Of a DNA stretch of 33,944 bases, positions 1 to 33,944 are shown piece after piece. A program made the position numbers and the translations under genes. The DNA lies in contig CACPLK010000009.1 in the NCBI GenBank assembly GCA_902634795.1, forward strand, positions 1 to 33,944, given 5' to 3'. Origin of the DNA: an uncultured Prochlorococcus sp. GTDB taxonomy: Bacteria; Cyanobacteriota; Cyanobacteriia; PCC-6307; Cyanobiaceae. Numbering within the stretch: the stretch's first letter is position 1; each line of letters opens with the position of its first letter. Under the pieces are notes generated by a model that worked only from the letters and a program-made list of their open reading frames with translations, did no database searches and was not told the DNA's origin.

Positions 1-2
1 GT

Positions 3-1067
3 TATTTCTCTGCTGATTTCCATGATCATCCTGTAATGCAACTTTTTGCTCCTATACTTGAGCTGTATGATAAATCTAAGTTTAAAATATATTTATACTC
101 ATTTGGGCTAAAAGAAGATGAATATACTGAAAAAGCAAAAAAGTCTGGATGCATATTTAGAAACATAACAAAGCTAAATGACATTGAAGCGGTTGAATTG
201 GCAAGAAGCGATAAGTTAGATATTGCAGTAGATCTAATGGGGTATACTAAATATAATAGAATGCCTATATTCTCGTATAGAGTGGCGCCAATACAAATCA
301 ATTACTTAGGTTATCCTGGCTCTGTTGGCTCTGATACTATTGATTATATTATCGCCGATAATATAATTATTCCTAGAGAAAATGAAAAATATTATTCCGA
401 AAAAATAATACGAATGCCAAATTGCCCATTTAATGATAATAAAAAAGAAATTTCTAAAGAGTCTATATTTCGCAAAGATTTTAACCTTCCTGATAATGGC
501 TTTATATTTACTTGCTTTAATAATAATTATAAAATAACAACAAAAGAATTTAATATATGGATGAACTTACTTTTACAAATAGAAGGAAGTGTTCTTTGGT
601 TATACAAATCAAATCAATTGGCAATGAATAATTTATGCAAGGAAGCAAGAAAACGTAAAGTAGATCCCGACAGATTAATATTCACAAATAAATTGCCATT
701 AAATAAACATATAGCTAGGCATTCTCTTGGAGATTTAGCACTCGATACTTTTAACTTTAATGGAGGTTCAACTACTTCTTATGCATTATGGGGTGGTTTA
801 CCAGTCCTGACAAAGATAGGTCAGAGTTTTACGTCCAGATTATCTGCCAGTCGCCTTTCTTTAATAGGGCTTTCCGAATTAATTACTTATAGTGAAAGTG
901 AATACGAAGAAAAAGCTTTGCATATCGCGCAAAACCCTGATGAATTACTAAGATTGAAATCGAAATTAGACAGGTCAAAAGAAACATCACCACTTTTTAA
1001 TTCAGAGTTATTTACAAGAGATTTAGAAACTAAATATATTGAACTAGTAAATAGTCATATTTTTTGA
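3..1067 (+). CDS. O-GlcNAc transferase-like (SPINDLY/GT41) glycosyltransferase, C-terminal part, 5' end outside window
   Basis: The reading frame is open from base 3, so the gene starts before the window; the first ATG (36) is internal. The visible 354 or so residues match the C-terminal catalytic half of GT41 enzymes, which move a sugar from a UDP-sugar to Ser/Thr. Recognisable in order are: YFSADFHDHPV at the very start, the LYSFG segment, PIQINYLGYPGSVGSD and DYIIAD, CFNNNYKI, a DPDRLIF stretch, and LDTFNFNGGSTTSYALWGGL followed by PVLT (the nucleotide-sugar site). Bacterial members usually carry N-terminal TPRs, which would lie upstream. The gene is AT-rich and sits at the start of a glycosyltransferase island, so a role in modifying proteins or surface glycans is inferred. 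The family call is firm; the acceptor is unknown. Confidence 0.85.
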   Translation, partial: YFSADFHDHPVMQLFAPILELYDKSKFKIYLYSFGLKEDEYTEKAKKSGCIFRNITKLNDIEAVELARSDKLDIAVDLMGYTKYNRMPIFSYRVAPIQINYLGYPGSVGSDTIDYIIADNIIIPRENEKYYSEKIIRMPNCPFNDNKKEISKESIFRKDFNLPDNGFIFTCFNNNYKITTKEFNIWMNLLLQIEGSVLWLYKSNQLAMNNLCKEARKRKVDPDRLIFTNKLPLNKHIARHSLGDLALDTFNFNGGSTTSYALWGGLPVLTKIGQSFTSRLSASRLSLIGLSELITYSESEYEEKALHIAQNPDELLRLKSKLDRSKETSPLFNSELFTRDLETKYIELVNSHIF

Positions 1068-1492
1068 ATTGATACCAGATTGATTATTTAGCAGCCCTTC
1101 TGCACACCCTGTTCAAGATTCACGAGTAGTTTGGTACCATTTGCGGTTGCTAGATATTGAGCTCTGAAATAAAATCCTTTATGGTCATAATATTAATCAT
1201 TTGTTCTTTCTTCAGACTGAAATATTTTTCATTTTCTTTTTAGATTAATCCTTTTTAGCAAAACTATTTATATTTAAAGTTATTAAATAGTTTAATTATA
1301 CTAGATGATCTAATTCATTAGAAAATATATATTATATTATTTCTAACACTTAAATACTCATAAAAATAGAGTAAGATTATTCACAATCTTGGTAATCAAT
1401 TCATTTAAAATAAAGAATAGCTAGAATTTATATTATTTATGAGTTTTGAGAAAATTAAATTCTATTAAAGAAATAATCGCTTAGTTTAAAAG
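1068..1492. other. Intergenic spacer, very AT-rich
   Basis: This 425-base stretch lies between the convergent ends of the GT41 gene and the propeller-like gene. Apart from the possible remnant at 1088-1192 it is almost pure A/T, with long runs of ATTATA-type sequence and no ORF, tRNA or strong hairpin followed by a T-tract that I can see. Confidence 0.5.
1088..1192 (-). pseudogene. Short protein-coding remnant, C-terminal tail of an unidentified gene
   Basis: On the minus strand an open stretch of 34 codons runs between an in-frame TAA (1193-1195) and a TAA stop (1088-1090). It reads YYDHKGFYFRAQYLATANG and continues to a KGC terminus. It has no start codon, yet its base composition is clearly richer in GC than the surrounding AT-rich spacer, and the residue mix looks protein-like. 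I read it as the leftover 3' end of a decayed gene. I do not recognise the family. It could also be chance. Confidence 0.25.
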
Positions 1493-2359
1493 CTAAAGTG
1501 GGTATTGATTTTTTCTTGATATTGATGAAGGAGATGGAGGCCCCGAATTAAAATAAACTTTTCTGCTAGGAAATAATATTTTATCTTTGACAATATCAAA
1601 GCTACAAATTCGAGAATATTGATTTATCTCAGGTATCCAAATCTTGTCGTCGAAATATGATAGGTAATATGGTGTACCTAAGAATTCTAAAGATATATCA
1701 GTCGCAGTTCCATTCTTTATTTCTGATAAATTTTTGAATAGAAAAGCTTTTTTTGGTGTACATGTAAGGATTGCTGATTCATTAGAGAAAAAATAAAGAT
1801 CATTGGGTCGAACATATAAGCGATCTAAGTTTATAGTTGATAAAAAAGTTAAGCTATCCCTACACAATTTATATATAACAATTCTATAATTACCAATAAA
1901 GTAAATTAAGTCATCCCAAATAGTTATTGAACGACAATATTGACCTTCAAGCTCTGGAATTAATTGGGAGCTTTTTATAAATACCTCTTCTTGATTATAA
2001 CCTAAAGAAAATATTGTTTGATCTAGAGAAGAAATTATGTAAAAAGTATCGGTCTTAGAGTAATAGATTGATCTGTGAGGGCGTATACCTATTGGAGTGA
2101 TTATTTGTTTCAAGCATAAACCCTTATCATGAATTTCTCTATAGATTCTAATTGCATTTTTCCCTGTGTCTTCCGCAATATATATCTCACCATTAGAAAC
2201 TATTGAATGAGGACCAGAAATTTCCTGATCTAAAACTTTCCATGTATTCATATTATCTGAATACAATATTCTATGATGCCAACAATCAACAATGAAGTAG
2301 TTATCCTTTATTTTGGTTATATATGTAGGGGTGTAGAGTTTGTTTTGATTATAAATCAT
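1493..2359 (-). CDS. Hypothetical protein, beta-propeller-like (NHL/WD-type repeats suspected)
   Basis: The 288-residue product has no signal peptide or membrane segment. The chain alternates short beta-prone stretches with turns containing D/N-G/N, and recurring units resemble propeller blades: YFIVDCWHHRILYSDN, IYIAEDTGKNAIRIYRE, RSIYYSKTDTFYIISS, RSITIWDDLIYFIGNYRIVIY and KIWIPEINQYSRICSFDI. These look like NHL-type blades (I/V-x-V-x-D-x-x-N-x-R-I), so a six-bladed propeller is a reasonable inference but is not proven. I recognise no catalytic motif. The gene lies between a GT41 enzyme and a kinase/methyltransferase fusion and points away from the latter (119-base gap, probably shared promoters). 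A sugar-binding or scaffold role in the island is possible. Confidence 0.6.
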   Translation of the reverse strand: MIYNQNKLYTPTYITKIKDNYFIVDCWHHRILYSDNMNTWKVLDQEISGPHSIVSNGEIYIAEDTGKNAIRIYREIHDKGLCLKQIITPIGIRPHRSIYYSKTDTFYIISSLDQTIFSLGYNQEEVFIKSSQLIPELEGQYCRSITIWDDLIYFIGNYRIVIYKLCRDSLTFLSTINLDRLYVRPNDLYFFSNESAILTCTPKKAFLFKNLSEIKNGTATDISLEFLGTPYYLSYFDDKIWIPEINQYSRICSFDIVKDKILFPSRKVYFNSGPPSPSSISRKNQYPL

Positions 2360-2477
2360 TGTTTAATAACAAATAACATTAATTAAATTCAAAATTCACT
2401 TGAAATCATAGATGCATATGAATTAATCATATATCATTAAAGGGACAAAGGAGTAAACCTGTAAACCATTTATTAAT

Positions 2478-3971
2478 ATGGATACTTTTGAGGAGGCTAG
2501 AAAGATAAACGAAATAAGCTCTTTTGGAGACAGCTCAAAGGTATTAGACAAATACGGCTTCAAAGTGCTAGAGACACTAGGATCTGGAAAAGATGGAGTT
2601 ACTTTTAAAGCAATCAAAGATGAGAATCTTTATGTGTGTAAAGTACTTAAACAATACGCCAAGCAGTATTTAGATGTAACTAAAAAAGTAATTTTAGAAT
2701 TAGAGTCAACCAAGTCTAATCTTATTTATCCAAATATAATTAATGATCAAATTTTAATAAGACCTTATTTGCCTCTTAAAGAAGTTAATACTAGTCCTTA
2801 TAAGTATTTGAATTTCTTGGTAGATCTATGCGACTTACAAATTGAGCTAATTAAAATCAACCTTATTTATTGGGATCATGGGTTCGATAGACATATTAAC
2901 TATATGTATAACAATGAAGAACTTGTATTAGTTGATTTTGGAGGAAATGGATTTCTGTTTACTAATACACTGGAAGTTCCAAATATAAAAGAAAGGAGAC
3001 AGAATCTTCTCTTTTTTAATAATCTCTTTGCGCAATGTCAGTTACTTTTACATCTCAACTATGTAGCTTTAGGTAAACGTTTTAAAGAACCATTGCCCTC
3101 AATAAGCCAAGTCTGTAATAGCAATGATCTTAAGAAGATAACTGAATTTGCAGCCAAATTACTCAATGGCTCTTATCTTAGTGGGATTCAAAGTCATATT
3201 CTAAATTCCGATCTTAAGACACAAGAAGGTTGGAATCATATTAAGGATTGGTGCATTAGCAGACTTCAAAAGAACAATGACTTTTTGCATGAGCCCGCTG
3301 ATGTTCAAATTGTAAAAAAGGAAAACGATCAAATCACAGTGAATGGATACCAGTCATATAAAATCATAAATAATATCGTATTGCCTATAGATAAAGGAGG
3401 ATCTGGATTATGGAGCTCTAAAAAAAAATATGATATTGTTAAAACAGCACTGAATCAATGTTGCAATAAATTTAGAATATCATCCGTTCTTGATTTAGGC
3501 TGCAATTTAGGGATGCATTCTTTTACTTCAACTTTGGAATTTAGAGTCCCTGAAGTTATAGGAATTGATTATAATAATGACTATATAGATATCTGCAGGA
3601 AAATCACAAAATCATTAGAGGTGAAATCTAAAATTACATTTGTTTGCAAAAGGTTTGAGCAAGTAGAGGAAATAGCTGATGTTGTTATTTTGATGGGACT
3701 TATTCATCATATTTATCATAGAACTGAAAGCTTTGGAGACCTTAATGATATTGTAAAAAAGATTCGCCGATTAACTCGTAAATGTGCGATTATAGAATTT
3801 CCTGATGAAACTGATCAGAAAGCGATTAAATGGACAAATATGATTGGAAGGGTTAAAAAGGATGCTTATACAAAAAGCCTATTTAATAAAGCACTCAATA
3901 CTTATTTTTCACAGGTTGATATCATAGGGGAAATTAATGGCAGCAGAACAACTTTTATTTGTTATACATGA
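2478..3971 (+). CDS. Bifunctional protein kinase-like / class I SAM-dependent methyltransferase fusion
   Basis: The product has 497 residues. The N-terminal half shows a kinase fold: glycine loop GSGKDGVTFKA (about 35-45), ATP-binding lysine K55 in VCKVLK, a catalytic-loop region WDHGFDRHIN (about 122-131) and the metal-binding motif VDFGG (D143-G145). From about residue 300 a Rossmann methyltransferase follows: motif I VLDLGCNLG (about 337-345), the acidic end of strand 2 in IGIDYNNDY, and VVILMGLIHHIYH as the motif IV/post-I region. The same two activities occur in WbdD-type enzymes, which cap O-antigen chains with phosphate and methyl groups, but in the opposite domain order. Its glycosyltransferase neighbours suggest a glycan- or lipid-modifying role; this is inference. 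The catalytic loop is atypical, since the D127 to N131 spacing is one residue short of the usual HxDxxxxN pattern. Confidence 0.75.
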   Translation: MDTFEEARKINEISSFGDSSKVLDKYGFKVLETLGSGKDGVTFKAIKDENLYVCKVLKQYAKQYLDVTKKVILELESTKSNLIYPNIINDQILIRPYLPLKEVNTSPYKYLNFLVDLCDLQIELIKINLIYWDHGFDRHINYMYNNEELVLVDFGGNGFLFTNTLEVPNIKERRQNLLFFNNLFAQCQLLLHLNYVALGKRFKEPLPSISQVCNSNDLKKITEFAAKLLNGSYLSGIQSHILNSDLKTQEGWNHIKDWCISRLQKNNDFLHEPADVQIVKKENDQITVNGYQSYKIINNIVLPIDKGGSGLWSSKKKYDIVKTALNQCCNKFRISSVLDLGCNLGMHSFTSTLEFRVPEVIGIDYNNDYIDICRKITKSLEVKSKITFVCKRFEQVEEIADVVILMGLIHHIYHRTESFGDLNDIVKKIRRLTRKCAIIEFPDETDQKAIKWTNMIGRVKKDAYTKSLFNKALNTYFSQVDIIGEINGSRTTFICYT

Positions 3972-4215
3972 AATAAATTTTAAATATTTTGCTTAAATAA
4001 TCATGAGCAATAATATAGAGTTTTTAGAAATAATTAAAAAACATATTGTAATTAATAGTTAATTAACACTTCTCCTAATTTAGCTCAGATAGTATAGAAG
4101 TATGACAATTAACGATTTAAAAATTATTATTATATATCTTTTAAAAAAGTACTTCATTTATATCATCTTATGTAGATCAGATTATATTCAAGATAATATT
4201 TATAAAGTCCAAAAT

Positions 4216-5062
4216 TTATCTTTCACTCGATTCCTTCTTTACGATATAATCTTTTGCAAATGATGTCCCCAATTTTTTCCTCTCAGGTCCTTTTAAATGA
4301 TCAAAGTACTGACCTAACCCAGTATTAATAAATGGGTGATCAGTATGAGAAAACTCTCCTGAAATGTTTTTGAAGCGAATACCTTTTTGCTCATACTCCT
4401 GCCTAACATAATCCCATAACCATGAGTCAGTCCATTGTTTTTGTGTGAAAAATTCTCCGGTTAGGTAGAGATCTTCCATTCTTTTTAAGAATGGATCTAT
4501 TTGGGGATGTTCCGAATTAAAACCTAGAAATCCTGTCTCAGAATAAGGAGATGGGGGAGGGAAATTATCTCGTCCTAAGTAGCTCATGAGTTGATTGGTC
4601 TCAGGCATAAAAGGATAAATATCCTGCGATGAAAAGTTTTTCAGACACCTAACATCTGCATCTATCCATGCAAAAGGTAGTAAACTTTTATCTTTCTTTT
4701 TCGATAAAATCAATGAAAAAATTTTGAAGGAAAAGCGAATAGCATCGAACCGAAAGTCATGGAAAAGCTTGGTCTCAATTTTTCCATTGGGCAGTTTCTG
4801 TTGCAATAGCTTATAGCCGTTTGCTTCATATAGTTTGCCAAAAAAAACTTTTAAATCTTGGATGGTTAGAATCCTTTATTTCTAAACAGTTTAGGCCTGG
4901 AAGGAGAGCCAAACCATTAGGAATACCATCCTCGAAAACAATATTTAAAAAAATTTCATTACCTTTATTTTGCAAGAATTCTCTTATAAATCGTTCCCCA
5001 TAATCTTCATATAATCTTTGGTTCATTGAGCTTACAAAAATAAATTCTCTCATTTCGAACAA
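4216..5062 (-). pseudogene. DXD-motif glycosyltransferase, single gene split by a one-base frameshift at an 8-T run
   Basis: Two leftward ORFs abut: 5062-4826 (MFEMREFIFVSSMNQRLYED...) and one whose first ATG is at 4806. The break falls in a run of eight bases (4840-4847, A on plus, T on the coding strand). Removing one T joins them smoothly through SFFGKLYEANGYKLLQQK, giving about 281 residues. The downstream part carries the WIDADVRC DXD motif of nucleotide-sugar glycosyltransferases, plus the WLWDYVRQEY and TGLGQYF segments. It could be a true pseudogene, a sequence error in a homopolymer, or a gene rescued by slippage of RNA polymerase on the T-run. The neighbour at 5374-6072 is another glycosyltransferase with a D-x-D motif. 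The sugar and acceptor are unknown. Confidence 0.7.
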
Positions 5063-5373
5063 GGCTATAAAACAGGATTTTCAAGAATCTTAGACATAAA
5101 TCATCATATAACATGTCAACATCAATTATGATATCTTTTAAGTCCCTAAAGTTAAAATATTTCACTTACTTTCCTAAGATTGTAGACCTATAGTGTGTTT
5201 ATCTTTAGCTTTATAAAAATATTCATTTACTAAACAAAATAGAACAACAAGATAAATCAAGAACTAGGTTTTGCTATTAATTGTGATAAATAGCTATTAA
5301 CATAAGCTCATAAAAATTAGTGAAAAACAAAATCTTCTTTAAAAAATTCTTTTTTGAGCAAAATATCCTTTTC
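5063..5373. other. Intergenic spacer, nothing recognised
   Basis: This 311-base AT-rich gap lies between the two leftward glycosyltransferase genes. I see no ORF with protein-like composition, no tRNA and no clear terminator hairpin. It would hold the promoter of the frameshifted gene. Confidence 0.5.
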
Positions 5374-6072
5374 TTAATCCCAAAGTTCAATTGAATCATC
5401 TCTAGCCTTAAACCATTCACTATCAAAAATACCTAGCTGCTCGCGTTGTTCCTTAAACCATGGCCCGCCTAGTGTCCAATGACAAATATCAATAGAAGAA
5501 TTGGGCGTATTCTTATCTAGAATAAGGTGATTCCAGCTGCTAGGTATCTGACCAATTTTTTTTTCATCATCTAGCCACTTAAAACGATGTAAGTCTAATC
5601 CCGAAGCAGAATTTACATATTCAATCGAAAGTTGTGTGCAGGCAGCACAATTGAAGAGTATTAATGAGCTCCAATTTTTTTTAGGGTAGGCAGTCTGCAC
5701 TTCTCCTTGAAATTTAAACTTTTCGGATGGACGGTGTTCATGTTTCACACACATGACCGAATATTTATCATCTTTGAGATCCCACAAATTTTTAATGTCA
5801 CTTTTACATAGCATGTCGCAATCCATGAAAATAGCCCATCCATTAAAATCCATTAAAAAAGGGACTAAGAATCGAGTGAATGAAAAATCTGTAGATTGCT
5901 TAGGGTCTCTATTTCTAAAGTAATACTTTTTTTTAATTAGTTGAGCGTTTACTAATGGTGTTATTGAAAGTGGCGCGGAACTTTTCTGATAAAGACTATC
6001 TATTAAAACATTAGTTGCAGCTCTTTCTCTATAGTCATAGCCAATAAATATAGGAATAAGAGAAACTGACAT
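5374..6072 (-). CDS. GT8-like glycosyltransferase with DXD motif
   Basis: The product has 232 residues and is soluble. The N-terminus PIFIGYDYRERAATNVLIDSL is typical of GT8-like/stress-protein-type glycosyltransferases. The metal- and nucleotide-sugar-binding motif is D84-C85-D86 in WAIFMDCDML, followed by WSSLILFNC and a C-terminal HWTLGGPWF, the position where GT8 enzymes have their second metal-binding HxxGxxKPW-type motif. Transfer of a hexose from a nucleotide sugar onto a glycan or lipid is expected from the family; the exact substrate cannot be read. It lies last in the surface-glycan island, before a long gene-poor boundary. The length is usual for short bacterial members and the start at 6072 is the only good ATG. 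Confidence 0.75.
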   Translation of the reverse strand: MSVSLIPIFIGYDYRERAATNVLIDSLYQKSSAPLSITPLVNAQLIKKKYYFRNRDPKQSTDFSFTRFLVPFLMDFNGWAIFMDCDMLCKSDIKNLWDLKDDKYSVMCVKHEHRPSEKFKFQGEVQTAYPKKNWSSLILFNCAACTQLSIEYVNSASGLDLHRFKWLDDEKKIGQIPSSWNHLILDKNTPNSSIDICHWTLGGPWFKEQREQLGIFDSEWFKARDDSIELWD

Positions 6073-7049
6073 TTATAAATAGTAACATACAATTTATAAA
6101 TATTTAATCAGCCATCCACCAAAACATAGCAATCGTTTCATTATCTTCAGGTATCAAAGATTACAGAGGTTATTTAGATATTCTGATAAGTTAAATATGG
6201 CTGGTGATTTGCGTGAACAGATTACCAGCTTGTAGCCTTACTAATTAAAATAGCTAAAAGTGGATAGGTGATTTGGACGACACATAAAGACAACTTAAAA
6301 AGTTCCTCATTACAAATTAGTTAATTTTTATTTTTGTAAGCACCCACATTAAGAAAGAGTAAATTTATCTATAATTTCTTTTCTATTTGATGGTATCGAT
6401 TATAAATCTCATCAATAAAATTAGTCAACGCAGCTTCTGAAAAATGCTCTCGAATCTTCCAATTAATTTCAAAATGCGGTTTAGTTTTTTTTGAGTTCAT
6501 TGGTTCATTCATTAAGAGAATTAAATTTTCAATTAAATAAAAATTTAATGGCTTTTTAAAGAGTTGTCTAAAAAAAATTATTCATAACAAAAATTCATTA
6601 AAATTTTCTTAACGAAATTATTAAAAAAGAGGATAAATTATTCGTTTTTTAACGTAAAAAGTTCTTTTTATAGAGATAGTTGTACATATTGATACTTTTC
6701 CACATTTTTCTGTTTTCCTCATATTTCAATAAGTTTTGTCCGAGAATTTTAACAAGAACTTTTTGTTGTAACAAGAGATACAAAATCCTTGAGACTTACT
6801 GCAGTAAAAGAGATTTAAAGAATAATCTTTTTTTGTAATTAATCCACTTATTCAATTGACATGAGCCCTGTTGAGATTTTTGCAAAATCATGTGGTTTTG
6901 TGGAAAAGTGGAAAAACCCATATTAAATTCATCAAAATCCTATTCGTTTTTTATTTATCTTCAGCAAAAGATACTGGGCCTAAATATTGTTTTTCTTTAA
7001 ATTAAAAGAAAAATAAATTAACCCGAGGAACTATTTACTACTAGTCGAT
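6073..7049. other. Gene-poor island boundary with DnaA-box-like motifs
   Basis: This stretch of about 980 bases separates the glycosyltransferase island from the lexA side. It holds only the 47-residue ORF. Its right half (6540-7020) is very AT-rich and contains two exact copies of TTTTCCACA, the DnaA-box consensus used by cyanobacteria (6696-6704 on plus; 6899-6907 on minus), with a one-mismatch copy directly adjoining (6907-6915, minus). I find no tRNA or integrase at the boundary. The motifs may be fortuitous in AT-rich DNA, since another copy occurs near 19040. Confidence 0.35.
6369..6512 (-). CDS. Small hypothetical protein, 47 residues
   Basis: The leftward ORF has start ATG at 6512 and stop TAG at 6369. 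It encodes MNEPMNSKKTKPHFEINWKI, then a helix-prone segment REHFSEAALTNFIDEIYNRY ending in a basic tail. The amphipathic, charged composition with two tryptophan/tyrosine patches is more protein-like than random AT-rich DNA, which in this region is full of stops. A second in-frame ATG follows four codons later. No Shine-Dalgarno sequence is visible. I do not recognise the family. It stands alone in the spacer between the glycosyltransferase island and lexA. Confidence 0.45.
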   Translation of the reverse strand: MNEPMNSKKTKPHFEINWKIREHFSEAALTNFIDEIYNRYHQIEKKL

Positions 7050-7196
7050 CTAGTACTTATAGTTCTCGCGCTCTTTTTCTTCTTCTACCTCTTTAGTTAA
7101 CAATTCTAATTCCTTTTCTAGAGAATCAATTGTTTTAAAACCTAGAACTTCAATAGTTTCATTTCCTAGCGATTTTTCAAAAAATACGTTTTTCAT
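7050..7196 (-). CDS. Small hypothetical protein, 48 residues, acidic C-terminal coiled coil
   Basis: The leftward ORF encodes MKNVFFEKSLGNETIEVLGF, then a heptad-like helix (SLEKELELLTKEVEEEKERE) ending in NYKY. I chose the ATG at 7196; the frame can be extended to a TTG at 7241, but this adds an odd hydrophobic piece. The pattern of leucines and glutamates suggests a short coiled coil. No family is recognised. It lies alone, divergent from the 7300 gene, in the gap before lexA. Confidence 0.5.
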   Translation of the reverse strand: MKNVFFEKSLGNETIEVLGFKTIDSLEKELELLTKEVEEEKERENYKY

Positions 7197-7299
7197 GGCC
7201 AAAATTTTTAAACAAAATAAATAATTAGCAACTAATTTCAATTGTTTATGTTGAAAGAAAGTTTTGAAATAAGCTGACTAGCTAATAAATTAATTTATT

Positions 7300-7566
7300 T
7301 TGCTGACTTTGAAACCACCAAGAGTTGTATGGAGTCATAGTGATTGCATGCATAATCCTTTCTCAATATATTGGAATCAAAATTGGACCTTTCAAATAGT
7401 ACATATGGAAGGTGGAGTTTACATAGAAGCAAAAGGCCTAGGGGTTCTGATAAGAAAGCCTTTTTCAGCCACTGAAAGCCCATTTACTGCAGCAGACAAC
7501 TTGGTTTATAGCGAGGATAAAAATAGAAAATCTTTATTCAACACGTGGAAATCAAAAAAATATTAA
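7300..7566 (+). CDS. Conserved-looking hypothetical protein, up to 88 residues
   Basis: The frame is open from a TAA at 7291. The only early start is TTG at 7300; the first ATG comes 16 codons later. The product is rich in W, F, H and G (VVWSHSDCMHNPFSIYWNQN, FQIVHMEGGVYIEAKGLGVL) and ends in a basic KSKKY tail. This composition and the lack of stops indicate a real gene. It has no signal peptide or membrane span. It faces lexA head-on: the stop at 7566 and the lexA stop at 7594 leave 27 bases. Function unknown; I cannot name the family. Confidence 0.55.
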   Translation: MLTLKPPRVVWSHSDCMHNPFSIYWNQNWTFQIVHMEGGVYIEAKGLGVLIRKPFSATESPFTAADNLVYSEDKNRKSLFNTWKSKKY

Positions 7567-7593
7567 TAGTTTTAATTAGTTATGAAAATAGAG

Positions 7594-8202
7594 TTACGTT
7601 TTCCTCCACACAGCTGCTAGCTTTCCCTGAACATGTACTTGTTCAGCATCAATTTCTATCGGTTCATATGAAGTATTGGCGGCCTCTAAACGAACTAAGC
7701 CTCCATCACGAAAAAAATGCTTCAAAGTAGTTCCCAGCCCTGGAACCATCGCACTTACAATAGTCCCATTTCTCAAAAAAGATGGGTCATTAACAGGTTC
7801 CATTAACACCATATCTCCGTCTGCAATAAAAGAATCAATCATGGAATCTCCATTTACCGTCAAAGCAAAAAGTCCCTTTAATTGAAGAACTGAATTCAAG
7901 TCTAGAGATTCCTTTACATCGTCAAAAGTTTCAACTAAACCTCCTGCAGCTATTGTTCCCAATATAGGAACCCCAGAAATACTTTCCTCTATTAATTGTA
8001 GTGTTCTTGCCTGACCTTCTTGCCATTTTATCCATCCTTTTTGCTGCAAATGTCTCAGACGGCTTTGGATTGGTGCTGGAGATCTAAGCCCCATAGCTTG
8101 CATCATTTGCCTAATTGAAGGGCTGTGATGATGATCTCCGATAAAATCGACAAGCCAGTCATATAGCTCTTGCTGGGCAGTAGTTAGGGCTTCTTCAGGC
8201 AT
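7594..8202 (-). CDS. lexA: LexA family transcriptional repressor / S24 autopeptidase
   Basis: The product has 202 residues, the normal LexA length. An N-terminal winged helix-turn-helix (about 1-65: YDWLVDFIGDHHHSPSIRQM ... SRLRHLQQKGWI) is followed by the S24 peptidase domain. The Ala86-Gly87 cleavage site lies in GTIAAGG, the catalytic serine is S120 in NGDSM, and the lysine is K161 in TTLKHF. It represses DNA-damage genes and cleaves itself when stimulated by RecA filaments; in some cyanobacteria LexA has other roles. All cleavage residues are present, so self-cleavage should work, unlike some cyanobacterial LexA proteins that lack them. Two near-consensus LexA boxes directly upstream imply autoregulation. 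It follows argF on the same strand with a 65-base gap. Confidence 0.95.
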   Translation of the reverse strand: MPEEALTTAQQELYDWLVDFIGDHHHSPSIRQMMQAMGLRSPAPIQSRLRHLQQKGWIKWQEGQARTLQLIEESISGVPILGTIAAGGLVETFDDVKESLDLNSVLQLKGLFALTVNGDSMIDSFIADGDMVLMEPVNDPSFLRNGTIVSAMVPGLGTTLKHFFRDGGLVRLEAANTSYEPIEIDAEQVHVQGKLAAVWRKT

Positions 8203-8214
8203 TCGAATAAATTA

Positions 8215-8228
8215 GGTACATATGTCCT
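8215..8228 (-). promoter_or_regulatory. Putative LexA box 1 upstream of lexA
   Basis: GGTACATATGTCCT fits the published cyanobacterial LexA consensus RGTACNNNDGTWCB at 13 of 14 positions. It starts 13 bases upstream of the lexA ATG and lies 16 bases from a second box. The two sites sit inside a larger perfect inverted repeat (8212-8224 against 8235-8247, 13 bases each, TTAGGTACATATG arms). Confidence 0.7.
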
Positions 8229-8230
8229 GC

Positions 8231-8244
8231 AATACATATGTACC
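8231..8244 (-). promoter_or_regulatory. Putative LexA box 2 upstream of lexA
   Basis: AATACATATGTACC matches RGTACNNNDGTWCB at 13 of 14 positions in either orientation and contains the perfect palindrome TACATATGTA. Together with box 1 it covers the likely promoter of lexA, fitting negative autoregulation. Confidence 0.7.
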
Positions 8245-8267
8245 TAAAATATCCCAACATCGCAACC

Positions 8268-9224
8268 CTAAAGTCCTCCAAGCTGGACGGCGAGCAAGGC
8301 TTGCTGGACATGGAGTCTATTCTCAGCTTGATCAAAGACATTACTCCTTTGGCTCTCTAAAGCCTCTTCTGTGATTTCTTCTCCTCTATGTGCAGGCAAA
8401 CAATGCAAAATAATTACTTCGTCATCTGCAAGCCCTATTAATTTTTGATCAACTTTGTACTTTTCAAAAATTTCTTTCCTCCTTAATTGTTCTTCCTCTT
8501 GCCCCATAGAAGCCCATACATCTGTATAAATTACTTGAGCTTCCTTGACGGCTTTAGAAGGGTCATGACAAATAGATACTTTCGAACCAAATTCCGAGAG
8601 TGATCTAGCTTTCTCTAGAATTTGAGAGTCTGCTTCAAAACCTCTTGGAGAACAAATTTTTACATTAACTCCCAACATTGCGCCGCATATCATCAATGAA
8701 TTTGCAACGTTATTTCCATCTCCAATATAAGAAAGATTTATTCCTTTAAGCCTCCCAAATTTCTCCTGAATTGTTAAATAATCTGCTAGTGCCTGACAAG
8801 GATGTTCCAGATCAGTCAAAGCATTAATGACAGGGATATTAGACCACTCTGCATATTCTTCTAGTTCTTGCTGAGAAAAAGTCCTAATTGCGAGGGCGTC
8901 ACAATAACGACCTAAAACCCTTGCTGTGTCTTTAATAGATTCACCTCTACCAAGTTGAGTGATCTGAGGATTCAAATCAACTGTCTGCCCACCAAGTCTT
9001 GCCATTGCAACTTGAAAACTCACTCTTGTCCTAGTAGAAGCTTTTTTAAATATCAATCCAAGGACTCTATTTCCAAGGTCTATTCTTCTATTACCTGATT
9101 TTAGCTGTTTAGCTAATTCAAATAAAGATAAAACCTGATCAGTATTTAAATCAGATGAGGATAAAAAGCTGTTTTTTCTAAAAGAAGATAATTTAGAAGC
9201 TAAGCTTGAAGATGCTGAAGCCAT
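8268..9224 (-). CDS. argF: Ornithine carbamoyltransferase
   Basis: The product has 318 residues, as usual. It converts ornithine and carbamoyl phosphate to citrulline in cytoplasmic arginine synthesis. The carbamoyl-phosphate motif STRTR is at about residues 63-67, followed by VSFQVAMARLGG. HPCQALADY (about 140) and the ornithine-binding/catalytic HCLPAHRG near the C-terminus are intact. The start at 9224 (MASASSSLAS) gives a short extra N-terminus typical of picocyanobacteria. A perfect 12-bp hairpin lies just upstream, between ftsH and argF. It is collinear with ftsH above and lexA below, but both gaps contain regulatory-looking palindromes, so separate transcription is possible. Confidence 0.96.
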   Translation of the reverse strand: MASASSSLASKLSSFRKNSFLSSSDLNTDQVLSLFELAKQLKSGNRRIDLGNRVLGLIFKKASTRTRVSFQVAMARLGGQTVDLNPQITQLGRGESIKDTARVLGRYCDALAIRTFSQQELEEYAEWSNIPVINALTDLEHPCQALADYLTIQEKFGRLKGINLSYIGDGNNVANSLMICGAMLGVNVKICSPRGFEADSQILEKARSLSEFGSKVSICHDPSKAVKEAQVIYTDVWASMGQEEEQLRRKEIFEKYKVDQKLIGLADDEVIILHCLPAHRGEEITEEALESQRSNVFDQAENRLHVQQALLAVQLGGL

Positions 9225-9237
9225 AAATAAGCCTCAA

Positions 9238-9264
9238 ATATCCTTTATCGGAGATAAAGGATAT
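9238..9264. repeat. Perfect 12-bp inverted repeat (hairpin) between ftsH and argF
   Basis: ATATCCTTTATC, a GGA loop, then GATAAAGGATAT: every base of the 12-bp stem pairs. It is 14 bases downstream of the ftsH stop and 13 bases upstream of the argF ATG. On the transcribed strand it is followed by TTTGAGG, a weak T-tract, so it may be an ftsH terminator, an mRNA 3'-stabilising hairpin or a control element in the argF leader. Confidence 0.6.
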
Positions 9265-9278
9265 AAAAGTCAAGTATT

Positions 9279-11153
9279 TTAATTTAAAACTTTTTCAGGC
9301 ATTACACTACTCGATAGCATTTCTTTAAGCTCATCTCCCTCTATTACTTCCTTTTCAAGGATCTTTTGAGAAATATCTTCTAATAATGAAAGATTATTCT
9401 TAAGAATGTTTAAGGCGCTTTCATGAGCATCATCTACCAAACTTCTAACTTCTTTATCAATAGCTTGAGCAGTCGCATCACTTAATTCTCTTCTGGGATT
9501 GTTATTACCACCAAGGAATTGACCACCTCCCTGCTTGTCATATGCCAAAGGTCCTAGAATATCGCTCATTCCATATGTGCCTACCATTTGCTCTGCTAAA
9601 TCGGTAGCTCTTTGAAGATCATTTGATGCTCCAGTAGTAATTTTTCCGAAAATTATCTCTTCTGCGGATCTACCACCGAGGAGGGTAGCTATTTGACCTT
9701 GTAAGTCTTCTTTTGAATTTAAGAATCTTTCTTCGGTTGGTAATTGAAGTGTATAGCCCAGAGCACTCATTCCCCTAGGAACTATTGATATTTTTGCAAC
9801 TTTGCTACCTCCAGGCATTAAATGACCAACAATTGCATGACCCACCTCATGATAAGCAACGATCTTTTTCTCATCATCTTGTAAAACTCTACTTTTTTTC
9901 TCTAATCCAGCAACTACTCTTTCAATCGCTTCGTTGAGATCCTTTTGTTCAACTGATGTACGTTTGCCACGAGCAGCTAAAAGAGCTGCTTCATTTACCA
10001 TGTTAGCCAAGTCAGCCCCTGCGAAACCGCTAGTTGCCTGTGCGATTCGGTCTAGATCAATCTCGTTAGAAAGCTTCACTTTTTTCGTATAAATTTCCAA
10101 AATGGTTTTTCTACCAGATAAATCTGGTCTATCAACAAGTACTTGTCTATCAAATCTGCCTGGACGTAGTAGCGCTGCATCTAAAACTTCAGGCTGATTG
10201 GTTGCCGCAAGGACAATAACTGGTTTATCAGTTGAAGCAAATCCATCCATTTCTGTTAGGAGCTGGTTTAGGGTTTGTTCTCTCTCATCATTTCCTCCAA
10301 CAACTCCCATTGAACCTGATCTGCTTTTTCCAATGGCATCAAGCTCATCAATAAAAATTATACAAGGAGCTTTTTTCTTGGCTTGTTCGAATAAATCTCT
10401 AACTCTTGCTGCACCAGCACCAACAAATAATTCTACGAATTCAGAACCGGATATGATAAAAAAGGGTACTTCTGCCTCTCCTGCTACTGCTTTAGATAAA
10501 AGAGTCTTACCAGTTCCAGGAGGGCCAACTAGCAAAACACCTTTGGGTATTCTTGCTCCAATGTCTGTATATCTTTGGGGCTTTTTAAGAAAGTCAACTA
10601 TTTCAGTTAGTTCGTCTTTTGCTTCATCTACTCCAGCCACATCTTCGAAAGTGACCTTTGATTCATCGTCAGGGACATAAACTTTAGCTTTACTTTTAGT
10701 AAAACTAAGAGCTCCTTGAGCTCCACCACCACCCATGCTTCTGCGAGCAAAAAACTGCAGAACAAGAATAAAAATTAGAGGTGGTACTACCCAACTGAGA
10801 ATTGTAGTAAAGATATTAGGTTTTTTAGGAGGGGCAGCTGCAAACTCCACGCCTTTTTTCTCAAGCCTTTGTGGTAACTCCATATCAAAAATAGGAGTTG
10901 TAGCAAGAACCGATGGAGCACCTTCTTCTGCTGTAGATAGTTCGTATCTAATTTGATCTTGGGTTATGTAAGCACGTTTAACTTCTCCATCATCAACTTG
11001 ATTGATAAAAAGGGAGTAAGGCACTCTTGGGACTTGAGTGTTTTGGCTTGGGAAAAAGCTACTGAAAAGAAGAAGCGCTCCAAAACCTATTAGAACTAAA
11101 TTAATTATTCCAAAACGTCTATTTGGTTGATTTTCGTCCTGTCGTATTGGCAT
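9279..11153 (-). CDS. ftsH: ATP-dependent zinc metalloprotease FtsH
   Basis: I chose the start MPIRQDENQ at 11153 (624 residues); the frame extends 11 codons further to 11186, but this start agrees with my recollection of picocyanobacterial FtsH. There are two transmembrane helices (about 14-35 and 112-135) flanking a lumenal/periplasmic domain. The AAA+ module has Walker A GPPGTGKT (about 200-207), Walker B CIIFIDELDAIG and the SRH region RPGRFDR. The peptidase zinc site HEVGH is at about 425-429. In cyanobacteria these membrane-bound hexamers degrade damaged photosystem II D1 and other membrane proteins. The genome will hold other ftsH copies; which paralogue this is cannot be decided here. 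The gene lies between ribD and argF, 105 bases after ribD. Confidence 0.96.
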   Translation of the reverse strand: MPIRQDENQPNRRFGIINLVLIGFGALLLFSSFFPSQNTQVPRVPYSLFINQVDDGEVKRAYITQDQIRYELSTAEEGAPSVLATTPIFDMELPQRLEKKGVEFAAAPPKKPNIFTTILSWVVPPLIFILVLQFFARRSMGGGGAQGALSFTKSKAKVYVPDDESKVTFEDVAGVDEAKDELTEIVDFLKKPQRYTDIGARIPKGVLLVGPPGTGKTLLSKAVAGEAEVPFFIISGSEFVELFVGAGAARVRDLFEQAKKKAPCIIFIDELDAIGKSRSGSMGVVGGNDEREQTLNQLLTEMDGFASTDKPVIVLAATNQPEVLDAALLRPGRFDRQVLVDRPDLSGRKTILEIYTKKVKLSNEIDLDRIAQATSGFAGADLANMVNEAALLAARGKRTSVEQKDLNEAIERVVAGLEKKSRVLQDDEKKIVAYHEVGHAIVGHLMPGGSKVAKISIVPRGMSALGYTLQLPTEERFLNSKEDLQGQIATLLGGRSAEEIIFGKITTGASNDLQRATDLAEQMVGTYGMSDILGPLAYDKQGGGQFLGGNNNPRRELSDATAQAIDKEVRSLVDDAHESALNILKNNLSLLEDISQKILEKEVIEGDELKEMLSSSVMPEKVLN

Positions 11154-11258
11154 TAGCAAAAACTTTAGTTCTTCTAAGTTAAACAACTTTTCTACAAAAT
11201 CGACTTCTTGAACTGGAGGGAGATCCGAACGAATATTAAACTTTAAAAAATTAACACA

Positions 11259-12353
11259 TTAAATAAGTAGACTCCAACAAAGATCTTCTCCTTTTCTTTC
11301 TAAAAGAGAATGTTGCAATTTGTAGGTAGAATCTATTGATTCAAACCCAAAACTATTCAGAGGACTCATTGCAGACCTGCCTCCCAAGAGTTTTGGCGCA
11401 ACAAAAACTACTAATTCCTGAACACAATTAGTCTCAATTGCACTTGTAGCTAAAAGAGGACCGCATTCCCAGAGGATTTTATTGCAGCCTTTTTTCGAAA
11501 GTGAGGTGAGCAATTCGGATGGATCATCAGAGTTTAATCTCAATCTCTCTGGGCCCTCTGGCAAATCAGAAAAGAAAGCTTCATCACCCTCAGGGCCATA
11601 GGCAATTAAAGTTTTAGCTATTTTCGTATCCCAAAGTTGTGAGTTTTTAGGCAAGTCCAAAGTTCTAGAAAAAACCACCCTTAGTGGCTCAAAATTTGAT
11701 TTCCCCCTTGAAGTCAAAAGAGGATTATCTACACGAACAGTTCCTCCTCCAACTATTACTGCATCACACTTAGATCTGATTTGATGAACAGCATCCCTAG
11801 CGGAGTTATTTGTAATCCACTTACTACAACCATTTGGCAATCCAATTCTTCCATCTAAGCTCATTGCCCATTTAAGAATCCCCCATGGCCGCCCATGACG
11901 AACTCGGAAACTAAATTCACGATTAATTGATTCACATTCTTGACTCAAAACACCCTCGACAACCTCAATTCCAGAGTCTTTTAATCTTGAAATCCCATTA
12001 CCTGAAACTCTTGGATCAGGGTCGACCATACCAATAACAACTCTTTTTAAACCAGATTTTATAATTGCTTCTGTGCAGGGAGGTGTTAAGCCTTGATGAC
12101 AGCAGGGTTCCAAGGTTACAACGATAGTCCCATCAACTGACTTCTTTCGCGCTTGAGCAAGTGCTTCTATTTCGGCATGTGGGTTACCTGCGCCTGTATG
12201 AAATCCCTCTCCAACAAGTTTACCAAGAGAATCTAAAACTACAGCTCCCACAAGGGGGTTTGGGCTTGTCCTTCCTTTTGCTAATAAGGCAAGTTGGATT
12301 GAACGTCTCATCCAAGGCACCCATATTTTTTGATCCTCTGGCAAATTAATCAT
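11259..12353 (-). CDS. ribD: Bifunctional riboflavin deaminase/reductase RibD
   Basis: The preferred start MINLPEDQ at 12353 gives 364 residues and leaves 2 bases after the upstream stop; an ATG at 12377 would overlap the upstream gene. The N-terminal cytidine-deaminase-type domain has zinc motifs HAEIEAL and EPCCHQGLTPPC. The C-terminal DHFR-like reductase has WAMSLDGRIG, VIVGGGTVRVDNPLL and WECGP. It deaminates then reduces the pyrimidine intermediate after GTP cyclohydrolase II in riboflavin synthesis. Both active sites are intact. It is the third gene of a tight leftward set (95-residue hypothetical, DUF3122 lipoprotein, ribD). ribF, which makes FMN and FAD, lies elsewhere in the window. 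Confidence 0.95.
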   Translation of the reverse strand: MINLPEDQKIWVPWMRRSIQLALLAKGRTSPNPLVGAVVLDSLGKLVGEGFHTGAGNPHAEIEALAQARKKSVDGTIVVTLEPCCHQGLTPPCTEAIIKSGLKRVVIGMVDPDPRVSGNGISRLKDSGIEVVEGVLSQECESINREFSFRVRHGRPWGILKWAMSLDGRIGLPNGCSKWITNNSARDAVHQIRSKCDAVIVGGGTVRVDNPLLTSRGKSNFEPLRVVFSRTLDLPKNSQLWDTKIAKTLIAYGPEGDEAFFSDLPEGPERLRLNSDDPSELLTSLSKKGCNKILWECGPLLATSAIETNCVQELVVFVAPKLLGGRSAMSPLNSFGFESIDSTYKLQHSLLERKGEDLCWSLLI

Positions 12354-12355
12354 TT

Positions 12356-12850
12356 TTACTGGTCTAATGATCTCCATTCACTTACCAAGTATGGCGGGAT
12401 GGGTAACTCATTAATCAATCCAGGCAAGCGGAGTCGCAAAGGTCTATTTTTATCCAATTCAGAAATCAAAGGACTTAAATCAAATTCTGCTACAGATTCA
12501 TTCAAAATTTTGACATTTATTTTAGTTTTATTTGTTATGTCTTTTAAATTCCAAGTCTTTCTACCTGCATTAACTATTAAATTTTTTGGGTGATCAATCC
12601 TTAATGAGCCAGGATAACCCACAATTCTTAGAGTTAATTTTTTTGAGTCCTTTGAACTTGGATAAACAATAATCTGCCAAGTTTGGTAATCCAAGTCTCG
12701 CAGGCTTTCTAAACTACTTTTTATCTCTATTTTCTGATCATGTTTGGCGATTTCAGTATCTGCATAAGTTTTATTTGAGTAAGAAAAAAAACAGCAACCA
12801 ATCAAAATACACAAAACTATTAGACTATAAGATTTACGAAATCTTTCCAT
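12356..12850 (-). CDS. DUF3122-like putative lipoprotein
   Basis: From the ATG at 12850 the product has 164 residues. Its N-terminus MERFRKSYSLIVLCILIGCC is a basic, hydrophobic export signal with a lipobox-like L-I-G-C, so a membrane-anchored lipoprotein facing the periplasm is likely. The body shows the DUF3122 pattern: SLRDLDYQTWQIIVYP, LTLRIVGYPGSLRIDHP, then LRLRLPG near the end. DUF3122 is a cyanobacterial family without a known activity. An earlier ATG (12886) would lie deep inside the upstream gene. The chosen start still overlaps the upstream stop by 17 bases, and ribD follows 2 bases downstream, which fits an operon with coupled translation. Confidence 0.7.
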   Translation of the reverse strand: MERFRKSYSLIVLCILIGCCFFSYSNKTYADTEIAKHDQKIEIKSSLESLRDLDYQTWQIIVYPSSKDSKKLTLRIVGYPGSLRIDHPKNLIVNAGRKTWNLKDITNKTKINVKILNESVAEFDLSPLISELDKNRPLRLRLPGLINELPIPPYLVSEWRSLDQ

Positions 12851-13121
12851 CACTAATATCGTATTGTTCTGATTCAAGTAGTGCATCTAATGCTATTGCC
12901 GAGCGAACGAGTGACTGATATTTCTTAATAATACGTTGGTTACGTTCAATTATTTTGGAAGAATCGTATTTTTCGGAATGATTCATAGGGTTTTGAAAAA
13001 CTTGAACACCATCGTCCATTAGTTCTAAACCTTTTTGTTGTTTAATTAAAGCTATCAAAATTTCATGCAGTCGGTTTCTTCTGCTTAAGAGTTCCACAGC
13101 TTCATTGTTTTTAAGATTCAC
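12834..13121 (-). CDS. Conserved-looking small hypothetical protein, 95 residues
   Basis: The product is a soluble, mostly helical protein: MNLKNNEAVELLSRRNRLHE, LIALIKQQKGLELMDDGVQV, then IIERNQRIIKKYQSLVRSAI and LDALLESEQYDIS. I see no catalytic motif, signal or membrane segment, and no family I can name. It starts the leftward run that continues through the DUF3122 lipoprotein (17-base overlap) and ribD, so it is probably co-transcribed with them. It diverges from cobL across about 100 bases, which hold both promoters. Confidence 0.65.
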   Translation of the reverse strand: MNLKNNEAVELLSRRNRLHEILIALIKQQKGLELMDDGVQVFQNPMNHSEKYDSSKIIERNQRIIKKYQSLVRSAIALDALLESEQYDISDGKIS

Positions 13122-13219
13122 AAAATTCTCAAGCTAACTATTGAAGTTTTAGTTGATTTTCATCGAAAAAATAGTAAAGCTATAAAAAAGAAATTTTTTT
13201 ACGCACATTTATCTAAACC

Positions 13220-14508
13220 ATGCCTAATGAGTCAAATCAGATACACGTAATAGGAATTGATACTTCAAATGTTGAAAGTTTCTTTGAAGCTAAAAAAAAA
13301 AATCTATTTTTAAAGCTGAAAGAATCACTGGTCCAAAAAGAATTTTAGATTCATTCAAAAAATGGTTAAAGGACAAAAATGTAAAAAATCATAAATTCGA
13401 TTTCATTTGCACTGACAAATTAAATGAATTTATCCCTTCATTAAAAAATGAAGATAAAAAAACAATTGTGTTTTCGGGTGGTGATCCTCTTTGGTTTGGA
13501 ATCGGAAGATTATTAATTCAAAACTTTCCTTTATCAAAACTTTATTTTGAGCCAGCAGCTACCTCTTTCCAACTCGCTTTTTCACGACTTGGAAAACCTT
13601 GGCAAAATACACAATGGATCAGTATTCATGGAAGAGACACTCAAGCATTCGAAAAAGCAATTAAAAAGCTTCCCTCTTCACTTGTAGTCTTAACTGACTC
13701 AAATAGAGGCGGTGCTAAAGAGGTTTATAAATTACTTAATTTATTAGAACTTCAGAAGCAATATGAATTTTGGACATTTGAAAGACTTGGATACCTAAAT
13801 GAAAGAATCATGAAGATTTCTTCTATTGATGATTTCCCCATTGATCTAGATCCATTGCACCTTGTTATTCTTTTTGAAAGAGAGCATCCACAAACAAAAA
13901 CAGAAGAATTGCCGTTATTTGGAATTAGTGATTCAGTTTTTCTTCAAAATCTAGACTGCCCTGGATTAATGACAAAGAAAGAAGTTAGAGTTCAAATTCT
14001 TGCAGAACTTAACCTACCAAAACAAGGAGTAATCTGGGATATAGGTAGTGGTGTTGGCAGTATTGGTCTGGAAGCATTAAGAATATCTCCAAGCTTAAAA
14101 TTATTATCCATTGATAAAAGAATTGGAAGTAAGAATATTATTGCAGAAAATGCTAATAGGCTAGGTGTTAATCCATCATCAATAATTGAAAACGAAGCAT
14201 TAAATATATTTAAAGAAAATAAAATTTCACATAATCTGTTACATCCAGATCGAGTTATTATAGGAGGGGGAGGGGCAAAATTAGACTTAATTATTGAAGA
14301 AGTATTAAAAAAAATAAATAGTTTTTGTATTTTAATCATTCCTTTAATTTCACTAAAATCGTTGTCAAAAATCGAGTCTATTTTAAAACCTAAAGTAAAC
14401 AAACTTTCGATAAGCCTGCATCAATCTTATAGGGGTATAAATATTGGAGATGATATAAGGTTATCTCCTTTGAATCCTGTTTTTATTTTGAAAGTTGAAA
14501 TTCAATAA
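13220..14508 (+). CDS. cobL: Precorrin-6B C5,15-methyltransferase/decarboxylase (CbiE-CbiT), reading frame interrupted at an 11-A run
   Basis: The N-terminal frame starts at ATG 13220 (MPNESNQIHVIGIDTSNVES), but runs into TAG about 42 codons later. The rest is in another frame, which joins at the run of 11 A (13292-13302). Adding one A gives K-K-K-S-I-F-K-A-E-R-I-T-G-P-K-R and about 429 residues in total, a normal CobL length. CbiE has FSGGDPLWFGIG and FEPAATSFQLAFSRLG; CbiT has VIWDIGSGVGSIGLEAL (SAM motif I) and VIIGGGGAK. The enzyme methylates C5 and C15 of the corrin ring and decarboxylates during cobalamin synthesis. An intact-looking downstream frame suggests either a base-count error or in vivo slippage rather than old decay. 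Annotators would otherwise call only 13468-14508. Confidence 0.85.
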
Positions 14509-14512
14509 TTAT

Positions 14513-15421
14513 TTATCTTTTATCAGGCTTTGCGACATGAGGTAATCCCCAACCTAATTTATTTCTTAGCACTTGAAAGAACTCATGATCAGAAAGTCTA
14601 ATGAATTTAACTGGATGATCACTTTTTCTAATTAAAACTCGATCCTCAGGCCATACATAACAGCCTGCGCTACCATCAACAACCATCATTAATCTTTCAG
14701 GTGTAGCAGGGAAAACTGTTACTGGCTCTTCATTACTAAATACAAGAGCTCTTGATGCAAGTGAATGAGGAGATATGGGAGTAAGTTGTAAAACCGGGCA
14801 ATCTGGAGTTATAACAGGTCCTCCAGCACTAAGTGAATAAGCAGTTGATCCAGTAGGAGTTGAGAGGATGACTCCATCCGCAGAAATATCAACGGGCGCA
14901 TGACGACCAACAGAGATTTCGAAATGACACATGCTAGTCATAGGTTCTCTATGCAATGCCATTTCATTCAGACAGAGGGCTTCCCATCGACATTGATCTC
15001 CTCGCATAACACTGACTACTAGGCTAGTTCTCTCCTCAATATTCCATGTTCTTGCAATTAAATGTTCAAAAATTTTATCTATATCAGAAAGGTACGCCTC
15101 TGCTAAAAATCCTAGGTGTCCAGTGTTTATAGTAAGTATGGGAATACCAATTGGTGCAGTTTGTCTTGCTGCAGATAAGACAGTTCCATCCCCTCCTAAT
15201 ACAACAGCAAACGAAAGTGAAGAATCAAAGTCATCTGGAACACATGAGTTGTATCCTTGTGAACACATATATTGATCTGGATTAGCAAAACCTAATAAAC
15301 CACCTGCACTACTAACTCTGACGACATTAAAACCAGCATCTTCTAGCTTCTTTTGAAAAGTTTTTGCTGTATTGACAGCAAGCTCTTTTCCATCATTAAC
15401 GATCAGTCCAACTCGGGGCAC
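14513..15421 (-). CDS. nadK: NAD kinase
   Basis: The product has 302 residues, normal for the cyanobacterial form. It makes NADP from NAD and ATP in the cytoplasm. The signature GGDGT is at about 76-80 ([10 protein letters not shown]), followed by [12 protein letters not shown], then the NE pair in [10 protein letters not shown]. The glycine-rich [20 protein letters not shown] core and AGGPVITP complete the site. The start ([11 protein letters not shown]) agrees with the family. It is convergent with cobL (4-base gap) and 95 bases downstream of pheS on the same strand. Confidence 0.95.
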
Positions 15422-15516
15422 CGATCATACTTCACAAACTATTTATCAATATTAGCAATTAAATGTGAATAATAATTATTTAATACAATTAAAAATTAAT
15501 TCCAAAATAAACAATT

Positions 15517-16524
15517 TTAAAATTGTTCTAAAAATCTGAGATCACTTGTGTAAAACTTTCGAATATCATCAACACCATGTCGAACCATACAAAATCGTTC
15601 TACTCCAAGTCCAGCCGCAAATCCACTATATTTTTCAGGATCAATCCCTAATTCTTCGAGAACTGCAGGATCTACCATTCCGCAACCCATAACCTCCAGC
15701 CATTTACCTCTCCATTGAACATCAACCTCTGCTGATGGCTCAGTAAATGGGAAATAACTAGCCCTAAAACGAATAGGAAGATCTCCAAAAAACGCTTTTA
15801 AAAACGCCATTACTGTTCCTCTTAAATGGCTAAAATCAAGGTGCTCATCTATCGCCAAGACCTCAATCTGATGAAAAACCGGTGAATGAGTCGCATCAAC
15901 TGAATCTCTTCGATAGACCCGACCGGGAGAGACAATTCTTATGGGAGGTTTTTTATTCTCAAGGCAACGAATCTGAACAGGTGAAGTGTGTGTTCTTAAA
16001 AGATGCTCACCTCCCAAATAAAAAGTATCTTGCATATCTCTAGCTGGATGGTCCGGGGGAATATTTAGTGCCTCGAAATTGTAGTAATCATTTTCGATCT
16101 CAGGTCCCTCTGAAACTTGGTATCCCAGACCCAAGAAAAGATCAATTATTTTCTCAGTAGTTGTTATTAAAGGGTGCCGATGTCCTTGAGAAATCCCAGT
16201 CGGAGGAGCTGTAACATCTATAGTTTCTTTAATTAATATCTGATTTAAAGCCTGAGTTTTTATAATTTCAAGCTTTTCCTTTATTAATTCTTGCAGTTGA
16301 GTTTTTAAAACGTTTGCTCTTTGACCAATTAAGGGTCTTTCCTCACTAGAAAGATTTTTCATTCCTCCCAAAAGAAGTGAGAGTTTTCCTTTCTTTCCAA
16401 GGAAACCCAACCTTAATTTCTCTATAGATTCAGAAGTTTCAGAAGCGGCAATCTCTTTTGCAGCTTCGCTTTCTAAAATCTCAAGCTCATTAATGAGCTG
16501 TTTTAGGGATAATGTTGAACTCAA
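15517..16524 (-). CDS. pheS: Phenylalanyl-tRNA synthetase alpha subunit
   Basis: The product has 335 residues, standard for bacterial PheS. An N-terminal tRNA-binding coiled coil (about 1-90, ending before IDVTAPP) leads to the class II catalytic core. Motif 2 is seen as [20 protein letters not shown] with [10 protein letters not shown], the phenylalanine-pocket segment is [17 protein letters not shown], and motif 3 is [20 protein letters not shown]. It charges tRNA-Phe as an alpha2-beta2 enzyme; pheT is not next to it, as is common in cyanobacteria. It diverges from surE over 68 bases. Confidence 0.96.
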
Positions 16525-16592
16525 TGAATTCTAATCTCGAGTACTACTTTAATCGGCAACCAGTCCCAGTTCTAAAAACTACTAGCTAAAAA

Positions 16593-17381
16593 ATGAAACC
16601 ATTGAGAATTTTAATTAGTAATGATGATGGGGTTTTTGCTGAGGGGATAAGAACACTTGCCTCATCAGCAGCGAGCAGAGGACATAAAGTTACTGTTGTT
16701 TGTCCAGATCAAGAAAGATCAGCAACCGGTCATGGATTAACTTTACATTCACCAATACGAGCTGAAAAAGCAGACGAATTATTTGGGGAAGGTATTAAAG
16801 CCTGGGGATGTAGTGGTACCCCCGCGGATTGCGTAAAACTCGCACTTAATGAACTTCTTGATCAAACGCCAGATTTAATCCTTTCTGGAATTAATCATGG
16901 ACCTAATCTTGGTACGGATATTTTTTGCTCAGGAACTGTTGCTGCTGCACTAGAGGGTACTTTAGATGGAATCCCCTCCATTGCAGTAAGCGTTGCAAGT
17001 TTTCAATGGAAAAGTTTTAGCTTCGCTGGGAAACTAGCCTTAGATATCGCAGAAAAAGCAATTCAACAAAGTTGGCCAAAGAACTTACTCCTAAATTTAA
17101 ATATTCCGCCTTGCGAAGAAAAAGAAATGGGGGATTTAGTTTGGACAAGGCTTTCAATAAGGCAATACGAGGAACAATTCATACGCAGGATTGATCCAAG
17201 AGGTAACACCTATTTTTGGATGGCTGGGGAAGCAGTAAAAGATCTTCAATCAGCAGGAGAAGGGCCCAAAGGATGGCCAAGTGATGTATCTCAAATAGCT
17301 TTATGCTCTCCCTCCTTAACGCCAATTCAGCCTGATATGTTTTGGCGAGGAGATTTGGATGATTTGCCAGACCTAATGTAA
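16593..17381 (+). CDS. surE: 5'/3'-nucleotidase SurE
   Basis: The product has 262 residues. The metal-dependent phosphatase motif [16 protein letters not shown] is at the N-terminus (acidic pair D10-D11), followed by [25 protein letters not shown] and the core [12 protein letters not shown] with [11 protein letters not shown]-like [13 protein letters not shown]. It removes phosphate from nucleoside monophosphates and short polyphosphates in the cytoplasm. All metal ligands (DD, S, N) appear present. The stop codon sits inside a terminator hairpin (17371-17394), and the DUF3611 gene converges from the other side. Confidence 0.95.
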
Positions 17382-17394
17382 GAATTAGGTTTTT
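17371..17394 (+). terminator. Rho-independent terminator of surE
   Basis: ACCTAAT (17371-17377), loop GTAAGA, ATTAGGT (17384-17390), then TTTT. The hairpin overlaps the surE stop codon. The opposite strand lacks a T-tract after the stem, so it should act only on the rightward transcript. Confidence 0.6.
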
Positions 17395-17948
17395 CTAAAA
17401 ATCCTTTGCAATAACCATAAAGAGAAAATCAGACCAATTAAATGTGCAAATAAAACTTGGGTATTACTCAAAACAGAAAGCATTTCTAAAGAAGTAATTG
17501 GATAATTTTCCATTGCTCTCATCCCTGCCCCAATAGAAATTCCAGGGGCTTGCATTGACGCCTGAACAAACAAAGCGCCTGCTAAAGATTGATATCCGAC
17601 CGACGAAAAAACCAATCCGACTAGATCTATAATCAAGCCTCTCTTAAGTAATCGACTTGTTTCACCCCTGCTCGGGCGCGCCTCGCTATCTAGAGCCCTA
17701 CCAGTCTTTACTATCAACCAGCCTTGCCAAAGGCTAAATAACAATAAAATGAACGACAATGTCGTTAGAGACAAACCTGGTCCTAGGCCCAATGCTCTCT
17801 CTGAGTTTCTGGCTAAACTACTTCCAACATTGTTGAACAACAAAACGCCCACTACCACTACACCCAAAATTGTTTGAATCCAAAACCGAAGCCAACCAAT
17901 TCTTCTCATCCCTAGAGAAAGCAATTGAAAATCACGTTGATCTGCCAT
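17385..17948 (-). CDS. DUF3611 family membrane protein
   Basis: From MADQRDFQLL at 17948 the product has 187 residues with four hydrophobic helices (roughly 17-37, 62-80, 108-132 and 160-180). The start GMRRIGWLRFWIQTILGVVV, the middle RPSRGETSRLLKRGLIIDLV and the end ANTQVLFAH-like SNTQVLFAHLIGLIFSLWLL fit DUF3611, a family of cyanobacterial and plastid inner-membrane proteins of uncertain role (plastid relatives include TIC21-like proteins). An earlier ATG (17990) would overlap ribF, which starts on the other strand at 17976; the shorter start leaves a 27-base divergent gap. The 3' end converges on surE. Confidence 0.75.
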   Translation of the reverse strand: MADQRDFQLLSLGMRRIGWLRFWIQTILGVVVVGVLLFNNVGSSLARNSERALGLGPGLSLTTLSFILLLFSLWQGWLIVKTGRALDSEARPSRGETSRLLKRGLIIDLVGLVFSSVGYQSLAGALFVQASMQAPGISIGAGMRAMENYPITSLEMLSVLSNTQVLFAHLIGLIFSLWLLQRIFRKT

Positions 17949-17975
17949 CACGATGAATAAGGCGATAAACCAAAC

Positions 17976-18929
17976 TTGCCATCTAAGCACAAAAATTGCA
18001 CGTTTATCTTGATTCCTCTCTGTGCTCCTGAAAACGCAAAGCTACCTACAGCACTAGCTTTAGGTAGCTTCGATGGTCTTCACTTAGGTCATAAAAAAGT
18101 AATAAAAGCTGTCTTAAAAGACCCAATCGGGGTGCCAACGGTTGTCAGTTTCTGGCCTCACCCACGTGAAGTTCTCTTTGGGGAGTCAAGATTAAGATTA
18201 GATTTACCAAATGAAAAAACATCCCTGCTCAAGCCACTAGGAATAGAACAATTAGTTTTAGTACCATTTAATAAAACTCTTGCTTCTAAAAGTGCTGAGA
18301 AATTTGTAGATGAAATACTAGTAAAAACACTTCATGCTAAACACATAGCAGTTGGAGAGAATTTTAGATTTGGACGCAACAGAGAAGGTGACATTTTCAC
18401 TTTAAAAAAGATAGGTGCATCTCTAGGAATAAAAATTTCTATTATTCCCATACTTGAAGATAATCATGGTCGACTTAGTAGCAGCAGAATACGAAAAGCA
18501 CTCAGCGAAGGGGATTTGAAACATGCCAAATATCTATTGAAGCGTCCATATACCTTTAGAGGAACAGTTGAAAAAGGTAGAGGTTTGGGTAAAAAGATTG
18601 GGTGGCCAACAGCAAATTTAAAAATAGATGGGCGAAAATTTCTTCCATCATTGGGAGTTTACGCAGCTTGGGCTTTCATCCCAAACAAAAAAGAACGTTT
18701 CTCAGCAGTTATGAATATGGGCCCTCAGCCAACTATTGATCCAAACTCCCTATCAGCAGTAGAAGTTCATCTTTTAGACAAAGAAATTAACCTATTAGGA
18801 GAGGAATTAATTATTGAACCTGTGCACAGAATTAGATTTCAAAAAAAGTTTGAGAGCATTGAGGCCCTTAGCGAACAAATAAGTTTGGACGCAAAATTAG
18901 CAAAAGAAATATTGGTGAAAAAACTCTAA
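17976..18929 (+). CDS. ribF: Bifunctional riboflavin kinase / FAD synthetase
   Basis: The product has 317 residues. The N-terminal FAD synthetase (nucleotidyltransferase) domain has ALGSFDGLHLGHKKV and VGENFRFGRNREGD, and ISTSRIR-like LSSSRIRKALSEGD. The C-terminal riboflavin kinase domain has GRGLGKKIGWPTANL, the MNMGPQPTI segment and VEVHLLD. It phosphorylates riboflavin to FMN and adenylates this to FAD. Both halves look complete. The first ATG gives a somewhat polar leader (MPSKHKNCTFILIPLC); the catalytic fold begins by about residue 20. It is followed by a convergent 30-residue ORF. Confidence 0.95.
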   Translation: MPSKHKNCTFILIPLCAPENAKLPTALALGSFDGLHLGHKKVIKAVLKDPIGVPTVVSFWPHPREVLFGESRLRLDLPNEKTSLLKPLGIEQLVLVPFNKTLASKSAEKFVDEILVKTLHAKHIAVGENFRFGRNREGDIFTLKKIGASLGIKISIIPILEDNHGRLSSSRIRKALSEGDLKHAKYLLKRPYTFRGTVEKGRGLGKKIGWPTANLKIDGRKFLPSLGVYAAWAFIPNKKERFSAVMNMGPQPTIDPNSLSAVEVHLLDKEINLLGEELIIEPVHRIRFQKKFESIEALSEQISLDAKLAKEILVKKL

Positions 18930-18931
18930 AT

Positions 18932-19024
18932 TCAGGTAATTGTGGGATAAGCGTTAGATAATCCCCATACAACAAATAAACCAATGCCACCTAACAAAAA
19001 AACGCCCCAAATAAGCACAGTCAT
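18932..19024 (-). CDS. Single-span membrane peptide, 30 residues
   Basis: A leftward ORF encodes MTVLIWGVFLLGGIGLFVVW followed by a short polar GLSNAYPTIT tail. The whole peptide is one transmembrane helix with glycines spaced for helix packing. Its size and composition are like the low-molecular-weight subunits of photosystems, cytochrome b6f and NDH-1, but I cannot match it to PetL/G/M/N, PsbM/X/Y/30 or PsaI/M from memory. A GAGAAC stretch precedes the ATG at a plausible distance. The gene fills most of the space between ribF and thiE. Too short for most gene finders. Confidence 0.6.
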   Translation of the reverse strand: MTVLIWGVFLLGGIGLFVVWGLSNAYPTIT

Positions 19025-19086
19025 ATTGTTCTCAGAATCATTTTCCACAATTAAATTTAGATACATATCATCTAATAAAGGATGAC

Positions 19087-20133
19087 ATGAAATCAATGCC
19101 TGTCACCCCTCCATCTGATAATCGTATTGCTCAATTAATTGACGCGAACCTTGATCGCGCTAGAGAAGGGCTTCGAGTAATGGAAGATTGGTGCAGGTTT
19201 GGTCTCAAGAGGAGTGATTTTTCGATTCAAATTAAAGATTGGAGGCAACAATTAGGAGGACATCACCATAAGATTTATCGAAAAGCAAGGCTTACGTCCA
19301 ACGACCCAGCGATGGGAGTTTCGCATCCTTTACAAAAAGTCAGATCAACCCCAGAGGCTATATTTATTGCGAACTCATCAAGAGTTCAAGAGGCCTTAAG
19401 AGTGATAGAAGAGTTTACTAAATTAACAGATCCAAATCTTTGTAAAATTGCCACCAAAATTAGATACGAAACTTATGAGATCGAAATAAAAGTGCTTAAT
19501 ACAGCTGAAGGTTTAAATAAAAGACAAGTCTTAAAAAATTGTTCCATATACTTAATAACAACAAATAGAAGAAATCTCGAAGACATTGTTCTTCAGTCTC
19601 TTAAAGCAGGTGTAAAAATAGTTCAATACAGAGAGAAATTTTTACAAGATAATGAAAAAATTTCACAAGCGAAATGCCTAGCCTCTCTTTGTAAAAAATA
19701 CAATTCACTTTTTATAGTCAATGATCGTATTGATATCGCACTTGCTGTTGACGCCGATGGGATTCATTTAGGACAAGAAGATATACCCACAAAAATAGCT
19801 AGAGAGCTACTGGGAACTGAAAAGATCATTGGCCGAAGCACTCACTGCCTTAAAGATATAAAAAATGCCGAAAAGGAAGGCTGTGATTATATTGGCATAG
19901 GACCAATATTTTCCTCTGAAACAAAAAAGCAACTAAATCCAATTGGAATTGAATACCTTAGAGAGGGATTAAGTGAAACCCTCCTTCCTGCTTTTGCTAT
20001 TGGGGGAATTAATAGCTCAAACATCAACAAATTAAACCAAATCAATAATCTTCGCATAGCCGTATCAAATGCAATTATGAATTCAAATGACCCCTTTTCT
20101 AAAACAGAAGAGCTTCTTAAATTTCTAAAATGA
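19087..20133 (+). CDS. thiE: Thiamine-phosphate synthase, cyanobacterial two-domain form
   Basis: The product has 348 residues, longer than the about 210-residue bacterial ThiE. The N-terminal about 140 residues (RIAQLIDANLDRAREGLRVM ... RVQEALRVIEEFTK) are the extension typical of cyanobacterial ThiE. The TIM-barrel domain follows with KAGVKIVQYREKF, LFIVNDRIDIALAVDADGIH, LGQEDIP, IIGRSTH and YIGIGPIFSS. It joins the pyrimidine and thiazole phosphates to make thiamine phosphate. The AAAGGA before the ATG at 19087 supports this start. Its stop overlaps the thiS start by four bases (ATGA), so the two are translationally coupled. Confidence 0.93.
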   Translation: MKSMPVTPPSDNRIAQLIDANLDRAREGLRVMEDWCRFGLKRSDFSIQIKDWRQQLGGHHHKIYRKARLTSNDPAMGVSHPLQKVRSTPEAIFIANSSRVQEALRVIEEFTKLTDPNLCKIATKIRYETYEIEIKVLNTAEGLNKRQVLKNCSIYLITTNRRNLEDIVLQSLKAGVKIVQYREKFLQDNEKISQAKCLASLCKKYNSLFIVNDRIDIALAVDADGIHLGQEDIPTKIARELLGTEKIIGRSTHCLKDIKNAEKEGCDYIGIGPIFSSETKKQLNPIGIEYLREGLSETLLPAFAIGGINSSNINKLNQINNLRIAVSNAIMNSNDPFSKTEELLKFLK

Positions 20134-20348
20134 AATTAAAAATTAACGGCGAAATTAAAACCATTAAAAACTCTTATGAAGAATTAGTATTGGAAAATTT
20201 ACTTAAAAACTTGGGTTACAAACCCCAACTAGTTGTAGTGGAGGTAAATGGTGAAATTATCAACCCAAAAGTTTGGATGAATACAAAAATAAAGAATGGC
20301 GATTGCTTAGAGGTTGTAACAATTGTTGGTGGAGGTTCCTACAGTTAA
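20130..20348 (+). CDS. thiS: Sulfur carrier protein ThiS
   Basis: The product has 72 residues and a beta-grasp fold. It starts MKLKINGEIKTI and has VVVEVNGEIINP in the middle, then CLEVVTIVGGG. ThiS delivers sulfur for the thiazole ring of thiamine as a C-terminal thiocarboxylate. Normally the Gly-Gly pair is the very end; here three residues (S-Y-S) follow GGG, so either the tail is trimmed or the start/stop context has changed. It overlaps thiE by 4 bases. The DUF1517 gene follows after 19 bases. Confidence 0.9.
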   Translation: MKLKINGEIKTIKNSYEELVLENLLKNLGYKPQLVVVEVNGEIINPKVWMNTKIKNGDCLEVVTIVGGGSYS

Positions 20349-20367
20349 TTGATTCCAATCAAAATAA

Positions 20368-21333
20368 GTGTTCAAATTGACTTGCTTTAAATCGTTTAAA
20401 AGAAAAAGATTTTTTTCTTTTCTGGTTATTTCTTCAATAATTTTCTCTTTTTTATTTGTAAATCCCAACCTAGCTTCAGCTGCCAGTGGAGGACGCATAG
20501 GCGGAGGAAGTTTTCAAGCACCTTCAACAACACGAAGGCAAAATTACGGAGGTTATGGAGGCAATAACTTTCGAGGTTATGGAAGTGGTTATAGAGGAGG
20601 TGGTATTGGTTTTCCTTTTCTATTGCCAATATTTGGCTTTGGTGGTGGTGGAATTTTTGGGTTTTTAATACTTATGTCAATCGTTGGTGTGATTGTTAAT
20701 TCATTTAAAAACTCTTCAAATTTTTCCAACTCAAGTAAAAACCCATTATTTTCTCAAACATCCAACCCTTCCAAAGTTTCTTTAATACAGTTTCAGATTG
20801 GCTTACTTGCAAGTGCAAAAGAAATTCAAGTAAAACTTAGGGAGCTTGCTTCCTCATCAAGCACTTCGACTTCATCAGGCCTTCAAAGAGTCCTTCAAGA
20901 CACATCACTCGCCTTATTAAGGAAACCTGAATTATGGGTCTATTCAAATATAGAGACAGGCTCCGTTCCTTTTGCCTCCGCAGAATCCACATTTAATCGA
21001 ATCTCAATAACTGAAAGAAGCAAATTAAAAGCTGAACTCACATCAAACTATTCCGGTCAAATATCTACCTCAATAAAGAATGAATCCAATCCTGGTGATT
21101 CAGATTCAACAAATGAATACATAGCGATCACGATTTTGGTAGCGTCTAAAAAAGATTTAAGACTAAACAACTCCACAAACAACGAACAAATCACCGAGGC
21201 ATTAAGGCTCTTAGGATCAATATCATCAAATGACCTAATCGCATTAGAAATCATCTGGCAACCTGACGGAGAAGGAGAGACTTTGAGAGAAGAAGAGCTA
21301 ATAACTCAATACCCAAATCTTAAACATTTATAA
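20368..21333 (+). CDS. DUF1517 family protein, membrane-anchored
   Basis: The product has 321 residues from a GTG start (20368); TTG at 20377 is possible. The N-terminus KRKRFFSFLVISSIIFSFLF with ASAASGGRIGGGSF looks like an export signal with an A-x-A site. A Gly/Tyr/Arg-rich segment follows (YGGYGGNNFRGYGSGYRGGG), then a hydrophobic glycine-rich span (about 80-112), then the conserved DUF1517 body starting SLIQFQIGLLASAKEIQ and ending LEIIWQPDGEGETL. DUF1517 proteins occur in cyanobacteria and chloroplasts; their function is not known to me. It may be co-transcribed with thiE-thiS. Confidence 0.8.
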   Translation: MFKLTCFKSFKRKRFFSFLVISSIIFSFLFVNPNLASAASGGRIGGGSFQAPSTTRRQNYGGYGGNNFRGYGSGYRGGGIGFPFLLPIFGFGGGGIFGFLILMSIVGVIVNSFKNSSNFSNSSKNPLFSQTSNPSKVSLIQFQIGLLASAKEIQVKLRELASSSSTSTSSGLQRVLQDTSLALLRKPELWVYSNIETGSVPFASAESTFNRISITERSKLKAELTSNYSGQISTSIKNESNPGDSDSTNEYIAITILVASKKDLRLNNSTNNEQITEALRLLGSISSNDLIALEIIWQPDGEGETLREEELITQYPNLKHL

Positions 21334-21461
21334 AGTCAGTAACCTAAGCAACCAAAAACCTGATTTCTTTATATTTTTTTCATCTTATTTACGTAAACAA
21401 GCGTCAAAAAACATATGAAAAAGAGTTAGCATTCCGTGACAGTTTCATATTTACAATAGAA

Positions 21462-21629
21462 GTGTCAGCTTCTTCACAACCAGAACCTCGTTCAATGAAA
21501 TGGGAAAGCTCTGGAGAGCTAGCTCAAAGAGATTTATCAGAATTAGTCACTCGTCTTCTTGATGTTGAATCGAGCAATAATAGTGATGAGCTAACAAGAC
21601 TGGGTAGCAAATATGACGAAGAATCTTAA
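21462..21629 (+). CDS. Small hypothetical protein, 55 residues, with coding-like sequence beyond its stop
   Basis: From GTG 21462 the ORF reads MSASSQPEPRSMKWESSGEL and continues AQRDLSELVTRLLDVESS to a TAA at 21627-21629. In the same frame 21 further codons (DYKYTLALLQLIAQLRGKKR-V) look coding and end in TAA 21693-21695, which overlaps the next gene's ATG (TAATG). That arrangement suggests the ancestral gene ran to 21695 (about 77 residues) and that the internal TAA is either a recent nonsense change or an error. The protein is hydrophilic and helical, with no known family. Confidence 0.5.
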   Translation: MSASSQPEPRSMKWESSGELAQRDLSELVTRLLDVESSNNSDELTRLGSKYDEES

Positions 21630-21694
21630 GACTATAAATACACCCTTGCGCTCCTTCAGTTAATAGCTCAACTTAGGGGAAAGAAGAGAGTTTA

Positions 21695-21832
21695 ATGAGG
21701 AGAAAGACTATTCAATGGATAAATACTCCGGTTATTACTGAAGCTATATTCCGTTACGAAAAAGGTCTACTCCCTAACTCAATGAAATTATGGCTAGAAC
21801 AAGTTCTAGAAATCAATTCAGATAAAAATTAG
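21695..21832 (+). CDS. Small hypothetical protein, 45 residues
   Basis: ATG 21695 to TAG 21832: MRRKTIQWINTPVITEAIFR then YEKGLLPNSMKLWLEQVLEI and a short polar tail. The ATG overlaps the stop of the preceding frame (TAATG), a sign of translational coupling, and GGGGAAAG/AAGAGAG purine-rich sequence precedes it. Three tryptophan/tyrosine-bearing amphipathic helices are predicted by eye. The stop overlaps the end of larB on the other strand by 4 bases. No family recognised. Confidence 0.55.
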   Translation: MRRKTIQWINTPVITEAIFRYEKGLLPNSMKLWLEQVLEINSDKN

Positions 21833-22476
21833 GCTAATAAGATTCTAATAGCAGCCATAGCTGCACCATATCCATTATCAATATTCACTATTAATAGTCC
21901 TGGAGCACAACTTGCAAGCATTCCCTCCATTGCCGTTTTACCACCACCACTAATCCCATATCCAACTGAAATAGGAAGTCCAATAATTGGCTGAGGAACT
22001 AATCCAGCGAGTACCGTAGGTAATGCTCCTTCCATGCCGGCGCAGGCAATAATTACTTTTGCTAATTTTATTTCTTCCAGCCTATCTAGCAGCCTGTGAA
22101 GTCCTGCCACACCAACATCAATCAATAATTTAGTTTTTATTCCATGAAAGTTCAAAGCTATTTCTGCTTCTGACGCCACCCTTACATCACTTGTACCTCC
22201 AGTCAAAATAATTACTTCTTCCTCAGAAGAAGTACATTCCTTGAACTCCCCCATAGTTAAACAACCAGATATTTCATGAAATTCTGCAGAAGGAAATTCA
22301 ACTAAAAGTTTTTCTCCTTTCTCTTTAGAAAGTCTTGTCACCAAAGCAGTTTCAGACTCAAGTTGATATTTCTTCAATATTTCAGAAATTTGATCAATTG
22401 TTTTGTGCTCCCCCCATATAGCCTCAATTACACCGAGTCGACTTCGCCTCTCAAAATCAATATTGGATTGATTCAT
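21829..22476 (-). CDS. larB: LarB / CpmA-like AIR-carboxylase-family protein
   Basis: The product has 215 residues. The C-terminal PurE/AIR-carboxylase-like domain has VIILTGGTSDVRVASEAEI, LIDVGVAGLHRLLDRL, VIIACAGMEGALPTVLAGLV and GYGISGGGKTAMEGMLASCA. The family includes LarB, which carboxylates and hydrolyses nicotinic acid adenine dinucleotide for the lactate-racemase nickel-pincer cofactor, and the cyanobacterial circadian phase modifier CpmA; the present gene is probably the latter's orthologue. larC/larE are not in the window, so the biochemical role is open. It is the last gene of ispF-TIGR03792-larB, 2 bases after its neighbour. Confidence 0.85.
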   Translation of the reverse strand: MNQSNIDFERRSRLGVIEAIWGEHKTIDQISEILKKYQLESETALVTRLSKEKGEKLLVEFPSAEFHEISGCLTMGEFKECTSSEEEVIILTGGTSDVRVASEAEIALNFHGIKTKLLIDVGVAGLHRLLDRLEEIKLAKVIIACAGMEGALPTVLAGLVPQPIIGLPISVGYGISGGGKTAMEGMLASCAPGLLIVNIDNGYGAAMAAIRILLA

Positions 22477-22478
22477 AT

Positions 22479-22934
22479 TTACTCTGGATTTAACTCCCCT
22501 TCAAAAATCAATGGGAAAGGATTTCCACTATTTTCACCTGTTTCCTTTCTTGCAATTTTTTCGAAATCATTCTGGACAAGATTTATTTCTGTCTGAGAGA
22601 TGTTTTTCCAAGCAGCTCTTGACTCCCAACCAATTAATAAGGTTGCTTCCTCAACTTTAGGATCCCACAAAAGTTGGCGTCCTAAAAAACCTTCTTGTTT
22701 CAATAACCATGGCTCCCAACTTCCTTCTTCGGCTTTTAACCAAGCATTTTTAAATTTTTTTGGGACGTGAAGCTTAAGGTGCTCAACAATAGATTCTCTT
22801 GGAAAATTAACTTTCAACAAAGACTCAGCTTGAATATTTTTAACGTTTCCAAAAACAGTAGAAAGAAGAATCACATTAATAAAAAGAAAACTAAATATTG
22901 TTTTGATGAAATTTTTACTTCTACTAATGTTCAT
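22479..22934 (-). CDS. TIGR03792-type cyanobacterial protein, exported
   Basis: From [20 protein letters not shown] at 22934 the product has 151 residues. This ATG overlaps the ispF stop (ATGA), so it is favoured over the ATG at 22964, which lies inside ispF. The N-terminus is a signal peptide or anchor. The body has the pattern [55 protein letters not shown], typical of TIGR03792, a dimeric alpha/beta-barrel-like (ABM-type) family of unknown function. It is coupled to ispF and larB, so it is part of their operon. Confidence 0.75.
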
Positions 22935-23431
22935 TTTTTTTTCATCAAAACAACTGCATGACAACTTATACCTTCCTCTCTTCCCTCAGCACCTAATTTC
23001 TCATTTGTAGTTGCTTTAACTCCTACATCATCAGCTTTAACTCCGATTTTCTTAGATATTTTCTCCTTCATTGAGTCAATATGAGGTTTTAATTTTGGCC
23101 TTTCAGCGACAATAACTGAATCAATATTTTGAATTTGCCAACCTTTCTTCTCTATCAATTCCATGACCTTTTCAAGAAGAATCAAGCTATTTGCATTTTT
23201 CCATTTGGGGTCATCTGGAGGGAAATACTTTCCAATGTCACCCAAGGATAATGCCCCTAATATGGCATCCATGATTGCATGAGTAAGAACATCTGCATCA
23301 CTATGACCATCAAGACCTAATCCATCAGGATGGATTAACTTCACCCCTCCAAGAATTAAAGGCCGACCCTCAACCAAGCGATGCATGTCGTAGCCATTGC
23401 CGATCCGTAGCTGAGGAAAATTATCTTTCAT
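22931..23431 (-). CDS. ispF: 2-C-methyl-D-erythritol 2,4-cyclodiphosphate synthase
   Basis: The product has 166 residues. It has the N-terminal GNGYDMHRL (metal ligands D15, H17), [17 protein letters not shown] (H43), [11 protein letters not shown] and the C-terminal [20 protein letters not shown]. It closes CDP-ME 2-phosphate to MEcPP in the non-mevalonate isoprenoid pathway, feeding chlorophyll, carotenoid and quinone synthesis. All zinc ligands are present. It is first in the set ispF-TIGR03792-larB. The trmD and era genes lie on the same strand further upstream, but 4.5 kb of accessory genes intervene. Confidence 0.96.
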
Positions 23432-23783
23432 ATCAACAAGTTTCGGGGAAGATTTTCGACCTGTGACTCAACTGTGTTTCAATTACGTAAGTTTGTGAAC
23501 GAATTGTTTAACAGAAATTGTCGATCAATTTCATTCTAGTCGAGCGTAGAGCGAACGTAAAAAGATTTAGGTAAGCGTTAGTTAATACTCGCAGATCAGT
23601 AAGTGATAAATAAGAATCACTGATTGATCTTATTTCCCTAAAAGTTCCAAGAGGGAATCAAAAGGCGTTGTAATCGCTTTATTTTTTTTCGCCAAGGTAG
23701 AGATCAGAATGAAAAGGACCTTCTTTACATTTGCCGTTACTTCTGGCGATATTTTCATCTCTAACTCATGCCGTTTTATTGGG
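23432..23783. other. Intergenic region between ispF and the TPR-sulfotransferase gene
   Basis: About 350 bases hold the ispF promoter, the candidate small RNA (23595-23689) and a 34-codon plus-strand ORF (23709-23813) that I do not trust. It is less AT-rich than the spacers in the islands and forms the left edge of the second accessory block. Confidence 0.5.
23595..23689 (+). ncRNA. Candidate structured non-coding RNA ending in a terminator hairpin
   Basis: Three hairpins lie in series on the plus strand. The first is 23595-23607 with 23616-23628 (ATCAGTAAGTGAT/ATCACTGATTGAT, 11 of 13 pairs). The second is TTCCCT 23634-23639 with AGGGAA 23652-23657. The third is AAAGGCG 23661-23667 with CGCTTT 23675-23680 (one bulged G), followed by A and eight T (23682-23689), a terminator. 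No convincing ORF spans it. The 5' end is not defined and could lie 50-100 bases upstream. The alternative is only the terminator plus chance hairpins. I cannot match it to 6S, tmRNA, Yfr1 or SRP RNA. Confidence 0.4.
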
Positions 23784-25409
23784 TTACTGACTAATAGAAT
23801 CAATTATGGGTGAAAGCATTTTTTGATACTTTTCCCATACCCCAACATGTTCTTTCGTAATTGGATACCTAGGAAGGATACAACTATAACCTCTTAAAAT
23901 ACGCTTATTTAAGTGAGGAGATAAATATATTTTATCCCATTCAAAGTTTAACCAACTAATTAATGATTTAATCATTGACTTAGGTTCATAAACCAATGAT
24001 TCATAATTCAGACAATATATTCTTGATGAATACAAAAGCTTAAATTCTTCTAGAATTTTATTTTGAGATAAATAATAATCTTTTGTATCATTGAGGGATG
24101 ATGTTAGATTCCAACCAGTTGTAAAATATGTCTGATACAATGTAAGAACATTATCTAATATATATCGTTTGCAAGCAACAATTTTTGCTGTTGGAAAATG
24201 ATTTAAAATTAGACCTAAAAAAGAAAAATCACTGACTTTAATTATTGTTCTCTCACCGTTACCTTTAGTTTTTAAAATATTATTATAAATAACATCATAA
24301 AAACTATTTTTATTTCCCTTGCTTAAATTATCAAGCCAGTCTTGAAGCATCTTATTAAAGATAAGCTCATCTTGAATTGGATCTTTACTCTTCATTGTAA
24401 TAATTGACTCAACCAATGTGGAACCACTTCCAGGAATACCAAAAATAAAAATTAATTCAGAATTATTTGGAGATTTGATATTTGGTTCATGGGATAAATC
24501 TATCAAGATTTTTAGTTTATTTTCTCTGGAAAAATAAGAATCAATATTAGAAGGCATATATTTCAATTTCAATTCATTAACAAAAACAAGCTGCTTAGCA
24601 CTCTCAACATATTTTTCTTGTTTATGTAAAGTAGTTGCACGCGAAAAATGAATATCAAATTGACTATTTAAATCATTTTTGCTAAGAATATCCTCTGAAA
24701 AAAGATCCTTATTCCAGTAATCAATATTTTTAGAAGTTTTTAAATTCGAAAGAGAGCAATAAGGTCTAGAAAAAAATGGGGAAAGTTTATGTGCCTTTTG
24801 ATTTAATTTTTCTGCTTCTTTTAAATCACCTAGCTCAACAATGACGGAAGAAAGATTATGATAATATTTTGCTTTATTAGGATTAATCTCTATAGCTCTG
24901 CGATAATATTTTATAGACTCAATATGATTTCCTTCAGAGAAAAGAAATGAGCCAAAATATGCCATAAGAGAATCGCAATTACAATCAAGTTTCACCGCTT
25001 TGCGCAATGCATTTTCAGCATTTTGTTTTTGAAAAGATTCTCTATACAAAACTCCTAAACAAAAATAGGACTTTGCGCTGTCAGGATTGAGTTCTATGGC
25101 TTCGAGAAGATATTTTTCTGCTTCTTTTAATTTGCCTAGACTTGTTAAAATTGTTCCATAATTAGAAAGAACCCGGTAATCTTTATATCCTTTATTAATG
25201 AAATCTTGATAATATTTTGCTGCTTCTGAAATATTTCCATGTGAATGAAACCTAAATGCTTGATTAATTATTTGTTCTTTAGAATTTTTAGAAGAAGTAT
25301 TAGTATTAATAGTTAAATTTTCTTGATTTTCGTCTAAAGAAAATTGGATTGGATATGTTTTTACTTCAGTAATTTTCTTGTTTTCTTCTTCTTGACTAGA
25401 ACTATCCAT
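23784..25409 (-). CDS. TPR-repeat sulfotransferase
   Basis: The product has 541 residues. A leader (about 10-60: VKTYPIQFSLDENQENLTIN, then SKEQIINQAFRFHSHGNIS) precedes five or so TPRs (about 60-230, e.g. AEKYLLEAIELNPDSAKSYF). A sulfotransferase domain follows: the 5'-phosphosulfate-binding loop GIPGSGSTLVE is at about 324-334, and a 3'-phosphate-binding segment is likely around FPTAKIVACKRYILDN. Family members move sulfate from PAPS to proteins or glycans; the target is unknown. The P-loop reads G-S-G-S-T where R-S-G-T-T is usual, so the normal arginine is replaced. The N-terminal leader is shared with the chimeric ORF at 27145. The gene is AT-rich and probably horizontally mobile; it stands alone in transcription. 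Confidence 0.85.
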   Translation of the reverse strand: MDSSSQEEENKKITEVKTYPIQFSLDENQENLTINTNTSSKNSKEQIINQAFRFHSHGNISEAAKYYQDFINKGYKDYRVLSNYGTILTSLGKLKEAEKYLLEAIELNPDSAKSYFCLGVLYRESFQKQNAENALRKAVKLDCNCDSLMAYFGSFLFSEGNHIESIKYYRRAIEINPNKAKYYHNLSSVIVELGDLKEAEKLNQKAHKLSPFFSRPYCSLSNLKTSKNIDYWNKDLFSEDILSKNDLNSQFDIHFSRATTLHKQEKYVESAKQLVFVNELKLKYMPSNIDSYFSRENKLKILIDLSHEPNIKSPNNSELIFIFGIPGSGSTLVESIITMKSKDPIQDELIFNKMLQDWLDNLSKGNKNSFYDVIYNNILKTKGNGERTIIKVSDFSFLGLILNHFPTAKIVACKRYILDNVLTLYQTYFTTGWNLTSSLNDTKDYYLSQNKILEEFKLLYSSRIYCLNYESLVYEPKSMIKSLISWLNFEWDKIYLSPHLNKRILRGYSCILPRYPITKEHVGVWEKYQKMLSPIIDSISQ

Positions 25410-25685
25410 CTTCTCGTATCTTTTATCTCATTTGATTCTTACGATTTTACTACTAAAGAGAAGCGGATACTTGAAATTGATTAGTGTCCTGAAATTGCTT
25501 AACAATAAACAAAAAGGTTGCACTTACCAGTCAAAAGAGTGTATAGGGGCAAATGCGAGCGTTCATCTTATTAATACAACCTCACACATATATGAAATAA
25601 TTTTTTTGGGAAATTTCAAGGTTTTACTTAGCACGCTAATATTTAAGCTAATTTATTCTTTAAATATTTATATTAATGATTTTCT

Positions 25686-26285
25686 TTAGGATGAAAAATT
25701 CATCCAACCTGTAATTATATATTTAGTTCCTGATTTTAATATATTACCTCTATGAGCATGGGTCCATTCAGCAGGCCAAATCAAAGTTAACCCTTGTTTT
25801 GGCTGAACATCTAAATCATAATGACTAAAGTGTGTCGAGCCTCCATCCTTCACATCATTCAAGTAAGTCATAAAAGCAAACACTCTATGAAGATTTTCTA
25901 AAGACGTTCTTTCTGTATGAATTTTTCTAAAATGCTGACCAGTAGTATATCTTTGAATATTAAAAGGGCCAATTTCTAATTTCTCAGCAATTGATTCTAA
26001 AAATGGCCATTGAGAAACATAGTCTTTATAGCATTCAAATAGTTTTACGAAGTATTCTTTAAGAATTTGGTTCCCTGGTAAATCAAGTTCTTTTGGTTTT
26101 ATTGTTAAATCAATACTATCTTTCTTTTCTAAGTTAATTCCTTCTGCTACTCTTCCTTGGATGTGTCTGGTTTGATTTAATTCATAATAGTCGATTATAC
26201 TTTCACATAAGGAATGAGGTTCAATAAGCCAAGCCCCGATGAAATCAGGATTAAAATTACCCTTTTTAATGCACTCTCTTTTCAT
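25686..26285 (-). CDS. 2-oxoglutarate/Fe(II)-dependent oxygenase (prolyl 4-hydroxylase-like)
   Basis: The product has 199 residues. The double-stranded beta-helix core reads FNIQRYTTGQHFRKIHTERT, RVFAFMTYLNDV with GGSTHFSHYDLDVQPKQG and TLIWPAEWTHAHRGNIL, then KSGTKYIITGWM. Likely iron ligands are H123, E125 and H178 (or H176), with K188 binding 2-oxoglutarate. The first pair is H-x-E instead of the commoner H-x-D. Such enzymes hydroxylate protein, peptide or small-molecule substrates. It starts one base after the TPR gene (TAA-A-ATG), so the TPR protein may present the substrate. Similar oxygenases occur in cyanophages, so exchange with phage is conceivable. Confidence 0.85.
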   Translation of the reverse strand: MKRECIKKGNFNPDFIGAWLIEPHSLCESIIDYYELNQTRHIQGRVAEGINLEKKDSIDLTIKPKELDLPGNQILKEYFVKLFECYKDYVSQWPFLESIAEKLEIGPFNIQRYTTGQHFRKIHTERTSLENLHRVFAFMTYLNDVKDGGSTHFSHYDLDVQPKQGLTLIWPAEWTHAHRGNILKSGTKYIITGWMNFSS

Positions 26286-26286
26286 T

Positions 26287-26874
26287 TTAATTAATAACTA
26301 TTGATGACATTCTATAATCAAAGTTAATTGCACCATTAACTTCTCTTAATGTTTTTACCCCATCATGATGCTTTCCTTGTTTCATAAGTACTGTACCCAG
26401 TCCTGAAAATGCCATCTCAATATTTTTATTTATATTAATTGCTTTTTCATAACTTAAATAGGCTTCTTCTAGTTCACCTAACTCTTGTAAAACATACCCA
26501 AGATTACAATATGCTTCTGCATAATCAGGCCTAAGCTTAATCGCTTTACGAATAGAACTCTCAGCCTCATTTGGCTTATTTTGATCACTCAAAATATTAC
26601 CTAAATTGTAATAGGCCATCGCGAAATCAGGCTTTATTTGTATAGCTTTACGCATTGATTTCTCAGCCTCTTCAAGTCTTCCTAAATCAGATAAAATATT
26701 ACCCAGGTTCGAATGAGCTTCTGCAAAGTCTGGTTTTATTTTAATTGCTTTTCTTTGCATCAATTCTGCTTCTTCTGGTTTTCCAATTTCTCTTAATATT
26801 CCTCCGAGATTTGTATAAGCAATTTCATTTCGAGGGGATAGTTCAATTGATTTATTATAAAAATCTATAGCCAA
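26287..26874 (-). CDS. TPR-repeat protein, N-terminally truncated
   Basis: About 195 residues consist of tandem 34-residue TPRs of the canonical type: AYTNLGGILREIGKPEEAEL, AHSNLGNILSDLGRLEEAEK, AYYNLGNILSDQNKPNEAES, AYCNLGYVLQELGELEEAYL, ending in VNGAINFDYRMSSIVIN. The start is uncertain: no ATG fits, TTG 26874 is used, and an in-frame TAA lies just upstream. It begins in mid-repeat, without the leader found in the other TPR genes of this block, so it looks truncated. It is coupled to the oxygenase (one-base gap). TPRs bind peptides or partner proteins. See the divergent chimeric ORF at 27145, which breaks at the equivalent point. Confidence 0.75.
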   Translation of the reverse strand: MAIDFYNKSIELSPRNEIAYTNLGGILREIGKPEEAELMQRKAIKIKPDFAEAHSNLGNILSDLGRLEEAEKSMRKAIQIKPDFAMAYYNLGNILSDQNKPNEAESSIRKAIKLRPDYAEAYCNLGYVLQELGELEEAYLSYEKAININKNIEMAFSGLGTVLMKQGKHHDGVKTLREVNGAINFDYRMSSIVIN

Positions 26875-27144
26875 ATCATTTTTCCCCTTTTATCGTATAT
26901 TTTTTCTTATGTAGTTATAATAGAAGAAATTAGTCTATTTATTTAATTATCTTTGTAGTTAAAATATAATTAGTTCAATATTTTCACTGTATTAAAAAAA
27001 ATAAAAGCTTTAAAATTATAATTCAAATTAATTTCAAGATCTGTCTTATCCTTAAGAGAGTTCTTTAAATCTATGAAGAAAAATCCTTCTAAGGAGCAAA
27101 AAAGTGTATATTGTATTTATAAATAATATTATAAAAACAACATA

Positions 27145-27657
27145 GTGAAAGGATTTAAAAAACGAGAACGACCTAAGGAAAAGAAAGATACTGTAACAAC
27201 TTATACCATTCCTAGGGTTACTCCAGAAGAAGACATCAATACTGATCTGAATAAAAAGCAACTAATTTCTAAAGCACTTTCATTCCATTCGCAAGGCAAA
27301 ATTAAGGTTGCAGAAAAATACTATAAAATAATTATTGATAAGGGCTTTAAAGATCCGGTAATTTTTTCTAATTTGGGTGCAATATATAAACAAAAAGGGC
27401 AAAATGATAGAGGTAAAGCTATTACCCACTATAGTCAAACATTTAGCCTTCCAGAAATTCCTGGTGTCAGAACTGTTTACAATGGTGACTATTTATCAAT
27501 TCCAGCAGAAGAAGGTCAAATATTAATATGGCGAAGTCATATAAGACATGGTTATATAAATACTAATGAAGGAGACAACAGAACCACACTTAGTTTTAAC
27601 TCAATCCCTCAAACTTTAAGAAGCGGAGCCTATTCATTTACTGTTAATGACAACTAA
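27145..27657 (+). pseudogene. Chimeric remnant: TPR leader fused to the C-terminal part of a 2OG-Fe(II) oxygenase
   Basis: The 170-residue ORF starts at GTG 27145. Residues 1-95 are a leader plus one TPR (QLISKALSFHSQGKIKVAEK, then FSNLGAIYKQKGQND), close to the N-terminus of the sulfotransferase at 23784. From about 95 the sequence changes to the distal half of a TIGR02466-like oxygenase: LSIPAEEGQILIWRSHIRHG and GDNRTTLSFNSIP, with the distal histidine (about H135) and a 2-oxoglutarate arginine (about R146). The first H-x-D ligand pair and half the fold are missing, so it should be inactive. I read it as an internal deletion or recombination product. It is divergent from the TPR gene at 26287. 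Confidence 0.65.
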
Positions 27658-27663
27658 ATACTT

Positions 27664-27683
27664 CAATCAATTTAAATTGATTG
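27664..27683. repeat. Perfect 20-bp palindrome after the chimeric ORF
   Basis: CAATCAATTTAAATTGATTG reads the same on both strands and begins six bases after the stop at 27657. It has no loop and no following T-tract, so a terminator is unlikely. It could be a protein-binding or recombination site, or chance in AT-rich DNA. Confidence 0.45.
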
Positions 27684-27893
27684 TTAATCTCTTGAAATAT
27701 TTTTACATTTAATTCACAAAAGACATTACCAGTATTTAATCTATTCCTAATTGTATTAAGACTTACAAAGGAATTTTATACTTAAATTGTTAAAGAATAA
27801 ATAACAATTTAGAAAGAAATCTAAACTTTACATAACAACAATTTAATTATCAGCTCTAGAACTTTTTTACAGCCTCACTTAAGATATAGATAA

Positions 27894-28610
27894 TTAACTA
27901 TTATGATCAGTTGTTAATTGATCAATCTCCCAAAGTTCATATAAATCTGGTCTGCGTGTTTTGGTCCTAATTTCCCTTTGCTTCTGCCTCCATTCTTTAA
28001 TTAATTTATGGTTTCCACTTAAAAGAACACTAGGAACTTTTAAGCCTTTGAATTCTGAGGGTCGGGTGTATTGCGGGTGTTCTAAAAGAAATTCATTATG
28101 ACTTTCTTCTTCTAATGATTTGGCACTGCCTAAAGTTCCAGGCAATAGACGTACTACTCCATTGATAATAGTTATTGCAGGAATTTCTCCACCGGTAAGG
28201 ATAAAGTCTCCAATTGAAATTTCTTCATCAGCTAGAGACCTAATTCTCTCGTCAAAGCCCTCATAGCCACCACATATCAATATGAGTTGATCTTCTTTTG
28301 ACCATCTAGAAAAATCAGATTGAGCTATTTTTCTACCTTGTGGAGTCATCAAAAGTATTCTTTTTTTATTGAGCTTTGGAATTTGATCAAACACCGAAAA
28401 ATAAGGTTCAGGCTTCAAAACCATTCCAGCCCCTCCGCCATATGGTTCATCATCAACTTTTCGATAATTATCCGTTGCATAGTCGCGAGGATTGTGGATA
28501 TGAATTGATGCAATATTCTCTTCAAACGCCTTTTTTATAAGTCCATGATTAAAAAAGATTTTAAATGCTTCTGGGAAAAGGCTAACTACATCGAACCTCA
28601 ATTTACTCAT
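27894..28610 (-). CDS. trmD: tRNA (guanine37-N1)-methyltransferase
   Basis: The product has 238 residues. It has the N-terminal RFDVVSLFPEAFKIF, DDEPYGGGAGMVLKPEP, ILICGGYEGFDERIR and IGDFILTGGEIPAI, the SPOUT trefoil-knot SAM site. It methylates G37 next to the anticodon, preventing frameshifts. It lies 5 bases downstream of era on the same strand. A 236-base gap then separates it from the chimeric ORF, where the second accessory block begins. Confidence 0.96.
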   Translation of the reverse strand: MSKLRFDVVSLFPEAFKIFFNHGLIKKAFEENIASIHIHNPRDYATDNYRKVDDEPYGGGAGMVLKPEPYFSVFDQIPKLNKKRILLMTPQGRKIAQSDFSRWSKEDQLILICGGYEGFDERIRSLADEEISIGDFILTGGEIPAITIINGVVRLLPGTLGSAKSLEEESHNEFLLEHPQYTRPSEFKGLKVPSVLLSGNHKLIKEWRQKQREIRTKTRRPDLYELWEIDQLTTDHNS

Positions 28611-28615
28611 ATCAA

Positions 28616-29557
28616 TTAGCTCCCTTCATAACCAAACTCATTAAGGCGAGAAGATTTACTTCTCCAGTCAGGAACAACTTTAACAAACAATTCTAAATAG
28701 ACATTTCCATTAATTAAAGTTTGAATTTGTAGTCTTGATTCCTGGCCAATTTTCTTCAACATACTTCCCCCTTTACCAATTAAAATTCCTTTCTGAGATT
28801 TTTTCTCAACACAGATAGTTGCAAGAATTCCTGTTCTTGCATTTTCTTTAGATTTTTTTTTGGAGGGTATATCTTCAATTTTATCAATAGAAACCGCAAC
28901 ACTATGAGGGACCTCTTCGCGTGTATTTATTAAAACTTGTTCTCTTATAAATTCAGCCATCAAAAACTTCTCAGGATGGTCACAAGTCATATGACTTGGA
29001 TACAACTGCGGTCCCAAAGGTAGTTTTTCTTCTATTTCATTGAGCAATTCATTACATCCCTCTCCTGTGAGAGCACTACAACAAAAAACCGGCCAATTTG
29101 TGCCCTCAAAAAAGTCTAAATATTCTTTCTTTCTCTCTTCAAATTGACTCAAATGAACAAGATCCCATTTATTCAACGCAACAAGCACCGGTATCTGTAA
29201 ATTTCTAATCAATTTCAAAATAAATGCATCACCCCTACCTGGAGAATGATTAGCTTCAAAAATAACTAAAACTGCATCCACCTCTCCAATAGATCTTTTG
29301 GCACTCTGAACAAGCCTTTCACCTAATAAATGATGAGGTTTATGAATACCAGGAGTATCTACAAAAATAATTTGAGACTTTATATTCGTAAGTATTACTT
29401 TTAATCGATTTCTAGTGGTTTGAGCGATGGGTGATGTAATTGCTATTTTCTCATCAACACATTTGTTTATAAAAGTTGATTTACCAACATTGGGTCTACC
29501 TATTAGTGCAATAAATCCTGACTTAAAATCCTCTTGATTTAAATCTCCCAAAGACAT
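28616..29557 (-). CDS. era: GTPase Era
   Basis: The product has 313 residues. The GTPase domain has G1 GRPNVGKST, G2 TTRNR, G3 DTPG and G4 NKWD, with a short SALTGEGC G5. The C-terminal KH domain contains ATICVEKKSQKGILIGKGGS and KVVPDWR. Era binds 16S rRNA and helps mature the 30S subunit. The start MSLGDLNQED is 51 bases from the divergent gene at 29609, so the gap holds both promoters. trmD follows after 5 bases, probably in one transcript. Confidence 0.96.
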   Translation of the reverse strand: MSLGDLNQEDFKSGFIALIGRPNVGKSTFINKCVDEKIAITSPIAQTTRNRLKVILTNIKSQIIFVDTPGIHKPHHLLGERLVQSAKRSIGEVDAVLVIFEANHSPGRGDAFILKLIRNLQIPVLVALNKWDLVHLSQFEERKKEYLDFFEGTNWPVFCCSALTGEGCNELLNEIEEKLPLGPQLYPSHMTCDHPEKFLMAEFIREQVLINTREEVPHSVAVSIDKIEDIPSKKKSKENARTGILATICVEKKSQKGILIGKGGSMLKKIGQESRLQIQTLINGNVYLELFVKVVPDWRSKSSRLNEFGYEGS

Positions 29558-29608
29558 TTTTGTTCTCTACGATTATCTATAGCCTTACTCTATAAGAGCA
29601 ATAAAACC

Positions 29609-30121
29609 ATGAATGAAAAGAAACCAACTTTTAAAGAGGCTATGCAAGCATCAATGATTTGGTGCAAAAGTTGGGAAAATGGTGAAATTAGTGACGAAGT
29701 TATTTCTGATCGAATTGGCGAGCTTATAAAAACAGTAGAGGGTGCAAGAGGATTTTTTGTTGTAAGTCTCTCAATAGATTGCCCTTTAATGGATAGATTT
29801 CCTGATGCGTTAATTTTTCAATTAAGAAGTTCTGGAGAAATTATTGTTGACTTAACCGTAAAGAATCTTGCAATGAGCTCAGCTATGGTAATTACCCATC
29901 GAAACAATAAAGATCCTCAGGAGATCCAATCAGAAAGAATAAAAATTCGTTGTATTGAATTACTTAAACTATTAGATCCAACTCAGGTAAAAAAACGTTT
30001 AGAAGTTTTACTTGAAGCAACAAAAGGTAATGGAACAGACTTGAAATTTCTTGATAAATGGGGTTATAACGATGAACAAATCAATGCAATATCAAAAAGT
30101 ATTTATGAAGTTGCAACATAA
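29609..30121 (+). CDS. Conserved-looking hypothetical protein, 170 residues
   Basis: The product is soluble. It reads MNEKKPTFKEAMQASMIWCK, ISDRIGELIKTVEGARGFFV, DCPLMDRFPDALIFQLRSSG, DLTVKNLAMSSAMVITHRNN, and a helical C-terminal half ending YNDEQINAISKSIYEVAT. No catalytic motif or membrane segment is visible. Its position between era and the BI-1/phoH group is probably conserved in picocyanobacteria, and I suspect a cyanobacteria-specific family, but cannot name it. A strong bidirectional terminator follows the stop at 30121. Confidence 0.7.
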   Translation: MNEKKPTFKEAMQASMIWCKSWENGEISDEVISDRIGELIKTVEGARGFFVVSLSIDCPLMDRFPDALIFQLRSSGEIIVDLTVKNLAMSSAMVITHRNNKDPQEIQSERIKIRCIELLKLLDPTQVKKRLEVLLEATKGNGTDLKFLDKWGYNDEQINAISKSIYEVAT

Positions 30122-30149
30122 AAAAAAGAGCCGAAAGGCTCTTTTTTTT
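30121..30149. terminator. Bidirectional Rho-independent terminator
   Basis: AAAAAAAGAGCC (30121-30132), loop GAAA, GGCTC then eight T (30142-30149). The A-run on the left serves as the T-tract for the opposite strand, so it can stop both the gene at 29609 and the BI-1 gene converging from the right. Confidence 0.9.
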
Positions 30150-30167
30150 ATGTTTATTTTGTTTGTC

Positions 30168-30905
30168 TCAATCTCTTCTGCCACCACCCTGTAGAGCAAT
30201 AATCAGACGAAGAACAAAAACAAATAAATTTATATAAGTTAAGTACATCCCCAATGCTCCTGCTAAATACTGTTCATCGTTGTACCTTCTTGGCATTGTG
30301 TAGAAATCTACAAAAGACATCGCAACAAAAAGTACAGTTCCAAAACCAGCAATCATTAATTCAAAGCCACTGCCTCCAAACATCCCTGGAGCAAATAAAC
30401 CACCAATAAACTGGAAAACCATTGCAATAATTAGACCAAGCAATCCAAGACCAACTGCGCCTTGCAAAGCTTGACCAACGTTATCACTCATTTTTCTGCC
30501 TACAGAAGATGCAATCACGAAAGTGATACCAGTAGCAAATACGGCTGTTCCAATCGCTCCCATTCCTGCAACTTGAATTGCCAATCCAACAATCCCACTT
30601 AATGTAAAACCAGTTAATAAGCTGAATCCGGTCAATAGTGGTAGCGCTTTAGAATTATTTGCATTGTTGGCAGCGCTGCTTGCCATGAAAAACAGCACTA
30701 TTTCAGCAATAAATGCGACTATAAATAGTGGACCAAATAAAGGATTGTTAGTTGCTTGTAAGGAAAGTCCGCCTAAAACGCCTAATCCAGTTAATGCCAT
30801 TCCTCCGCCTACATAAGGCAAAGCTTTATTAACTACATTTGGGCCAATAAGTGCACTCGTTTGTGCTTCACGAATAGCTTGTTGAAAATTGCTGTTTGCT
30901 GGCAT
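30168..30905 (-). CDS. Bax inhibitor-1 / YccA family membrane protein
   Basis: The product has 245 residues and about seven transmembrane helices beginning near residue 30 (VGGGMALTGLGVLGGLSLQA), with a soluble N-terminus. The pattern NPLFGPLFIVAFIAEIVLFF, AIGTAVFATGITFVIASSVG and the final FVDFYTMPRRYN then YLTYINLFVFVLRLI fits the BI-1 superfamily (YccA/YbhL), which includes calcium-leak channels and, in E. coli, an FtsH modulator. The role in cyanobacteria is not established. It follows phoH (75-base gap) and ends at the bidirectional terminator. Confidence 0.85.
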   Translation of the reverse strand: MPANSNFQQAIREAQTSALIGPNVVNKALPYVGGGMALTGLGVLGGLSLQATNNPLFGPLFIVAFIAEIVLFFMASSAANNANNSKALPLLTGFSLLTGFTLSGIVGLAIQVAGMGAIGTAVFATGITFVIASSVGRKMSDNVGQALQGAVGLGLLGLIIAMVFQFIGGLFAPGMFGGSGFELMIAGFGTVLFVAMSFVDFYTMPRRYNDEQYLAGALGMYLTYINLFVFVLRLIIALQGGGRRD

Positions 30906-30980
30906 AACGCACCAGATAATTATTAATACCTATTTTGACACAAAAAAAATAAGTCTTCATGAATGTGAATGCGGATCACC

Positions 30981-31958
30981 CTATCGCCTTTTTTTATCTA
31001 GTTCTGCATAAGCATCAACAACGCTTTGAACAAGTGGATGTCTTACGACATCTGCTGAGGTAAGTCTACAAACTGAAATCCCATCAACCTTTTCGAGTAA
31101 ATCTGCTGCTTCAATAAGTCCACTCATTTGTCCAAATGGCAAGTCTACTTGGGTTACATCCCCAGTTACTACCATCCTTGATCTTTCGCCTAACCTAGTT
31201 AGAACCATTCTCATTTGTGCTTGAGTAGTATTTTGAGCTTCATCAAGTATCACAAAAGATTCTTCTAAAGTTCTGCCTCGCATGTATGCCAAAGGAGCAA
31301 CTTCAATCACGTTTTTTTCAATAAGTAAATTCGTTTTTTCTTGTCCAAGTAAAGAGTGTAGAGAATCATATAAAGGTCTCAGATAAGGATCTACCTTTTG
31401 CTGTAAGTCTCCAGGCAAAAAACCCAATCTTTCTCCTGCCTCAACTGCAGGTCTTGTCAAAATAATTTTCTCTATTTTTCTCTCAGTCAGCATCCGCACG
31501 GCAAATAAAGTTGCTAAGAATGTTTTTCCTGTTCCCGCTGGGCCTAAAGCAAACGTAAGATCACTTTTTTCCATAGCTTCTACATAAAATTTTTGTCTAA
31601 TTGTTCTTGGTCTTAAAAGGTTTCCTCGCTGACTTCTAGCTAAAACTTTATTTGTTGATTTGGCGTGATCGTTTTTTTTACCATTGTCCAATGCCTCAGC
31701 CGCAGCATGTAAATCTACTGCAGAGACAATTTGTCCTTCTTCCCATATTGGTCTAACTAATTCAACAATTGCTGCAGCTCTCTCTAATTGATAAGAATTT
31801 CCTTTTATTTCAAGCTGCAACCCCCTTAAGGCAAAAGCAGCACCAGTTAGGTTTCCCAATCTATGAAGTGTTGACTGACCCGTTCCAGACAAAGCAGTAG
31901 CAGCATCGGTATCAGGCAGATCTATACAAAAGCGACCTTCAGTGGTTGCTTCAGACAT
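30981..31958 (-). CDS. phoH: PhoH-like ATPase
   Basis: The product has 325 residues. An N-terminal KH-like region (about 25-80) leads to the P-loop domain with Walker A GPAGTGKT (about 139-146), RPAVEAGERLGFLPGDLQQK, DPYLRPLYDSLHSLL, Walker B FVILDEAQNTT and TGDVTQVDLP. It is a predicted ATPase/RNA-related helper (PhoH/YbeZ type), often coupled to YbeY. In picocyanobacteria phoH commonly follows rpsP, as here (37-base gap). Confidence 0.93.
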   Translation of the reverse strand: MSEATTEGRFCIDLPDTDAATALSGTGQSTLHRLGNLTGAAFALRGLQLEIKGNSYQLERAAAIVELVRPIWEEGQIVSAVDLHAAAEALDNGKKNDHAKSTNKVLARSQRGNLLRPRTIRQKFYVEAMEKSDLTFALGPAGTGKTFLATLFAVRMLTERKIEKIILTRPAVEAGERLGFLPGDLQQKVDPYLRPLYDSLHSLLGQEKTNLLIEKNVIEVAPLAYMRGRTLEESFVILDEAQNTTQAQMRMVLTRLGERSRMVVTGDVTQVDLPFGQMSGLIEAADLLEKVDGISVCRLTSADVVRHPLVQSVVDAYAELDKKRR

Positions 31959-31995
31959 ATATTTTCTTGAAATTATAGATATTCATCAAGACTTC

Positions 31996-32328
31996 TTATT
32001 CAGAAGTTTCAGATGCAGCTGCATCTTTTTTCTTTGCTGATCTTTCTTTTTCTTGTTTTTGCTTACCTAAGACTTCTGCAGGTCGAACTTTCTTTTCAAG
32101 GAGTCCTCCTTTTTCTAGTAAAGTTCTAACAGCATCAGTTGGCTGAGCACCTTGTCCTAGTCGAGTTCTCAAAGCCTCTGTATCTAACCTGGTTTCTTTG
32201 GTTCTTGGATTGTAAAAGCCTAGTTCTTGCAGAGGGCGACCATCTCGCCTTGAAGTGCTATTACAGGCAACTAGACGAAAACTGGATTCACGCTTTTTAC
32301 CAAACCGCTTAAGGCGGAGCTTGATCAT
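31996..32328 (-). CDS. rpsP: 30S ribosomal protein S16
   Basis: The product has 110 residues. The core [20 protein letters not shown] with GFYNPRTKE and [16 protein letters not shown] is S16. A C-terminal extension of about 28 residues rich in K, E and A ([20 protein letters not shown]) goes beyond the usual 80 or so. S16 binds 16S rRNA early in 30S assembly. It lies between ffh and phoH, all leftward. Confidence 0.96.
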
Positions 32329-32415
32329 CTTCGATTTATTTGTAAGTGGATTGAACTCAAAAGTTCTTCACTTTAATAATACTCCACAGATGATTAATTT
32401 ACCCTTTTGATATGT

Positions 32416-33879
32416 CTAAAGATCACCAAAACCTTTCTTTTTCTTAATTGGACGCTGTCTTCGGGGCGCAGAACCTGGACCACCTCTTGCTTTTCTAGAC
32501 TGATATGGATTAGCACCTGGTGAGGACATGCCAGGTAGTCCCCCCATGCCAGGAAGTCCTCCCTCCATTCCAGGAAGTCCTCCTCCAGTAGACATCTGCT
32601 TCATCAATCCCCGCATCCTCTGAAAATCCGCGAGAACCTTGTCAACTTCTGCTGGCTGATGTCCACTGCCACTTGCAACTCTTCGACGTCTTGATGGTTG
32701 TGCTGCTAATAATTCAGGCTTATTCCTCTCCTCTACTGACATTGAACCAATCATTGCCTCAATTTTTGTAAGTTGATCTTCTCCACTTTTAATCATTCCA
32801 TCATCAATTTTATTCATCCCAGGAATCATTTTCAGTAGCCCCCCCAAAGAGCCCATTCTCTTGATCATCCTCATCTGCTTTACAAAATCCGAGAAATCAA
32901 AAGTTGCTTCTTGAAGCTTCTTTTGCATGATTTCCGCATCAGCAATTTCAACTTCTTTCTGTGCTTTTTCAACAAGAGTTAAAACATCGCCCATCCCTAA
33001 GATTCTGCTAGCCATCCTCTCGGGATAAAAAGGTTGCAATGCCTCAACCTTTTCACCAGTCCCTATAAATTTGATTGGTTTTCCACTAATTTTTCTAATA
33101 GAAAGAGCAGCTCCACCTCTTGAATCTCCATCTAACTTTGTGAGAACTGCCCCTGTTATTCCTACTTTTTCATGAAAACTTCTGGTAATGTCTGCTGCCT
33201 CTTGGCCAATCATTGAATCAACCACCAATAAAACTTCATCTGGTTGAACGGCCTCTTTAATTCGAACCATCTCTCCCATCATCTCGGTATCAATTTGAAG
33301 CCGCCCAGCAGTATCGACAAGGACAGTGTCAAAGCCTTCTTCCCTAGCTTTTTCTAAGCCTTTTTTTGCAATCTCCTCGGGCTTTGCGTTTGAACTTAAA
33401 TTAAAAACCTCTACACCAATTTGATTTCCAAGCGTTACTAATTGATCAATAGCTGCTGGTCTGTATGTATCAGCAGCTACAAGTAATGGTTTTTGATTTT
33501 TTTCTTTAAGAAGCAATCCAAGTTTTGCTGTAGCTGTAGTCTTTCCAGCCCCCTGAAGCCCAGCCATTAAAATAACTGTTGGTTTTTCCTCTGAATCTGC
33601 CAAGGGATCATTTTCTCCCCCCATTACATTCACTAGTTGTTCATGAACTACTTGAATAAATTTCTGTCCAGGATTTATCCCTCTGACAACATCTGTACCA
33701 ACGGCATTGACTCTTACTTCTTCGACAAACTCCTTTACTACAGACAAACTAACATCAGCTTCTAGAAGGGCTCGTCTGACCTGTTTAAGAGCTTCATCAA
33801 CATTGTCATCTGAAATTTTAGCTTCACCTTTAAAGGCCTTAACAGCGTCTTCAAATTGATTAGTTAGTTCCTCAAACAT
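32416..33879 (-). CDS. ffh: Signal recognition particle protein Ffh
   Basis: The product has 487 residues. The N domain (about 1-90) is followed by the G domain with GLQGAGKTTATAKLG, DTAGRLQID, TKLDGD and GTGEK. The M domain follows, with the 4.5S-RNA-binding SRRRRVASGSG and the methionine-rich MRMIKRMGSLGGLLKM groove, then a Gly/Met/Pro-rich tail (GLPGMEGGLPGMGGLPGM). It directs membrane proteins to the translocon, including thylakoid proteins. It is the first of the leftward ffh-rpsP-phoH run; the gene is complete, starting 65 bases from the window edge. Confidence 0.97.
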   Translation of the reverse strand: MFEELTNQFEDAVKAFKGEAKISDDNVDEALKQVRRALLEADVSLSVVKEFVEEVRVNAVGTDVVRGINPGQKFIQVVHEQLVNVMGGENDPLADSEEKPTVILMAGLQGAGKTTATAKLGLLLKEKNQKPLLVAADTYRPAAIDQLVTLGNQIGVEVFNLSSNAKPEEIAKKGLEKAREEGFDTVLVDTAGRLQIDTEMMGEMVRIKEAVQPDEVLLVVDSMIGQEAADITRSFHEKVGITGAVLTKLDGDSRGGAALSIRKISGKPIKFIGTGEKVEALQPFYPERMASRILGMGDVLTLVEKAQKEVEIADAEIMQKKLQEATFDFSDFVKQMRMIKRMGSLGGLLKMIPGMNKIDDGMIKSGEDQLTKIEAMIGSMSVEERNKPELLAAQPSRRRRVASGSGHQPAEVDKVLADFQRMRGLMKQMSTGGGLPGMEGGLPGMGGLPGMSSPGANPYQSRKARGGPGSAPRRQRPIKKKKGFGDL

Positions 33880-33944
33880 TTTCTTAGAGTTACAGAAATA
33901 ATTTAAAAAATTATTTTTTAATTTCCACTAATATAGTCAACTAA

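Follow-up and report, generated by a model that had tools for sequence, protein, structure and literature searches.

The window analysed here, a 33,944-nucleotide stretch of DNA from an uncultured Prochlorococcus sp., carries a cluster of TPR genes (Table 1) and raises the question of whether one N-terminal front end can be joined to different catalytic domains. A preliminary description had proposed a set of exchangeable effectors behind one common front, starting from a leader shared by the ORFs at 23784 and 27145.

Table 1. Positions of the family genes, their parts and the insertion in the window.
Feature	Position	Strand	Basis or remark
TPR-sulfotransferase	23784/23787..25409	-	541 aa; leader tail + TPR cap + TPR repeats + Sulfotransfer_3
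Leader tail, residues 1-43 of TPR-sulfotransferase	25281..25409	-	predicted disordered; motif E-[VI]-K-T-[FY]-x-[VI]-P-F
TPR-like cap (SKEQIINQAF.FHS.GNISEA..)	25140..25280	-	helical; more widespread half of front end
Sulfotransferase catalytic module, residues 320-492	23934..24452	-	Pfam match
TPR ORF of split TPR/oxygenase pair	26287..26874	-	TPR families (Pfam)
Stand-alone 2OG-Fe(II) oxygenase, 199 aa	25686..26285	-	Pfam 2OG-FeII_Oxy_3 E 2.8e-11
Leader (27145-27387) joined to 2OG oxygenase end (27403-27654)	27145..27657	+	leader score; Pfam
Insertion, 4,464 bp, containing entire cluster	23410..27873		between ispF and trmD; flank alignment
GT41 module	36..1067	+	Pfam Glyco_transf_41 E 1.2e-60; matches GT41 class profile

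We found that the leader similarity persists in a profile search. With both window proteins left out of the profile, the leader of the TPR-sulfotransferase scores 138.7 bits (E 3e-42) and that of the ORF at 27145 scores 69.7 bits (E 1e-20), compared to 12 bits for the best of 1000 shuffled copies. In the alignment of eight leader proteins of the source genome, 13 columns are invariant. The predicted structure has pLDDT below 50 at residues 1-41 of the tail and of 81-89 in the TPR cap, and across 171 paralogues the conserved columns of the tail are T (84%), F (88%), V (88%), P (91%) and N (89%). Among close pairs, dN/dS is 0.54 for the tail, 0.39 for the motif and 0.29 for the cap. Within the leader the one Pfam match is a weak TPR_3 (residues 52-70), and inspection by eye showed neither a signal peptide nor a membrane segment. 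In most other genera, the cap is the only part of the front with a match. The leader has no match in any of three collections (phages, viral contigs and plasmids), and an origin from phages or plasmids was rejected on this ground; the 2OG modules are similar to cyanophage PHROGs 61 and 81.

The insertion that holds the cluster is clean and low in G+C (27-30%). Five relatives have TrmD and IspF fused in one ORF, and where they are fused the DNA matching the two flanks runs on without a break, the matches lying 2 nt apart. Terminal repeats were sought at its ends and none was convincing. The sulfotransferase domain scores above the Pfam cut-off (Sulfotransfer_3, E 1.9e-16; 61.5 bits for a cut-off of 27) and divergent, with about 40% identity to members of its class and PGSGST in place of PRSGST in the PAPS-binding loop (P-R-S-G-S-T), so that a nearly invariant R is replaced by G. 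The GT41 gene noted earlier is indeed present but cut by the contig start, and its leader is not visible because the gene extends past this point.

The two leader ORFs had been described as carrying different C-terminal modules, a sulfotransferase and an oxygenase. The first of these holds, while the ORF at 27145 has only the C-terminal half of 2OG-FeII_Oxy_5 (model positions 55-101 of 101). Over its final 84 aa this ORF matches, at 44-50% identity, the C-terminal ends of stand-alone 2OG oxygenases of 225-258 aa. The H and R are retained and the N-terminal HxD half with the first Fe ligands is absent, so that the ORF is not a complete 2OG-Fe(II) oxygenase. Accordingly, the reading of this ORF as a working chimera was rejected. 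Judged from its sequence, it probably lacks an active site and is dead, and it is most likely a deletion fusion, that is the remnant of an internal deletion.

Between these two ORFs, the TPR protein coupled to an oxygenase was found as a split, two-gene form of the family, in which a single base separates the stop of the TPR ORF from the ATG of the oxygenase. The oxygenase domain is complete (PF13640 positions 2-97 of 98, 44.7 bits for a cut-off of 27). More than 30 relatives of this oxygenase occur in the genus, all of them separate ORFs with the length of about 200 aa kept, and a TPR gene lies directly upstream of each one whose context was read. The TPR ORF in the window is without leader and retains the C-terminal tail ..GLG.VLMKQGKH..G...LRE.NG.I.FDY; the TPR partners of 2OG genes in relatives have the same tail, and most of them still have the leader. 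We rejected the reading of the pair as a frameshifted fusion because the two-gene form is conserved, and conclude that the two genes together represent the leader-TPR-effector architecture in a conserved split form.

Sorting the C-termini of 224 leader ORFs gave at least 15 classes, mostly non-homologous, that include sulfotransferase, GT9, GT41, methyltransferases, 2OG-Fe(II) oxygenases, an SGNH-like domain and unknowns; PRMT-like, FkbM, TylF and NKWYS capsular-type modules are among the effectors. One class, Unk6, has no match in Pfam, NCBIfam, PHROG or PDB, and its AlphaFold model, from two sequences, has a pLDDT of 37. Some of the same effectors are also joined to alternative fronts, of the MKGFGEK and IEIAQSLF types.

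A leader match at E ≤ 1e-6 was found in all 41 of 41 genomes of the genus, with a maximum of 46 per genome and 11 in the source single-cell genome. Two closed relatives hold 43 and 36 full-leader genes, which take up 4.2% and 3.4% of the chromosome, with 11 effector classes in each and arrays of 12; family members have about 2-15 near-identical TPR repeats after the tail and cap. Only 1 of 48 family genes in the closed-genome pair has a full-length counterpart at 80% identity or more; for non-family ORFs in the same regions of the two genomes the median is 78%. An assembly artefact of the single-cell genome is unlikely, because the pattern recurs in single-contig genomes of relatives. The best explanation is a lineage-specific family of modular enzymes with fast turnover, in a genus-level group to which named cells of the LLI clade belong.

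The association between leader and effector class is loose. The nearest leader has the same effector class in 38 of 172 cases, and leader DNA identity is 0.694 within effector classes versus 0.679 between classes. The leader tree, which rests on about 265 nt, needs 104 class changes versus 116 ± 3 with shuffled labels. The rank correlation between leader and effector is 0.00-0.39, compared to 0.48-0.95 between the two effector halves; between the two leader halves it is 0.01-0.69, and part of the decoupling statistic reflects low resolution, because the leader tree is short and the leader halves correlate poorly. A weak residual coupling of leader to effector class is also seen (38 matches, with 21 expected by chance).

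The long near-identical pairs are independent of the resolution of the leader tree. Among within-genome pairs with leaders at least 88% identical, 7 of the 8 resolved pairs have different effectors, with leader identities of 88.8-100%; in one of them 98.4% DNA identity along 1063 nt is followed by an unrelated enzyme. The DNA that such pairs share extends upstream of the leader by 47 to 600 or more nt, and it ends within the TPR block or close to its end. The converse case was also found, with effectors 94% identical and leaders 59%. Collectively, the front and the catalytic part are decoupled, the breakpoints in the DNA lie close to where the TPR block ends, and fronts and ends have been swapped recently and often. 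The exchangeability proposed at the outset is borne out: leader lineage is not tied to effector, and near-identical leaders carry different enzymes instead of each leader always occurring with one.

Each protein of the family thus has an exchangeable front, composed of the conserved disordered tail, the TPR cap and the TPR repeats, and behind it one of at least 15 catalytic modules, either fused or provided by a coupled downstream gene. To account for these results, we propose that gene ends are exchanged between duplicates via homologous recombination within the TPR repeats, since these are long stretches of similar DNA. It is plausible that the front serves enzymes decorating the cell surface as a shared docking module, which might deliver alternative tailoring enzymes (sulfate, methyl, sugar, hydroxyl) to the same acceptor, most likely in cell-surface glycan or glycoprotein assembly, and strains could thereby come to differ in surface chemistry, for instance as a defence against phages or grazers. 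Taken as a whole, this reading of a lineage-specific, fast-turnover modular enzyme family with an exchangeable front that docks to a shared surface acceptor has in our judgement an even chance of being right. More tentatively, recruitment could be combinatorial, in which case the tail and TPR front would be a universal code for docking at a single acceptor, with at least three types of front and at least 15 modules recombined in cis or as partner genes into strain-specific chemistry. The surface link draws on the occurrence of the NKWYS capsular-type module and on the neighbours of one array in genome G004, which adjoins SIS, PfkB/cytidylyltransferase and HAD genes resembling ADP-heptose synthesis, next to GT9 members. 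The GT41, PRMT-like and TPR-oxygenase modules also fit cytosolic protein modification.

The fronts may instead recognise substrates in the manner of eukaryotic O-GlcNAc transferase, for the modification of proteins in the cytosol or membrane: the TPR superhelix would bind the protein and the module would add GlcNAc, sulfate, methyl or hydroxyl. Foldseek matches the window model to consensus TPR proteins and to OGT and SPINDLY, which have a TPR-enzyme architecture, and the GT41, PRMT-like, Sulfotransfer_3 and 2OG oxygenase modules found here all have relatives that modify proteins. However, the effectors also comprise GT9, FkbM, TylF and NKWYS modules, which typically act on sugars and small molecules, and the near-complete turnover of the repertoire among relatives would be unusual if conserved proteins were modified; we regard this explanation as unlikely.

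It is also rather improbable that the leader has no shared function, having been duplicated and homogenised by gene conversion together with the promoter and start region, in front of catalytic modules with unrelated jobs. The shared DNA often extends upstream, up to 600 nt, so the leader could hitch-hike with expression signals, and the alternative fronts show that it is not essential for the effectors they carry. Nevertheless, the dN/dS of the motif and tail points to purifying selection on the leader protein, and the motif is retained across 15 classes and in most of the genomes that the genus comprises. Finally, ordinary TPR similarity with adjacency by chance has virtually no likelihood: the TPR-like cap makes up half of the leader and consensus TPRs look alike, but the tail preceding it is not TPR, and both the bit scores against shuffles and the DNA identity between fronts of different effectors, which reaches 97-98% along stretches longer than 1 kb, refute it.

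Prochlorococcus is a textbook case of a streamlined genome, yet this low-light clade devotes about 4% of it to one shuffled enzyme family, and the reason for this investment, once explained, would show what selects hard on these cells. The design with a constant front and variable enzyme predicts one partner for all leaders and swap-tolerant proteins; as natural domain exchange at a defined point, the family is useful to protein engineering.

TPR Pfams have been described as expanded in low-light Prochlorococcus (PMC11357015) and TPR families as being among strain-unique genes in Cyanorak (PMC7779031). These bulk counts of TPR domains, for which one of the two papers guesses at photosystem II, probably concern the same genes, and the passages in question describe neither the leader nor the effector exchange. 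We found no description of the leader-TPR-effector family in the open-access literature.

Polymorphic toxins have a constant N-terminus and a variable toxic C-terminus, and the Prochlorococcus family shares with them this layout, the tandem arrays, the truncated copies and the exchange by recombination. Unlike in polymorphic toxins, the C-termini are biosynthetic or modifying enzymes (transferases, methyltransferases, oxygenases). Neither a secretion domain nor immunity genes were seen among family members, and no small partner gene regularly follows them in the arrays read in G004 and a second genome, G006; the family does not match a toxin system. Single TPR-enzyme fusions (TPR-sulfotransferase, TPR-2OG oxygenase, CheR-TPR; PMC3447774) have the same individual architectures, but they are single families for which neither a common leader nor within-genome catalytic exchange has been described. 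TPR-GT41 proteins (O-GlcNAc transferase, SPINDLY and bacterial OGT-like proteins) likewise place an N-terminal TPR superhelix before the catalytic domain, and the likeness extends to a Glyco_transf_41 class within the family and to the OGT and SPINDLY matches of the window TPR domain. A conserved disordered tail of this kind is not known from OGT. Unlike in these proteins, GT41 here shares its front with other modules, at least 15 in all.

The window is one contig of G000, a Prochlorococcus-type genome from a single cell (1.11 Mb, 61% complete). We found that its sulfotransferase ORF and the ORF at 27145 share the same N-terminal leader, as the preliminary description had proposed: with a profile free of both, they score 138.7 and 69.7 bits, respectively, versus 12 bits for the best of 1000 shuffled leaders, so the likeness does not vanish in a profile search. 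The leader consists of a tail (residues 1-43) that is disordered in the AlphaFold model (pLDDT below 50) and bears a conserved motif, approximately K-K-[IV]-x-E-V-K-T-F-x-V-P-F..(K)ENI-x-I-x-T, then a TPR-like cap (residues 44-90) followed by regular TPR repeats. Conservation of the motif's core columns (T, F, V and P) is 84-91% among 171 paralogues, partly owing to the profile-based choice of members; dN/dS of close pairs, which is free of that bias, is 0.54 in the tail, 0.39 in the motif and 0.29 in the cap. This family of exchangeable modules is under purifying selection.

Features of the window, by position
Position	Strand	Feature
2478-3971		497-aa ORF, weak kinase-like N-terminal and methyltransferase C-terminal part
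5374-6072		GT8-like gene
23784-25409	-	TPR protein with Sulfotransfer_3 domain
25686-26285		2OG ORF between the sulfotransferase and 27145 ORFs
26287-26874		TPR ORF between the same two ORFs
27145-27657	+	Related leader, then part of a 2OG-Fe(II) oxygenase

Next we sorted 224 distinct leader ORFs by what follows their TPR block, which gave twelve multi-member classes and several singletons. The classes are Sulfotransfer_3 (41 members), GT9-like (31), Methyltransf_25 with a long N-terminal part (20), TylF-like (18), 2OG-FeII_Oxy_5 (18), GT41 (12), Unk6, a domain without known family (8), SGNH/DUF459-like (7), two more oxygenase-like classes (6 and 6), FkbM methyltransferase (4) and PRMT-like methyltransferase (3), the names SGNH, TylF and GT9 being based on weak profile scores or motifs; the single modules are NKWYS, unknown or unassigned. 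Unk6 (285-298 aa; L112:2436-3314) has no sequence match in Pfam, NCBIfam, PHROG or PDB. Within G000, the same leader precedes sulfotransferase, Methyltransf_25, TylF-like, SGNH-like, GT41 and GT9-like modules (the last broken off by a contig end), and the C-termini behind the window leader MDSSSQ-EEENKKITEVK and leader MDSSSQAEEENKKITEVK of contig C49 are unrelated.

We found that leader and effector are largely decoupled. Leader DNA identity is 0.694 within and 0.679 between classes, in 38 of 172 cases a leader shares its class with its nearest leader, where chance would give 21, and the leader tree requires 104 class changes versus 116 +/- 3 with shuffled labels. Within classes, one effector half tracks the other in identity (rho 0.48-0.95), compared with 0.00-0.39 for leader versus effector; the low resolution of the short leader contributes to these statistics, while near-identical pairs need no tree. 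Among such pairs the proposed exchangeability of effectors holds, as 7 of 8 resolved most-similar-leader pairs within single genomes bear different enzymes: GT41/2OG3 and Sulfo3/Unk6 (leader identity 100% each), 2OG5/GT9 (98%), GT9/GT41 (95%), FkbM/GT41 (94%), GT41/GT9 (89%) and MT25/2OG5 (89%). The common DNA can begin as far as 600 nt or more ahead of the leader; its other boundary falls within the TPR block or close to its end. For Sulfo3/Unk6 it extends over 1063 nt at 98.4% identity, from 47 nt 5′ of the leader to about where the TPR block ends, past which the genes are unrelated, and for GT41/2OG3 over 1122 nt at 97.2%. Conversely, TylF modules 94% identical and GT9 modules 91% identical follow leaders of 59% and 63% identity, respectively.

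Because DNA identity between TPR units in different registers is about 71-86%, homologous recombination within the TPR block would be the natural mechanism of exchange. Fronts are exchangeable too, since two further types, MKGFGEK.. (L153:8745-10604, L158:9180-11045, L037:3156-5543) and ..IEIAQSLFKQNKYQETIDTCNQIL.. (L123:2217-4316, L153:1588-3468, L144:256-2106), bear some of the same effector classes.

The preliminary description also assigned a sulfotransferase and an oxygenase C-terminus to the two window ORFs; the modules do differ, but the oxygenase of the 27145 ORF is only partial. The leader is followed by the C-terminal 84 aa of a 2OG oxygenase of stand-alone type (further copy at G000:C3:30096), without the half bearing the first Fe ligands. 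The simplest reading is an internal deletion that fused leader and oxygenase genes, and the product is probably inactive. The window sulfotransferase (23787-25409) is divergent (about 40% identity to its own class); PGSGST replaces PRSGST and the nearly invariant R of the loop is absent. This enzyme may have little or no activity.

The catalytic part can also be a separate, coupled protein, since a 2OG gene with an upstream TPR partner recurs. The 25686 oxygenase has over 30 relatives in the genus (51-67% identity), all stand-alone ORFs of ~200 aa, and wherever context was read a TPR gene adjoins or overlaps directly upstream. These partners have no catalytic domain of their own; they share a conserved tail (GLG..L.K.G....G...REG.GSI.F..), and most also have a leader, which the window partner has lost. 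2OG modules (window 25686-26285; L141:1261-2109) match the cyanophage families phrog_61 and phrog_81, a hint of exchange with phages. The leader itself has no match in phage, viral-contig or plasmid collections.

The leader profile matches 11 times in G000 and, at E<=1e-6, in 41 of 41 genomes of the genus (up to 46 per genome), a few having weak matches only (best E about 1e-10 to 1e-12) and one, G003, three partial ones. Outside the genus matches are few and mostly to the cap half alone (69/251 genomes from the family and 16/244 from the phylum, both counts including the genus). Named relatives are Prochlorococcus single cells, two of which, AG-402-L09 and AG-402-M23, are given as LLI in PMC6370341. 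Full-leader genes number 43 in one single-contig relative and 36 in another (4.2% and 3.4% of the chromosome, respectively); they form arrays on one strand with as many as 12 genes. In two genomes a 244-aa ORF that belongs to no known family adjoins leader genes (L034:298-1029, L154:9453-10184), and the 497-aa window ORF sits in the first AT-rich island, with GT41 and the GT8-like gene close by.

The entire cluster is a clean 4,464-bp insertion, since window homology ends at 23409 and restarts at 27874, points two bases apart in a relative. trmD and ispF are fused in five relatives (L258, L260-L263), where a single ORF encodes 411-413 aa. At this site the closed genome G004 carries other cargo, a KdsB-like and a HAD-like gene (sequence read by eye), with ~160 nt in common with the window insert at the ispF end. 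A fused ORF split by different insertions sharing one end suggests that the trmD-ispF junction is an insertion hot spot. Arrays in G004 and in G006, also closed, likewise have tRNA-Arg(tct) and tRNA-Ala(ggc) genes nearby. Of 48 family genes, just 1 can be paired over its full length at 80% or more between these two genomes, and it has another front type; non-family ORFs of the same regions form 17 pairs (median 78%).

Since the front is conserved across unrelated enzymes and a split form exists, we hypothesize that it would act as a docking module for a common acceptor. The module types, heptose-type neighbour genes in G004 and fast repertoire turnover point to an acceptor that would belong to the cell surface; the main rival is modification of cytosolic proteins.

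In the open-access literature searched, we came across no account of the common leader, the effector table or effector exchange; individual TPR-enzyme fusions and the enrichment of TPRs in low-light Prochlorococcus were already known.
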